A stretch of 64,000 nucleotides of DNA from Methanomassiliicoccales archaeon (GTDB lineage Archaea; Thermoplasmatota; Thermoplasmata; Methanomassiliicoccales; JACIVX01). Under the pieces are notes generated by a model. It saw only the letters and a program-made list of their open reading frames with translations. It was not told where the DNA came from and did no database searches. Position numbers and translations under genes: made by a program. The DNA lies in the NCBI GenBank assembly GCA_038850735.1, contig JAWCLO010000005.1:1-64000 (forward strand), in the 5' to 3' direction. This document shows, piece by piece, positions 1 through 64,000 of the stretch; within the stretch, counting starts at the first letter, position 1; each line of letters starts with the position of its first letter.

Positions 1-191
1 GTCGAGACATCTACAACATTCCACTTCACAGTAATTTTTCGTCATTTCCCTCAAATGATCCTTAAAAGGTCATGTTGAAAAAAAAAGTCATGGTACTAGT
101 TACTTGGCTGGAAAACCAAGCGCATTGTGCTGATGAAAGGATAGAAAGTATATTGAATTCCATAATCATTCCCCAAATTCCCGGTGTGTCC

Positions 192-1403
192 ATGGTTACC
201 TTTCGGCCATTCAAAGGATACTTGCCAAATATTGATCCGACTGAATCCATATGCGATAGGGTTTCCCCTCCTTATGACGTAATTGACGAAAGATTAAGAA
301 TCGATTTGCAAAAGAAACCACTAAATATCGCGAGGATCACGCTTGGTAACAATAATGATAACTATGCTTTCGCACGCCAAGAACTTGATCGCTGGCTTGT
401 GGATAAGAAAATCATAGAAGATAAACTGGATTCTTTTTATTTGTATAAGCAGACATTTGACTATAACGGAAAAAAGGTCTGTAGGAAAGGCATTGTCGGA
501 TTATTAAGACTCGAGGATTATGCAACTGGGAACATTCTACCTCACGAAGAAACTGCATTGAGAGTGAAGGAGGATCGCTTTGCTTTGCTCAAAGTCACAG
601 AAGCCCACCTAGAATCCATACTCGGCGTTTACGGTGGTGACATTTCATTAGTGAATCGTGCTGAAGCGGTTGCTGAGACTATATGGAAATTTAATGATAG
701 TGAGGGAGTTGAGCACACATTTATGAGAATAAGTGATTGCCTTGCAATAAAGGATATCAGACAGAATTTTGACGGCAAGAAGATTCTCATTGCTGATGGA
801 CACCATAGATACGAGACTGCTCTTCGATACGCTCGCGAATGCGATAGCGAAGAGAGCAAGTACATACTCGCTACACTTGTAAGTTCAAATGATCAGGGAA
901 TGGTAGTTTTTCCAACTCATCGATTGATTTTTGGGGTAGGAGCAAACACATCAGAACTACTGGCTTCATTGAAACCAAAATTTGAAATCACATTGGTAGA
1001 CGATGCATCTAATCTCAAGAAGCGTGTTCTTCGATCGGAGGATCGTTGCATAGGGCTCATTTTACGCGATGGGAATTTGGCGGTTTTAAAACCAAAAAAT
1101 CTGCCAACAGACAGTCCGTTATGGGACATCGATGCATATGTGTTTCAAGAATATGTACTTAAGACTTTTGAAAAACTATCCTCATCTAGTGGCATCAAGA
1201 TCGAATACGAACACGATATCGAAGCTATTATCAGAGATGCAAAAGAAAAAGGATTTGATGTCGCAGCAATTCTAAAGCCTCCAACGCTGCAGCAGATCTG
1301 GAAGGTGGCGGAGAAGAATTGCAGAATGCCAAAAAAGACTACTTATTTTTGGCCAAAAATTTGGTCAGGTTTAGTAATTTACTTGATGAGAAACAAGTCT
1401 TGA
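192..1403 (+). CDS. DUF1015 family protein (COG4198-like)
   Basis: This is a full-length member of the widespread DUF1015 family, a soluble protein of uncertain biochemical function. The N-terminal FRPFKGYLPN and SPPYDVI motifs, a central ADGHHRYETALRY motif and the C-terminal ERMPxKxTYFxPK-type ending (here CRMPKKTTYFWPK) are all present. I start it at the ATG at 192, which gives 403 aa, because family members begin a few residues before the FxPFKG motif. A TATA-like AGTATATTG at 148-156 would place transcription start about 15 nt upstream. An ATG at 72 in the same frame would add 40 residues without family features. It is convergent with the channel gene downstream. The family call is confident; the function is unknown. 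Confidence 0.85.
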   Translation: MVTFRPFKGYLPNIDPTESICDRVSPPYDVIDERLRIDLQKKPLNIARITLGNNNDNYAFARQELDRWLVDKKIIEDKLDSFYLYKQTFDYNGKKVCRKGIVGLLRLEDYATGNILPHEETALRVKEDRFALLKVTEAHLESILGVYGGDISLVNRAEAVAETIWKFNDSEGVEHTFMRISDCLAIKDIRQNFDGKKILIADGHHRYETALRYARECDSEESKYILATLVSSNDQGMVVFPTHRLIFGVGANTSELLASLKPKFEITLVDDASNLKKRVLRSEDRCIGLILRDGNLAVLKPKNLPTDSPLWDIDAYVFQEYVLKTFEKLSSSSGIKIEYEHDIEAIIRDAKEKGFDVAAILKPPTLQQIWKVAEKNCRMPKKTTYFWPKIWSGLVIYLMRNKS

Positions 1404-1638
1404 TAAGGATTTCCCAGCCAGGCCGTGAAAGAAACTTGCGATCATAACTTGGCAGTAGATTTGGAGGATTGCGCTTGAAACTCAATCGATATATGAAGAA
1501 ACGAGAAGTTTGGACAAACAATCAAAGCTAAATCTTCATTGAATACGTTTTCAGATTCGTCATTATTAGTCACGGAATACAAGCATGGATACGACTAGCT
1601 GTTAAAGATACTGAGACGATGATCATAGAACGGTCAAT

Positions 1639-2538
1639 TTAGTCAAGGCCAAGTTTAACTTGACATGTCATATCCAGTGTCTTCTGTAGTTCAATAAATC
1701 TTTCGGGATTCTTCTTGAATGCCTCAGCACATTCTTCGCTACAGAAGTAAAAATTCTTCCCTCCATATTGTGCCACTCTAGACACCTTTGTTGGATCAAT
1801 CTCCGCTCCACAGACTGGATCTAGTTCGATACGTCTCGCTTTACTTACCATGATCCGAGCCCCCAATTCATGACAATGCACAACTTCATCCGCACCTGCT
1901 CTCCTTAACTTCAAGGTGTTTCGAGTGTCCTCAACTTCCGCTACCACATGCAGATTTGGATTGAGCATCTTAGCGGTCAGGACAACCATTACATTAGTCA
2001 TATCAGACATTGTTGCTAGAAGTGCCCTAGCTTCCTGGATATTTGCCCTAGTTAAAACCTCTTCATAAATTGCATCGCCCTCGATAACTGGTATTCCTTC
2101 TTCAACTAGAGAAGACACTTTTTCCTTGTTCTTTTCAATCACTATGTATTCTTCACCCCTTGCACCAAGCTGATCTGCAATTTGCTTACCAACGTGACCA
2201 TATCCACACACAATGAAGTGATTTTTCATTTTCGTTCGCCTCTCTGGCAAACCAAGCTCCTCTCTGATACCTTTACTTATAACTGTATCGAATAAAGATT
2301 GAAGGGCAACAATACCCGCTCCAATTCCTCCCACCATAACAATTGAGGCAATTATTCTACTCGGGCCAGTCGTTGGAACAAGGTCCCCATATCCGACCGT
2401 CGTCATGGTCACTAAGGTAAAATAGAGCGCCTCCGCAGGATTATGAACAGTTGGCTCGTAAAAAGTAAAACCAATTGTACCAATGAATAAGACTGCAATA
2501 AGCCCATAGAGGGAATAAAGCAGTCGACGGCGTTTCAG
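1639..2538 (-). CDS. Two-TM potassium-channel-like protein, RCK domain plus C-terminal YHS domain
   Basis: This is a membrane ion channel of the 2TM-pore-RCK type (MthK-like), 299 aa. Reading N to C: a basic start (KRRR), TM1 (about residues 8-25), a pore helix ending in the selectivity filter TVGYGD, TM2 (IASIVMVGGIGAGIVAL), then an RCK_N Rossmann domain with VCGYGHVGKQ. Instead of RCK_C there is a roughly 45-residue cysteine-rich segment (DPVCGAEIDP, then FYFCSEECAEAF) matching the YHS/TRASH-type metal-binding fold. The only codon that can start translation before TM1 is CTG at 2538, 6 nt after AAGGGGGG; a TAA lies just upstream. A GTG at 2412 would delete TM1 and half of the pore. The K+ channel family is clear; metal sensing is inference. 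Confidence 0.8.
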   Translation of the reverse strand: MKRRRLLYSLYGLIAVLFIGTIGFTFYEPTVHNPAEALYFTLVTMTTVGYGDLVPTTGPSRIIASIVMVGGIGAGIVALQSLFDTVISKGIREELGLPERRTKMKNHFIVCGYGHVGKQIADQLGARGEEYIVIEKNKEKVSSLVEEGIPVIEGDAIYEEVLTRANIQEARALLATMSDMTNVMVVLTAKMLNPNLHVVAEVEDTRNTLKLRRAGADEVVHCHELGARIMVSKARRIELDPVCGAEIDPTKVSRVAQYGGKNFYFCSEECAEAFKKNPERFIELQKTLDMTCQVKLGLD

Positions 2539-2544
2539 ATGTTG

Positions 2545-2552
2545 CCCCCCTT
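2545..2552 (-). promoter_or_regulatory. Shine-Dalgarno that implies a CTG start for the channel gene
   Basis: On the minus strand AAGGGGGG is followed by CAACAT and then CTG (2538-2536). The in-frame stop TAA directly precedes it (2553-2551), so translation must begin after this site. No ATG, GTG or TTG occurs between it and the pore region. Confidence 0.55.
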
Positions 2553-2637
2553 AGTTATAGCTGCATAAAACAGAGATTGAAGGATATTTAATTCTTACAC
2601 AAGCCCACATGCAAGCTCCTCAATAACTAGCGAATGG

Positions 2638-2730
2638 AGCCACTGGAGGGATTCGAACCCTCGACCTACGCCTTACCAAGGCGTCGCTATTTGGCGGCGC
2701 TCTTCTACGCTACCGCTAAGCCACAGTGGC
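2638..2730 (-). tRNA. tRNA-Thr (GGT) with an insertion/intron in the D arm
   Basis: Acceptor arms GCCACTG and CAGTGGC pair perfectly. The anticodon arm is ACGCC-TTGGTAA-GGCGT, giving anticodon GGT, and the T arm is GAGGG-TTCGAAT-CCCTC. The stretch between position 9 and the anticodon stem is 37 nt, whereas GCTTAGCGGTAGAGCG (16 nt) would be expected for an archaeal tRNA-Thr. About 21 nt near 2689-2709 are therefore extra, and I interpret them as a short intron in the D arm. Pairing of GCGG with CCGC with a TAG bulge resembles a bulge-helix-bulge, though less ideally than in the tRNA-Lys of this window. It lies upstream of and divergent from rqcH. Confidence 0.85.
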
Positions 2731-2805
2731 TTCAAGCCCTTCAATCAGGTCGACCTTCATAAAACTTTCCAAAAGCGAGCGCAACATTTTATCACACAAG
2801 CGCAT

Positions 2806-4737
2806 ATGGCTGCGATGATGAAAGAGGAATTAAGCACCTTTGACATCCTGGCCTTAGTCGTCGAGCTGCAGTCAGTTAAGGGAGGTTATATCGATAAAAT
2901 ATTTCACTGGGATAATAACAACTTTCTATTTCGGTTCAACGTTCCGGGGACAGGTAAAAAGGAAATAGTTTTATCAGAAGTTCGCTGGATTTATCTTGCA
3001 GGCGAAAGGCCAGAGCTTCCAGATACACCTACTCAGCTCGCTATGATGATGAGAAGACACCTCTCTGGTGGCCGGGTAACTTCTATATTCCAGAGAGACT
3101 TCGATCGTATCATTGTCATTGAAATTCAAAAAGAGAAAAAATATAGACTGATCTTCGAGCTCTTCAGGGATGGTAATCTCATAATCGCGGACGAGGAAAA
3201 GATCCTCATCGCTTTATACTCGAGAAGATGGAAGCACCGCGAGATTAGGCCCGGTATCGATTATAAGTTTCCGCCTGAGAGATTCAATCCATTAGAGGCC
3301 GACTTTGATAAGTTTGTTAAGCTGATGGTGGCATCCAAATCCGATGCCGTAAGGACGCTAGCTACAATGATAAACCTTGGAGGCCAGTATGCAGAAGAGG
3401 TTTGCACCCGAGCCGGTATCGATAAGAGCGCCAAGCCTTCCTCGATGAATGAAGATGAATTGAAAAGGATTTACGGCCAAATGCGAGAATTGATCGACGC
3501 TGTCCGACTTCAGCCCGACCCCGTGGTTATTTATGACGGAGAAGCACCAGTAGATGTTACCCCGATAAGATTGCTGATTTATTCAAACCTCAAAACTGAA
3601 AGACATGAATCGTTTTCTCTAGCGCTCGATCGATTCCTCAAGACAAAAAAAGACATTTCTTCTCCAGCGATTGATGGAGAATTCCAAAGACTTGAGAGAC
3701 AATTGGATCAGCAGCGCCAGTCGGTCTTGGAATTGGAAAAAAAGGCGAATGAATTTATTCAGAAAGCGGAAATGCTTTACATGAATTATCAATACGTAAA
3801 TAATGTCCTTTCGTTGCTCAAGGAAAAGTCTTCTAAAATGAAATGGGATGAGATTTCTACATTTGCCAGATCTTTGCCGAACGTAAAGTCAATTGATCCT
3901 GCGACCCACACCATCGAAATAAACGTTGATGAAATAGCTGTCAAGTTGGATTATCTCAAGACGCTGGAGGAAAACGCAAATTATATGTATCAAGAAGCGA
4001 AAAAAATGAGAGACAAGATCGAAGGCGCGAAAGTGGCTTTGGCAGAGACAGAAAAACTTATTGCTGAGCGCAAGTCAAAAACAGGCGAATTGGCAGCGGA
4101 AAAAAAGAAAAGAAAAACTAAAGATTTCTGGTTTGAAAGATACAAGTGGTTCTTTACTTCCGAGGGAAAATTAGTGATTGCTGGCAGGGACGCGAGGACA
4201 AATGAGCAACTGGTGAAGAAACACATGACGCCAGCAGATAGGTATGTCCATGCTGACATTCACGGAGCGCCCAGTGTTGTAATTAAAGAGGGAGCGCATG
4301 CGACTGATGATGAAATGAGAGAAGCGGGCATTTTTGCCGTTTCACATTCCAAAGCGTGGAAAGCAGGAGTTGGCGAGGGTAGTGCATATTGGGTATTGCC
4401 AGATCAAGTATCGAAAACTCCCGAAGCTGGCGAATTTGTTCCCAGGGGCGCTTTCATTATCCGGGGCAAGAGAAACTACATGCAACATCTTCCAGTTGAA
4501 CTCGCTGTTGGCGAAATCATATACGAAGGCGAAAGAAAAGTCATGTGTGCGCCCCGCACAGCCATGGAGAAGCAAGCGGAAAGATTCGTCGTCATAGCAC
4601 CTGGGAGCATAAGCAGGGATCGCTTTTCCGCAGCGATGTCGGACATTTTAGAAGTGCCAGAAGAAGAAGTCTCAAGAATACTCCCCCCTGGCAACATCTC
4701 GATTGTTGAGAGAAAAAATTTGGAAATTGATATATGA
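2806..4737 (+). CDS. rqcH: Ribosome quality control protein RqcH/Rqc2 (NEMF, NFACT family)
   Basis: This is the archaeal homologue of Rqc2/NEMF/RqcH, which binds 50S subunits carrying stalled peptidyl-tRNA and supports C-terminal tailing with alanine. The 643-aa protein has the NFACT-N domain (about 1-180, including MMMRRHLSGG and RLIFELFRDGN), an HhH-like middle (VCTRAGID), a long coiled coil (about 280-430) and the NFACT-R domain (WFERYKWFFTSEGKLVIAGR to the ADIHGAPSVVIK motif). The predicted start MAAMMKEELSTF could also be the ATG two or three codons further on. It sits alone between two tRNA genes on the opposite strand. Length and domain order are typical of archaeal members. Confidence 0.93.
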   Translation: MAAMMKEELSTFDILALVVELQSVKGGYIDKIFHWDNNNFLFRFNVPGTGKKEIVLSEVRWIYLAGERPELPDTPTQLAMMMRRHLSGGRVTSIFQRDFDRIIVIEIQKEKKYRLIFELFRDGNLIIADEEKILIALYSRRWKHREIRPGIDYKFPPERFNPLEADFDKFVKLMVASKSDAVRTLATMINLGGQYAEEVCTRAGIDKSAKPSSMNEDELKRIYGQMRELIDAVRLQPDPVVIYDGEAPVDVTPIRLLIYSNLKTERHESFSLALDRFLKTKKDISSPAIDGEFQRLERQLDQQRQSVLELEKKANEFIQKAEMLYMNYQYVNNVLSLLKEKSSKMKWDEISTFARSLPNVKSIDPATHTIEINVDEIAVKLDYLKTLEENANYMYQEAKKMRDKIEGAKVALAETEKLIAERKSKTGELAAEKKKRKTKDFWFERYKWFFTSEGKLVIAGRDARTNEQLVKKHMTPADRYVHADIHGAPSVVIKEGAHATDDEMREAGIFAVSHSKAWKAGVGEGSAYWVLPDQVSKTPEAGEFVPRGAFIIRGKRNYMQHLPVELAVGEIIYEGERKVMCAPRTAMEKQAERFVVIAPGSISRDRFSAAMSDILEVPEEEVSRILPPGNISIVERKNLEIDI

Positions 4738-4740
4738 GAG

Positions 4741-4814
4741 TGCCCGAGCCGGAATTCGAATCCGGGTCTGGAGGTCCGCAGCCTCCTAGGATATCCAAGC
4801 TACCCCACTCGGGC
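4741..4814 (-). tRNA. tRNA-Arg (GCG)
   Basis: On the minus strand acceptor arms GCCCGAG and CTCGGGC pair over 7 bp. The D arm is GGGTAGCTTGGATATCC, the anticodon arm GGAGG-CTGCGGA-CCTCC gives anticodon GCG, and the T arm is CCGGA-TTCGAAT-TCCGG. The gene is uninterrupted and CCA is not encoded. Its 3' end lies 3 nt from the stop codon of rqcH, which is transcribed convergently. Confidence 0.92.
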
Positions 4815-4859
4815 ATCTTTTTCTCGGTATATCCCTCCACCCTTTAATTCCCTTTCTGC

Positions 4860-5714
4860 TCAATAGGTCGTAGTCATATCAATCCTGCCCTTCTTCCGCG
4901 CAACGTAATCAGCATATCTAAAAATCAGATTTGACAAAGACAAGAAGAATAAGAAGGATACAAAAAGCAAGATAAGAATTTCCAGTTCCGAAAAACCGGA
5001 CAATCCACTTATCATTGCAGTCTCGGGGACAAGGGATCTCCTCAGAATTTCAAGCCAGTACGTAAGAGGTATGGCAAGTGCGACAGACTGCCCCCACGAA
5101 GGTAAAACCGTTAAAGGAAAGATGACCCCACAAAATAGATAGAAAACACCGGCAACACCTTCATTTATCCCTGCTCCGTGCCTAGCTGTTATAAGAGAGA
5201 TACCTGCAAGTGCGATACCAATTGTGCAGATACACAGCAAACCTACGAAAATAGCTAGCAGAAGCATGGGCCAATTAATTTCGTGAAAACTTATAGGCAA
5301 TCCGAGCACCAAAATCCCAAAGGCCAGAGTTATAAGGATAGCCACGGTCGTTGTAACGATCTTTGTCACGCCCCGACCGATCAAATACGCCTTGAAATTC
5401 ACTGGGGCGATGTAGATATGCCTCAGCGTCTGATAGTGCTCCCTATCCTCATGAATCACCCAAGTTATTCCCATTAAAACTTGCGCAACATACATGTAAA
5501 ATGCATTCCCGATGAACATGTACGAAAAAAGAGCAGGCTCAGCGCTTGTTGACTTGAGAACGATAAGATACATGAAGACCAGGATCAAGGTTGCCATTAT
5601 TGGTCTTATGATAGAGTAAATAATGAAAACAATCGGATTTGTCCAATTGGATTCCATTTCCCATCCTAGCCAAGCAGCCCATTTAATCGTCCTCATATTT
5701 TCAATCATTGCCAT
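4860..5714 (-). CDS. ABC-2 type transporter permease (second subunit)
   Basis: This is an integral membrane subunit of an ABC exporter of the ABC-2 (DrrB/NodJ-like) family. It has about six hydrophobic segments (for example IVFIIYSIIRPIMATLILVF and LLLAIFVGLLCICTIGIALA) and the short helix region HEDREHYQTLRHIYIAPVN typical of the family. The start region overlaps the previous permease: ATG at 5714, with another ATG at 5708 forming an ATGA overlap with its stop. It is the last gene of a three-gene operon with a second permease and the ATPase. The substrate cannot be read from the sequence; lipids, drugs or polysaccharides are possible for this family. Confidence 0.85.
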   Translation of the reverse strand: MAMIENMRTIKWAAWLGWEMESNWTNPIVFIIYSIIRPIMATLILVFMYLIVLKSTSAEPALFSYMFIGNAFYMYVAQVLMGITWVIHEDREHYQTLRHIYIAPVNFKAYLIGRGVTKIVTTTVAILITLAFGILVLGLPISFHEINWPMLLLAIFVGLLCICTIGIALAGISLITARHGAGINEGVAGVFYLFCGVIFPLTVLPSWGQSVALAIPLTYWLEILRRSLVPETAMISGLSGFSELEILILLFVSFLFFLSLSNLIFRYADYVARKKGRIDMTTTY

Positions 5715-6520
5715 CGGAGTGTCAGCCTCCCCTCCCTTTTGCTGAGGTTCTCCATGAAGTCAAGCGCGATCTTTGCGCCGATGATGAAAGCGATTGTTAG
5801 CACACAAAGTATGGCAATTTCAATGTCGATCGAAAGAAATCCCATGGTATCCTGACCATTGAAAATTAGTTGCCGCATCGCATCGAGTCCGATCGTAATT
5901 GGAATGATTGATGCAAGGGCTGCAACCCAAAACCCCAAGACCCTTACAGGAAAATAGAAACCAGAAACCAAGTAAATTGGCTCTTGGAAAATGCTAGAGA
6001 GGTGCCACACCCCTCTGCCGTAGAGCAAATATAGAGACGAGAACATCGCACCCATGCCATATAGGGCGACAAGCGTGAGAAAGAAAACGGCGACGAGTTT
6101 CATTGGCGAAATTATTTCTATTTCGACATTGAAGACAACGAATCCGAGAGCCAGAGTAGAAATTGCTCGGAGAGTTGTGGAAAACATCCCTCCCAGTGCC
6201 ATACCAGCGAGAACAGACATTCGAGACATTGGCGCAGCAAGATAAAGTTGGAGATTTCCCACTTCCTTCTCCCAATAAAACTGGGCAGCCATGCTCCACA
6301 AAACGTTGATCCAGTACGCTGTCATCGCTCCTCCCAGAATCACGAAACCGATGAACACTGATGGAGCGCCCAAAGCTTTGTAGTAGAATACGAAGGCCGC
6401 AATCCCAAGGAGTGGCAGAAATATGTCGAAGAACAACCAACTCGGTTCCCTGAGAGACCCAACGATTCTAGGGTAGGCTCTTCCAATGATCGCGCGAAGA
6501 TTCAGACGCCAATCAATCAT
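5705..6520 (-). CDS. ABC-2 type transporter permease (first subunit)
   Basis: This 271-aa membrane protein has about six transmembrane helices and the coupling-helix-like segment EKEVGNLQLYLAAPMSRMS, which corresponds to EREGTLELLLATPVSR in ABC-2 permeases. Its ATG overlaps the ATPase stop codon by 4 nt (6517-6520), indicating translational coupling, and its end overlaps the second permease. The operon therefore encodes a heterodimeric membrane domain served by one ATPase. The family call is strong; the substrate is unknown. Confidence 0.87.
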   Translation of the reverse strand: MIDWRLNLRAIIGRAYPRIVGSLREPSWLFFDIFLPLLGIAAFVFYYKALGAPSVFIGFVILGGAMTAYWINVLWSMAAQFYWEKEVGNLQLYLAAPMSRMSVLAGMALGGMFSTTLRAISTLALGFVVFNVEIEIISPMKLVAVFFLTLVALYGMGAMFSSLYLLYGRGVWHLSSIFQEPIYLVSGFYFPVRVLGFWVAALASIIPITIGLDAMRQLIFNGQDTMGFLSIDIEIAILCVLTIAFIIGAKIALDFMENLSKREGRLTLRWQ

Positions 6521-7482
6521 TCTAAACCTCTTCCAACGAGCCTAATAAAAACATCTTCAAGGGTTGGCTCAGTTTTTTGAAAGGATAATACTCGAGCCCC
6601 ATTTTCCGCAAGTCTCTGAATAACTTCTGCAAGGACGCCTTCGTCCTCCGCAACCACTTTTACCCTTTGGTGATTCTCAACAACCTCGCCGCTCACTCCT
6701 CTCACACCATTGACGTTCTTGATCGATTCAAAATCGATAACATTCGCTAGTTCTACGGTGAACACTGCATCTTTGTAAATCTGCTTTTTTAGATTGATTG
6801 GCGTGTCGCAAGCGAGGATGCGCCCTCGGTCAATGATCGCAACACGATCGCATAGCTCCTCAGCTTCCATCATATAATGAGTTGTAATAAGCGCAGTCTT
6901 TCCACGTTGTCCCTTGACCCATTTTCTTATATATTCTCTTATCGTCCTGCTGGAATTGACATCGAGCCCCAGAGTAGGCTCATCAAGAAAAATTAGATCC
7001 GGATCTGTTACGAAGCCCCGCGCAACATTCATTCTCTGTCGCTGGCCAGTAGAAATCGTCCTCACCTTTGCATTCGCCTTTTCAGCAAGAGAGAAAGCAT
7101 CGAGCAGTTTATCAATCCTTTTTCTGGCTATATTTCCCGGCACACCGTAAAACTGCGAAAACATCCACAGGTTTTCTTTAACTGTCAATAGCCCATATCC
7201 TGAAACCTCTCCTCCTGATACCATGTTGATTCGTCGCCTAATCTCGTCGGCTTCTTTATCAACATCGTGTCCCAGCACGAAAGCTTTTCCTGAGGTGGGA
7301 AGCAAGAGAGTCGCAAGTATCTTGATCAACGTTGTCTTACCAGCACCATTCGGACCAAGCAGTCCGAATAGCTCCCCTTCTCTTACCTCGAGATCAATCT
7401 TATCTAGTGCTATAATCTCGTGTTCCGAAGCAACTTTCTTAAATTTGCGAGTAAGAGATCTACATTCAATAGCATTATTCAT
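6517..7482 (-). CDS. ABC transporter ATP-binding protein (DrrA-like)
   Basis: This is the nucleotide-binding subunit (321 aa) of the exporter encoded with the two downstream permeases. Walker A is GPNGAGKTT, the signature region is STGQRQRMNVARG and Walker B is LIFLDEPTLGLD, followed by the H-loop TTHYMMEAEELCD. The C-terminal 80 residues after IDRGRILACDTP form the extra domain usual in DrrA/CcmA-type exporters, ending EPTLEDVFIRLVGRGLE. This is the first gene of the operon. TATA-like sequences lie in the short gap to the eS17 gene, but none is decisive. Confidence 0.93.
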   Translation of the reverse strand: MNNAIECRSLTRKFKKVASEHEIIALDKIDLEVREGELFGLLGPNGAGKTTLIKILATLLLPTSGKAFVLGHDVDKEADEIRRRINMVSGGEVSGYGLLTVKENLWMFSQFYGVPGNIARKRIDKLLDAFSLAEKANAKVRTISTGQRQRMNVARGFVTDPDLIFLDEPTLGLDVNSSRTIREYIRKWVKGQRGKTALITTHYMMEAEELCDRVAIIDRGRILACDTPINLKKQIYKDAVFTVELANVIDFESIKNVNGVRGVSGEVVENHQRVKVVAEDEGVLAEVIQRLAENGARVLSFQKTEPTLEDVFIRLVGRGLE

Positions 7483-7524
7483 TATCGGCCGAGAGAAGAT
7501 AGTGAATAGAGAAAAATCTATCGC

Positions 7525-7716
7525 TCACTTTGCAATTTGTTGCCAGTAGCGAGTCACGTACCCTGCGACCCTATTGCGAATAGTCGGAGAGTAAACATCG
7601 GTGAGCTTTTCAACGAGCTCTTTGTTGTGCTCGAAATCGTCATTGAATGCTTTTGGATACTTCTTCACAAGCTCCAGCGCTACCCTCTTGATATATGTAG
7701 GTCTTATTTTTCCCAT
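7525..7716 (-). CDS. rps17e: 30S ribosomal protein eS17
   Basis: This small basic ribosomal protein (63 aa) begins [16 protein letters not shown], the conserved N-terminus of archaeal and eukaryotic eS17, and keeps FNDDFEHNK and [15 protein letters not shown] chose the ATG at 7716 because it gives the family N-terminus and follows GGTG at Shine-Dalgarno distance; a GTG two codons upstream is possible. It stands alone between the ABC exporter and thyX, all on the minus strand. Confidence 0.95.
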
Positions 7717-7750
7717 GGCCACACCGGTGGCAATCGGTTAAGCCCTAGGG

Positions 7751-8431
7751 TTATTTAAGTCTTTTCAACTCCTCCCTCCGTGGCTTACCACAACTGAACT
7801 GCCCTTCGGGACAAGGGCCTCTGACGCATGGTGGTCCCGCGTTCTCAAAGATCACGGGGGAGACCTTCTTCACCTCCGCGAGCATTCTATCAGCGACTTC
7901 TCTTATTTCCCATTGGGCCCTGTTGCAGCATCTGAGCGAAAAGAAATGAAATAGTTCCCTTGCGTTCATTGTGACAGTAATATTCGTCGTACACGCATTA
8001 GGAAGTACGTATCTTGCATCTTCCACATCCACCTTGTCACACAATTCCGAATAGATCTTCCATATCTCATCCATGAGATTCCTGAATTTCTTGTTCAAAT
8101 CCGTATCTGCAATAATGCTCGGCGGGATCACGTAATCTGCTTGCTTCATAGAAACATATCTTTGGCTTTGCTGAGAGTATGATGCGATTCTATGCCTAAC
8201 GAGCTGATGAGTTAGCGCCCTCGACACGCCCTCAAGGCTGAATGTGTAATAAGCGTGTTCAATGACTGAGTGGTGGCCCATGCCCACGACCTTTGGGATG
8301 ATCTTGTTCGGAGTCGCTTCAGCCATTGTTTCCAACAAGTCACTTGCTGGTCTCTCTGAATAGCATGATTGGGCAGCCGCTGCGCACAATTTTTCCGCGT
8401 CTTTCGTGTAAGAAAGGAGTTTAACCTTCAT
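7751..8431 (-). CDS. thyX: FAD-dependent thymidylate synthase ThyX
   Basis: ThyX converts dUMP to dTMP using methylene-tetrahydrofolate and reduced FAD. The signature RHRIASYSQQSQRYV (RHR-x7-S motif plus SQRY) is intact, as are HHSVIEHAYYTFSLEGVSRA and the C-terminal RCCNRAQWEIREVADRM segment. The extreme C-terminus is unusually rich in cysteines (PPCVRGPCPEGQFSCG), which could bind metal; this is an observation. I start at the ATG at 8431 (226 aa); a TTG at 8443 is also in frame. It is the cell's candidate source of thymidylate in this window; no thyA is seen here. Confidence 0.94.
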   Translation of the reverse strand: MKVKLLSYTKDAEKLCAAAAQSCYSERPASDLLETMAEATPNKIIPKVVGMGHHSVIEHAYYTFSLEGVSRALTHQLVRHRIASYSQQSQRYVSMKQADYVIPPSIIADTDLNKKFRNLMDEIWKIYSELCDKVDVEDARYVLPNACTTNITVTMNARELFHFFSLRCCNRAQWEIREVADRMLAEVKKVSPVIFENAGPPCVRGPCPEGQFSCGKPRREELKRLK

Positions 8432-8492
8432 CAGCTCTCTCAACCTATTGGTTCAAATGCATTGAAGAGAATATATTTTTTCAGATGTTTTT

Positions 8493-9227
8493 TTAGAGAT
8501 TGTACTCAGAAGATACAAATTGAACCGTCGCTTCGGCATTGCTTTCGGTCAATAACCTACTACCTTTTGATGACCAATCACGTAGATCGCTAAGTCTAAA
8601 TACCTTGATGTCGACCCGACCGAGGTGTTTTTTGATGCCATTAATATGCCCCTCTCCAATGACTGCAACTACACTTCCATATCGAGCATCAGCCCTCTCG
8701 ATCCTTTCCGCCATAATCCTGTCACGGTCATCGATCAGAATTTTTTTCAGCGTTGGCAGTTCCCTTGCAAGGTAATTGAAGTATTCTTCTTCGCTCTCTT
8801 GGAATTTCTCGAGTTCTTTCTCAATTCTACCCTTCGCGACAAAAATCCCTGTTATTGCCGAAAACATAAGGGTGATTTTCTCTTTTACCGGCATCTCCCG
8901 CCAAAGCTTCTGGAACACCATCGTGGCATCCTCATCTATGAATTCTACACTTGCACCGATGTCTTTGGCCGCCTCGATGGCGGCGATCATCTCACCACCA
9001 ACCTCTCCACCGAATTCCTTGGCCATTCGCTTCTGAACCTCTGCGAGAATTCGGTATGTTATCGGGACTGCGCGAGTCGCCTCGGGATTTCGAAGTGATT
9101 CAAATCTATATGGGTCTAATTCCACACAGACTGCTGCTGGTCTTTCATGAAGAATGATCTTTCGGACCTGTGCGGCAATATCGAATACGTGCCCAACGCC
9201 GACTAGTACAATCATCGATTGTCTCAT
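8493..9227 (-). CDS. TraB/PrgY family protein
   Basis: This is a soluble 244-aa protein of the TraB family (related to bacterial PrgY and the TIKI fold). It begins with VLVGVGHVFD, the conserved GxxH near the N-terminus, followed by VCVELDPYRFESL and, near the C-terminus, VVAVIGEGHINGIKKHL, the second conserved GxGH. TIKI-fold relatives use such Glu/His residues in metal-dependent proteolysis, but activity here is inference. Unlike the longer archaeal members it has no C-terminal membrane region. It is divergent from the HAD phosphatase gene across a 48-nt gap, which must carry both promoters. Confidence 0.82.
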   Translation of the reverse strand: MRQSMIVLVGVGHVFDIAAQVRKIILHERPAAVCVELDPYRFESLRNPEATRAVPITYRILAEVQKRMAKEFGGEVGGEMIAAIEAAKDIGASVEFIDEDATMVFQKLWREMPVKEKITLMFSAITGIFVAKGRIEKELEKFQESEEEYFNYLARELPTLKKILIDDRDRIMAERIERADARYGSVVAVIGEGHINGIKKHLGRVDIKVFRLSDLRDWSSKGSRLLTESNAEATVQFVSSEYNL

Positions 9228-9275
9228 CGCGGCAAGATTTTAATAACCTTTTCATACTCGTCGTAAATTCTGGAA

Positions 9276-9947
9276 ATGAATCCTAGAAAAGTATTCGACA
9301 TCGTGGCTTTCGACATGGACGGAGTGCTCGTAGATTACCCAAGCTCATGGACGTGGATCCACAAGCATTTCGGAGTTGAGAACGAAACCGCGCTTCAAGC
9401 CTATCTAAGAGATGAGATCGATGATCTTGAATTCATGAAGAGAGATATCGCGTTATGGAAAGATCGCATAGAAAGGCTGAGCATCGATGAGCTCCGAGAC
9501 ATCCTATCCCAAATTCCGCTATCTCGCGGCATTATGGAAACTGTGATGACACTTAAAGAGAGAGGTATCAAAACTGTCATCGTTAGCGGTGGCTTGGACA
9601 TTGTCGCAGAAAGACTCAAGAATGAGTTTGGGTTCGACGACTATATTGCCAATGGAGTGAAATGCGATGAAAATGGTTTTCTTACTGGGGAGGGAATTTT
9701 GAGGGTAAAGCTAAAAAACAAGAACCACGCACTTGAGTCGATTCTCGAGAAATTTGCGGTGAGTAGGAGAAGAGCTGTTTGTATTGGTAATAGTTCTGTC
9801 GATGTGTCAATGTTTAGGGGGTGCGGTCTCTCGATTGCTTTCAATCCTGTTGATGATGTTGTTGCCAGGAATGCTCACCTCACCATCGTATCGAAGGATC
9901 TCCGTTCTATTTTACCTTATATCATCGATGTTCATTATTCGCTGTAG
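9276..9947 (+). CDS. HAD superfamily phosphatase, phosphoserine phosphatase-like
   Basis: This 223-aa HAD hydrolase has motif I DMDGVLVD (nucleophile D13, general acid D15), motif II VSGG, a lysine in KLKNKNHALE and motif IV GNSSVDVSMF. The cap region of about 60 residues after motif I and the overall layout match the SerB-like HAD-IB subgroup. The physiological substrate is not certain; phosphoserine is plausible. Its end overlaps the convergent pcm gene by 13 nt. Confidence 0.85.
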   Translation: MNPRKVFDIVAFDMDGVLVDYPSSWTWIHKHFGVENETALQAYLRDEIDDLEFMKRDIALWKDRIERLSIDELRDILSQIPLSRGIMETVMTLKERGIKTVIVSGGLDIVAERLKNEFGFDDYIANGVKCDENGFLTGEGILRVKLKNKNHALESILEKFAVSRRRAVCIGNSSVDVSMFRGCGLSIAFNPVDDVVARNAHLTIVSKDLRSILPYIIDVHYSL

Positions 9948-10588
9948 CCATACTTTCCAATCAGCGGAACAAATACGCAGCCACCAAGATTCTGCTGGAG
10001 GAAGTCGTCTCCTTTTCTTACCACAAGAATTAGATCCTGATACCAATGACCTCCTACCGGTACTAGCAATCTGCCTCCATCAGAGAGTTGCCTTTTCAGC
10101 GGTTCTGGAACGGAGGGGGCGGCTGCCGTGACACAGATCCTATCGTACGGGGCATATTGCTCGAGACCCTCAGATCCATCGCCAAGTATAACGGTAACAA
10201 CATCTTCATATCCTGCCAGTGCCAAATTCTTCCTCGCTTTTTCGGCCAGCGACTCAATTCTTTCAATTGTATAAATATGGCCATTAGGTCTTACAAGTTC
10301 TCCCATAAGGGCTGCATGGTATCCAGATCCAGCGCCGACCTCTAGAATTCTCATGCCCGATTGGATATCGAGGATCTCAAGCATAATTGCGACCATGTGA
10401 GGTGCAGATATAGTCTGGCCTTCACCAATTGATAAAGGGGTATCGTAATAAGCGCTACGTCTAATGTCTTCAGGAACGAAAAGATGACGTGGAACTTTCA
10501 TCATGGCCGTGATGACCTCAGGCTTCGTGAGATAGCCCTTATCGACTAGGATCTGTACCATCCTCTTTCTATCAGATTCATAATCCAT
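9935..10588 (-). CDS. pcm: Protein-L-isoaspartate O-methyltransferase
   Basis: This repair enzyme methylates L-isoaspartyl residues in damaged proteins using S-adenosylmethionine. GEGQTISAPHMVA (substrate loop), ILEVGAGSGYHAALMG (SAM motif I) and VTAAAPSVPEPL (post-I region) are all present in 217 aa, the usual family length. It follows the zinc-ribbon protein gene by 12 nt and appears to be the last gene of a four-gene operon beginning with the rhomboid protease. Its 3' end overlaps the convergent phosphatase gene. Confidence 0.95.
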   Translation of the reverse strand: MDYESDRKRMVQILVDKGYLTKPEVITAMMKVPRHLFVPEDIRRSAYYDTPLSIGEGQTISAPHMVAIMLEILDIQSGMRILEVGAGSGYHAALMGELVRPNGHIYTIERIESLAEKARKNLALAGYEDVVTVILGDGSEGLEQYAPYDRICVTAAAPSVPEPLKRQLSDGGRLLVPVGGHWYQDLILVVRKGDDFLQQNLGGCVFVPLIGKYGYSE

Positions 10589-10600
10589 GTCGCCAACACC

Positions 10601-11233
10601 TCAGGCATTCGTTGTCCTGACAATTTTCGCATAAATCCTGACAACATCTTGGGCTTGGCAGCTACCCTCATGCATCAGTTTGTTCCTTGTTTTGATGCTA
10701 TGCACCACAACATCGAATTTTCCAACTCTAAAGATGTCCCCGACGAAAAATTCCTCATCGGGCGGGACTTCTAACTCAGCAGGTATTGTTCGGCTACCCT
10801 TGTTAATGGAAATCTTCACCCTTACTCTGTCGAACTTCTTCGCCCAAATTGTGTCAATTTCTCTTGCAACTGCCTCCTTCATTCGCCTCTCGTGGCTCTC
10901 AATCGAAGTTACAATCACCTGGGAATCCCCTATCAACAATTCATCGCCGATCGCGATGAGTTCATCAGGACCAAGTTCGATTTCCTCTTTTCTTGATTTT
11001 CCTAGGTTGCTGATGATAATTGGAACTTTGACCGGTTTCATTTCCACATATGATGTGTTGTGAATGGTCCCACATTTCCTGCACTGGACCGTTGCCTCAA
11101 GGCTTTCTCTCTTCCCACCAATTCTTCCGCTTAACACTTCGTGCAAAGTATTTGCTCCGCAATTCGGACATTCTATATAGATGGTACTAGGCATCGTCAT
11201 TTCTATCGTATTGATCAATTCAGAATACTTCAA
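10601..11233 (-). CDS. HVO_0476-like archaeal zinc-finger protein
   Basis: This 210-aa protein starts with a zinc ribbon (ECPNCGAN, later QCRKCGTIHN) and continues with two similar all-beta segments (residues about 70-120 and 135-200), each ending with a stretch like VTSIESHERRM or VHSIKTRNKLM. The layout corresponds to the HVO_0476 family of uncharacterised archaeal proteins. Internal starts at MTMPSTIYIEC (residues 12 and 14) are equally plausible. It lies between the MBL hydrolase and pcm in the same operon. The function is unknown; nucleic acid binding is a guess from the ribbon. Confidence 0.75.
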   Translation of the reverse strand: MKYSELINTIEMTMPSTIYIECPNCGANTLHEVLSGRIGGKRESLEATVQCRKCGTIHNTSYVEMKPVKVPIIISNLGKSRKEEIELGPDELIAIGDELLIGDSQVIVTSIESHERRMKEAVAREIDTIWAKKFDRVRVKISINKGSRTIPAELEVPPDEEFFVGDIFRVGKFDVVVHSIKTRNKLMHEGSCQAQDVVRIYAKIVRTTNA

Positions 11234-11240
11234 GTTATAC

Positions 11241-11816
11241 TTATCGGTCGATAGGAAATGGTCGATCGTGACCAGGTACGACTACATTTGCAAATTCTAC
11301 AATGCGCTTCATGCTGTGCAGGGATAGAGAATAATCATAGTTTATACCCGGCGGAATCCATCTGATATAATTATCCCTTGTAGGCAATGCATCGCCCGTA
11401 ATTGCAGTCTTCGAAGATGCATTGACAAATACGCTGGCACTACCCGGGGTATGTCCTGGGGTATGCACGATTTCTACAGATGGCGAGAGTTTATGGTTTT
11501 CATCAATTACCCTGTAATGCGACGGTGGGTTTTCGGCAACATGCGCTATGAATTGGGCGTTCACAAAGAGATCGTTGTTTGAGCAGTGATCGTGATGCAG
11601 GTGTGTGATGACAACTACATCAATCTCGTCACATCTGATGCCAAGTTCTTTCAATCTTGCGAGAATCTTCTCACGATATTCGCGGCTGCTTGTATCAACG
11701 ACGATCTTGAAATTGCCGTCTTCGATAAGAGTGGAAGTCGAGTGGGCTTCCAATATACATCCACATTCTTTTCTGATCGCGCCTTCGGCGAGAACGGTGA
11801 CCGTGATATCACTCAT
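11241..11816 (-). CDS. Metallo-beta-lactamase fold hydrolase
   Basis: This 191-aa metal-dependent hydrolase carries THLHHDHCSN (HxHxDH zinc motif), VHTPGHTPGSAS (third histidine), ITGDALP (bridging Asp) and a last histidine in VVPGHDRPF. It is a compact MBL-fold enzyme without additional domains, so the substrate (glyoxalase-like, lactonase-like or other) cannot be decided. The ATG overlaps the rhomboid stop codon by 4 nt, which suggests translational coupling. Confidence 0.9.
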   Translation of the reverse strand: MSDITVTVLAEGAIRKECGCILEAHSTSTLIEDGNFKIVVDTSSREYREKILARLKELGIRCDEIDVVVITHLHHDHCSNNDLFVNAQFIAHVAENPPSHYRVIDENHKLSPSVEIVHTPGHTPGSASVFVNASSKTAITGDALPTRDNYIRWIPPGINYDYSLSLHSMKRIVEFANVVVPGHDRPFPIDR

Positions 11817-12730
11817 TCGATCTTCACTTCAAAACCGCATGAATTGCATCGAATTTTATTCTTTTGAAGCGACATCTCCGATCCGCATCTTGTGCACCTA
11901 GCTTTCCTCGCAAAATACTCGAGCCATGCCTTTCTCACGTCATCGAATCTCTCTTTTTTTATTATTGAAAGAGCGCGCATTAGCTCTTCCGTCGTTGCCA
12001 ATTCTTCCAGCGACTCAATTGATTGCGTGCTATGAAGCGCTTTTCCTATGGCCGATTCCTCTGCTTTCCTAACAGTTCCTGCCAGAATTGACGCGAGCAA
12101 GGCCCCGCCGAGAAATCCGCCGATGTGCGCCATGTATGCAACTGGCCCTGTGTCAACAAATGCCATCGCGAGTTGAATCGCAAACCAAGAACCCACAGAA
12201 AGCCACACAGGAACCTTTGGTAAGAATAGGGGGCCCAAAAACATAGGAATCTCGTCCCTAGGATATAGATAAATAAGAGCTCCCATTGCTCCAGAGATTG
12301 CACCGGAAGCTCCGATAATAAGCACGGCCGAATTCCATTGAGCCAGAGATTCAGCAAGTACACCTACGATCCCTGAGAAAAGATAAACAAGAAGAAAACG
12401 AGGCTTTCCTATTCTAGATTCGAGATGCCCTCCGATGAAAAACAAAAAGAGCATATTAAAGAAAATGTGGGCAATAGTTGAGTGGACGAACATCTGAGTG
12501 AAGAGAGTGTATAAATTTTCCATATTTGTCAAGTATGCGGGTCTAAATCCGAGCTCCAACTGCACAGGAGACACGATAAAAAAACCAAATCTCTCTAACG
12601 ATAAGATCGTGAAGAAAAAAACAATAAGGTTTCCGAGAACTAGCGAATTTGTCAGACTGGATCTTTTTGTAAGCCCGAAAATAATGAAAAAAATGATGGC
12701 GATTATCGATAATAGAGACATATAATTCAT
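11813..12730 (-). CDS. Rhomboid family intramembrane serine protease with C-terminal zinc ribbon
   Basis: This is a membrane protease with the catalytic serine in GASGAISGAMG and the catalytic histidine in AHIGGFLGGALLA, plus the family's NMLFLFFIGGHLESRIG segment. About six membrane helices fill residues 1-210, and the C-terminal cytosolic tail ends in a CxxC-x10-CxxC ribbon (CTRCGSEMSLQKNKIRCNSC). I start at the ATG at 12730 (305 aa), preceded by GAGGTG at Shine-Dalgarno distance. This is the first gene of a probable operon rhomboid-MBL-zinc protein-pcm. The zinc ribbon may recruit or sense a partner; that is inference. Confidence 0.9.
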   Translation of the reverse strand: MNYMSLLSIIAIIFFIIFGLTKRSSLTNSLVLGNLIVFFFTILSLERFGFFIVSPVQLELGFRPAYLTNMENLYTLFTQMFVHSTIAHIFFNMLFLFFIGGHLESRIGKPRFLLVYLFSGIVGVLAESLAQWNSAVLIIGASGAISGAMGALIYLYPRDEIPMFLGPLFLPKVPVWLSVGSWFAIQLAMAFVDTGPVAYMAHIGGFLGGALLASILAGTVRKAEESAIGKALHSTQSIESLEELATTEELMRALSIIKKERFDDVRKAWLEYFARKARCTRCGSEMSLQKNKIRCNSCGFEVKIE

Positions 12731-12881
12731 TGGGTCCGCACCTCTTGGGTGTAGCAAGATGCAGCATTATTTTTGTTTTGCGGGCAAATTTTGAAAGAGA
12801 AGAATTATGACGAATTTTGTAAATAAGAAAATGAACCTAAGTCTGTAGAAGAGACGATAAAATGCATTTTAAGGTGAACTC

Positions 12882-13457
12882 TTGCAAATATTGAAACATA
12901 TTATAATAAGGGAATGCCCCGGTGTCTATCCACCAAGGGAGGATACGTTTCTGCTTATCAAAGCCATCGAGGTCACGCCTGGCGAAAGACTTTTGGAAAT
13001 GGGCTGCGGTACCGGTATCGTTTCAATTCATTGTGCTGTTGCTGGTGCGGTTGTCACTGCAGTGGATATTGATAAGAAGGCGATTGAGTGTACAAAAAGA
13101 AATGCCAAATGCAATGATGTTCAGATCGATGCCGTTCATTCTGATCTGTTCTCGTCGACCAAGGGCTGCTTCGACACGATTATTTTCAACCCGCCCTACA
13201 TCCCCGCCAACGATGATGCGGACGGATCTGTCGCCTGGAACGGCGGCGAATGTGGAACCGTTGTATTAGCACGGTTCCTGCGAGAAGCCCCTAGGTTTCT
13301 TTCGGAAAAGGGTCGAATCATCGTCGTAGTCTCTTCGCTCATGAACGAAAATGAATTAAAGAAAATACTCAGCGACTTCAAAGTCGAGAGAATCGCCGAG
13401 ATGCACTTGTTCTTTGAGACCATTTCGGTACTGCAACTGCGCCCCATTCTGCATTAG
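12882..13457 (+). CDS. HemK2/Mtq2-like class I methyltransferase (release factor methylation)
   Basis: This SAM-dependent methyltransferase of 191 aa has motif I LEMGCGTGIVSIH and the catalytic FNPPYIP motif typical of enzymes that methylate glutamine or adenine nitrogen. Its short length without the bacterial PrmC N-terminal domain and the N-terminal YPPREDTFLLI element match the archaeal/eukaryotic Mtq2 group, which methylates the GGQ motif of aRF1/eRF1. The start is TTG, 5 nt after GGTGA. It is convergent with gatE, with only 4 nt between them. Confidence 0.88.
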   Translation: MQILKHIIIRECPGVYPPREDTFLLIKAIEVTPGERLLEMGCGTGIVSIHCAVAGAVVTAVDIDKKAIECTKRNAKCNDVQIDAVHSDLFSSTKGCFDTIIFNPPYIPANDDADGSVAWNGGECGTVVLARFLREAPRFLSEKGRIIVVVSSLMNENELKKILSDFKVERIAEMHLFFETISVLQLRPILH

Positions 13458-13461
13458 AATC

Positions 13462-15324
13462 TCATGAATTCATTACTTTCTCTACAGCTTTCCTTACCAG
13501 TTCGCTTGCGATCTTTCCGTCGATTTTACCGCGCAGCTGTGCCATTACCTCTCCCATCAACGGGCCAATTGCTCCATGTCCTTTTCTCTTCACGAATTCA
13601 CTGTTCGCTTCCACGAGGCTTTCTATTATAGCCATTGCTTCTTCGTTCGACATTGCTCTTAAACCGAGTTCCTCTATAGCCTGATCAAGAGTACGTCCCT
13701 TCGCAATCGTTAGCAAGATGTTGGGTAACGCTTCCTTTGCAAATCTGTTCTGATGCAACGCTCGAAAGACCTGTTTGAAGATGTCGTCGCTCAGCGAAGT
13801 AATGTTCGCTCCTTCCTTTTCAAGCTCGGGAAGCGTATTAAGAAATGTTCTCGCTACTACGTTAGCCATTCCGTACGCCAAAACAATCTCCTCAAATATC
13901 TCCTCATATCCTTCTCTCACCAGCTGCTCTGCTTGCTGTTCGTGAATCCGATACTGCAAAACAAACCTCTTGATCTTCGATGCTGGGAGTTCTGGTAAAC
14001 TATTTCGAATACGATTGAGCCGCGATGCCTCGATTACGATCGGTCTAACATCAGTCTCGGGATACATCCTAGCGGCTCCAGGTAGCGGTCTGCTGTAAGA
14101 GCTCGTACCATCATCCAACGGATCCCTTGTTTCTTCCGGCACGCCTATCAATGCATACTGGGCCCTAGCAGCAACTGCCTCTAGTATTTTCTCTGCCCTT
14201 TGAGGTATATCAACACTGATGACGAATGCATCGTCTTCATTCAACCCCAAGACGGAGCGAATTTTCAGGACGGCCGCATCATCTATGCCATAATCGGGCA
14301 ATTCATCCGAATGAAAAATACCGTCCGCCCCTCTTGACCTTGCATGCTGAGCGAGCTCGGCTCCGAGTCGCAATCGACCGTCCGCGCTTTTTAACACCCC
14401 TGCGTAACCCCTTAGAGGGAGTACGAGAGCCCTGCCGCCGGATGATATCGATGAGCGAATAATCTTCGAATTCGTTCGGCTGAGGATTTCCGTGCAATCG
14501 TAGAGTTTCAGTTCGACCTTCGGAGGGGAGCGGGATACAAGCATATCGCGGATCTCAAGGAGCATTTTCTGCCTTTCAATCTCCTTAGACACATAGATAG
14601 GCAACATCCTGAGTTCCTGTACCCCCTTTATTTCTACTCTTGCGCCACCTGGAATTGAAATATTAAGGTCCTCCCTTATCGTTCCTATGCCCCTCTTGAC
14701 TCGCTTGGTCGCCCTCAGCAAAGATCCAATTTTCTGCGCAGCTAATTTAACCTCCTCTGGCGAGTGAAGCTCTGGGCCAGTGGCAATTTCGATAAGAGGG
14801 ATTCCCAGCCTATCCAATCGATATACCACTTCGCCTTCTCCTGACTTGATTTTCCTAGCTGCATCTTCTTCGAGACAAATCGTCGGGATTGTTATTCTCC
14901 TTTCTCCAATTTCGATAAAACCATTGAGTGCAATGAGAGCTGTTCTTTGAAACCCAGTAGTGTTCGACCCATCGATCACGATTTTCCTCATGAAATGAAT
15001 TTCATCAACCGGCCTTGCGTTGAGAAGAAAAGAAACAGTAAGGGCGATGTCAACGGCATCGCTATTCGCATCATGCGGAGGCTCCTCATCAGCTTCAACA
15101 AGGCAAGACACGTCCGGAGGAAGCTGATAATGAAATTTCATATGCTTCTCAGCCTCAGCAAGAGCGGCTCGATCAATCTCCCCGAGTTCACTTTGTGATG
15201 GCCTCAAACGTCGCACGATCTCTTTTCCTTCTTCATCCACAAGACGAGATTTGCATGAACAGAAGAGCTTGTTAGTCTCGAGTTGCTGATGGATTTCCAG
15301 CCCTATTGTTGCCTGCTCAACCAC
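13462..15324 (-). CDS. gatE: Glutamyl-tRNA(Gln) amidotransferase subunit E
   Basis: GatE is the archaea-specific GatB-like subunit that, with GatD, converts Glu-tRNA(Gln) to Gln-tRNA(Gln). The protein starts VEQATIGLEIHQQLET, carries SCLVEADEEPPHDAN and the phosphorylation-domain motif HFMRKIVIDGSNTTGFQRT, has an AspRS-like insert in the middle and ends in a YqeY-like tail. I choose the GTG at 15324 (620 aa) because AAAGGAGGG stands 6 nt before it; a start 27 nt upstream would precede this site. It overlaps the gatD stop by 8 nt. Confidence 0.95.
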   Translation of the reverse strand: MVEQATIGLEIHQQLETNKLFCSCKSRLVDEEGKEIVRRLRPSQSELGEIDRAALAEAEKHMKFHYQLPPDVSCLVEADEEPPHDANSDAVDIALTVSFLLNARPVDEIHFMRKIVIDGSNTTGFQRTALIALNGFIEIGERRITIPTICLEEDAARKIKSGEGEVVYRLDRLGIPLIEIATGPELHSPEEVKLAAQKIGSLLRATKRVKRGIGTIREDLNISIPGGARVEIKGVQELRMLPIYVSKEIERQKMLLEIRDMLVSRSPPKVELKLYDCTEILSRTNSKIIRSSISSGGRALVLPLRGYAGVLKSADGRLRLGAELAQHARSRGADGIFHSDELPDYGIDDAAVLKIRSVLGLNEDDAFVISVDIPQRAEKILEAVAARAQYALIGVPEETRDPLDDGTSSYSRPLPGAARMYPETDVRPIVIEASRLNRIRNSLPELPASKIKRFVLQYRIHEQQAEQLVREGYEEIFEEIVLAYGMANVVARTFLNTLPELEKEGANITSLSDDIFKQVFRALHQNRFAKEALPNILLTIAKGRTLDQAIEELGLRAMSNEEAMAIIESLVEANSEFVKRKGHGAIGPLMGEVMAQLRGKIDGKIASELVRKAVEKVMNS

Positions 15325-16615
15325 TGAGTTCCCTCCTTTGGCAGATTTCACCCCGGAGATTCTTCTGCATCATTGCGGAGACTTCATCGTCAGACGAAGC
15401 GTTTGCGAGTACCCACATGAGCTTGACAAAGGCAGTTTCAGGAAGCATGTCTTCGCCGGGTATAACACCCGCAGCGAGAAGGTCCCGTCCAGTATCGTAG
15501 ACATTCAGGTTTACCCTACCGTAAAGGCACTGCGATGTTATCACGATCTTCGTGCCGGACTTGATTGCCTTCGCTATCGATTTGATCATGTCCGAGGAAA
15601 CGTGTCCTAAACCAGAGCCAGCAATAACGACACCTTTGTGACCAGTCAGAATTGATTCAAATTTCGAGGAGCTCATGCCTGGATAGAAATAGAGCAACGC
15701 GACCTCCTTTTCCATTTCAGGCCTCAGGACTACGCCTTCTGAGTTCTTTTTGTTGTAAGAGGTGAGATAATCGATACCACCGTCAAAATAAACCCTCGCT
15801 ATCGGAGAATCATTGATACTTTTGAAGGCATCACGTCTGCTCGCATGCATTTTCCTCACCTTGACACCCCGATGAACAAGGGCGGAGACGTCTGATGGCG
15901 ATTCGTGCATGAGCACGCATATCTCGGCGATGTCCGATTCAATTATCACACGCGCTGATGCAATTAGATTGGTGTATGCATCGGACGATGGTCGATCTGA
16001 TGATCGCTGAGCTCCTACAAGAACGACTGGCCGGGGTAGCTTCTCAAACATGAACGAAAGTGCTGCAGCCGTAAACCCCATCGTATCTGTCCCATGAGGA
16101 ATTATGCACCCCTCATATCCACTCCTTAGCTTGTCTGCTACAGCCTCTGCAAGCGCTCGCCATTTATCTACGTCAATATTCTCGCTGTAAATTGAGAATA
16201 GTACTTGAGCGTCTATGTTGCAGATTTCTGTGATTTCGGGTACGGCATTCATGAGTTCCTCCGCTGTCACGGCTGGATGAACGCCGCCTGTCCTATAATC
16301 AACGTAGCTCGCTATCGTTCCACCAGTGCCGATGACGGCGACGCTCTTCTTTTCGTTGCGACATATTTTTTTGATGATTTTTTTTCCCCTCTCAATCCCC
16401 TTCTTTAAAGAAACCACCCTTGCATCATTGGAAATCCTAACGCCAATATTGTATCCATTTTTCAGCTTTATTATAAGCGTCTCCGGATTACTGAAATCGT
16501 GATGGGGCATCAGTATCCCTTCGTATACGCGCCCTTCGATCTCGATTCTGATCTCGTCCCCCTCCTCAGCGCCCGCACGAAATAAAATGTCCCTTATGAA
16601 TTGAGAATGCGTCAT
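15317..16615 (-). CDS. gatD: Glutamyl-tRNA(Gln) amidotransferase subunit D
   Basis: GatD is the L-asparaginase-like subunit that releases ammonia from glutamine for GatE. Asparaginase motifs are intact: IGTGGTIASYVDYRTG (first catalytic Thr) and IPHGTDTMGFTAAALSF (TDT with the second Thr and Asp), preceded by the GatD-specific N-terminal beta domain of about 90 residues. The start ATG at 16615 (432 aa) follows GAGG by 7 nt. It is the first gene of the gatD-gatE pair and is preceded by the end of the giant surface protein gene on the same strand. Confidence 0.95.
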   Translation of the reverse strand: MTHSQFIRDILFRAGAEEGDEIRIEIEGRVYEGILMPHHDFSNPETLIIKLKNGYNIGVRISNDARVVSLKKGIERGKKIIKKICRNEKKSVAVIGTGGTIASYVDYRTGGVHPAVTAEELMNAVPEITEICNIDAQVLFSIYSENIDVDKWRALAEAVADKLRSGYEGCIIPHGTDTMGFTAAALSFMFEKLPRPVVLVGAQRSSDRPSSDAYTNLIASARVIIESDIAEICVLMHESPSDVSALVHRGVKVRKMHASRRDAFKSINDSPIARVYFDGGIDYLTSYNKKNSEGVVLRPEMEKEVALLYFYPGMSSSKFESILTGHKGVVIAGSGLGHVSSDMIKSIAKAIKSGTKIVITSQCLYGRVNLNVYDTGRDLLAAGVIPGEDMLPETAFVKLMWVLANASSDDEVSAMMQKNLRGEICQRRELSG

Positions 16616-16725
16616 CAACAATCCTCGCAATAAATAGCCTCTGCCTTTAACTAGTTTATGAAGTCAGAAAAAAATGCAGCGAAATAAAAAATGAGGAATG
16701 AAAGAAAAGGAAAAGGGTTTTGGAT

Positions 16726-19700
16726 TTAGGGTTTTGTACTCATGCCAAAAACGGCGATGAATACTATGAGCATGCAGATCAGTAGATACGCTATCCCAAT
16801 CATTGGATCATACTGTATCGGTTCTTTAACAGGTAGCTGAACGATGACCTCCATCGAGTCCGTGAGTTCCACCGTTTCAACAACGTAGCCCTTATCGAAG
16901 GAAGCGTTGATCGTATAGGTCCTCGCTGCGCTCAGACCCGCGCTGGTTTGTATATATCCAATAAGGCAAACGCTGAATATGCCGTTTTCATCCGTCGGAC
17001 CTTCTGCAACCGCTTGTCCATCTGCATCGTAGATTACGATCCATACTCCACTCATAGGCTGACCATTCTCGTCAAGTGCCTTCACAGTTAATCGATAGTT
17101 GATTGTAAGAACCGAGTCATCAAGTACCTTAGCTCCCTTGGATCCAAATGTAACCTCTGAAACGCATGCACTCGATCCTCCAACGAGGTAGAGATCAAAG
17201 TCTCCTGCTTCGAGAACGGTGTTCGTGATCTGCGCCTCAGATGATCCGAGGAAGATCGCGTCGTCTACGACTTCGATGTATGCATCGCTAACCGTGATCG
17301 ATGACTTGGAAGCGTAGATACCGTCATACACGAATATCGGCAAGGTGATGTTGTAGAGCGTACCGAAATCATCGTAATACGGTAGTACAAGTGTCGTTGA
17401 CTTTATTTCATCGCTGAATGCAAGCGTTGAGTCAGCTACATATACTGCGTAAGTCAGCAGACCGTAGACATTGCTACTCGCCGTTACCGTTGAGTTGATC
17501 GCATAAATACCTATGTGCTCCATCTGAGCCGAAGCGATCATCTCTGGTGTCAATACCCATTCGCCGAACAGCGGAACTTCTTCTCCACCTATGAACGCAG
17601 GCGCATAGGTCGCCATGATGTCAACGAGAGTTGAATAGCCTATCTGGTTGTCCTCTACCGTGACACTGCTGTCCTTGACGTAGATTTCGACCATGTTGAA
17701 CATTAGAATGTTGTCGTGCAAGGAGCCTGTAGCACGCAGCACATAGATGCCTGCTCTGTAGTTACCTATGATCACGTTGTCTATAACGTTCGCTAGGTTA
17801 GCGCCAACTGCGTATATTCCGCGGTTGTTCATTGAGATGAGGCAGTCCATAATCGTTGGAGCTGCGTTCTCTCCCTCGATGTAAATGCCGTCCATGCCGT
17901 TGTACACGATGATCGTTCCGGAAATATTCGGAGAGCAGTTGTCAATGTGAATACCGTTTCTCCAGTTATCTGCAACAACGCTTGCCCTTATGTTTGCATC
18001 GGAGCTTGGTGCGAGATACAGTTCGACAGCACCTATCACTTGGCTCGTCTCCATCTCAAGGGCGCCATACACTTCAAAGCGGAAGTGATAGCCGTCGGGC
18101 AATGGACCTTCCCACCACCACCAAGAGCTTATGGCAGACATCACGGCAATCAGCTTCCCGCCTTCTTCGACGGTTAGCTGCGGGACGCCGTCGTCCCAGT
18201 CTTCCGAGAAGTACATCCAGACGTTGTCGAGTGTAAGCACGCCACCGCTAACAACTGTTACGTCTCCACCAACATAGACATCATTGTTGCGAGCCTCGGA
18301 AACACTATCAATAATCCACTCAACCAGACCCCATGCAAATATTCCCTCGTCGCTGTTGTCAGCATAAATTCCATTGTAAATCGTTGCGTAGCAGTCATAG
18401 AGATAGAGACCATAGCCCATGTTCTCGCAGATCGTGTTGTTGCCAACAACTATTGCATAACAGTACTCTAGATACAACCCGTCGCCGCCGTTCTGGCAGA
18501 TCGCATTTTCCTCAACTACCACGTCGTAGGCTTCGTAAACATAGGCACCATAGTAGAGATTGTCGTTAATTGTGTTTTCCCTGATGACAAGCTTCTCAGC
18601 ATAATAAATCTCAATGCCCACTCCATTGCCGGTGATGACATTTGATTCAATGGTTACATTGTAACTCTCGTAGGCCGCTATGCCGTATGTGTCTCCGCCC
18701 TCGATGCCGTTGTTAATCAGCAGGTTGCCAGATACTAGAATATTCGAAGAATACTCTATTACGACGCCGTCAGCGCATCCGTCGACAGTATTCCCAGTGA
18801 CTTCAATTTCGTCGCACCCCTCAACGTAAATTCCATAAGCATAGATTCCACCATAGATCTCATTGCTTGAAACAACTCCTTTGCAGTTCCACAGGTAGAT
18901 TCCATAGTCACCTGCTGATGTGATGACGTTATTGGTTATCGTCGCATTGCAGCCTTCGGCGTCTATTGCGTCGTAAGCAAACTCGATCGTGTTCTCATTT
19001 ACTATTAGGGAGAGGAATCCAGGTACATAAGTCCAGTAGTAATTATTGTACATATACAACTCAGAATAGGCGTAGATTCCCCAGTTGTATGCGTAATAAG
19101 GATCTTCTGCAAATGCGATCTTGTTTGAGGATATTTCAACAGCCATGCTCGGGTAAGTCGCTTCGCCGGTCCAATAACCGTTTGATGCATACAGGTACCT
19201 ATAATCATACAAGGATATCCCACTGGCTTCTATAGCTGCTTCATCGGATGAGATCTCATTGCTAGCTATGGATATACCAATTGATCCGCTGATTGCTGCG
19301 GAAGATTGCAATAGATCATAAATGAATTGATCAAGTTGCGAGTACAACTCGACATCTATTCCGTACCAGTAGAACCCATTGATAATGTTATTCCGTATCT
19401 CTTGGGTCACATCAACTTCGAGCATCGAGGTGCCGTAACCGGAATATAGATCCAGCTCCGCTTCAATACCATACAGGATCGACCCTACTATTTGATTTTC
19501 TGCAATTGTAAGCTTTGATTCAATCTGGGTGCGCGGAGCTCCGCTGAAGTCATAATTATATGTCCATGCCTCATAATCATCATATGTGTATATGCCAGTA
19601 TTAATAACGGAGCCCTCGGAGATCGTAATTGCATTGCATATGATCGATGTTTCCAGACTTGCATCCGACACGGAATCCTTACCAGATGCGTAGATATAGT

Positions 19701-22700
19701 TCTCCGCCCCGATCACGAATCCATCGACCCATTCATATGAGCTCGAGAAATTGATCGTATTCTCGGCTATTGAAACCATGTCAGTTGCCTCAAGAGCTGC
19801 GTGTGCGAAGGGGCTCATGTAGTTGTACGCGTATAATTCCGTGTGAATTGAGATACCTCTCCACCACTCGTAACCAAATGCTGTCGATGCGATGGTGTTG
19901 TTGTTAATATTCATGGCGTACATCATTGAAATGCAAGAAGAGACCTCCATTTCGTATACCGGATAGTATTGGCTGAAGTCAGAATATGCAGTGATATAGG
20001 CATCTATGCCGATATAATTTGCACCGATCTCGTTGTTCGAAATAGAAATGCTTGCGTCTACTGTCTGGCTTCCGAACTGATTGTAATTGCCTACTTCAAG
20101 ATCTAAACCAATGCCACCATCAGCATTTTCCACGAGGTTTCTCTCGATCACAACATCTGCTACCAGAGATCCGTTTCCACGGCCGTACTCCATAGCCTGC
20201 TCGATGCTCACGTAAATGGCATACGACTCAATTGTCAGACAATCTTCTGACATCATTTCATTATCCACAACTGTGAAGCTGATCTCGGAGCTGATCGCAC
20301 TGTCAGAATCGGCATTGTTAGCAAAAGCATAGAAGATCAAATCCACACAACCATAGAACGGTGTCTCCAGCGGTGCCACGAGCTCGTTTTCGTTAACGAC
20401 CACTGACGAGCTTATCTGGGCGCTTCCTCCGTTATTAGTATAGATCTCATGATAGACAGAAATGCCGCCGGTGCCTGTACTTTCTATCGAGTTTCCGGTC
20501 ACTGCAACACAAATATCCACATTCGCACTCTCATACTCTATATCGAACTCATAGTATAGTCCAATCATTGACATCATAGGCCCTTGCAACGGCAACGATC
20601 CGCCAATGATGAGCATGTATCCAAAGGTTGGGCTACCCGTGAAGCTGTTTCCGGCGACGACGTCTTCTACAGTTATATTCCAATTGGAGTCCGTCGTCCA
20701 GAGATATGTCATTGCTGCCATTCCGCCACTATTTATCCCTTTGTTGTCCGACAGAGTGCGAGTGGCACTGTATTCAACAAACTCGTTATGTCCATCCTCA
20801 TCTTCTGCTCCATTGCGGACTATGGCCGACCATCCAACCTCCTCGAATGTGTTCGATGTTATTTCGATGCGATCTTCACCGCCCCAAAGCGCATTTGATA
20901 AGAATCCAATTGCATAAACCATAATGTTAGAGAATGTGGAATCTGTAATCGTCGCGCTGATCGTGCCGTTCTCTGCAATTGCGCCGATGGCCACTGGGTA
21001 AGAAGTATATCCAATAGCTAGATGATCAGCCGCGAGGTTGGACACGCTAAGCGCTATGTCACCATTGTCACATAGGAACAGCAACCCGAACCCGACATAG
21101 TGAGAAATCGTCGTATTGGCTATCGAGACTTCGACACCGCTTTCTGCTGCTACATACATGCCATAATATGCGAATGTTTCCCTTGTTAGGTATATGCTCT
21201 TGTAGTCAGCATCGTAGACATTCGGAATCCAAACGTAATTCAGCAAAATCGCATCTGAGCCGATTTTCAATCCGTAATCATATGAGATATAATTGATATT
21301 CAGCGCATCCATGTTAGCATAATTGAATTGTATGTCACCATTGGAGTATAGAATAGCCTGGAAGACATTTCCGAGATACCACGGATCAATCGATCTGCTC
21401 ATCATGTACCATTGTATGATGATCTTATCTTCGCCAACGATTTTGTAACTCATATAAGGATAGTTTGTATAGTAGTAATTATCCTGGCATGGAACGATCA
21501 AATTTGCAGAGCCGTAATACATATTGAATGGTGGTGTGTATGGATAAGGTGAACCTACAGAGATGTATCCTCCGCGGTAAACATACAAAGTTGTGTAGGT
21601 ATTGGTCCCAAATGGAAATGCAAATGGCAATGTGATTACCATCAAGCTCCCCATTGTATATGCATCTGGATTTATGATAGCATATTCATAGTCTATTTCT
21701 TTGGGATAATACCAAGAAAACTGGTTTGCCTCTTCGCCGTTCATCGATACTTCATCAATATTCGCTGAAACGCTTCCCTCTGCCACAATCGATGCAACCA
21801 TGTACTTGTTGGCAATGAGGTCAGTGTTCGCAATATCCAATGTTATATCGCCCGCCGCGTTCAAATCAAGACCGACTGCGCCACCTATTATAACGACATC
21901 ATTGATAATCGCTTCAAGATCGCCACCATTCGCTTCCGCGACTACTCCAAGTGCCCAGTCACCATTTGTAATGCTAGAAGATGCCAAAGCCAACATTATA
22001 TCGCCGGGCCAAGAGTTCACAACGATCCCATATCCCTGATTATTCACTAAAACCAAGCCTGAAGCGTCCAATCTTGCATCGCCGTCATCGGCATATACTG
22101 CAAGACCTGCATTGTTCTCTGTCAGATTTGAGTCGGTTATCGAGAGTGATGCGCTCAGCCCTTCTACTTGAACGCCTGCTTCCGCATTGAAAATGGCCTC
22201 GATAGAAGTGGCAACAACTTCAGCGTTCCCATTGGCGGCGTATATTATAATTCCGTGTAAGCCGCAACTATCGAGCATCACTGCTTCTAAGGCAGCTACA
22301 ATGTCTCCATTTGCCGAATACAGGATGATACCAGAATTGAGATACGCATCGCTCACTGCAGTATCTGAGATCTCTGCTTCAATCCACCCAGATGCTTGAA
22401 CGACAATCCCCGACCCCCATGTTTCACTTACATTACAGTTTGAAAGCGCGAATGTCACATTTCCGCTGATCGCGGTAATTGATATTCCATTGCCTATTCC
22501 CCAAATCCAACCGCGAATATCCGTTATCTGCAACCCAGAAAACGCAGCTTCAATATCTCCAACTGTAGATTTCCAGTATATCCCGAAAACATCGCAGTGC
22601 CGAATAACTGTGTCGGTAACAGAAGCGCTTCCATCCTGGATTTCGATGGCAACAACTGCATATTCAATGATCGCATTAGTGATTGCAACGTTTCCACCCT

Positions 22701-23085
22701 CTTGCACCACAATTCCATACCAATAAACATCTGTCACATTGGTTGTAAATGTGATCGGCTTGTCAGGAGTTCCCGTTGCAACCAGACTGCCATCAACCAC
22801 TAAGACCTCAAATGGATCTACCATCACTGTTACATTTGGTTCTATTGTTAATGTTACACCGCTATGGATCGTAATAGTTGTATTCAAGATGTATGGGCTC
22901 CCAGTTTCATCCCACGTTGTATCCACCGTGATATCCTCGGAAACATACTCTGCGCTTGCATTACCACTGCTCAAAAGCAAGAACAGTGCAAAAAGAAACG
23001 CTAGCACCCCAAGATAAACCAACGTTCTCTTTCCTAGAACGTGGCCTATGCCAGGCTCACGCTCATTTTCATTGTCTGAATTCAT
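16726..23085 (-). CDS. Giant membrane-anchored right-handed beta-helix surface protein
   Basis: This 2119-aa protein is exported (N-terminal signal or anchor TLVYLGVLAFLFALFLLLSS then SGNASA) and retained by a C-terminal helix (IGIAYLLICMLIVFIAVFG). Nearly all of it is made of parallel beta-helix (PbH1/NosD-type) repeats such as VTNNVITSAGDYGIYLWNC, in two blocks. They are interrupted at about 455-615 by a lectin/nidogen-like insert (LPFAFPFGTNTYTTLYVYRG) and followed at about 1995-2075 by a carboxypeptidase-regulatory-like Ig domain (GQPMSGVWIVIYDADGQ). It is rich in Tyr and Asn, contains many NxS/T sequons, and has a WWWW cluster. Probable roles are cell-surface structure or adhesion; this is inference. 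The start is supported by GGGGTG 7 nt upstream. Confidence 0.88.
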   Translation of the reverse strand: MNSDNENEREPGIGHVLGKRTLVYLGVLAFLFALFLLLSSGNASAEYVSEDITVDTTWDETGSPYILNTTITIHSGVTLTIEPNVTVMVDPFEVLVVDGSLVATGTPDKPITFTTNVTDVYWYGIVVQEGGNVAITNAIIEYAVVAIEIQDGSASVTDTVIRHCDVFGIYWKSTVGDIEAAFSGLQITDIRGWIWGIGNGISITAISGNVTFALSNCNVSETWGSGIVVQASGWIEAEISDTAVSDAYLNSGIILYSANGDIVAALEAVMLDSCGLHGIIIYAANGNAEVVATSIEAIFNAEAGVQVEGLSASLSITDSNLTENNAGLAVYADDGDARLDASGLVLVNNQGYGIVVNSWPGDIMLALASSSITNGDWALGVVAEANGGDLEAIINDVVIIGGAVGLDLNAAGDITLDIANTDLIANKYMVASIVAEGSVSANIDEVSMNGEEANQFSWYYPKEIDYEYAIINPDAYTMGSLMVITLPFAFPFGTNTYTTLYVYRGGYISVGSPYPYTPPFNMYYGSANLIVPCQDNYYYTNYPYMSYKIVGEDKIIIQWYMMSRSIDPWYLGNVFQAILYSNGDIQFNYANMDALNINYISYDYGLKIGSDAILLNYVWIPNVYDADYKSIYLTRETFAYYGMYVAAESGVEVSIANTTISHYVGFGLLFLCDNGDIALSVSNLAADHLAIGYTSYPVAIGAIAENGTISATITDSTFSNIMVYAIGFLSNALWGGEDRIEITSNTFEEVGWSAIVRNGAEDEDGHNEFVEYSATRTLSDNKGINSGGMAAMTYLWTTDSNWNITVEDVVAGNSFTGSPTFGYMLIIGGSLPLQGPMMSMIGLYYEFDIEYESANVDICVAVTGNSIESTGTGGISVYHEIYTNNGGSAQISSSVVVNENELVAPLETPFYGCVDLIFYAFANNADSDSAISSEISFTVVDNEMMSEDCLTIESYAIYVSIEQAMEYGRGNGSLVADVVIERNLVENADGGIGLDLEVGNYNQFGSQTVDASISISNNEIGANYIGIDAYITAYSDFSQYYPVYEMEVSSCISMMYAMNINNNTIASTAFGYEWWRGISIHTELYAYNYMSPFAHAALEATDMVSIAENTINFSSSYEWVDGFVIGAENYIYASGKDSVSDASLETSIICNAITISEGSVINTGIYTYDDYEAWTYNYDFSGAPRTQIESKLTIAENQIVGSILYGIEAELDLYSGYGTSMLEVDVTQEIRNNIINGFYWYGIDVELYSQLDQFIYDLLQSSAAISGSIGISIASNEISSDEAAIEASGISLYDYRYLYASNGYWTGEATYPSMAVEISSNKIAFAEDPYYAYNWGIYAYSELYMYNNYYWTYVPGFLSLIVNENTIEFAYDAIDAEGCNATITNNVITSAGDYGIYLWNCKGVVSSNEIYGGIYAYGIYVEGCDEIEVTGNTVDGCADGVVIEYSSNILVSGNLLINNGIEGGDTYGIAAYESYNVTIESNVITGNGVGIEIYYAEKLVIRENTINDNLYYGAYVYEAYDVVVEENAICQNGGDGLYLEYCYAIVVGNNTICENMGYGLYLYDCYATIYNGIYADNSDEGIFAWGLVEWIIDSVSEARNNDVYVGGDVTVVSGGVLTLDNVWMYFSEDWDDGVPQLTVEEGGKLIAVMSAISSWWWWEGPLPDGYHFRFEVYGALEMETSQVIGAVELYLAPSSDANIRASVVADNWRNGIHIDNCSPNISGTIIVYNGMDGIYIEGENAAPTIMDCLISMNNRGIYAVGANLANVIDNVIIGNYRAGIYVLRATGSLHDNILMFNMVEIYVKDSSVTVEDNQIGYSTLVDIMATYAPAFIGGEEVPLFGEWVLTPEMIASAQMEHIGIYAINSTVTASSNVYGLLTYAVYVADSTLAFSDEIKSTTLVLPYYDDFGTLYNITLPIFVYDGIYASKSSITVSDAYIEVVDDAIFLGSSEAQITNTVLEAGDFDLYLVGGSSACVSEVTFGSKGAKVLDDSVLTINYRLTVKALDENGQPMSGVWIVIYDADGQAVAEGPTDENGIFSVCLIGYIQTSAGLSAARTYTINASFDKGYVVETVELTDSMEVIVQLPVKEPIQYDPMIGIAYLLICMLIVFIAVFGMSTKP

Positions 23086-23160
23086 AGTTTACACCCCAAT
23101 TACTGACCAAATCCTTCCTCCCTGTTTTGAAAGGATTTGTATGTAGTATTGGAGTCTCTT

Positions 23161-23168
23161 TATTTAAA
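23161..23168 (-). promoter_or_regulatory. Predicted TATA box of the beta-helix protein gene; rest of gap 23086-23489 featureless
   Basis: TTTAAATA on the minus strand lies about 75 nt before the start codon, predicting a leader of about 50 nt that contains GGGGTG as ribosome binding site. The rest of this 404-nt gap is AT-rich and should also hold the hypB promoter. I see no RNA gene or ORF in it. Confidence 0.45.
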
Positions 23169-23489
23169 GATTGTCGGGTATATTTTGTATCCTGGAACAT
23201 AAAAACCGAACACGTTGTCGGGAATGACCGAGGATATACTCATGGTTGATGCGAAAAAGCAATTTCCCTCTAATCTAATCTCTTTATATTTTTGATGTTC
23301 CATTCCATAACGAACAAAGCAATTACTAGATACTCCAAACTACTGAGGCGTCAACCAATTATTCGGGTTTTTCTCGAAAATTGATAAACTTTTCGATAAC
23401 CAATGTTGATATGTAATTGCCTCATATTGAAATTCTAATGGTGTCAGTGAAAGAAAAGATAGTTATTATACGGGAGCCGTATTTAGCCT

Positions 23490-24146
23490 GTGCATAAGAC
23501 AAGTGATATCTCATTGGAATTCGACGTGTTGCGGGAAAACAAAAAGATTGCGGAAAAAAATCACTCGATTTTGAGAGAAAGAGGGATAAAATCAGTAGAT
23601 ATTATGGGATCGATCGGCTCGGGAAAGACGGCGCTTATAGAAAGAATAGCCTCTGAGATGATAAATAAAGGCTTGCGGCCGGCTGCTGTCGCTGGCGACG
23701 TGACTGGGCAGGATGACTACGAAAGATTTACATCCATCGGAATTCCGTCGGTGAATATCAATACAGGGAAAGAATGCCATCTCGACGCTCACTTAGTGAG
23801 CCACGCGCTTGAGCAATTGGATCTTGATTCTATCGATTTTCTTTTTATAGAGAATGTTGGCAATCTCGTATGCCCTGCAGATTTCCCACTGGGAACCGAT
23901 AAGAGACTTGTGCTGATATCCGTGACTGAAGGTGATGACATGGTGAGGAAACATCCGATGATATTCTCGATCGCAGACATTGCCGCTCTAAACAAAATAG
24001 ACCTTGTTCCTTACCTTGACATCGACCCAGAGCGCATTGCAAGTGATTACAGAAAAATTACAAAGAACAAGTCTATGCATATGATTAGTGTCAAGAGGGG
24101 TGATGGGATACCTCAACTGGCAAAAGATATGGGAATCGAAATTTAA
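23490..24146 (+). CDS. hypB: Hydrogenase nickel-insertion GTPase HypB
   Basis: HypB is a SIMIBI-class GTPase that delivers nickel to [NiFe]-hydrogenase with HypA. The P-loop GSIGSGKTALIE, the AVAGDVTGQDDYERF segment, the metal-site region NTGKECHLDAHL and the ENVGNLVCPADF motif are present in 218 aa. The histidine-rich nickel-storage N-terminus of some bacterial forms is missing, as is usual in archaea. The start is a GTG. No other hyp or hydrogenase gene lies in the window. UreG is an alternative relative, but CHLDAHLV and ENVGNLVCP favour HypB. Confidence 0.92.
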   Translation: MHKTSDISLEFDVLRENKKIAEKNHSILRERGIKSVDIMGSIGSGKTALIERIASEMINKGLRPAAVAGDVTGQDDYERFTSIGIPSVNINTGKECHLDAHLVSHALEQLDLDSIDFLFIENVGNLVCPADFPLGTDKRLVLISVTEGDDMVRKHPMIFSIADIAALNKIDLVPYLDIDPERIASDYRKITKNKSMHMISVKRGDGIPQLAKDMGIEI

Positions 24147-24395
24147 ATGATTTTGAGCTTTCGCAAGGCAGTACGTGATTGGTAGATCACTTTACTGACG
24201 TTTTTACCCCATACTGCGCTTTTCAGAATATTTGACTGATAATGTATCGAATTTGCGATCCGACTGTATCGCTTGTCCATGACTGTAATTTCCTCTGTTC
24301 ACCATTCTAAAGATTGCCAACCGTGCATTTTCATCCAAATAAGATTTTGAACAATTTTATAAGTGCCCATGTTGATTCTGCAGATGTGATCTGAA

Positions 24396-25724
24396 ATGAA
24401 AGTTCTCACGGTAGGAGGGGGAGGAAGGGAACACGCAATCGTGAGCGCTCTTGTAGATGGCGGCGCGGAGATCTATGCGGCAATGAGTAACAAAAACCCA
24501 GGAATCAGCCGCGTCTGCAAGGAATTTCGCCTTATTAGAGAAGTAGATTTCGAAACGATAACTGAGTTTGCAGTAGATGCGGGAGTTGAAATAGCTGTAA
24601 TCGGTCCTGAGGCGCCATTGGAGATAGGGCTTGTTGATGCACTTTCTCGCCAGGGTATAGCTTGCGTAGGACCAAATAAAGCGGCAGCAAGGATCGAGAC
24701 TTCAAAGAGATTCATGAGGGACCTTTTGAAAAAGTACAACATACCTGGTAATGTGAAATATGAAGCATTTGATGACTTTGAAGCTGCAAAGAGATTTGCG
24801 ATTGATTTTGATGGACAATTAGCAGTAAAACCAGTAGGACTGACTGGGGGAAAAGGTGTTAAAATCGAAGGGGAGCATCTCAGAGATAAGAATGAGGTGG
24901 TAGGATATATCAGGGAGATTTTCGAAAGGCGTATCGGCGGCGCAGGCGTTGTACTTGAGGAAAAATTGGAGGGTGAAGAGTTCACTTTGCAGTCATTTGT
25001 AGATGGGAGAACTGTAGTGCCCATGCCACTTGTCCAAGATCATAAACGAGCCTACGAGGGCGATATTGGGCCAAATACGGGGGGTATGGGATCATACTCA
25101 GCAGAGAACCATCTTCTGCCCTTCATGACTAATGACGATTTTGAAAAGGCCATGGAAATAATGAGAAAGGTGGTCAGTGCCATGAGGGGGGAGGGTTGTC
25201 CATATGTCGGATTTTTGTATGGACAGTTCATGCTCACAGCGGACGGCCCAAAGATCATTGAATTCAACGCTCGGCTGGGTGATCCCGAGGCCATGAATGT
25301 CCTCCCTCTATTGAAAAGTAACTTCGTCGATGTGTGTTCCGCCATTGCTGACTGGAATTTATCCGGGGCAGACGTCGAGTTTGAGCGCAAGGCCACCGTG
25401 TGTAAGTATGTTGTACCAGAAGGATATGGCACAAAGTCGAGGAGCGGGTTAAGGATATGGGTTGATGAAGAGGCCGTCAAAAAAGAGGGGGCTCGTCTCT
25501 TTTACGCTTCGGTGAACGAAGACTCCGGTGTAATCACGACAACGTCGTCGAGAGCGGTAGCAGTGGTGGGAATTGATGACAATCTCGACATGGCAGAGGC
25601 GCAATGCGAGCGCGGACTTAAGCACATAGGAGGCGAGGCTATTTACGTGAGGCACGATATCGGCAAGCAAGAACTGATTCAAAAGAGGGTTGAACACATG
25701 AATAGACTCCGTTGTCAGAAGTAA
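24396..25724 (+). CDS. purD: Phosphoribosylamine--glycine ligase
   Basis: PurD catalyses the second step of purine synthesis, joining glycine to phosphoribosylamine with ATP. The 442-aa protein starts MKVLTVGGGGREHAI, the family hallmark, and has the ATP-grasp core with AVKPVGLTGGKGVKI, the GPNTGGMGSYS loop and the metal-binding EFNARLGDPEAMNVLPLL. A TATA-like TTTTATAA about 35 nt upstream fits a short leader. It is followed in the same direction by the translin-family gene. Confidence 0.96.
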   Translation: MKVLTVGGGGREHAIVSALVDGGAEIYAAMSNKNPGISRVCKEFRLIREVDFETITEFAVDAGVEIAVIGPEAPLEIGLVDALSRQGIACVGPNKAAARIETSKRFMRDLLKKYNIPGNVKYEAFDDFEAAKRFAIDFDGQLAVKPVGLTGGKGVKIEGEHLRDKNEVVGYIREIFERRIGGAGVVLEEKLEGEEFTLQSFVDGRTVVPMPLVQDHKRAYEGDIGPNTGGMGSYSAENHLLPFMTNDDFEKAMEIMRKVVSAMRGEGCPYVGFLYGQFMLTADGPKIIEFNARLGDPEAMNVLPLLKSNFVDVCSAIADWNLSGADVEFERKATVCKYVVPEGYGTKSRSGLRIWVDEEAVKKEGARLFYASVNEDSGVITTTSSRAVAVVGIDDNLDMAEAQCERGLKHIGGEAIYVRHDIGKQELIQKRVEHMNRLRCQK

Positions 25725-25756
25725 TTTTATTTACGCAACCCACCATATTCTCGTGT

Positions 25757-26398
25757 ATGAAGAATCTGGAAGAGATTGCCAGTCAAATCCAATACAAACT
25801 CGACGAAAAGGATGCCGTGAGGGAGGTGGCCCTCAAATCATCGAGGGCGATTATCAGAATTGCTGCAGGCATCGTACATGCAATCCACAAGCACGAAGAT
25901 GTTAAGAATGAATTCACTGAAGCAAGGGACGAAGTCCATAGATTGAGAAGCCTTCTCGAAGACCACCCAGATATATGGAATGCTGGTTTTGTTGAGGACG
26001 CAATGGCGGAAATTGCGGAAGCCTCGATTCTATTTTCGATCATAAATTCTGAAGAACTACCGGATCCGGAAGACCTTGGTATTACTTCCGCTTCTTATCT
26101 TTTGGGGCTCGGAGATGTCATCGGGGAGCTGCGCAGGTTTGCACTTGAGTCGCTGAGAAATGGCGAAGTAGAATCCGCACAAAGATACCTAGATATGATG
26201 GAGGAGATCTTCTTAATACTCATGCGCTTTGACTACCCTGATGCAATCGTTCCAATAAGAAGGAAGCAGGACGTCGCAAGGTCGTTGCTTGAAAAGACTA
26301 GAGGAGAAGTTGCCGTAGCTATCTGTTCCAAAAGGCTGGAAGAGAGGCTAAAAAATCTCGAAAAGTCCATTGATTTCTACAAATGCGACCCTAGATAG
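25757..26398 (+). CDS. Archaeal translin-family protein
   Basis: This all-helical 213-aa protein belongs to the translin/Trax family of nucleic acid binding proteins. KSSRAIIRIAAGIVHAIHKH, EFTEARDEVHRL, AGFVEDAMAEIAEASILFSI and ITSASYLLGLGDVIGELRRF follow the family's helix pattern, including acidic residues equivalent to those used by Trax-type ribonucleases. Eukaryotic C3PO and the Archaeoglobus homologue degrade small RNAs; the cellular role here is not known. I start at ATG 25757, since a TTG at 25712 would overlap purD. The gene follows purD by 32 nt. Confidence 0.85.
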   Translation: MKNLEEIASQIQYKLDEKDAVREVALKSSRAIIRIAAGIVHAIHKHEDVKNEFTEARDEVHRLRSLLEDHPDIWNAGFVEDAMAEIAEASILFSIINSEELPDPEDLGITSASYLLGLGDVIGELRRFALESLRNGEVESAQRYLDMMEEIFLILMRFDYPDAIVPIRRKQDVARSLLEKTRGEVAVAICSKRLEERLKNLEKSIDFYKCDPR

Positions 26399-26505
26399 AA
26401 CTATAGGGTTTTGCACATATATTCATGACTCTAGGCATGGGATTATAATTAAAATCAAAATGAAAATCGATTGAAACAACGACGAAACCAAAGAAATAGC
26501 GATTA

Positions 26506-26829
26506 TCAAAAATTCCGCTTTATTGCGTCTACTATTTTCTCCCTGGGGACCGCGCCGACTATTTGATCGACTACTTCGCCGTCTTTAAAAAACAGCAGAG
26601 TTGGAATCGCCATTATCCTGAATCTTTTGACGAGCTCAGGATTCTGATCGGTATTCATCTTCGCAAAAGCTACCTTACCAATGTACTCATTCGCAAGTTT
26701 TTCAAAAACAGGCGCAATCATTCTGCATGGACCGCACCAATCCGCCCAACAGTCAACAATCAATTTCGCGTTTTCTTTTCTGATGCGATCAAAGTTACTG
26801 TCAGTGATTTCAATGAGATTTCCGGCCAT
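26506..26829 (-). CDS. trxA: Thioredoxin
   Basis: This is a classical thioredoxin of about 107 aa with the redox centre WCGPCRMIAPVFEKL, the cis-proline loop AIPTLLFFKDG and the C-terminal VGAVPREKIVDAI. The ATG at 26829 (MAGNLIEITDSNF) lies about 27 nt from a TATA box (TTTAAATA at 26860-26853), which fits a leaderless transcript; in-frame upstream ATGs at 26844 and 26853 are less likely. It is convergent with the translin gene. Confidence 0.94.
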   Translation of the reverse strand: MAGNLIEITDSNFDRIRKENAKLIVDCWADWCGPCRMIAPVFEKLANEYIGKVAFAKMNTDQNPELVKRFRIMAIPTLLFFKDGEVVDQIVGAVPREKIVDAIKRNF

Positions 26830-26852
26830 GAATTGGACTAACATAAAACTCA

Positions 26853-26860
26853 TATTTAAA
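26853..26860 (-). promoter_or_regulatory. TATA box of thioredoxin, leaderless start
   Basis: TTTAAATA on the minus strand is centred 27 nt from the ATG at 26829. This matches the archaeal TATA-to-start distance and decides the start codon in favour of a leaderless mRNA. Confidence 0.5.
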
Positions 26861-27058
26861 TCGTACCGGATATTGACCACCACATACGGTGAATTTACCG
26901 AGCTTTATCTTCCCTGCAATTTTCGGCGAACTTAAGAACTAAGCAAAAATTCGCAAAGGATGTTATTAATTCCTCATTTTACAAGCACTCAATCCAATGC
27001 AAGGCGAGTCGATCTTTCGAAAATGAGTGATAAATGTGGTGAAAAGAGGAGGTCTTTC

Positions 27059-27841
27059 TCACCGCTGTTTCATCCTTCTTCTCTTTGGTCTTCTGTAAAC
27101 GATGTAAATAGCGATTAAAGAGATGATAAATGCGGCCGCAAGCGTGATATTGGCAATCGTGTAGTCAGATTTGCCAATGTATATCGTCGTGGTGTACGAG
27201 GTACCTCCAGTTTCAAGGTTCACAAGCTCATTGCCGGGATCGATAACAACAGTTATTACATGCACACCAGGCTGCAAATTAGGATCGGTCCAGTTATACA
27301 TAATAGTCTTGGATGCTTTGGGATCCAAGCTTATCGTTGTTTCATAGATTCTCGAGCCATCAGCGTAAATTGCGAAAGGGATATCTTTGACGGTCATGTT
27401 ACCCTCATTTCTTACCGTTGCTGAGATAATGACGGGAGTGAGCACTTCAATCACGAATTCTTTTGTAACCGTCTCAACTGATACACCGTCGGGAGAGGCA
27501 GAGGTTACGTTCACTCGCAGAATCATGTTTTGAGGGTTCGGTGGGGCAGTTACATTGACTCTAAAAATGCCCGTAGCTGATTTTCCGTTTGTAGGCACGA
27601 CTTTTGCTTGTACAACCGGCGGTCCGATGAGCTTTGCGGTGAAACTATAGTTCCCACCAGTGACTTCCGCAGGTCCACCAACAACCCTAATGAAATATTC
27701 TGATTTTTCATTTGTTGCAATGCAATACTTGCCCTCAATCGTGGCGTAAAGAGGAGAATATGACGAAGTGGCAAGTACCACTGACGACGAGCATACTGGA
27801 AATAAAAGAGCAATCAATGCAAAAGTGGCAAGAAATGTCAG
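27059..27841 (-). CDS. Secreted, membrane-anchored Ig-like (CARDB-type) protein, function unknown
   Basis: This protein of about 260 aa has a signal sequence (FLATFALIALLFPV then CSSS), two beta-sandwich regions, the second CARDB-like (VRNEGNMTVKDIPFAIYADG and LQPGVHVITVVID), and a C-terminal helix with a basic end (FIISLIAIYIVYRRPKRRR). It is thus an outward-facing protein anchored at the C-terminus. The first ATG/GTG/TTG-type codon is a TTG at 27817 inside the signal peptide. A CTG at 27841 overlapping the aglB stop as CTGA restores the signal sequence. The tail resembles the end of AglB upstream, so the two may act together; this is inference. Confidence 0.7.
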   Translation of the reverse strand: MTFLATFALIALLFPVCSSSVVLATSSYSPLYATIEGKYCIATNEKSEYFIRVVGGPAEVTGGNYSFTAKLIGPPVVQAKVVPTNGKSATGIFRVNVTAPPNPQNMILRVNVTSASPDGVSVETVTKEFVIEVLTPVIISATVRNEGNMTVKDIPFAIYADGSRIYETTISLDPKASKTIMYNWTDPNLQPGVHVITVVIDPGNELVNLETGGTSYTTTIYIGKSDYTIANITLAAAFIISLIAIYIVYRRPKRRRMKQR

Positions 27842-30800
27842 CGCTTTCTTCGTCTGAATACCCCCCTGTGAATTCCAATTAATATGAAGATCGTAAATGC
27901 GGCAATAGATGCCCCTGCAAGACCAATTGTCGATGCGGGAACAGGTTCTTCCGAATAGTACACTCCCTCGCCGCTTATGGTAATCCCACCAGATGGCAGC
28001 AGAACCAGAGGCATCGGAGGTTTCATTTCAAGAATAGCAGAAGCACTCAATGAATTCTCAGAAGTTGCAGATAAAATAATCGTGATGCTTGGAGAGGGCT
28101 TGCTTCGAATTGGTATGAGAAGTACATCGAAGTACTTGACTTTCCCCGCCTGCAATTCCACAGTGAAATTGCTGACGTGCGTGCCATCTTGAGCCTTTAG
28201 CTCGGCATTCCATCCCATTCGTTCCAAAAATTCGCGATTTTCGATTTTGACGACGACTGTATCATTGGCATTGCCATTGTTGTCAACTCGGAAACTGTAA
28301 GAATAGAGCGTGCCATTGACCTGATACGGCTTATCAAATTTAATTGCAATGCTATACCTTGGAAGAATGTTCGCATCAATCAAGACGCTGTCGTATACAG
28401 ACGCATTCACTGTCGAGGCGACTTTGACCGTTATAGGAGCATGCGATACTCCCACACCCTCAGAAGGAGTGATACTTACCGTAACGAGCTGTGAATTCAT
28501 GTATCCAAAGTCGACTGTCACCGCGCTCTGAGAGAATGATATCGCCCAGTTAGAAGCAGAAGCTGATAACACGAAGGTGTCCTCAACGTTACCCTTATTG
28601 ATAATTCTAAGATTGTAGATTGCCGTCTGCCCAGCGCTCAACGTCATTTTCTCGCTTTCGTCCCACTGGATTTCGACTTGTCTTGCCTCCACTTTCTGCA
28701 TAACGAGCGTTCGGCTCGTATCCGCAAGCAACTCTATGCTGACCTCGCCTCGGTAATGCACAGACATTCCCTTTTCCACACCCGTAGATGAAAGATATAT
28801 TGAGTAGTGTCCCCCAGGCAGTATGATTTCAAAGTTGCCTAAATTGTCCGATGACCACATCAGCTTCGCACCTGCTGATGAAACGATCTCCATGGTGGCA
28901 TTACCAGCAACTCCACCTTTGAAGGTCGTACCAGAAAACTTCATTCCCTTCAGGAGTGTTATGTTTTGTACTGTGCTTGAATACGGATGGATTTCGGCAA
29001 GGCCAAGGAATACGTCTTGGCCACCAATCTGTCTTGCGTAGACCGTGTAATTGCCAGGTGCTATACTTACAATAAAACTTCCAGAAAAGGAAGTTACTGA
29101 TGTTCGCATGGCAGTTGCCGACATCGGGATGAATTCGACTGCTGCGGCTGTGAGCTTCCCCAACCTATCCAAGACTATCCCACTCATCGTTGAATTGTCG
29201 TAGGAGCGCTCAAGCGATATAATAGCATACGTGGTGTAAGGTATCGTCATAGACGCATTGCCAATATATCTGACATATCGAAAGTCTCTGCCGATCCACG
29301 ATGTCGTGCGATAATCTACACTAGCTATGTAGTTGCCGTTCGGAAGTATAATTTCAAAAGCCCCCGTGGCAAGAGAGGAGACTCTCGCAACAGCCCCCTC
29401 TTCATTCCTGACCTCAACCGGAACGACGTACGAAAACGGCAAACTACCAGAATAAATCATTCCACGGATGGTCCGTGCAACTGACATGGTCAAATTCAAG
29501 GGCGACGAGGATGGGGTGATTGTAAGCAAACCAAGGAACGCGTAATCAGCTGTAGCTCGGTTGATCACTGCGTAGACTGAATAGTTGCCCTCCATCAGAT
29601 ATAAATCAAAGGAGCTGGATGTCGAAACGGTCTTATTTTCGACTCCGCTAAAGGTGATTGTCGCCGTTCCGAGATCACTTGGATATATCGACCCATAAAC
29701 TCTCGTTCTCTTTAATAAATCAATTTCTAACAAATCGGGATCAGAACCGATTAAAACCTTAATTGATGAAGTGTACTGATATATGGTAGCATTGCTTCCG
29801 ATCGTTACATTTTGATGCACACTTACATAATACTCACCAGGTGGTAACATAATATGGAAATGCCCGTTTGCGTCGCTCACAGCTGCGTGTGTGCCCCATA
29901 GAGTCGATACGAATGTTACAGTAACATCGCTAACTGGCATTGATGCATAACGCACAATCCCACTGACCGTTCTGTTCAAAGGTGAGAGCTTAATGTTCGA
30001 GTAATAGGAATCGACCTGCGACGGCAACCCGATCGTTTCCGTGGCAAATCCAAACTTGGAAACTGTCAAATCATACGAGAAACCCGATGGAACGACGAAG
30101 CCAAAAGCTCCGAGAGAATCTGTTGACGATCTAATTGCCCTGCCACTGCGGTCTCGAAGACTCACATCTACATTCTTTAGATATTCACCCGTCTCTGCAA
30201 TACCATTGCCATTTTCATCGTACCAGACCCGCCCAGATACTGAGATGGCAGGAGATAAAACAATAGAAATGCGTTCTGACCTGTCTACATAGAGGTCGTT
30301 CCAATATGCAGAATCGTTAGACCTTACGTATATCAAATAACCGCCAGATGGAATAATCAACTTCGCAGATCCGCTAGCATTTGTAACGGACATGAGCTCT
30401 GCGCCAGTTGCCTGCGATTTGACAACAATTTCCGCTCCTGCAATGCTCCGTGATGAATGATCAAGAACAGTAATATCTGTTATAATAGCTCGAACAAGCC
30501 GAATGTTATAATTAGTTCCCGATGATGATGCGCCCAGATAAGATAGGTGAACATACATCTGGTCGTTAAATAGTGATAGCGAAAAGACAGTATAACTGCG
30601 GGATGGCAGAACAATATCATAGAATCCCTTTGCATCTGTGACTACCCAGAATCTCTCATTTTCCGAAATGAATGCAACAGTAGCGTTGCTTACCGCTACG
30701 TCGCCTATCGTCACCCTCCCCGAAATAGCAATGGCGTTGTCTACAAAAAGATTGAGAACTTTTTCCTCGCCCTCGCTGATGTTGATCTCGCGGGGTACTA

Positions 30801-33800
30801 AAATTAGCGATGGGTTCGAGGACTCAATGATATACCGACCTGAGAGTAAGAGATCGACTACGTAGTCTCCATCTACACCAGTAGTGACTTCGATTCTTTC
30901 CCCATTAACCGTGTCAACAATGATAAAATCAAAATTCGCAGCCGATGTGTTATCAAATAAGCTTACTCTGCCTCCAATTTTGGCAGGCTTCACACCGATA
31001 TCAATCGTGATATTTCCAAGTGGCATGAGATTTGCTTGTTTGAAGGCAAAGCTGTGGTTCAAATGCACCGCGTACAGGGAGGCGTTCATCGGCGGCAACC
31101 CATAGAAAGCATATCCCGACGAGCTCGCCGTTGTTTCAAATCGAAGACCCCTGCTTGAGTTCTCTATTATTACCGTGGCGTCACTCATGAGCTTGTCTGA
31201 CCCTGAGGTAAATGATCCGTCGCCGTTAACATCCCAATACACCTTTCCTTTAATAGCGCTACCTTTTATCATCACATTCTTAGTGATGAAGTAGTCCCAC
31301 CTACCATCAAGATCCGAATCAACCTTCTTCCTCATTGCCTGGTCGTATGTGACATCGAAGGATACTCTCTCAAGCTCCGTGGCAACCTGTGTCCGCAGGT
31401 CGAGAGAACCATAAGAGTAAACGAGTGTGACGTTACCAAAAGGCGCGATTACCTCATAGCGTCCGTTTTCATCCGTTTTTACTGCCTGATGAGGAATGCC
31501 ATACTCATCGAGAACGGTAACCCATACATCTGGATACGGAAGACCCGCATTTGTTGTCACCGTTCCTTCTACAACTGCACCATCATAATATTGGAGGAAA
31601 ACAACGCCCTGGATCAGAGCGCTAGCACTGGCATCAACAACTCCCTCGATTTCTCCGCTTTCAATTTTCTTTTTCAGTTCCAGTGCTTCGTTGTAGCTCA
31701 CCGCCCGCCAAGCAGATGAATGATTTCTTGCCTGATTCTCAGGGAATGGATTGTAGTATGCGGTCCTATAGACCATCCTGAAATGTGTCATGTTCCATCC
31801 CTGCATAGGCGGATAACTTGCGAGACTTCCCGTCAATCCTGGCAGACCTTGCTGTGTGAGCCCCACGTCATAAGGTCCATAGCCCATGAAGACCCTATAG
31901 AGCATGCTATTGTAGAACATCTCCTTGTAAACTATCTGGTAATTTACAATTGTCATATCTGATGTTACATTTGCGACATCGTGAAGACCGCCCTCGCTAT
32001 CTACAGCTTTAATTTCAAAGAAATCAACGGGGGAGTTTGTTAGAGGATCTATTCTAAAATCAGCGAGTTTGGCTGGAGCGTAGAATATATTGGCACTCAG
32101 TGCCGTAAATGGAAATAAACGACTATCAACCGCTACGTACGAAACATCAATTCCCGTCAGCTCGCGCAATTCGCTGTAAATTTCAACAAGGTTCTCAAGC
32201 CCAACCTTCGACAATTCTACACTTCCAGCAACGTACTTTGCATTTGTGGCACTCAAATCGCTGTCTCTAGGTCCATAGATTTCAGGATTGTTCTTAACGA
32301 TCTCGACATATCTTTCTGGATGATTCAAAATGTCGTAGAGCTTCACACAGTTCACTCCACGACCTGAAAGGATCTGGTTTATTGCCCCATCGTCAATTCC
32401 CGTTTTCTCAAGAATTCTAATTATAAAAAGGGCGATAGCAGACGTTTCATTCTGCGACATCAAGACGTTGCCGGCGAACTGATATGCGTTTTGGAAGTTA
32501 TCGGCAACCGTGGGATGCTGCCCCTCCTGGATTGCTTCAAATCCATAGTCCCACCAAGAGAGAAATGCAGGCCGCTGAGAAATAGGAATGATATCAGAAT
32601 CAGCGGTTCTGAACCAGCTCCACGCAGCGGGCCAATACTGCGAAGGGAGCGGCATACTATATGAAAATGCTCCGAAGTACCAATTAGAACCATTTATGAC
32701 ATCATAGCTTGAAGGTTTGGCAAAACCAGGCATAATGTCATAAATCTGCTTATCATACTGCGCTTTCAATTCGGATGGTATTGCGGCATCAGTTGCCCCC
32801 CACACATTCGGCAACACGACCAAAAACGCAAGGAAAAACGCTGCAAATACGTGCCTTATCTTAATCGCACGTCGCAGCAAGCTGAGAGGCCTAATCCCAG
32901 GACCGCTTGCGAGCGCACGAGAGATCTCAGAGAACTTGGCAGCATCGACGATCATCGCTACAATCCAGCCAGCTGTTAATGCGAAAGCGGGACTCGCATT
33001 AAACATGAACCTTGCTGCGGAGACTGCCATGAACATGGACACTGCAGTCCAGACCACGATAAATACGAAGTATGGTGCCACATTTTTCCTAATTTTTATA
33101 GCTGCGATAACCACACCGGCAAACGAGAGCCAGAAGGTTATAGCTCCAAAGGAGAGCGCCAGATCAGAAAAGCTCGGCGCCTGAGCTTCGGAAATGGTCG
33201 AATAGAGCTTACTTTTGACAAAATACCCCTGACCCGAAATTATCGCTTCAAAAATGTCAGGAGCGGTCATAGACAAAACGATGAGAGCGAAGCCAGCAAG
33301 TATTGCAAAAGACGGAATGACAAGCGCCCAGGGATAATCTCTCGTCACAACGAATACCATTGCAACAATGGTCGATCCCAAAAATAAATAGAAAGGAATG
33401 TCAAACCATGTCCCCCAATAATTCATCTGGTAGTACACTGGCGCCATTACCGCAAAAGCAACAAGCAGCATGGCAGTGAGAGTGATCATAACTCCCAAAG
33501 AATCGGCATTTCTGAACCTGTTAATAAAAATCTGAGCTAAATAGTATGCAAGAACAATGACAAGGAGATAAGCATAGCCTGTCCAAATCATTCCCACGGC
33601 AGCCAAGCACAAGCCTGCGAGGACGGCATAACATATCGATGACCAATTTATGCGCAAGTAATTCGCTAGCCCATTGAGAATTGACTTTCCGTCTTTCCAT
33701 GATTCAACCCATTTGTCACCTTGTATGACCTTGAGGGATACCAAAAGGAAATAAAAAGAGCAGACACTGAAGAAGAGAACCATTGAATCGTGATCCGCGA

Positions 33801-34353
33801 AGGAAAGCACACTGCGTGAGATATGACCAGGCATAATCGCAAAGAGAAATGCGGCGATTATTCCGGCCTTGTTACCAAACGCTGTTCGACCTATCATATA
33901 CACTGGAAAGACCGTTAGCGCCCCCCAGAAAGCCGTTGATAGTATGAGAGAGTATCCAACAGCATCCGCCAATGACACGCTACTCAGCGATGAAATCAAC
34001 ATTCCCGAAACTGCAATGGACCAATCATACAGCGGAGGACGGGGGTTCCTCATGCCGATCGGATAGTTCAATAGTGGATCTAAAACCAGATGCTGTCCAG
34101 TTGACGTTACATGATCGATTACGCGCTTATGGTAATACGAGTCGGATCCTCCGGATACAAGAAATCCATTATCGACGGAAAGTGAATATCCAAAATAACT
34201 TCTCATGAAAAATGCTAATAGGAAGACCATGAACAGAACGAGAATCGTGTGCCAGTTCTTGCCAAGCCAGGAATCGCTGAAATTTGTTCTGATACCGCCA
34301 AACGATTTGAATGGGTTCCTTATTGCCAAGCTCGACGCTTCTTTCCCTTCCAT
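27838..34353 (-). CDS. aglB: Oligosaccharyltransferase AglB/STT3 with giant extracellular beta-domain tail
   Basis: AglB transfers lipid-linked glycans to Asn in NxS/T sequons. Residues about 30-530 carry some 12-13 membrane helices with SGGSDSYYHKR and SFADHDSMVL as the acidic motifs; the catalytic WWDYG is at residues 600-604. The normal enzyme would end near residue 900. Here about 11 carboxypeptidase-regulatory-like repeats (for example VSGRVWYDENGNGIAE, and a repeated GxFxIxLPxGxYxxxV pattern) run from about 925 to 1870. Two NEW3-type beta-sandwiches and a C-terminal helix with RRRKR follow. The total is 2171 aa from the ATG at 34353, preceded by GGGAG. The tail may shield or present the active site at the cell surface (inference). 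Confidence 0.92.
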   Translation of the reverse strand: MEGKEASSLAIRNPFKSFGGIRTNFSDSWLGKNWHTILVLFMVFLLAFFMRSYFGYSLSVDNGFLVSGGSDSYYHKRVIDHVTSTGQHLVLDPLLNYPIGMRNPRPPLYDWSIAVSGMLISSLSSVSLADAVGYSLILSTAFWGALTVFPVYMIGRTAFGNKAGIIAAFLFAIMPGHISRSVLSFADHDSMVLFFSVCSFYFLLVSLKVIQGDKWVESWKDGKSILNGLANYLRINWSSICYAVLAGLCLAAVGMIWTGYAYLLVIVLAYYLAQIFINRFRNADSLGVMITLTAMLLVAFAVMAPVYYQMNYWGTWFDIPFYLFLGSTIVAMVFVVTRDYPWALVIPSFAILAGFALIVLSMTAPDIFEAIISGQGYFVKSKLYSTISEAQAPSFSDLALSFGAITFWLSFAGVVIAAIKIRKNVAPYFVFIVVWTAVSMFMAVSAARFMFNASPAFALTAGWIVAMIVDAAKFSEISRALASGPGIRPLSLLRRAIKIRHVFAAFFLAFLVVLPNVWGATDAAIPSELKAQYDKQIYDIMPGFAKPSSYDVINGSNWYFGAFSYSMPLPSQYWPAAWSWFRTADSDIIPISQRPAFLSWWDYGFEAIQEGQHPTVADNFQNAYQFAGNVLMSQNETSAIALFIIRILEKTGIDDGAINQILSGRGVNCVKLYDILNHPERYVEIVKNNPEIYGPRDSDLSATNAKYVAGSVELSKVGLENLVEIYSELRELTGIDVSYVAVDSRLFPFTALSANIFYAPAKLADFRIDPLTNSPVDFFEIKAVDSEGGLHDVANVTSDMTIVNYQIVYKEMFYNSMLYRVFMGYGPYDVGLTQQGLPGLTGSLASYPPMQGWNMTHFRMVYRTAYYNPFPENQARNHSSAWRAVSYNEALELKKKIESGEIEGVVDASASALIQGVVFLQYYDGAVVEGTVTTNAGLPYPDVWVTVLDEYGIPHQAVKTDENGRYEVIAPFGNVTLVYSYGSLDLRTQVATELERVSFDVTYDQAMRKKVDSDLDGRWDYFITKNVMIKGSAIKGKVYWDVNGDGSFTSGSDKLMSDATVIIENSSRGLRFETTASSSGYAFYGLPPMNASLYAVHLNHSFAFKQANLMPLGNITIDIGVKPAKIGGRVSLFDNTSAANFDFIIVDTVNGERIEVTTGVDGDYVVDLLLSGRYIIESSNPSLILVPREINISEGEEKVLNLFVDNAIAISGRVTIGDVAVSNATVAFISENERFWVVTDAKGFYDIVLPSRSYTVFSLSLFNDQMYVHLSYLGASSSGTNYNIRLVRAIITDITVLDHSSRSIAGAEIVVKSQATGAELMSVTNASGSAKLIIPSGGYLIYVRSNDSAYWNDLYVDRSERISIVLSPAISVSGRVWYDENGNGIAETGEYLKNVDVSLRDRSGRAIRSSTDSLGAFGFVVPSGFSYDLTVSKFGFATETIGLPSQVDSYYSNIKLSPLNRTVSGIVRYASMPVSDVTVTFVSTLWGTHAAVSDANGHFHIMLPPGEYYVSVHQNVTIGSNATIYQYTSSIKVLIGSDPDLLEIDLLKRTRVYGSIYPSDLGTATITFSGVENKTVSTSSSFDLYLMEGNYSVYAVINRATADYAFLGLLTITPSSSPLNLTMSVARTIRGMIYSGSLPFSYVVPVEVRNEEGAVARVSSLATGAFEIILPNGNYIASVDYRTTSWIGRDFRYVRYIGNASMTIPYTTYAIISLERSYDNSTMSGIVLDRLGKLTAAAVEFIPMSATAMRTSVTSFSGSFIVSIAPGNYTVYARQIGGQDVFLGLAEIHPYSSTVQNITLLKGMKFSGTTFKGGVAGNATMEIVSSAGAKLMWSSDNLGNFEIILPGGHYSIYLSSTGVEKGMSVHYRGEVSIELLADTSRTLVMQKVEARQVEIQWDESEKMTLSAGQTAIYNLRIINKGNVEDTFVLSASASNWAISFSQSAVTVDFGYMNSQLVTVSITPSEGVGVSHAPITVKVASTVNASVYDSVLIDANILPRYSIAIKFDKPYQVNGTLYSYSFRVDNNGNANDTVVVKIENREFLERMGWNAELKAQDGTHVSNFTVELQAGKVKYFDVLLIPIRSKPSPSITIILSATSENSLSASAILEMKPPMPLVLLPSGGITISGEGVYYSEEPVPASTIGLAGASIAAFTIFILIGIHRGVFRRRKR

Positions 34354-34465
34354 CTCAAAGTCTCCCTGACAAAATCGTGGCAAGTCGATAACTGACCCGA
34401 TATAAATATTTGTTCACAGCCATATACTAATATTAACATATCTGGATACATTCTCAGTCGTTCCC

Positions 34466-35131
34466 TCATTTACACTTTTGACAGCTTCTAATTTCTTGAC
34501 ATATCGATTCTGCAGTTCCCCTAGGATCTGAACTTTTGTAGATGGATCGGCCGACGATTACATGGTCTGCCCCCATGCGTATAGCCTCTGCCGCACTTCC
34601 ACCTTGAACGCCGACTCCAGGGGACAAAATCAGGAGATCTCCAACGATTTCGCGAATTGCTTGTATGCGTTCTGGTCTCGTCGCAGGCGCTATCACACCC
34701 GATGCTCCGCACTCCACGGCAAGGGACGCTATCCTCTCCGCAACTGGCGCCGTGAATTCACGTCCTCCTGGATGGCTCATTTCAGTCACGACAAATATAT
34801 CAGCAGCATTCCCGGCAACCTTAACAGCCTCACGCACAACATCATGCCCTACGAAGCCGTGAACTATGATTCCCGATGCCCCTAGGTCTATCGCTTTCTC
34901 CGCAATAAGCCTCACAGTACTCGGAATATCAGCAAGCTTGAAGTCGCAAATCACGTCCGAGAAGTCAGCAATTTCCGAGATTACATTGGGGGAGGAGCTC
35001 AGCACCAGCGGCCAATTGATCTTTATGGCGTCAACGAGATCCGCTAGTTCCCTGGCCATTCGCAGCGCTTTCTCCTTTTCTGTTTCATCGAGTGCAAGTA
35101 TTAGCCTATTTTTTTTCTTCAGTATCACCAT
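34466..35131 (-). CDS. pyrF: Orotidine 5'-phosphate decarboxylase
   Basis: PyrF makes UMP from orotidine 5'-phosphate. The catalytic array DFKLADIPST with the preceding lysine (KINWP) and the phosphate-binding SPGVGVQGG and VGRSIYKSSDP loops are intact in 221 aa, the length of archaeal type enzymes. The ATG at 35131 follows GGGGAG by 7 nt. The gene is alone on its strand, separated from aglB by about 110 nt. Confidence 0.96.
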   Translation of the reverse strand: MVILKKKNRLILALDETEKEKALRMARELADLVDAIKINWPLVLSSSPNVISEIADFSDVICDFKLADIPSTVRLIAEKAIDLGASGIIVHGFVGHDVVREAVKVAGNAADIFVVTEMSHPGGREFTAPVAERIASLAVECGASGVIAPATRPERIQAIREIVGDLLILSPGVGVQGGSAAEAIRMGADHVIVGRSIYKSSDPRGTAESICQEIRSCQKCK

Positions 35132-35424
35132 ATAGAGGCTCCCCTTTTTTAGTTTACTAGCTTAGGAAGTTGATCAAGACTGATTGCAAGTAACCGTATA
35201 AGGAAATGGAATAGTTTCAATTTAATCCCTTCTTAGAGTCAATACGCTTTAAGACCAGTCAAAGCACTAGGGCCTGCATTACGGCAGAATGGAATTATCG
35301 TCGCCTTAACCTATTCAGCGCTACATAGATCCTGCGACAGTTCTATTTATTTCGGAGATGAAAGAACGACAGCCACTTTCAAGACCCACAAAACTTTAAT
35401 TCAAGAAATATGTGCTGAAATCCG

Positions 35425-36504
35425 ATGAACATGCGATCACACGGCGCCGGCTCAAGATATGTTGGAGAATTACCTCAAGGATGTAGAATCTGCAAAAAGG
35501 GGGCCAAGCTCGTTCTTCTTATCACAGGGAGATGTGCTGCGTCGTGCTACTACTGTCCCCTTTCTTCGAAAAAAAAAGGGAGAGATGTGATTTATGCAAA
35601 TGAGATGAAAATCAAGTATGTCGAGGGAGCTATAGCAGAAGCAAGGCTGATCGATGCTGAGGGCACTGGTATCACTGGTGGCGATCCACTTGAAGTTCTT
35701 GATCGCACAATCATGTTTATCAAGCACCTCAAGGATGAATTCGGAAAGGATCACCATATTCATTTGTACACAGCATCAATAAATATTCAAGCGTTCAAAG
35801 CACTTGAGGCGTCTGGTCTCGATGAACTGCGCATCCATCCGCCGCTCCACATGTGGAGGAGACTTGAGGAGACAAATATAGCGGACTTTGTGGCTAATAC
35901 AAATATGGACGTGGGGTTTGAAATTCCAGCGATTCCAGATATGAAAAGTGAAATTGTAGAATTGGTGTCTTATGCTAATCGTGCTAAAATGGATTTCGTG
36001 AACCTGAATGAGCTTGAAGTCTCAGAAACCAATTGGCGGCGCCTCAAAGCAAAGGGATTTGAAGTGAAGAATGATATATCAAGTGCAGTTCTTGGGAGCG
36101 AAGAACTTGCCATTGAGATCTTGAAGCTCGATCTCGAAATCTCTAGACACTACTGTTCCTCTGCTTTTAAAGACCGCATTCAGATGAGGAACAGAATTAA
36201 GAGAAGAGCGAAGAACATCGCGAGAGCGGGAGATATTATCACAAAAGACGGTACTCTTTTGAAAGGGGTCATTGAGGGTAATAAGCTTAGGGAAATCAGC
36301 GACTATCTCATTAGTGAATTCGAGGTACCGAAAGAACTGATCTACATCGACAGAGGTAAGAAAAGGATCGAGATAGCCCCGTGGATTCTTGAAGAAATAT
36401 CCTCATTTCTTCCATACAATTGCTACATTATCGAGGAGTACCCGACCGCCGATAAGCTCGAAGTCGAAAGGGAGCAATTACCCTCTCAGGCTAAGCGACA
36501 CTGA
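35425..36504 (+). CDS. Radical SAM protein, uncharacterised archaeal type
   Basis: This 359-aa enzyme has the [4Fe-4S] motif CAASCYYCP (CxxxCxxC), an N-terminal pair of cysteines (CRICKKG), TGGDPLE as the SAM-binding GGE-type motif and DELRIHPPLHMW in the barrel. The C-terminal 90 residues form a separate basic domain (MRNRIKRRAKNIARAGDI). It resembles archaeal COG2108-type radical SAM proteins, whose substrate is unknown. It is convergent with nusA and overlaps it by 14 nt. The 293-nt gap upstream holds no other feature I can support. Confidence 0.85.
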   Translation: MNMRSHGAGSRYVGELPQGCRICKKGAKLVLLITGRCAASCYYCPLSSKKKGRDVIYANEMKIKYVEGAIAEARLIDAEGTGITGGDPLEVLDRTIMFIKHLKDEFGKDHHIHLYTASINIQAFKALEASGLDELRIHPPLHMWRRLEETNIADFVANTNMDVGFEIPAIPDMKSEIVELVSYANRAKMDFVNLNELEVSETNWRRLKAKGFEVKNDISSAVLGSEELAIEILKLDLEISRHYCSSAFKDRIQMRNRIKRRAKNIARAGDIITKDGTLLKGVIEGNKLREISDYLISEFEVPKELIYIDRGKKRIEIAPWILEEISSFLPYNCYIIEEYPTADKLEVEREQLPSQAKRH

Positions 36505-36916
36505 TGCTCTGAATATTGTGATGCCTGTTAATGATGTCCCTTGCGATTTTCAGATTCTTCCCATTCTTCCCGATGGCCTTTCCTTTGACTTTTGGATCAA
36601 CAGTCACCGTGGCATGAACTATATTTCCACGGTTTTCGATCTTTACGCATTGTACATTATAATTATAAAAGACATTCCTGATGAATGTTTCTGGTTCGTC
36701 TGAATACTCTATTACCTGGATGTTTTTTCCCGTAGTATTTTTCATCCTGATGACGTTCTCCCCGCCCTTCCCAACGGCCTTATTTGCCTGGCCGGGATTT
36801 ACAACAAAAACAAGTTTGTCTTCAGTTTCCAGGCAATCCCTTACCCTCGTTTTTGTGATCGTTTCAAAGAGAGTGATGTAGCGAAGCGTTTCTTCGGTGA
36901 ACGTGATTTCTGGCAT
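36491..36916 (-). CDS. nusA: Archaeal NusA-like transcription factor (two KH domains)
   Basis: The archaeal short NusA (about 141 aa) lacks the bacterial NTD and S1 domains and consists of two KH domains with VGKGGENVIRMK and IGKNGKNLKIAR as the GxxG RNA-binding loops. It is the last gene of the rpoH-B-A'-A''-L30e-nusA operon, its usual place in Euryarchaeota. I prefer the ATG at 36916 (MPEITFTEETLRY); a GTG at 36925 overlapping the L30e stop is the alternative. Confidence 0.93.
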   Translation of the reverse strand: MPEITFTEETLRYITLFETITKTRVRDCLETEDKLVFVVNPGQANKAVGKGGENVIRMKNTTGKNIQVIEYSDEPETFIRNVFYNYNVQCVKIENRGNIVHATVTVDPKVKGKAIGKNGKNLKIARDIINRHHNIQSISVA

Positions 36917-36921
36917 AAAAA

Positions 36922-45059
<8,138 letters not shown>

Positions 45060-45063
<4 letters not shown>

Positions 45064-45323
45064 CCTCTTATTACCATTCTATATGCCACAAAAATCTCTG
45101 CAGTCGAACTTTTCCGAACAATCTTGATAATGCGTCCTTCTTCGATGGGGCCATGAATCTTTTCCAGCACCTGTACGCACGCATCGCTTTTCCTTATTTT
45201 GGGAAGCTGGTCTCTTGTGATTCGTAACTCCGTCAACACTTTTTGAGCTTCTTCTTCAGAAAGCAGGTGGTGCTCCGGTACTAGCTCATGCTCTAAAACA
45301 TTAAATTCAATAACATCAGACAC
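45060..45323 (-). CDS. rpoH: DNA-directed RNA polymerase subunit H
   Basis: This is the archaeal counterpart of Rpb5's C-terminal domain (87 aa): [31 protein letters not shown] and VYRxVxxx-type ending AYRMVIRG. The start is GTG at 45323, preceded by GAGGTGA at 5 nt spacing. It opens the polymerase operon, and a TATA box lies about 30 nt upstream of the predicted transcript start region. Confidence 0.95.
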
Positions 45324-45373
45324 AATTTCACCTCGTCCTTGATCTCGGGCCCATCCTCATATTAAATGATATC

Positions 45374-45383
45374 ATTATAAAAA
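45374..45383 (-). promoter_or_regulatory. TATA box of the RNA polymerase operon
   Basis: TTTTTATAAT on the minus strand predicts transcription start near 45352, leaving a leader of about 30 nt with the Shine-Dalgarno GAGGTGA at 45335-45329 in front of rpoH. Confidence 0.5.
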
Positions 45384-45445
45384 GGCATCGACGCAACAAC
45401 CTTTTACCAGACTTTGTCACTGCTGACATCCTTCCCCCTTCCAGG

Positions 45446-45579
45446 CGGGCCCGCGGGGATTTTCGAAGGCCTTGGGGATCCGAGGCCTTTTCGAACCCCG
45501 GGCCATCTGGTTAAAAGCCAGATGCTCTTTCTAGGGATGCTCGACATCGAAGAATCCTACCTAGCTGAGCTACGGGCCC
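45446..45579 (-). tRNA. tRNA-Lys (TTT) with two introns, one in the D-loop and one in the T-loop
   Basis: Acceptor arms GGGCCCG and CGGGCCC pair fully; the anticodon arm TCTGG-CTTTTAA-CCAGA gives anticodon TTT. The D arm is interrupted: GCTC-AG-CTAG-GTA-GGAT, a 15-nt loop, ATCC-CTAG-AAA-GAGC. This forms an exact bulge-helix-bulge with a 4-bp helix CTAG/CTAG and 3-nt bulges GTA and AAA; cutting each after its second base leaves the standard D arm and a 30-nt intron (about 45529-45558). The T-loop holds 37 nt instead of 7 between CGGGG and CCCCG, with AAGGCCT pairing to AGGCCTT and TTCG to CGAA, giving a second 30-nt intron (about 45461-45490). A TATA-like TTTAAATA lies upstream at 45625-45632. 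Confidence 0.9.
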
Positions 45580-46041
45580 TTGGCAAGTGCACACAGGCAT
45601 GTAGGGAGTCCCCTAATAACTGTCATTATTTAAACTTTGTCGATATGCACAAATTCCGAATGCACTGCAACATACGCGATCTTTGAGTTTTACCAAATTT
45701 TTATATGGCAAAAGTCCCAGATAATTTTTGTCCTAGCTGCACTGCAATGACAACGTGTATTTATTGTAGCTTCTATCTATCAATCAATTGCTATCGACAG
45801 AAGTCGAGAAACCTTTCCAATTTAACGACTCCTTAGCGATGCACAGATCCTCCGATTGCCGATAGTGTGAGTTTCTATGGCATATCCTAGGCGAAATATA
45901 CTCAGCTAATCGAAACATTATTTGCAAATACAGCACAATAGTTCGCCAGGAGCTTAGAAGCTTCATTTTTACAACAACTGCTGGGAAAGTTGGAAGTACT
46001 TCCTTCTCTGGGAGGAAGTTGATAATTATGACGAAGAAGGA
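45580..46041. other. Intergenic region, promoter sequences only
   Basis: Between tRNA-Lys and the zinc-ribbon gene the DNA is AT-rich. It contains a likely tRNA promoter (TTTAAATA on the minus strand at 45625-45632) and no ORF or structured RNA that I can support. Confidence 0.4.
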
Positions 46042-46050
46042 TTTATAAAT
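46042..46050 (+). promoter_or_regulatory. TATA box of the zinc ribbon-ef1b operon
   Basis: TTTATAAAT is centred about 27 nt before the expected transcript start near 46073 and about 37 nt before the ATG at 46083. It supports that ATG over the upstream ATG at 46053-46056, which would lie ahead of the transcript start. Confidence 0.5.
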
Positions 46051-46082
46051 GAGTGATGCTTCATGTCGCACCGGCTGAGAGC

Positions 46083-46250
46083 ATGAAGAAGGAAAAGATC
46101 TGCAGTTCATGCGGCATAAGACTTGTTGAAAGGGGATTTACATACTTCAAATGCCCCATGTGCGGAGAGGTTGAAATTGGGCGCTGTGCGAAATGTAGAG
46201 ACCAGAGTGTTGCTTATACGTGCCCCAAGTGCGGATTTACGGGTCCGTAG
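46083..46250 (+). CDS. Small zinc-ribbon protein (HVO_2753/DUF1610-like)
   Basis: This 55-aa protein is made almost wholly of two zinc ribbons: CSSCGIRL with CPMCGEVE, and CAKCRDQS with CPKCGFTG. Such proteins occur throughout Euryarchaeota next to the gene for aEF1-beta, as here, and are thought to bind RNA; one haloarchaeal homologue affects swarming and biofilm formation. The stop codon overlaps the ribosome binding site of ef1b, which suggests coupling. Confidence 0.88.
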
Positions 46251-46259
46251 GTGATCACT

Positions 46260-46526
46260 GTGGGAAAGGTTGCTGCTGTATACAATCTCATGCCTGACGA
46301 CGTTGATGTTCAAATAGAAAACATCGCTAATGAGATCAAGGGAGTTATACCAGAGGGCGTTGAGGTGGCGAGAATGGAAGTAAGACCAGTTGCGTTTGGA
46401 CTCAAGATGCTTACTGTTACCTTTGTTATGAACGACGCAGGCGCTATTGTTGATAACCTGGAAGAGGCGCTTCAGCAGATCAAAGGCGTCCAAAGTGTTG
46501 AATCCGTGTCTGTAACGCTGATTTGA
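46260..46526 (+). CDS. ef1b: Translation elongation factor aEF1-beta (guanine exchange factor)
   Basis: aEF1-beta exchanges GDP on aEF1A. The 88-aa product begins MGKVAAVYNLMPDDVDVQ, matching the family's MGxVxxxxxxMP start, and ends in the ferredoxin-like strand SVESVSVTLI. I choose the GTG at 46260: it follows GGTGAT (46250-46255), a perfect anti-Shine-Dalgarno complement that itself overlaps the preceding stop codon. A GTG at 46251 is possible but lies inside that site. Confidence 0.93.
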   Translation: MGKVAAVYNLMPDDVDVQIENIANEIKGVIPEGVEVARMEVRPVAFGLKMLTVTFVMNDAGAIVDNLEEALQQIKGVQSVESVSVTLI

Positions 46527-46946
46527 GAACGCGGATTCTATGCTTGCAGATGTTTCTTTATTCTGAACGACATTTGTATTTTCCATTCACACATATGTAT
46601 CGATCGTATTTTACTACCAGGTTAGTAATCCTAAGAACATACATTGAAAATGTCTTTTTCCAACCGTGAGAAATTGAATAAGATTTTAGCGTCGATGATG
46701 AATGATTGCATACGAGTGTCTGCTTCTGATAATGGCATATGAACAATAATCGATAAATCGGTAGGACTTTCTGGCATTATAAAAATCTGAAAAATAGTAT
46801 TCTCTTATATAGAAGAGGATGAGGGGAGGGGAACGTCGGGAACTGCACCTTCAATGCTACCCTCTTACGGTCGGAAAAAAAGTAAGAAATCTGGATAAAA
46901 ATACCTACGAATATTCTTTCAAGAAGCGAAAGTTGACCAGCGAACG
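46527..46946. other. Intergenic region between convergent genes
   Basis: This 420-nt stretch between ef1b and malic enzyme is AT-rich. A TTATATA at 46804-46810 followed by a G-rich segment (46820-46880) that could pair with its own CTACCCTC might be a small RNA, but I find no known motif and make no gene call. Confidence 0.3.
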
Positions 46947-48293
46947 TTAGACGCGTGGAGGTCTTATGCAGCCCCGATCCATCAGCAATTTAGTCATACC
47001 TCTAGCTCGTTTGATAATTTGTTCCGCCCTCTCGTACAATTCGCTCCTGCTCGGCTTCACTCCAGCGACTCCTTGCTCAATTGCCTTCATCCCAACCGCT
47101 ACCGCTTCTCTAGGAAAGACTTCCCAGTCGTCCATCGTAGGCACGATATATTCCTCATTCAATCCTTTGTCTTCGGCCGTCTTTGCGAGTTCTAATGCCG
47201 CAGCAATGCACATTTCGTCCGTAATCGTCCTCGCCCTTACGTCTAGAGCACCTCTGAATATCCCCGGGAATCCAAGAGAATTGTTTATTTGGTTCGGAAA
47301 ATCTGACCTTCCAGTAGCAACGATCCTCGCGCCCGCCTCCTTTGCATCCCATGGCCAAATTTCTGGAATGGGATTTGCCGTTGCAAACACAATAGCATCA
47401 TCTGCCATCGATCTCACCATGTCTTTTGTGATGACATTCGGTCCTGGTCGAGATGCACCTATAACAATATCAGCCCCTTCCATCGCTTCTTTGATTCCTC
47501 CAGTTTTTCTTTCGCTGTTTGACTTCAACGCCATCTCCCATTTTTCAGGATACTTTCCCTCGAGATCTTTTCTCCCAGGATGTAATATGCCCTTGCTATC
47601 GACCATCACGATGTTCCTTATGTTCACACCCGCAGCGATCAAAACTCTAGCAATAGCGATATTTGCTGCACCGGCCCCGATCATCGCCACCTTTGCTTCG
47701 CTCATCTTTTTTCCCACAAGTTTCAATGCGTTTATCGCTCCAGCGGTTACAATTGTTGCCGTGCCTTGCTGATCATCATGCCAAACCGGGATGTCAACTT
47801 CTTTTCGCAGGCGATCTAAAATAGCAAAGCATTTCGGATGAGCGATATCTTCCAAATTGATACCGCCAAAAGATGGTACAATCCACTTGACCGCCTGAAC
47901 AATTTCATCGGGATCTTTTGTATTCAGGCATATCGGAACGGCATCAACTCCTCCGAGATACTTGAATAATAGAGCTTTACCCTCCATCACAGGCAATCCG
48001 GCTTCTGGACCGATATCTCCAAGGCCGAGAACTCTTGTCCCATCCGTCACGACCGCTACCATATTCCACTTGTTTGTATGACTGTAAACTCTTTCAGGAT
48101 TCTTTTGTATATCTCTGCAAGGTTCTGCGACACCCGGCGTATACCAAATTGCAAAATCCTGGAAGTTCCGGATAGGTACCTTCGGTATCACCTCAATTTT
48201 TCCCTCATAGAAAGGATGGTATGCCATTGCAATCCTTGCTGGCTCATACGCTTTATTCAGTCTTTCCTCCACGGTTTTTTCTTCGTTGCTCAT
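46947..48293 (-). CDS. NAD(P)-dependent malic enzyme
   Basis: Malic enzyme decarboxylates malate to pyruvate. The 448-aa protein has the malate/metal region [37 protein letters not shown], the acidic pair in [11 protein letters not shown] and [12 protein letters not shown], and the Rossmann motif [13 protein letters not shown]. It corresponds to the short archaeal/bacterial form without the phosphotransacetylase-like tail of MaeB. A TATA (CTTATAAAG, minus strand, near 48397-48389) precedes it. NAD versus NADP preference cannot be read reliably. Confidence 0.95.
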
Positions 48294-48736
48294 GAAAACA
48301 CCTGCAAATCCTTTGTGTTCATCTCTTCATATCGCTCATCAGGAAGACGTCCCCTGACGTGGCAATCGGTACCATATTATGAAAAAGCTTTATAAGCGTT
48401 GATATGAAAATTCGAGCATCTTCGAAAGAATCTTCGGAATAGCGAAATTACCAAAATATTTTCGTATTTTTTTGTATAAAGTTTTTTGAAAAGTGTAGAT
48501 CGTCGAAAACAAAACGACGAATTTTTGTGGACAAAGCACTAAGTAGAATTGAATCATAGACCTCACTAAGTTCACCTTCAGCACAATATTACCATGCAGA
48601 CAGTAATTTGCAGATTGCTATTGTAAGGTAAGGCGCCAATTTACCGATCATTATCATCGATCTGCTCAATATTAAGTTTCAATCTGATCAGTCGATGGAT
48701 CCGAGGAACCTCATATAGATTAGAAGGAGAAACTTT
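48294..48736. other. Divergent intergenic region with an inverted repeat
   Basis: This AT-rich gap carries the malic enzyme promoter near 48393 and an inverted repeat TCGTCG-(9 nt, A-rich)-CGACGA at 48500-48520 followed by ATTTTT. No gene is supported. The repeat could be an operator or a transcription stop on the plus strand. Confidence 0.35.
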
Positions 48737-48766
48737 ATGGCTAAGAAACAGGTGGCAACGGAATGA
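48737..48766 (+). CDS. Nine-codon leader ORF overlapping the radical SAM gene start
   Basis: ATG at 48737 follows AGAAGGAGA at good Shine-Dalgarno distance and encodes MAKKQVATE before a TGA. That TGA overlaps the ATG of the next gene as ATGA, while GGTGG inside the leader can serve as ribosome binding site for that gene. This is the arrangement expected of a translated leader peptide that couples or controls expression. It could be chance; there is no conservation evidence here. Confidence 0.4.
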   Translation: MAKKQVATE

Positions 48767-50397
48767 CAAAAATGAAGAAGAGGAGCGAGGTCGTCCTTAT
48801 CATCGATGGCTTCATTGATGAGCCGTCCTCATTAGGCGTTCCCCCATACATATCACCACATGTCAGGGTCACAGCTGGTGCCGCACTCGATGCTGGCGCG
48901 TCAGTGACCTATATTACTATAGATGATTTGAGACGGGGAGTGAGGACTACCCCAGCGCACGTCAGTGTGTTCCTTGGCGGCGCATCAGTTCCGGGCAGAT
49001 ATCTTCGCGCTATGCCAGCATCGGCGGAAGAGATACGACGTTTCTCCGAAGGTCTCTTCGGATTTAGAATACTTGGCGGTCCAGCAACCTATGATGATAA
49101 TTATGAGCAGCTGGGATCCTTTGACTTCATTGCAAAAAAGGATCCAGCTTCATGCGTTTACGATTTTTTGACGAGAGGAGAAGCATCAAATAGATGGCGC
49201 TCAAAAGAAGAGTGGAATAGATGGTTATTGAAGGGCGCAACTATTGTGACAAAGCATCCTGATTTTCCTCAACCCCTCATAGCTGACATTGAAAGTTACA
49301 GGGGATGTCTACGTTATAAGTCGGGGGGTTGCTCATTTTGCGTCGAGCCACTGAAAGGTGCGCCGCTTTTTAGAGAGCCTGAGGAGATCATCGAGGAGGT
49401 ACGGGCGCTGCATGCCCTTGGGGTGAGAAATTTTAGAATCGGGGGGCAGACATGTTTCATTTCATACAAAGCGAGAATTAAGGGCAACTCGATTACATTG
49501 AATGAGACAGCGGTCCGAAAGCTTTTATCCGGAATTGCCCGCCTAAATGTCGATGTTCTACATCTGGATAACGCAAATCCTGCGGTGATAGCTGATCATC
49601 CTGACGACGCGAGAAAAATTCTCAAAACTATTGTCGAATACTGCACAAGCGGCAACATCCTTGCACTGGGTATGGAAAGCGCTGATCCGGTTGTGATCGA
49701 GCGAAACAATCTCAATGCGAATCCTGAGCAAGTTTTCGAGGCAATAAAACTGATCAATGAGATCGGAGGAGAAAGAGGGGAAACTGGTCTTCCAAAATTA
49801 CTGCCAGGTCTAAATTTCATAATCGGGCTCGAAGGGGAAAGCAAGAAGACTCTACGGGATAATCTGGCATTCCTGAATAGGGTTCAAAAAAGCGGGCTTC
49901 TTATCAGGAGAATAAACATCAGGCAGGTCATGCCAATTAGGCGAAGTTTCAGAATGGGTATTAAGCATTCTGATTTCTTGAGATTCAAGGAAACGGTAAG
50001 AAAGGAAATCGATAGACCGATGCTGGAACGGCTTGTTCCAAAGGGGACAGTTCTTAAGAGAGTATTTCTTGAATTGAATGAAGGAAATAAAACATTCGGC
50101 AGGCAAATTGGTACGTACCCTCTGCTTGTAGGCTTTGAGTATCCTTTAGAGACTGGAAAATTCGTGGACGCAGTCGTCATAGGATGGGGATTCAGAAGCA
50201 TTACAGCGGTTGAATTCCCATTTCCGATAAACAGCGCTTCGCTTACAGCAATACAGTCACTTCCATTAGTCGGTGAGAGAAGAGCCCTAAGAATCTGGAG
50301 GAAAAGACCCATTAGAGATACTGATGACTTAGCAAAAGCAATTGATGATCCTCTGGTAGCTATGCAACTTACGAAGATTGTTTCATTCGACGTTTGA
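48763..50397 (+). CDS. Radical SAM enzyme with C-terminal helix-hairpin-helix (COG1031)
   Basis: This 544-aa archaeal protein has an N-terminal B12-binding-like region (VTAGAALDAGASVTYITIDD) and the iron-sulfur motif in SYRGCLRYKSGGCSFCVEP, that is CxxxxxxxxCxxC rather than the usual CxxxCxxC. A barrel segment (LALGMESADP, RRINIRQVMP) follows, and it ends with a helix-hairpin-helix (LTAIQSLPLVGERRALRIWR). The family is conserved in Euryarchaeota but its substrate is unknown; the HhH suggests nucleic acid or tRNA contact (inference). It is preceded by a 9-codon leader ORF and followed by priL in the same direction. Confidence 0.87.
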   Translation: MTKMKKRSEVVLIIDGFIDEPSSLGVPPYISPHVRVTAGAALDAGASVTYITIDDLRRGVRTTPAHVSVFLGGASVPGRYLRAMPASAEEIRRFSEGLFGFRILGGPATYDDNYEQLGSFDFIAKKDPASCVYDFLTRGEASNRWRSKEEWNRWLLKGATIVTKHPDFPQPLIADIESYRGCLRYKSGGCSFCVEPLKGAPLFREPEEIIEEVRALHALGVRNFRIGGQTCFISYKARIKGNSITLNETAVRKLLSGIARLNVDVLHLDNANPAVIADHPDDARKILKTIVEYCTSGNILALGMESADPVVIERNNLNANPEQVFEAIKLINEIGGERGETGLPKLLPGLNFIIGLEGESKKTLRDNLAFLNRVQKSGLLIRRINIRQVMPIRRSFRMGIKHSDFLRFKETVRKEIDRPMLERLVPKGTVLKRVFLELNEGNKTFGRQIGTYPLLVGFEYPLETGKFVDAVVIGWGFRSITAVEFPFPINSASLTAIQSLPLVGERRALRIWRKRPIRDTDDLAKAIDDPLVAMQLTKIVSFDV

Positions 50398-50475
50398 TGT
50401 TGCGGGTCAAAAGGAATCTTGCTCTTGACGTCCCCCGGAAACATGAAATAACAAAATGCCTTTGGATACATCGAC

Positions 50476-51522
50476 ATGGACGAATACAGACTTGCGAAGT
50501 TTCCGTTCCTTCGTGAAGCTGCTAGGTTCGTAAAAGAGGCCGGTGTCACGCTCGATAATGTCATGAACGATCCTGCGTTTGTCGAGGCTATTGCTCTGGG
50601 AAAGGCGCGAGTCGAAGACGCATTGCAATCAGGAATGATTGGTGAATTTCCAAAAACGTCGAGAGAGGAGTGTCTTCTTGAAATTTTGAGTTACCCTGTA
50701 GCAAGAATCATTGTATCATGCATAAACGACAGCTTCTTGATACACCGATATGCATTAGCCGAAGCAGTTACGATGAATAAGCGATTGAGTGATGAATCCG
50801 TCGAATCATTGACATCAATTGCGGATGAACTGGGGGTGAAGACCGCTGTTATTGATGAAAGTTTACGCATGCATTTCACTAGCTACCTTCGATATACTTC
50901 CAGAATAAGAAGCATCGATTGGAAACTCGTTAATACCGAGATACACGGAGGTTTCGTGTACCTCTCTAAACAACGATTCACGAGAATTCTTCAGCAAGCC
51001 CTTCAAGAAAGAATTGAGGATGAATTGCCGCTTGAGGTCAACGATGACATATTGAATAGATTTTCGACTATTATCTCTGAGATTCGTGAAATGGTGAACG
51101 CAAGGAAGAGTAAATACAGGGCAGAAGATTTCGGGAAGGTTAGTATAGTAAACTTTCCGCCTTGTATGAAAAGGTTTATAGGAATGGTACAAGCCGGAGA
51201 AAACATCCCTCATAGTGGAAGATTTGCTTTGACGGCTTTTCTTTATGGAATCGGGATGCAACGTGAGGAAATCCTTAAGTTATTTTCAACCTCACCAGAT
51301 TTTGACCATTCGAAAACCTGGTATCAAATAGAACATATAACTGGTGAAATTTCAGGCACAGAATACACCCCTCCTGAATGCTCAACTATGAGGAGTTATG
51401 GGATTTGCTTCGATCCAGATGAGCTTTGCAAACGAGTCAAACATCCACTTGTTTATTACCGAAGGAAAACGCGAAAGAAGACTATCAATGGCGAGAAGCT
51501 AGTTCATACACAACCGCCGTAA
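50476..51522 (+). CDS. priL: DNA primase large subunit PriL
   Basis: PriL partners with PriS to make RNA primers and carries an essential [4Fe-4S] cluster. The 348-aa protein has the helical N-terminal domain and four cysteines in the right order: PPCMKR, PECSTMRSYGIC and ELCKRVKHPLVYY. PriS is not adjacent. The gene begins 78 nt after the radical SAM gene. The C-terminus ends in a basic tail. Confidence 0.93.
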   Translation: MDEYRLAKFPFLREAARFVKEAGVTLDNVMNDPAFVEAIALGKARVEDALQSGMIGEFPKTSREECLLEILSYPVARIIVSCINDSFLIHRYALAEAVTMNKRLSDESVESLTSIADELGVKTAVIDESLRMHFTSYLRYTSRIRSIDWKLVNTEIHGGFVYLSKQRFTRILQQALQERIEDELPLEVNDDILNRFSTIISEIREMVNARKSKYRAEDFGKVSIVNFPPCMKRFIGMVQAGENIPHSGRFALTAFLYGIGMQREEILKLFSTSPDFDHSKTWYQIEHITGEISGTEYTPPECSTMRSYGICFDPDELCKRVKHPLVYYRRKTRKKTINGEKLVHTQPP

Positions 51523-51619
51523 CGATGAGAGCTGATCTCAGAGATATCATCAAATATCACCTAATCCCGACGCATTTGTCTGAATCGATAGAATCTCTTC
51601 TCTTCCAAGATCGGCTTTT

Positions 51620-51856
51620 TCAAAACATTCCCCCTATTGAGTTTTGCGACTCTATCAACAATGGCTTCAAATTTTGCCAATTTTGATATAAGTCAGGCTT
51701 CCGCTTCAAATCGATGGCGCTATTCAAAATTACACTGTAAAGCTCGATCAACTTTTTAAGGCGAATTTCATAGAATGGAGAAGCTAAGATATCATCGACA
51801 GGAATGCCCCAGAGATAGCGATATTCTAATTCCAATAGGTTCTTCAATTGATTCAC
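51620..51856 (-). CDS. Small helical protein of unknown function, coupled to AIP synthase gene
   Basis: A 78-aa ORF starts with GTG overlapping the stop codon of the phospholipid synthase gene as GTGA. It encodes MNQLKNLLELEYRYLWG followed by IPVDDILASPFYEIRL and further amphipathic helices, with a composition like a real soluble protein (many Leu, Ile, Tyr, Glu, Lys). I recognise no family. The 4-nt overlap and its position as last gene of the fap7-AIPS operon are the arguments that it is translated. A longer reading from an ATG at 51922 is less likely. Confidence 0.55.
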   Translation of the reverse strand: MNQLKNLLELEYRYLWGIPVDDILASPFYEIRLKKLIELYSVILNSAIDLKRKPDLYQNWQNLKPLLIESQNSIGGMF

Positions 51857-52482
51857 TTGATTTTTTTCCAAATTACATAGGCTCGTTGAATCGCAGTGAT
51901 ATTCCCAACTATTCCAAACCATAACATTACTATGTCAAATGTCGAGAAGGCAAACTCTTCAACAAAAATTGCAGCTATTCCCGATTGAATTAAAAGACAC
52001 TGAATTAGTGGTGCAATAAACAGCAAAGCTCCTCTGTCGGCCCTCCCTAATAAGCCGCCGTAGAGTCTACCGACTCCAACTGCTTGAGCTTGTGTGCCCA
52101 TATAACTCGTCAGCAACACACCAATTACGGCAAAAATGCCTATGTATGGATTACACCAACCACTGATACCAATTGCACCAACCATGAAAACATCGGCATA
52201 TCGATCGAGCACGTGATCGACGAAATCTCCACTCTTCGACGCTTTGCCGGATATTCTTGCCACCTTTCCATCTAACGCGTCGAAAATGCCATTAAGCATT
52301 ATCATCAAAGAAGAGGATAAGAGGAGGTGGTAAAACCAGTAACTGAAATATATCATAAGACCAGCAACAATCGCAAACAGGAGTGCTGTCCAAGATAACG
52401 CATTAGGATTGACCTTTTGAAAATACCTTGCTAGCGGATCGAGTAGGATTTCCGAATTTTTTCTCAATTTCTCTAGAACCAG
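51853..52482 (-). CDS. CDP-alcohol phosphatidyltransferase, archaetidylinositol phosphate synthase-like
   Basis: This membrane enzyme (about 209 aa, six helices) attaches a polar alcohol phosphate to CDP-archaeol. The complete family signature D-x2-D-G-x2-A-R-x8-G-x3-D-x3-D is present (DALDGKVAR then GDFVDHVLD). The archaeal context and the absence of other head-group features favour archaetidylinositol-phosphate synthase. Start: AGGAGGT at 52495-52489 is followed after 6 nt by CTG at 52482, inside the end of fap7; a TTG at 52467 is the nearest standard codon, and the TTG at 52503 precedes the ribosome binding site. Confidence 0.85.
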   Translation of the reverse strand: MVLEKLRKNSEILLDPLARYFQKVNPNALSWTALLFAIVAGLMIYFSYWFYHLLLSSSLMIMLNGIFDALDGKVARISGKASKSGDFVDHVLDRYADVFMVGAIGISGWCNPYIGIFAVIGVLLTSYMGTQAQAVGVGRLYGGLLGRADRGALLFIAPLIQCLLIQSGIAAIFVEEFAFSTFDIVMLWFGIVGNITAIQRAYVIWKKIK

Positions 52483-53018
52483 TTTAGTACCTCCTCGCTC
52501 CAATCGATATTACCATATGCATACTTTTCCCTTTCTCCAGCTAAAATTTCAAGAACGCAAGTCGCCACCTCGTCTGGCGTCTTGGTGCTTGTATCTATTT
52601 CGAAAACGCTGTCTGATTGCTCCAAAGATTCAATGAGAATTACATCGCAGGCCTCAGCCTCAACATTTTCCAGTATTTTCTCCTCTTTCCAACCCAAATT
52701 GCGCAAGCGCTTTTCAAGAATCGACGGTTTGCACCTGAGTATGATGATTAATTCAAGCAGAGATGGATCGATTAAATGAGCAAGATGGCCTACGAGAATC
52801 GTGCCCTTATTTGAAATCGCCGATCGAACTGCTTCGCTTAATCCATCAATATCGATTTCAGCACTCCCGCGCTCCTCATCATACCCAGATATCAATCCAG
52901 CAGATCGTACGATTTGATCTATTTCGATAATATCATATCCCCTAGCTCGAAGTAGCGATGCGACCGATGTTTTTCCAGTCCCAGGTGTACCAGTTATTGC
53001 TATAACCACATCAACCAA
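52473..53018 (-). CDS. fap7: Adenylate kinase 6/Fap7 family NTPase (ribosome biogenesis)
   Basis: The 181-aa archaeal Fap7/AK6 homologue has a P-loop AITGTPGTGKTSVASLL, GTILVGHLAHLIDPSLLELI (LID-type segment) and LRCKPSILEKRLRNLGW. In archaea and eukaryotes it binds uS11 and acts in small subunit maturation. It is the first gene of an operon with the AIP synthase, which begins inside its last codons. Confidence 0.9.
   Translation of the reverse strand: MVDVVIAITGTPGTGKTSVASLLRARGYDIIEIDQIVRSAGLISGYDEERGSAEIDIDGLSEAVRSAISNKGTILVGHLAHLIDPSLLELIIILRCKPSILEKRLRNLGWKEEKILENVEAEACDVILIESLEQSDSVFEIDTSTKTPDEVATCVLEILAGEREKYAYGNIDWSEEVLNWF
52489..52495 (-). promoter_or_regulatory. Shine-Dalgarno AGGAGGT implying a CTG start for the AIP synthase gene
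   Basis: On the minus strand AGGAGGT is followed by ACTAAA and CTG (52482-52480), which opens the correct frame for the phosphatidyltransferase. No ATG or GTG lies at usable distance. Confidence 0.5.
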
Positions 53019-53155
53019 TTCATCATTTATATTAAAATTGTTTGCATAGTCATTGAATTATGAATTTACGCTTCACTTGATTCATTCTTGACAGTCCTGG
53101 ATCACAACGAAACTATCAACTATAAAATCAGATTTATACCATCATTACCCATTGT

Positions 53156-53178
53156 GCCAGGAGAAGATTTCTCCTGGC
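53156..53178. other. Perfect 10-bp hairpin in intergenic DNA, possible small RNA
   Basis: GCCAGGAGAA, loop GAT, TTCTCCTGGC form an uninterrupted stem in the 271-nt gap between fap7 and truA. On the plus strand TATAAAAT (53121-53128) and TTTATA (53133-53138) lie 20-35 nt upstream; on the minus strand the stem is followed by ACA. I find no match to a known RNA family by eye. Confidence 0.25.
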
Positions 53179-53289
53179 TAGGGATAGTCCCCGGCGGCCT
53201 TCCCCAAACTCAATTCCATAGGCGGTTGGTTTCTTCACTCCAACTTAGCATTAGTATAAAAACTATGGTTGAGCATGCTACAAAAATCG

Positions 53290-54141
53290 TTAAGTATGCC
53301 GCTCGGAAGAGATTAGGCCGAACATTATTGATTGGAGAGTTTGTGCATTGACGCACGATACACTCTTCAAATGATCAAAAAAGAAACTTTGCACTTCAAT
53401 CTCATTTCTCTTTCGAGCGAAATTCTTTAAGAATGGCATGGTGCATTGAATTTCGAAGCTAATGTCGTACTCGACATCCATTAGAACCAAATTCTCTGCT
53501 GGTGCCATTCCAAAATCAATCGCCTTTCCTGCCAACGCATCTTCAAGGTCTGCTATAGAAGATTTCCCTAACGAAACGGATATCATTGCGGAAACAATTT
53601 TCCTCACCATATTCCAAAGGAAGTCCCTGGCAAAAAAGTCAATAGAGAGATAGCCTTCATAGTCTTCTACGACGATCTTGTCGATTGTTCGCAACGTCTT
53701 TCTGCCATCGCGCCTGCAGAATTGCTTAAAATCATGCCTTCCTTCAAAAAGTGATGCACATTTCCTCATGAGATCGATATCGCAATCGAACTTTGGCACC
53801 AGATACTTGTACCATCGCCTCTTTGCTCTCCTTGGTGAAAAGTCTAAAGGTGCTCTAGCAATCGCATAAAAATATAAGTCTCCAGCTACAGAATTCATAG
53901 CCTTAAGCAGTTCATTTGCCCGAAATTCGGTATCGAATGCAAAAACATTTCCAAGGGCACTCACGCCACGATCTGTTCTACTTGCAGCCCTAAATCTAGA
54001 TGTTTTTTCATCTGTGATCGCATTAATCGATTTAAGCGTTCTAATGACCTCCCCCTCCACGGTGCGGAGACCTGGTTGCCTCTGAGATCCAGCGAAAAGC
54101 CTCCCATCATAAGCAGTCTTGATGGCTGCTCTCCACACCAC
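53290..54141 (-). CDS. truA: tRNA pseudouridine synthase A
   Basis: TruA makes pseudouridine at tRNA positions 38-40. The catalytic aspartate sits in SRTDRGVSALGN, KTAYDGRLFAGSQRQPGLRT is the N-terminal strand and DFLWNMVRKIV the C-terminal motif. Starting at one of two tandem GTG codons (54141 or 54138) gives about 283 aa with the family N-terminus; upstream in-frame sequence extends into the divergent trmJ-like gene and is unlikely to be translated. The intergenic gap is about 46 nt. Confidence 0.93.
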   Translation of the reverse strand: MVWRAAIKTAYDGRLFAGSQRQPGLRTVEGEVIRTLKSINAITDEKTSRFRAASRTDRGVSALGNVFAFDTEFRANELLKAMNSVAGDLYFYAIARAPLDFSPRRAKRRWYKYLVPKFDCDIDLMRKCASLFEGRHDFKQFCRRDGRKTLRTIDKIVVEDYEGYLSIDFFARDFLWNMVRKIVSAMISVSLGKSSIADLEDALAGKAIDFGMAPAENLVLMDVEYDISFEIQCTMPFLKNFARKRNEIEVQSFFFDHLKSVSCVNAQTLQSIMFGLISSERHT

Positions 54142-54187
54142 GACATCATTAAGTAAGCAAGGCGTAATAAGCTTTCCTGGAAGAACT

Positions 54188-54922
54188 ATGCCACAGATTA
54201 GGGTAGTACTCGTTAATCCAAAGCACGACGGAAACATCGGAGCAGTAGCCCGTGTTATGGGTAATTTTGATTTAACCGACCTTTGGCTGGTGGAACCGTG
54301 TCAGATTACCGAGGAAGCGTACAAGAGGGCGAAGCACGCTGTTTACATACTCGAGTCAGCGAGTATCGTTAATAATCTGGATGATGCACTCAAAGGCTGT
54401 TCGCTTGTTGTCGGAACAAGCGGAATTTCAACGCCTAGCGAGAAGAATTTTCTTAGGTTGGCGTTGACTCCAAGAGATTTTTCCGAAAAGATCAAGGCTA
54501 ATGAGGGGAGATTAGCACTTCTTTTCGGAAGGGAAGATTACGGTTTGTCGCAAGACGAGTTGAGAAGATGTGATATTTTAGTTCGCATTCCTACAAGTCA
54601 GCAATATCCGATTCTTAACATATCCCATGCGGCAGCAATAATCTTCTACGAAATTTTCCTAGCTGGCGTTCTATCCTCTCTGCCAACGCAGGCAAGCGAG
54701 GTTGAGAAAGAGAAGCTTTATGAGTTTTTCTCAGAACTACTAGACGCAATCGGTTATCCCGATTTCAGAAGAGAGCGAACCGAAGTAATGTTCAGAAGGC
54801 TGATTGGAAGAGCGGTTCCGACCCGCTGGGAGTTCTATACCCTCATGGGCGTGATAGGCGATGCCGTCAAACTGATCAAAGATAGAAAGACAGTACCATC
54901 GGAAGGAGACCAATTCCCATGA
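54188..54922 (+). CDS. SpoU-type RNA 2'-O-methyltransferase, TrmJ-like
   Basis: This 244-aa SPOUT methyltransferase begins MPQIRVVLVNPKHDGNIGAV, with the motif NPKHDGNIGAVAR, and ends its fold with LLFGREDYGLSQDEL and YPILNISHAAAIIFYEI (the knot). These match TrmH family group 1/TrmJ, which methylates cytidine or uridine 32 of tRNA. The C-terminal 70 residues are the usual helical extension. I use the ATG at 54188 for the family N-terminus. It is divergent from truA, another tRNA modification gene. Confidence 0.88.
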   Translation: MPQIRVVLVNPKHDGNIGAVARVMGNFDLTDLWLVEPCQITEEAYKRAKHAVYILESASIVNNLDDALKGCSLVVGTSGISTPSEKNFLRLALTPRDFSEKIKANEGRLALLFGREDYGLSQDELRRCDILVRIPTSQQYPILNISHAAAIIFYEIFLAGVLSSLPTQASEVEKEKLYEFFSELLDAIGYPDFRRERTEVMFRRLIGRAVPTRWEFYTLMGVIGDAVKLIKDRKTVPSEGDQFP

Positions 54923-54971
54923 TCTCCTTCGAATCGTATATTCCTTCATGATTATTATTCCATCAAACTCG

Positions 54972-55979
54972 CTAAGTCGTTAAAAGATGGCTGTTTAAGA
55001 TTTCAATATCTGCAGCGCTTTCAATAGTTTCAATTCCGGTGATTATGGCGATGACTTTGATGATTCCTTCATATTCATCATCAACTCTTGCACCAAAAAT
55101 CACATTTGCGTCCGGATCCAAGAATGCAGTAATACCCTCGACTACCCGCGTAACCCTTTTTAGCGTGAGATTGCTGCCACCTGTGATGTGAATCAGAGCA
55201 CCAGTTGCATCGGTAAAATCGATATCGAGGAATGGATTGGACAATGCGTCCTTGACAACCGAATCAGGATCAGAATTCTCCCCATAGAGAACAGTCGATA
55301 TACCGCCCTGCCTGAAGATCGACCTTAAATCAGAAAAATCAATGTTAATGAGGGATGGTTCGGTAATCGCCTCTGTAATTCCTTTGACAATTTCAGATAT
55401 CAATTGATCCATAACACCAAAAGCCTGGTCGATAGGCAAATGCGGTACCATTTCCAGGAGTCGGTTATTGTCGAGAACTAAAAGTGTGTCAGAATAATTT
55501 GATAATTGCCGAAGTCCATGAGTTGCGATTTGGAGTCGCCGTCCTTCGCATTCGAACGGCATCGTAACTATTGAAAACACAAGCGATCCGTTCCTACGCG
55601 CCAGATCGGCCACGACCGGAGCAGAACCCGTACCAGTTCCACCGCCCATCGCTGCAACAACAAATGTCATATCTGCCCCGCATAAAATATCGTTGAGAGG
55701 CTCAAATGCGTTTTCGGCGCACACTCTACCCAGTTCTGGATCCCCACCTGTGCCAAATCCCTTTGTTAAACTCGATCCTATCAATAGCCTTCGATCCGCT
55801 TTGATTCTGGAAAGGTGTTTCCGATCGGTGTTGATGGCGGCTGTCTGAGCACCAGACAAGCCGAGCTCGTGTAATCTATTTATGGAGTTGCATCCACCTC
55901 CACCACATCCTATAACGAGAATTTTGAGAGGTCGAATATTTTCCTCAATTTCCTCGTTATTGATATATTCCCAAGTCAT
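54972..55979 (-). CDS. ftsZ2: Cell division protein FtsZ2
   Basis: This 335-aa tubulin homologue has the GTP-binding GGGTGTG at 112-118, the N-terminal VIGCGGGGCNSINRL, and the catalytic T7 loop NIDFSDLRSIF at 212-222, so it should polymerise and hydrolyse GTP. It lacks the long C-terminal tail and the N-terminal extension seen in the second FtsZ of this window. I assign FtsZ2 because it follows a ribbon-helix-helix gene, as haloarchaeal ftsZ2 follows cdrS, while the other copy sits with secE-spt5 as ftsZ1 does. In Haloferax FtsZ2 drives constriction. Confidence 0.93.
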   Translation of the reverse strand: MTWEYINNEEIEENIRPLKILVIGCGGGGCNSINRLHELGLSGAQTAAINTDRKHLSRIKADRRLLIGSSLTKGFGTGGDPELGRVCAENAFEPLNDILCGADMTFVVAAMGGGTGTGSAPVVADLARRNGSLVFSIVTMPFECEGRRLQIATHGLRQLSNYSDTLLVLDNNRLLEMVPHLPIDQAFGVMDQLISEIVKGITEAITEPSLINIDFSDLRSIFRQGGISTVLYGENSDPDSVVKDALSNPFLDIDFTDATGALIHITGGSNLTLKRVTRVVEGITAFLDPDANVIFGARVDDEYEGIIKVIAIITGIETIESAADIEILNSHLLTT

Positions 55980-56007
55980 CGATCACCTCTCCAGTTTCCA
56001 GACGCCT

Positions 56008-56319
56008 TTACTTTATCTCCTCCATCGCTTTCGAAATCCTTCTCCTTACATATTCTCGAACGGCGTTTCTAATCGCATCATCAATTGAAACTGAGTCTCC
56101 CTCTCTTACAAGGTTTTCTAGATCGACTACGTTGCCCTTTGGCAATTCAACCGTGATGCGCTTGATATGTTCTGGTGTAAAATGCTTCTCGATTATCGCA
56201 TCGATAGCTTCTCGAATAGCATCGGAAACTGTTGGATAAGATCCTTTTTTAACGAGTTCCTGCAGTGCTTTGAGTTTTTCTGCAGGAATCCTCACAGTGA
56301 TCCTCTCAGTCTCGGTCAT
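56008..56319 (-). CDS. Tandem ribbon-helix-helix regulator (CdrS-like) upstream of ftsZ2
   Basis: This 103-aa protein contains two similar RHH/CopG units: ITVRIPAEKLKALQELVKKG with YPTVSDAIREAIDA, and ITVELPKGNVVDLENLVREG with VSIDDAIRNAVREYV. A single chain could thus form an intramolecular RHH fold or a tetramer. It lies 28 nt upstream of ftsZ2 on the same strand. In haloarchaea the RHH protein CdrS is co-transcribed with ftsZ2 and controls cell division; CdrS is a short single-domain protein, so this tandem form differs. Two palindromes upstream are candidate operators. Confidence 0.88.
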   Translation of the reverse strand: MTETERITVRIPAEKLKALQELVKKGSYPTVSDAIREAIDAIIEKHFTPEHIKRITVELPKGNVVDLENLVREGDSVSIDDAIRNAVREYVRRRISKAMEEIK

Positions 56320-56339
56320 GACCTCGGCTCTTGCAAGAG

Positions 56340-56375
56340 TATATCGTCTGACGATTTTGTCTATATCGTCCGACG
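56340..56375 (-). promoter_or_regulatory. Two palindromic direct repeats 22 bp apart, candidate operator of RHH-ftsZ2
   Basis: TATATCGTCTGACG (56340-56353) and TATATCGTCCGACG (56362-56375) are the same 14-mer with one change, each with the palindrome CGTC-N-GACG. Their centres are 22 bp apart, two helical turns, so both face the same side of DNA. They lie just downstream of the TATA box, covering the predicted transcript start. This is the arrangement expected for repression by a dimeric or tetrameric RHH protein. Confidence 0.65.
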
Positions 56376-56397
56376 GATGTCATTATGCGAAAGTTCA

Positions 56398-56405
56398 TAT
56401 TTAAA
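56398..56405 (-). promoter_or_regulatory. TATA box of the RHH-ftsZ2 operon
   Basis: TTTAAATA on the minus strand predicts transcription start near 56375, at the edge of the distal palindrome. The remaining gap (56406-56700) shows nothing I can support. Confidence 0.5.
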
Positions 56406-56708
56406 GATTGGCAAAATCTAACTCATCCAAGGATGGGGTTACAAACGAAATATAAACTAACAATGTGATTTGTGCTTGATGTGCTTTCCATTAATGACAT
56501 GATAACGATAGGTCCGGCGAAAAGCAAGCTTTGACATAGCAACAATCATAATTTGAGGGGTGAGCGATAGGACCCGCAGGTGACTGAAAGTATCATCATT
56601 GCAAAACCAATAAACGTTTAAGAGCAAACAACATGTAAAATCCAGATTAAAATACCATATATTAATAAATGAGAAAAATAAAAATTAGACCTAAGAATGT
56701 TTATTAAG

Positions 56709-56724
56709 GGGTATATAAATACCC
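56709..56724 (+). promoter_or_regulatory. TATA box of tbp inside an inverted repeat
   Basis: GGGTAT-ATAA-ATACCC embeds the TATA element GTATATAAAT. Its centre lies about 25 nt from the ATG of tbp, compatible with a leaderless or near-leaderless transcript. The symmetric GC flanks are unusual and may let TBP or another dimer bind either way. Confidence 0.55.
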
Positions 56725-56740
56725 GCTAAGGTGACTTTCA

Positions 56741-57289
56741 ATGGCCAAAATTAAGATCGAGAACGTCGTGGCTTCGACCTCTCTTGGAGAAGAGCTGGAT
56801 TTGCAGGCAATCGCACTTGCTCTAGAAGGTGCTGAGTACGAGCCAGAACAATTTCCCGGATTGATATACAGGCTGAAGGAACCCAAGACAGCTACCCTGC
56901 TTTTCAGAAGCGGAAAGGTCGTTTGCACCGGTGCAAAAAGCCTTGAGCACGTAAAAGTGGCAATAAGCAAAGTAGCCAAGCAAATAGAGAGAGCTGGCAT
57001 AAAAATTAAGATGGAGCCCCAGATCGAGGTTCAGAACATTGTTGCATCATCCGATCTTGGCACCGAGATCAACCTAAACGCCATTGCAATTTCACTAGGT
57101 CTTGAAAAGGTTGAGTATGAACCAGAACAGTTCCCAGGTCTCGTTTACAGGATCGATGAACCAAAAGTCGTCGTTCTCCTTTTTGGCTCTGGAAAGCTCG
57201 TGTGTACTGGTGCAAGAAAGCCCGAGGATGTTGAGGCCGCTGTTAACAAGATCACAGAAGAATTGAGGGCGGCAGGCCTCCTACATTGA
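56741..57289 (+). CDS. tbp: TATA-box binding protein
   Basis: This is the archaeal TBP (182 aa), which recognises TATA boxes together with TFB. It shows the two pseudo-symmetric halves: [20 protein letters not shown] with [17 protein letters not shown], and [20 protein letters not shown] with [17 protein letters not shown], each followed by GKxVCTGA. No extra acidic tail is present. Another gene, a COG1099 hydrolase, starts 9 nt downstream and may be co-transcribed. Confidence 0.97.
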
Positions 57290-57298
57290 GTAGAACTC

Positions 57299-58138
57299 AT
57301 GAGTTTTCCTATACTCGACAATCACATACATCTTCGGCCGTCTGGCAGGAATGTTTCCGCCTTGAAAGAGTTTCAAAGAGCGGGAGGAACACATGCAATT
57401 CTCGTGCATCTTCCCTATGAGGAAGTTACTATTGTAAATGAAACGGATTTCTGGCGGTCTTATGATATTACAATAAAAATGGCTCAAAGGGCCAGAAACG
57501 AAATTAGCGTTCGCATTGAAGCCGTCGTAGGTCCTTACCCTGTCCTGCTAACATCACTATCAGAAATTCACAGCCTGCGTAGAGCAGTGGAAATCATGAA
57601 AAGAGGCATGGAAATTGCCGCGGAACTTGTAAAAGAGCAGAAGGCCATCGGAATCGGGGAGATAGGTAGACCGCATTTCCACGTGTCGGAAGACATTAGG
57701 AATGCATCTAATGAGATCTTATTCTACGGGATGCAGCTTGCTTCCGATATAGGTTGCCCTGTTATCCTACATACTGAGAGTGCCACACCAGAGATCATGA
57801 AAGAGCTAGCTGAGATGGCGGATAAAGCAGGTCTTCCGCGCGAAAAAGTTGTCAAGCACTATTGCCCGCCGCTTGTGCTTCCGAGCGAGAACCACAACAT
57901 TTTCCCTTCGATTCTGGCAAGCAGGTCTGCAATTATAGATGCGTTAAAGAAAGGAAGGCGCTTTGTGATGGAGACCGATTATCTTGATGATACGAAAAGA
58001 CCAAGCGCGGTTATGTCAATTGTAACCGTTCCAAAGAGATGTCGCTCGTTTCTGCAGGCGGGCATATTCACAGAAGAAGATATCTGGGTCATTAATAAGG
58101 AAAATCCTGAAAAGATCTATGGGATCAGTATTGAGTAA
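57299..58138 (+). CDS. TatD-related metal-dependent hydrolase (COG1099)
   Basis: This TIM-barrel amidohydrolase (279 aa) starts with the metal motif DNHIHLRPSGR and has AIGEIGRPHFHVS, VILHTESATPE, VKHYCPP and ETDYLDDTKRPSA at the positions of the remaining ligands. It belongs to the archaeal branch of TatD-like proteins whose substrate is not established; TatD relatives are DNases. It starts 9 nt after tbp, so it is probably in the same transcript. Confidence 0.87.
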   Translation: MSFPILDNHIHLRPSGRNVSALKEFQRAGGTHAILVHLPYEEVTIVNETDFWRSYDITIKMAQRARNEISVRIEAVVGPYPVLLTSLSEIHSLRRAVEIMKRGMEIAAELVKEQKAIGIGEIGRPHFHVSEDIRNASNEILFYGMQLASDIGCPVILHTESATPEIMKELAEMADKAGLPREKVVKHYCPPLVLPSENHNIFPSILASRSAIIDALKKGRRFVMETDYLDDTKRPSAVMSIVTVPKRCRSFLQAGIFTEEDIWVINKENPEKIYGISIE

Positions 58139-58252
58139 AAATTAGCGCCAGCATGCAGTTTGAATATTTATCAGATTCCTGCATCATGATGTGAAACCGA
58201 CTTACCATAAGATGTTGCTGTGAATTTTTAAAGACGACCATAAAAGACGAAT

Positions 58253-58531
58253 TCAATCATATATTATCCTAAAATCATAGAATTCATTTCTGTAAGGCAA
58301 CCACGTAATCTCAACAGAATCAACTTTAGCATAAGGATGCTCGTACCTCAGCTTTCGAATGACCTCTTCGATCTGTTCTTTTTTGCCCTCAAAAATAGCG
58401 AATACAGTTCCATCTGAGAGGTTTCTAACTCGACCATTGACGCTCAGTTCGTCGGCGAATTTCTTAGTATACGCCCTGAAATAAACTCCCTGGACCTTTC
58501 CAATAAATTTTACTTCCGCACGTGCAAACAC
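58253..58531 (-). CDS. acyP: Acylphosphatase
   Basis: This 92-aa enzyme hydrolyses acyl phosphates. The catalytic arginine is in GKVQGVYFRAYTKKFA and the asparagine in VNGRVRNLSDGTVFAIFEG, both in the standard positions. It starts at a GTG and stands alone between the COG1099 hydrolase and ftsZ1 genes. Confidence 0.95.
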   Translation of the reverse strand: MFARAEVKFIGKVQGVYFRAYTKKFADELSVNGRVRNLSDGTVFAIFEGKKEQIEEVIRKLRYEHPYAKVDSVEITWLPYRNEFYDFRIIYD

Positions 58532-58677
58532 GATGTCTAGAATTGCAGAAAATGAAAAATAAATTTCCTTTCCTCTATCGAAGCTTAGAGGAGCACATCT
58601 GTGCCTTTTGAACAGAATCCACCGCGATTGCCTTCAAATTGAGAATGATAGCACTTTGAAACGTTCCTTCGGTAAAA

Positions 58678-58686
58678 CTTATAAAC
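58678..58686 (+). promoter_or_regulatory. TATA box of the ftsZ1-secE-spt5 cluster
   Basis: CTTATAAAC predicts transcription start near 58710, leaving a 50-nt leader that ends in GGAGG 7 nt before the ftsZ1 ATG. No copy of the CGTC-N-GACG palindrome of the ftsZ2 promoter is present here. Confidence 0.45.
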
Positions 58687-58763
58687 ATGATTGGCACATA
58701 ATAATGCTCAGGGATGCACGTTTCTGGGATGGGAGCGGGCATTGTAATATTGGAGGAATCGAC

Positions 58764-59873
58764 ATGAAACCAATCTTTGAAGGTGCCTCGGGGCAAGGCA
58801 CCAGTGGCGCATCTGCCACCTCATCACCAAGCTTTACGCCAGGTCAGGATTCGGCAGATGCCGAACTGCTCGAAGTTCTGCAAAAATTGAGAACAAATAT
58901 TACGATCATAGGAGTCGGAGGCGCTGGGTGCAACACAATTGCCAGGATATTCGATGAGGGGATATCCGGAGTGAATCTTTATGCAGCCAACACCGACGCT
59001 CAGCATTTGCTCACGCTTAGAGCTCCGCGAAAAATTCTTCTTGGTCGGAGGAGCACCAGAGGGCTTGGTGCTGGTGCACTGCCGCAAGTTGGAGAGGAGG
59101 CTGCGAGGGAGGCTGAAGAAGAGATCAGAAAGGCACTTGCCGATGCGCACCTTGTTTTCGTAACGGCGGGCATGGGCGGTGGAACCGGTACGGGGGGGAT
59201 ATCAGTAATCTCAGATATTGCAAAACAAATGGGTGCACTTACGGTGGCAGTTGTAACAACTCCTTTCAAAGGCGAGGGACGCCTAAGGATGGAAAATGCC
59301 GAATGGGGCCTCGAGCGCCTCAGGAATGTTGCTGATACTGTCATCGTTATTCCTAACGACAAGTTGCTTGAGTTGGTGCCTAGGCTTTCTCTCAATGCTG
59401 CATTCAAGGTCGCTGATGAAGTCCTCATGAGGGCGATCAAGGGCATTACCGAGCTCATTACAAAGCCTGGTCTTGTGAACTTAGATTTCAACGATTTGAG
59501 GACTATTATGAAGGGATCTGGTGTAGCGATGATTGGACTGGGCGAGGCGGAGGATGACGATCGCGCAGAGCAGGCTGTAAATGAGGCTATCAATTCGCCT
59601 CTCATCGATGTTGACATAAGCGGAGCGACAGGTGCTTTGATTAACGTCACTGGCGGAGAAGACATGACTGTTTCAGAGGCGGAAAAGGTAGCCGAGATTA
59701 TCCAGTCAAAGATAAGCCCCAATGCAAGGATCATCTGGGGAGCGGTTATCGATCCGACTTTGCGGGATAAGATTCGTGTGATGGTCGTCATCACAGGAGT
59801 AAAATCGAAATACATTTTGGGGCCCAAAGAAGCGGCTCCTTCGAGAACTGTAGACGTTGATTTTATAAAGTAG
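58764..59873 (+). CDS. ftsZ1: Cell division protein FtsZ1
   Basis: This second FtsZ (369 aa from the ATG with GGAGG 7 nt upstream) has a Ser/Gly-rich N-terminal extension of about 40 residues ([18 protein letters not shown]), then [22 protein letters not shown] at 138-144 and the T7 loop [11 protein letters not shown]. Gene order ftsZ-secE-spt5-uL11-uL1 is that of euryarchaeal ftsZ1. In Haloferax FtsZ1 scaffolds the division ring and FtsZ2 constricts it; division of labour here is inferred from that. Confidence 0.95.
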
Positions 59874-59907
59874 AGGTCAATCACCCCTCAAAAAGAGTGC
59901 GTGTAAA

Positions 59908-60123
59908 ATGGATATCATTGAAAAATCCTGGGAAGTCCAAAAATCAATAGAGGACCGGTTCAAACACCTTGGAAAGGGCAAATATGGGCGCGTCATTAAA
60001 ATGGCTAGAAAGCCGTCCAGTGAGGAATATATTCGGATTATTCAAATCACTGGCTTGGGTCTGATCATCATAGGAGGGCTCGGCTTCCTTATCTACTGGA
60101 TTATGTATTTGCTCACCGGTTAA
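59908..60123 (+). CDS. secE: Preprotein translocase subunit SecE (Sec61 gamma)
   Basis: This small 71-aa tail-anchored protein has an amphipathic N-terminal helix, the conserved KMARKPSSEEYIRII segment and a single membrane helix (IIIGGLGFLIYWIMYLL). It completes SecYEG and sits in the conserved ftsZ1-secE-spt5 order. Confidence 0.94.
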   Translation: MDIIEKSWEVQKSIEDRFKHLGKGKYGRVIKMARKPSSEEYIRIIQITGLGLIIIGGLGFLIYWIMYLLTG

Positions 60124-60144
60124 AATACTAAGGAGAGGTTTTGA

Positions 60145-61032
60145 GTGGAAATGCTTGATAAAGAAATGAAAAATGAGGGGATCTCTACCGGCGAAGCAGG
60201 AAGGAATATCATGTTCATCGCCAAGAATGATGAAAAAAGACTTCCTGCTAGCGGTCAATCTAGCTGGAAAATCCAGCTGAAAACCGCTGATGCGAGTAAA
60301 AAGAAAGTAAAGATGAGACTAGTCATTGAGATTGGGGGAGAAACCGAAGGCGCTCCTGAGTGGAGCGTAAAGATTCTCGATGCTAGAGGAGTTCTCTGGG
60401 ATAGTGATTCGCAGTTGCCACCTGAGATAGAGTTCATCATGGAAGGCAGCCAGGCAAAGGAACTTGAACTTGAGATCACTGCGCCGAAAGGTGCACGGTA
60501 CAATGATTGGGTAAGAATCACTACGGAGGCTTTTGTTGATGGCGCACCAGACGATGTTGCGAGAATGAGCTTCTTTGCATCTGCAAGGCAATCGATCCTA
60601 GCTCTCAAGACCTCAATCGGACATGAAAGAAATGTTGCGGACAGCGTTGCTAGTAAGGCAAAGAGTGGTAAAGCAGGTATTTTTGCCATCCTCGCACCGT
60701 CCACTCTTCGCGGCTATGTTCTCATAGAGGGAATGAACACGGATCTCCTACGAGAGGCTGTCCGTGGTATAAGGCGCTCTCATGGGCTTGTTGAAGGGGA
60801 GACAGACTTTGGCGAAATTGATCACTTCCTTACGCCCAAACCGCTTGTGTCTGGCGTAATGGAGGGAGATGTTGTTGAGCTTGTGGCAGGTCCTTTTAAA
60901 GGAGAGAAGGCAAGAGTCAAGCAGATCGACGAGAGCAAGGAAGAAATCACGGTTGAACTATTCGAAGCAATGGTGCCCATTCCGATAACAGTTAGAGGAG
61001 ATCACGTAAGAGTCATTGAGAAAGAACATTAG
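60145..61032 (+). CDS. spt5: Transcription elongation factor Spt5 (NusG) with an Ig-like N-terminal domain
   Basis: The C-terminal half is a standard archaeal Spt5: NGN domain (about 149-232; [36 protein letters not shown]) and KOW domain (about 238-292; [16 protein letters not shown]). The first ~147 residues are extra: a short tail, then a roughly 110-residue all-beta stretch ([50 protein letters not shown]) that resembles NEW3/NPCBM-associated Ig-like domains. At 295 aa it is about twice the usual length. The GTG start follows GGAGAGG by 6 nt. Confidence 0.93.
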
Positions 61033-61049
61033 GTAATGAGGTGAATTGC

Positions 61050-61529
61050 ATGGTTGAAACTGTGGAAGTGCTTGTTGATGGTGGAAAGGCTACGCCTGGA
61101 CCTCCGATCGGTCCTGCACTAGGACCGCTTGGAGTAAATGTTATACAGATCGTAAACGCGATTAACCAAAAGACGAAGTCATTTGAGGGCATGAAAGTCC
61201 CTGTCAAGATCATCATTGATCCTAAGACAAAACAATTCGAGATATCCGTCGGAACGCCCCCAACTTCAGCTCTGATTTTGAAAGAAATAGGAGCTGAAAA
61301 GGGCTCTGGGTCGACGAAGGCTACGAAGGTGGGCAACATATCACTCGATCAGGCCATCAAAATCGCGAATATGAAGAGTGACTCTCTTTTGGGAAAGACC
61401 TTGAAAAAAAGAGTCCTAGAAGTCATCGGCGTGTGCGTCTCGATGGGTGTCACTGTGGAGAATCGCGATCCGAAAGAAATCCAGAAAGACATTATTGCAG
61501 GCAAGTTCGACGAAAAATTTGCAGAGTAA
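61050..61529 (+). CDS. rpl11: 50S ribosomal protein uL11
   Basis: This L11 stalk-base protein (159 aa) starts [19 protein letters not shown] and continues [20 protein letters not shown], the invariant N-terminal domain, followed by the rRNA-binding C-terminal domain. I use the ATG at 61050, which follows GAGGTGA; the GTG at 61041 lies inside that site. It follows spt5 by 17 nt. Confidence 0.96.
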
Positions 61530-61540
61530 GGGGCATAAGA

Positions 61541-61549
61541 TTTATAAAG
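61541..61549 (+). promoter_or_regulatory. Internal TATA box upstream of uL1
   Basis: TTTATAAAG lies 12 nt after the uL11 stop and predicts a transcript starting near 61568, so uL1-uL10-P1 may be transcribed separately from uL11. Confidence 0.45.
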
Positions 61550-61575
61550 AGATCGAGTGTTAAAGGAAGCCACCG

Positions 61576-61612
61576 CTGTAGGAGAGCACAGCTCGCTAGC
61601 ACTACAGGAGGG
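61576..61612 (+). promoter_or_regulatory. Leader hairpin overlapping the uL1 ribosome binding site, candidate L1 autoregulatory site
   Basis: CTGTAG (61576-61581) pairs with CTACAG (61602-61607) and GAGC pairs with GCTC inside it. This leaves an asymmetric internal loop of 2 nt (GA) against 7 nt (GCTAGCA). The 3' arm runs into the Shine-Dalgarno AGGAGGG (61606-61612). Two short helices separated by an asymmetric loop are the general shape of L1 binding sites in rRNA and in methanogen L1 mRNAs. Confidence 0.45.
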
Positions 61613-61619
61613 CATTATA

Positions 61620-62258
61620 TTGACCGATAAAACAATTGTCCAGGCTGTCAAGAAAGCGCTTGATAAAGCTAAGAAGCGTAATTTCAGAGAGACAGTCGAC
61701 CTTTCTGTCAATCTCAAGGACGTTGACTTATCTGTACCTAAGAACAGGATTCAAGAGGATATCATACTCCCCCATGGTCGGGGTAAGGATGTGAAGATCT
61801 GCGTAATAGGCGGGGGGGAGTTAGCTCTAAAGGCAAAGAATGTTGCTGATCGTGTCATTACGCCAGAAGAGCTGGCAAAACTCGCTGATAACAAAAAAGA
61901 AGCGAAAAGGATTGCTGCTCAATATGACTATTTCATTGCTGAAGCGCCTCTCATGCCGACGATTGGTAAGCGCCTAGGTATGGTTTTGGCGCCTCGTGGA
62001 AAAATGCCAAGACCAATACCGCCGGGTGCCGATCCGAAACCAATGATCGAAAGCTTGCGAAAGACTATTTCTGTGAGAAGCAGAGACAAGAGAACGTTTC
62101 ACGCACCAGTCGGCACAGTCGACATGACGCCCGAGCAGATAGCCGACAACATCGAGGAAGTTCTGAAGAGAGTTTCATCAAAGCTTGAGCGAGGCATGAT
62201 GAATATAGGGTCCGCTTACGTGAAAACAACCATGGGACCTTCCGAGAAGGTGAAGTAA
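61620..62258 (+). CDS. rpl1: 50S ribosomal protein uL1
   Basis: The L1 stalk protein (212 aa) begins MTDKTIVQAVKKALDKAKKR and contains ILPHGRGKDVKICVIGGGEL, VLAPRGKMPRPIPPGADPKP and the C-terminal MNIGSAYVKTTMGPSEKVK. I choose TTG at 61620, 7 nt after AGGAGGG; this gives the usual archaeal length, whereas the upstream in-frame start at 61557 would precede the ribosome binding site. It probably also regulates its own mRNA. Confidence 0.95.
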   Translation: MTDKTIVQAVKKALDKAKKRNFRETVDLSVNLKDVDLSVPKNRIQEDIILPHGRGKDVKICVIGGGELALKAKNVADRVITPEELAKLADNKKEAKRIAAQYDYFIAEAPLMPTIGKRLGMVLAPRGKMPRPIPPGADPKPMIESLRKTISVRSRDKRTFHAPVGTVDMTPEQIADNIEEVLKRVSSKLERGMMNIGSAYVKTTMGPSEKVK

Positions 62259-63266
62259 ATGGCCAAGCAGGCTCACGTTGCTCAGTGGAAGAAAGAAGTC
62301 GTCGGCAATCTCGTTCAGATGATGAAGAAGAGCAAGGTCGTTGCGCTCGTAAGTATAAACCAGATTCCAGCCCCACAACTACAGCAAATCAAAAGACGAT
62401 TGAGGGGAAAGGCAGAGATTGTAATGACTAGAAATACGCTGCTTAGCCTCGCTATCGAGGAAGCGTCTAAGGGGCAAAATGGGCTTCACGAACTTAAGAA
62501 TATGATTTCTGGACAATGTGCGATGTTGACTACGAATATGAATGCCTTTAAACTCTTCCGAGAAATCGAGGCAACAAGAACAAAGGCAGCAGCGAAGCCC
62601 GGTGACATTTCTCCAGAGGATATCGTTATAAAGGAGGGCGAAACGCCATTCAAGCCCGGGCCAATCGTTGGGGAATTACAAAAAGCTGGGATACCTGCTG
62701 GCATAGAGGGCGGAAAGGTTGTCATTAAGAAAGAAAAAGTATTGGTTAAGAAAGGCGAAAAAATTCCTGAGGAAATCGCGAAAATCCTCCCAAAGCTTGA
62801 GATTTATCCAATGACTATCGGCCTCGAACTGCTTGGAGCATTCGAGGAAGGAGTGGTGTTCAAGAAGGACGATCTCAAGATCACCCCAGAAGAATTTGTA
62901 TCGATGATTGTAACGGCAGCGAGGACTGCGATTAACCTCGGCGTTTACATAGCTTATACCACTCCACAAACAATTACACCTATCCTCGCAAGAGCCTATC
63001 GTGAAGGAGTTGCTTTGAGCATTGCAACGGCATTCCCGACGAAGGACAATATAAAGCTACTGCTTGCAAAAGCCGAAGCAAGCATGCTCGCACTCGCATC
63101 AAAGATTCCTGGTTTCGACGATGATCGAGTGCGACAAAAATTGGCAGTAACTTCCGCGGAAAAGAAGAGTGAGGTGCGGAAGAGCGAGGAGGATAGAGAG
63201 GAAAAGAAAGAAGAGAAGGCCAGCGAAGAAGAGGCCGCTGCTGGTCTTAGTGCCCTGTTCGGATAA
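62259..63266 (+). CDS. rpl10: 50S ribosomal protein uL10 (P0)
   Basis: This is the stalk base protein of 335 aa that carries P1 dimers. The N-terminal rRNA-binding domain (VALVSINQIPAPQLQQIKRR, MTRNTLLSLAIEEA) is followed by the P1-binding helical spine and a charged C-terminal linker ending [13 protein letters not shown], the factor-binding tail shared with P1. It starts directly after the uL1 stop codon. Confidence 0.96.
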   Translation: MAKQAHVAQWKKEVVGNLVQMMKKSKVVALVSINQIPAPQLQQIKRRLRGKAEIVMTRNTLLSLAIEEASKGQNGLHELKNMISGQCAMLTTNMNAFKLFREIEATRTKAAAKPGDISPEDIVIKEGETPFKPGPIVGELQKAGIPAGIEGGKVVIKKEKVLVKKGEKIPEEIAKILPKLEIYPMTIGLELLGAFEEGVVFKKDDLKITPEEFVSMIVTAARTAINLGVYIAYTTPQTITPILARAYREGVALSIATAFPTKDNIKLLLAKAEASMLALASKIPGFDDDRVRQKLAVTSAEKKSEVRKSEEDREEKKEEKASEEEAAAGLSALFG

Positions 63267-63281
63267 ATAGGAGGTAGAAAA

Positions 63282-63599
63282 ATGGAATACATCTATAGTG
63301 CGATGGTTCTCCACGCCGCTGGAAAGCCGATCACAGAGGAGTCGATAGCGAACATCCTCAAGAGTGCTGGCATTGAACCTGACGCCGCGAGGATAAAGGC
63401 ATTGACCGCTTCCCTTGAGGGGATCAACATCGACGAGGCTATAGCCTCAGCGATGGTATCAACCGCTGCACCTGCGGCTCCGCAAGCTGCACCGGCTGCT
63501 GGAGAGCCGAAGAAGGAAGAGAAGAAGGAAGAAAAGAAGAAAGAGGAAACAGTCAGCGAAGAAGAGGCTGCAGCTGGTCTTAGTGCCCTCTTTGGATGA
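63282..63599 (+). CDS. rpl12: 50S ribosomal protein P1 (L12)
   Basis: This 105-aa acidic stalk protein begins [20 protein letters not shown], has an Ala/Pro hinge and a Lys/Glu linker, and ends [13 protein letters not shown], identical to the uL10 tail. GGAGG precedes the ATG. It closes the uL11-uL1-uL10-P1 stalk cluster. Confidence 0.96.
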
Positions 63600-63671
63600 G
63601 CGGATAGCGACTGCAGTTTCCATCTCTTCTTAATCCATTTCTTCTCGATTCTCATATCTAGCTTGTCTGCT

Positions 63672-64000
63672 TCAGATGTGGTCGACAACACGTGAGACTT
63701 CGCGCTCGAGAAGCGAGGCAAGATCCTTTTCTAATTTTTCTTTGATGTCCCTTGGAACTAGCGTAATCCCTAGTTCAGCACCGCATTTCGCTAGCTTCAC
63801 TAAAGCGTAGGCTTCCTTCACCTTAGCAGCTACAAATTCTCCGATCGCCTCTTTGATCTCTTTCTTCAATTCGGGATTCTCATCGATTTTCTGTCGGACA
63901 TAACGCTTGATCTCATCTCGAACGAGATCTTTCATCGCTTCCAGCAAAATATCTTCACTGTGAAGAATTCCTAACTGGCTTTTTAGAATTGATTCGATAG
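63672..64000 (-). CDS. Helical protein of unknown function, 5' end outside the window
   Basis: An open frame of at least 109 codons continues past the window edge (it reads ESILKSQLGILHSEDILLEA before the TTG at 63947), so the true start is not visible. The product is charged and helical (EIKRYVRQKIDENPELKKEI, LVKLAKCGAELGITLVPRD) and probably soluble. I do not recognise the family. It is convergent with the stalk operon. Confidence 0.55.
   Translation of the reverse strand, partial: IESILKSQLGILHSEDILLEAMKDLVRDEIKRYVRQKIDENPELKKEIKEAIGEFVAAKVKEAYALVKLAKCGAELGITLVPRDIKEKLEKDLASLLEREVSRVVDHI

Follow-up and report, generated by a model that had tools for sequence, protein, structure and literature searches.

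Strong comparative support for D-loop and T-loop introns in a tRNA-Lys(UUU) gene of Methanomassiliicoccales

Introduction

Can a tRNA sequence that is interrupted in both its D-loop and its T-loop be a working tRNA-Lys(UUU) gene, and is the splicing endonuclease of its host fit to process it? This question is raised by a locus next to the RNA polymerase genes of an archaeon that its RpoB neighbours place in the Methanomassiliicoccales. Positions 20/21 and 59/60 are both among the known sites of noncanonical introns, and tRNAs with multiple introns have been described from Thermoproteales, Thaumarchaeota, Methanopyrus, Methanothermobacter, ARMAN, Korarchaeum and, recently, Asgard archaea (PMC4090602, PMC4033280, PMC8450103, PMC11291895), so that a gene of this design belongs to a known kind. 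According to reviews, euryarchaeal alpha2/alpha4 endonucleases accompany few, single introns at canonical positions, and a specific EndA loop coevolved with noncanonical introns (PMC4090602, PMC4033280, PMC6379350, PMC12397907). A review of 2014 knew of no alpha2 archaeon with noncanonical introns other than Korarchaeum (PMC4033280).

Results

Structure of the locus

The gene lies in the window, by which we mean the whole 64,000-nt stretch of DNA that was analysed. Its parts and neighbours are the following (nt numbers count from the tRNA 5' end).

45446-45579, minus strand: tRNA-Lys(TTT) gene, 134 nt, two introns
45559..45579, minus strand: exon 1, nt 1-21, positions 1-20, 3' end AGCTAGGT
45529..45558, minus strand: D-loop intron, 30 nt, position 20/21, nt 22-51, sequence AGGATTCTTCGATGTCGAGCATCCCTAGAA
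45490..45528, minus strand: exon 2, nt 52-90, A21 to position 59
45513-45515, minus strand: anticodon TTT, inside exon 2
45460..45489, minus strand: T-loop intron, 30 nt, position 59/60, nt 91-120, sequence AAGGCCTCGGATCCCCAAGGCCTTCGAAAA
45446..45459, minus strand: exon 3, nt 121-134, position 60 to the discriminator G73, CCA not encoded
45060..45323, minus strand: rpoH-like ORF, 87 aa, from the ORF list, directly 3' of the tRNA gene
41461..45063, minus strand: rpoB, unsplit gene of RNA polymerase subunit B, 1200 aa, basis of the species tree and of the synteny comparison

The 87-aa ORF is presumably rpoH, an assignment based on the adjoining rpoB and on general knowledge. The introns sit between T20 and A21 and between A59 and T60. 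Taking out the two 30-nt inserts had been predicted to leave a textbook tRNA-Lys, and this was borne out: the resulting 74-mer GGGCCCGTAGCTCAGCTAGGTAGAGCATCTGGCTTTTAACCAGATGGCCCGGGGTTCGAATCCCCGCGGGCCCG has all conserved positions and equals the uninterrupted tRNA-Lys that intronless relatives carry at the same site upstream of rpoB, exon 1 included. Neither ARAGORN nor Rfam at the gathering threshold detected the locus; a whole-genome Rfam search returned a sub-threshold fragment of 15.8 bits and nothing more.

Both introns form bulge-helix-bulge (BHB) type motifs

In the D-loop intron, a central helix of 4 bp is formed by exon CTAG and intron CTAG and is bordered by the bulges GTA and AAA, in agreement with the original prediction. 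In contrast, the GGAT/ATCC pairing, which had been taken for the outer helix, is the inner helix (h') of the intron. On the outer side, a 2x3 internal loop (AG opposite AAA) replaces a clean bulge and is followed by the D stem. The central helix of the T-loop motif consists of exon TTCG and intron CGAA with the bulges AAA and AAT. It stacks directly on the T stem GGGG/CCCC, which serves as outer helix, and the inner helix AGGCCT/AGGCCT leaves one extra unpaired T opposite bulge 1. The AAGGCCT/AGGCCTT pairing noted earlier does exist, but it is the intron's own helix and not the conserved central one. Measured against the strict hBHBh' form, the T-loop motif comes close and the D-loop motif departs from it through a relaxed outer side.

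The full precursor folded into a cloverleaf with both intron hairpins (-62.1 kcal/mol, z = -4.85), and 0 of 200 shuffled precursors were as stable. When the introns were shuffled, the required helices arose in 0.08% (D) and 0.03% (T) of the trials.

In each 3-nt bulge, EndA-family endonucleases cleave between the second and the third base. The cut sites predicted by this rule coincided exactly with a change in the alignment: predicted exon bases were invariant and the adjoining predicted intron bases were variable. Among distinct D introns, bulge 1 read GTA 42 times and GTT 10 times, and bulge 2 consisted of two variable bases followed by an invariant A. Bulge 1 of the T introns began with an invariant AA, its third base being any of the four letters, and bulge 2 had two variable bases before an invariant T. 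The register was unchanged in L246 and L247, two loci of the same genus with GTT in D bulge 1. A simple intron scorer favoured a 29-nt D intron, which would give a 75-mer product; the comparative cut-site data back the 30-nt version and with it the predicted cuts that restore the expected D arm.

A two-unit splicing endonuclease without CSL or ASL

The genome encodes RtcB ligase and, in a single ORF on the same contig as the window, EndA.

G000:C5:94261-95316: EndA gene, 352 aa, two units, assigned by its PF01974 matches

The C-terminal unit carries the catalytic residues (Tyr, His, Lys) with FRVY, HH and VKK conserved, and the N-terminal unit is degenerate, F standing in place of Tyr and K in place of His. 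An AlphaFold model (mean pLDDT 87.9) matched the M. kandleri fusion 5x89, which is the closest solved structure, and A. fulgidus alpha'2 (1rlv and 2gjw). The protein thus appears to be a two-unit alpha'2-like enzyme and is predicted to form a homodimer. Compared with the CSL-bearing chimera 3p1y, no CSL/ASL insert was present before the first conserved strand of the catalytic unit (stretch FYGKKIGDALQLS), and the site of the crenarchaeal CSL and the ARMAN-2 ASL was also without insert in 30 order relatives and 36 further aligned EndA proteins. The three-unit epsilon2 form was looked for as well; at two units and 352 aa EndA does not have it, and the genome holds no epsilon2 or (alpha-beta)2 enzyme. 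Classification of the endonuclease, for which the original prediction had named the epsilon2 and alpha2beta2 types, therefore ended with neither. The number of PF01974 matches in EndA and the Lys intron state followed no clean rule.

Residues 103-112 of the N-terminal, noncatalytic unit form an FRVFPRGGTP loop that is strongly conserved in the order, with several invariant residues. Related forms occur in intron-rich families, and the loop is degenerate in Thermoplasmatales and Poseidoniales-like families.

Enzymes of the alpha'2 class have been described as narrow in specificity (PMC6379350) and as limited to canonical BHB motifs (PMC4033280). Together with the 2x3 outer loop of the D-loop motif, this class description counts against splicing by the EndA of this genome. 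From earlier work, homodimeric archaeal enzymes are reported to cut BHL-like motifs as well (PMC8707768), and A. fulgidus EndA cut a BHL intron in a full-length pre-tRNA (PMC6379350). In view of these reports the T-loop motif should pose no problem and cutting of the relaxed D-loop motif by an alpha'2-like EndA is plausible by analogy. The broad specificity that splicing had been expected to demand falls away for the near-strict T-loop BHB, for which the enzyme described here should suffice.

The one relaxed side of the D-loop motif would also fit removal of the introns, real in this case too, by an EndA that was broadened in this lineage, for instance through the N-terminal PRGG loop, rather than by an ordinary alpha'2 enzyme. 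The invariant residues of that loop in the order and its degeneration in Thermoplasmatales and Poseidoniales-like families point in the same direction. However, intron-poor relatives within the order retain a similar loop, and no new EndA determinant may be needed given that homodimers can cut BHL-like motifs (PMC8707768). We regard such a broadening as unlikely.

Conservation and covariation in relatives

Dozens of named relatives were gathered through shared gene order, the tRNA gene lying just upstream of rpoH-rpoB, and 87 distinct tRNA-Lys genes (TTT and CTT) were parsed. The complete set of four central pairs was present in 50 of the 52 distinct D introns and 45 of the 46 distinct T introns. 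Where exon bases of the D-loop had changed, as in L115 (GTCG/CGAT) and L116 (CCAG/CTGG), the intron had changed to match. Moreover, the inner helices (5 bp) paired better within than between sequences (D: 4.50 versus 3.52; T: 4.30 versus 2.95). Six species of the family shared 74 of 74 exon bases, all of exons 1 and 2 among them, and differed in their introns. This conservation and covariation of the BHB motifs strongly supports a tRNA-Lys(TTT) with two noncanonical introns, one in the D-loop and one in the T-loop, as had been predicted from the sequence.

The same data make it very improbable that the inserts stay in the mature tRNA as an enlarged D-loop and T-loop. Their motifs stand in splicing register with conservation shifting exactly at the cut sites, their length ranges from 22 to 119 nt between relatives, precise intronless versions exist, and the two loops that they occupy have to dock with each other in the tRNA elbow.

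The longest T-loop introns of tRNA-Lys(TTT), 66-119 nt, were found in L085, L087, L088 and L089, which form one clade and have an intron in the anticodon loop as well. They are located about 2.4 kb into the loci L085, L087 and L088 and about 0.4 kb into L089. A search of these long introns for nested Rfam RNAs gave no family match; a nested small RNA in them is possible. In L214 the 3' helix of the tRNA-Lys(TTT) T-loop intron lies outside the usual CGAA register, and a search of its genome (G117, 99% complete) gave no PF01974 endonuclease match.

The intron pair is shared across the order and lost once in a large group

The pair of D-loop and T-loop introns recurs at identical sites throughout Methanomassiliicoccales and elsewhere in Thermoplasmatota. 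Such an arrangement had been expected to be striking in a euryarchaeal genome; far from being a surprise of one genome, it is common within the order and also occurs in further families of the phylum. We compared 68 loci along a species tree of 68 RpoB proteins. Introns were found in D- and T-loop in 26 loci, in D-, anticodon and T-loop in 12, which thus have a third intron, in the D-loop only in one, in D- and anticodon loop in one, and in none of the loops in 28. Five changes were needed to explain these states on the tree.

The 28 intronless loci (e.g. L056, L069, L102) form one group with a support of 97, which contains Methanomethylophilaceae, termite Methanoplasma and gut genomes. Because L052, the sister of this group, has both introns, D- and T-loop introns were lost together on the one branch leading to Methanomethylophilaceae and their kin. 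No single-intron intermediate was seen on this branch among the 68 loci, and the joint, exact loss hints at replacement by a spliced copy. More distant Thermoplasmatota families have D-loop, T-loop or D- plus anticodon-loop introns at identical sites. The tRNA-Lys gene is without introns in the class-mates f8, f9 and f10 and in the marine-type families f24 and f32.

Other tRNA genes of the genome

Introns are present in 22 of the 42 tRNA genes located by Rfam matches and manual reading, a set from which four expected isoacceptors are missing. Seven genes contain eight D-arm or T-loop introns, namely Lys(TTT) with two and Lys(CTT), Ala(CGC), Val(TAC), Thr(GGT), Thr(CGT) and Leu(CAA) with one each; arm-level positions alone were taken from the intron scorer, which is ambiguous for anticodon-loop introns. 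One of these genes lies in the window.

2638..2730, minus strand: tRNA-Thr(GGT), interrupted once in the D arm by an intron of about 21 nt, an Rfam match missed by ARAGORN

Outside the window, at L010, the D-loop of Thr(CGT) holds an intron of about 15 nt in a strict BHB. Leu(CAA) with its D-arm intron was detected when the whole genome was searched with the Rfam tRNA model up to E = 10; a match at C1:95178 in this search was a false hit. Trp(CCA), Leu(TAG), Arg(TCT) and Arg(CCG) were not located by the whole-genome search to E = 10 and are probably hidden by introns.

Only two tRNA-Lys genes, TTT and CTT, were found. The T-loop intron of Lys(CTT) is a strict BHB (exon TTCG/intron CGAA, bulges AAA and TTT, inner helix GATTC/GAATC) and is common to genomes of the same genus and family. 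An uninterrupted tRNA-Lys(TTT), which would have spoken against the interrupted gene, was not found in the 1.66 Mb, 24-contig draft, which is 98% complete and could hide an extra copy in a gap. Of the genes seen, the interrupted one alone can thus read AAA. Failure of the standard tRNA finders at the locus would suit a decayed copy with random insertions, lysine AAA codons being read by another tRNA, yet this is highly improbable and already contradicted by conservation, since neither this genome nor two further genus members searched have another tRNA-Lys(TTT), the exons are unchanged, the introns covary and the same pair of sites persists across the order.

Discussion

We conclude with a probability of roughly 93% that the locus is a working gene and, as it appears, the sole source of tRNA-Lys(UUU) in this archaeon. 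The gene would be transcribed as one precursor, in which EndA is expected to cut the D-loop intron at GU^A and AA^A and the T-loop intron at AA^A and AA^U before RtcB would ligate the three exons to the 74-nt tRNA. Because the introns occupy the two elbow-forming loops, the precursor is presumably unable to fold fully before both excisions. Splicing therefore probably precedes or gates later maturation steps.

The gene resembles those of Thermoproteales and other TACK archaea (Sugahara 2008; PMC4090602, PMC8450103) in its small noncanonical BHB introns, including those at 20/21 and 59/60, in the two or three introns per gene and in the failure of standard tRNA finders. In contrast, those archaea have (alpha-beta)2 endonucleases, with the CSL loop in Crenarchaea, whereas the lineage studied here belongs to Thermoplasmatota and its enzyme has two units and no such loop, and the two Lys introns are old and were passed on vertically, with no recent burst. 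More than one intron per tRNA gene is also known from archaea of euryarchaeal grade, Methanopyrus kandleri and Methanothermobacter thermautotrophicus (PMC4033280). These were reported as isolated species, whereas D- and T-loop introns recur here across families of one phylum. The wetland Asgard lineages Atabeyarchaeia and Freyarchaeia likewise combine abundant noncanonical with multiple introns outside Thermoproteales (PMC11291895), but they belong to another lineage and have a higher load, 92-95% of their tRNA genes compared with 22 of 42 located genes here. Korarchaeum cryptofilum shares the combination of an alpha2 endonuclease with noncanonical introns (PMC4033280); its enzyme has a specific loop, unlike the EndA described here.

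No paper on such introns in Methanomassiliicoccales or Thermoplasmatota was found in the open-licence literature, an incomplete collection with tRNA databases and supplements outside its scope. Within that searchable literature, what appears to be new is that D- and T-loop introns occur over much of a single phylum alongside a two-unit EndA that lacks the loop. A less likely reading is that this enzyme, against the published rule that ties noncanonical introns to endonucleases with CSL or ASL, processes D-loop and T-loop introns, and as many as three introns in one tRNA, over much of Thermoplasmatota, perhaps by means of a new determinant in its N-terminal unit, the conserved PRGG loop.

A widespread lineage that combines a loopless EndA with long-kept D- and T-loop introns allows a direct test of the rule that the loop goes with noncanonical introns, for which one small enzyme and short synthetic RNAs would do. 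Furthermore, common tRNA finders overlook essential tRNAs in these genomes, which affects surveys of tRNAs and codon usage.
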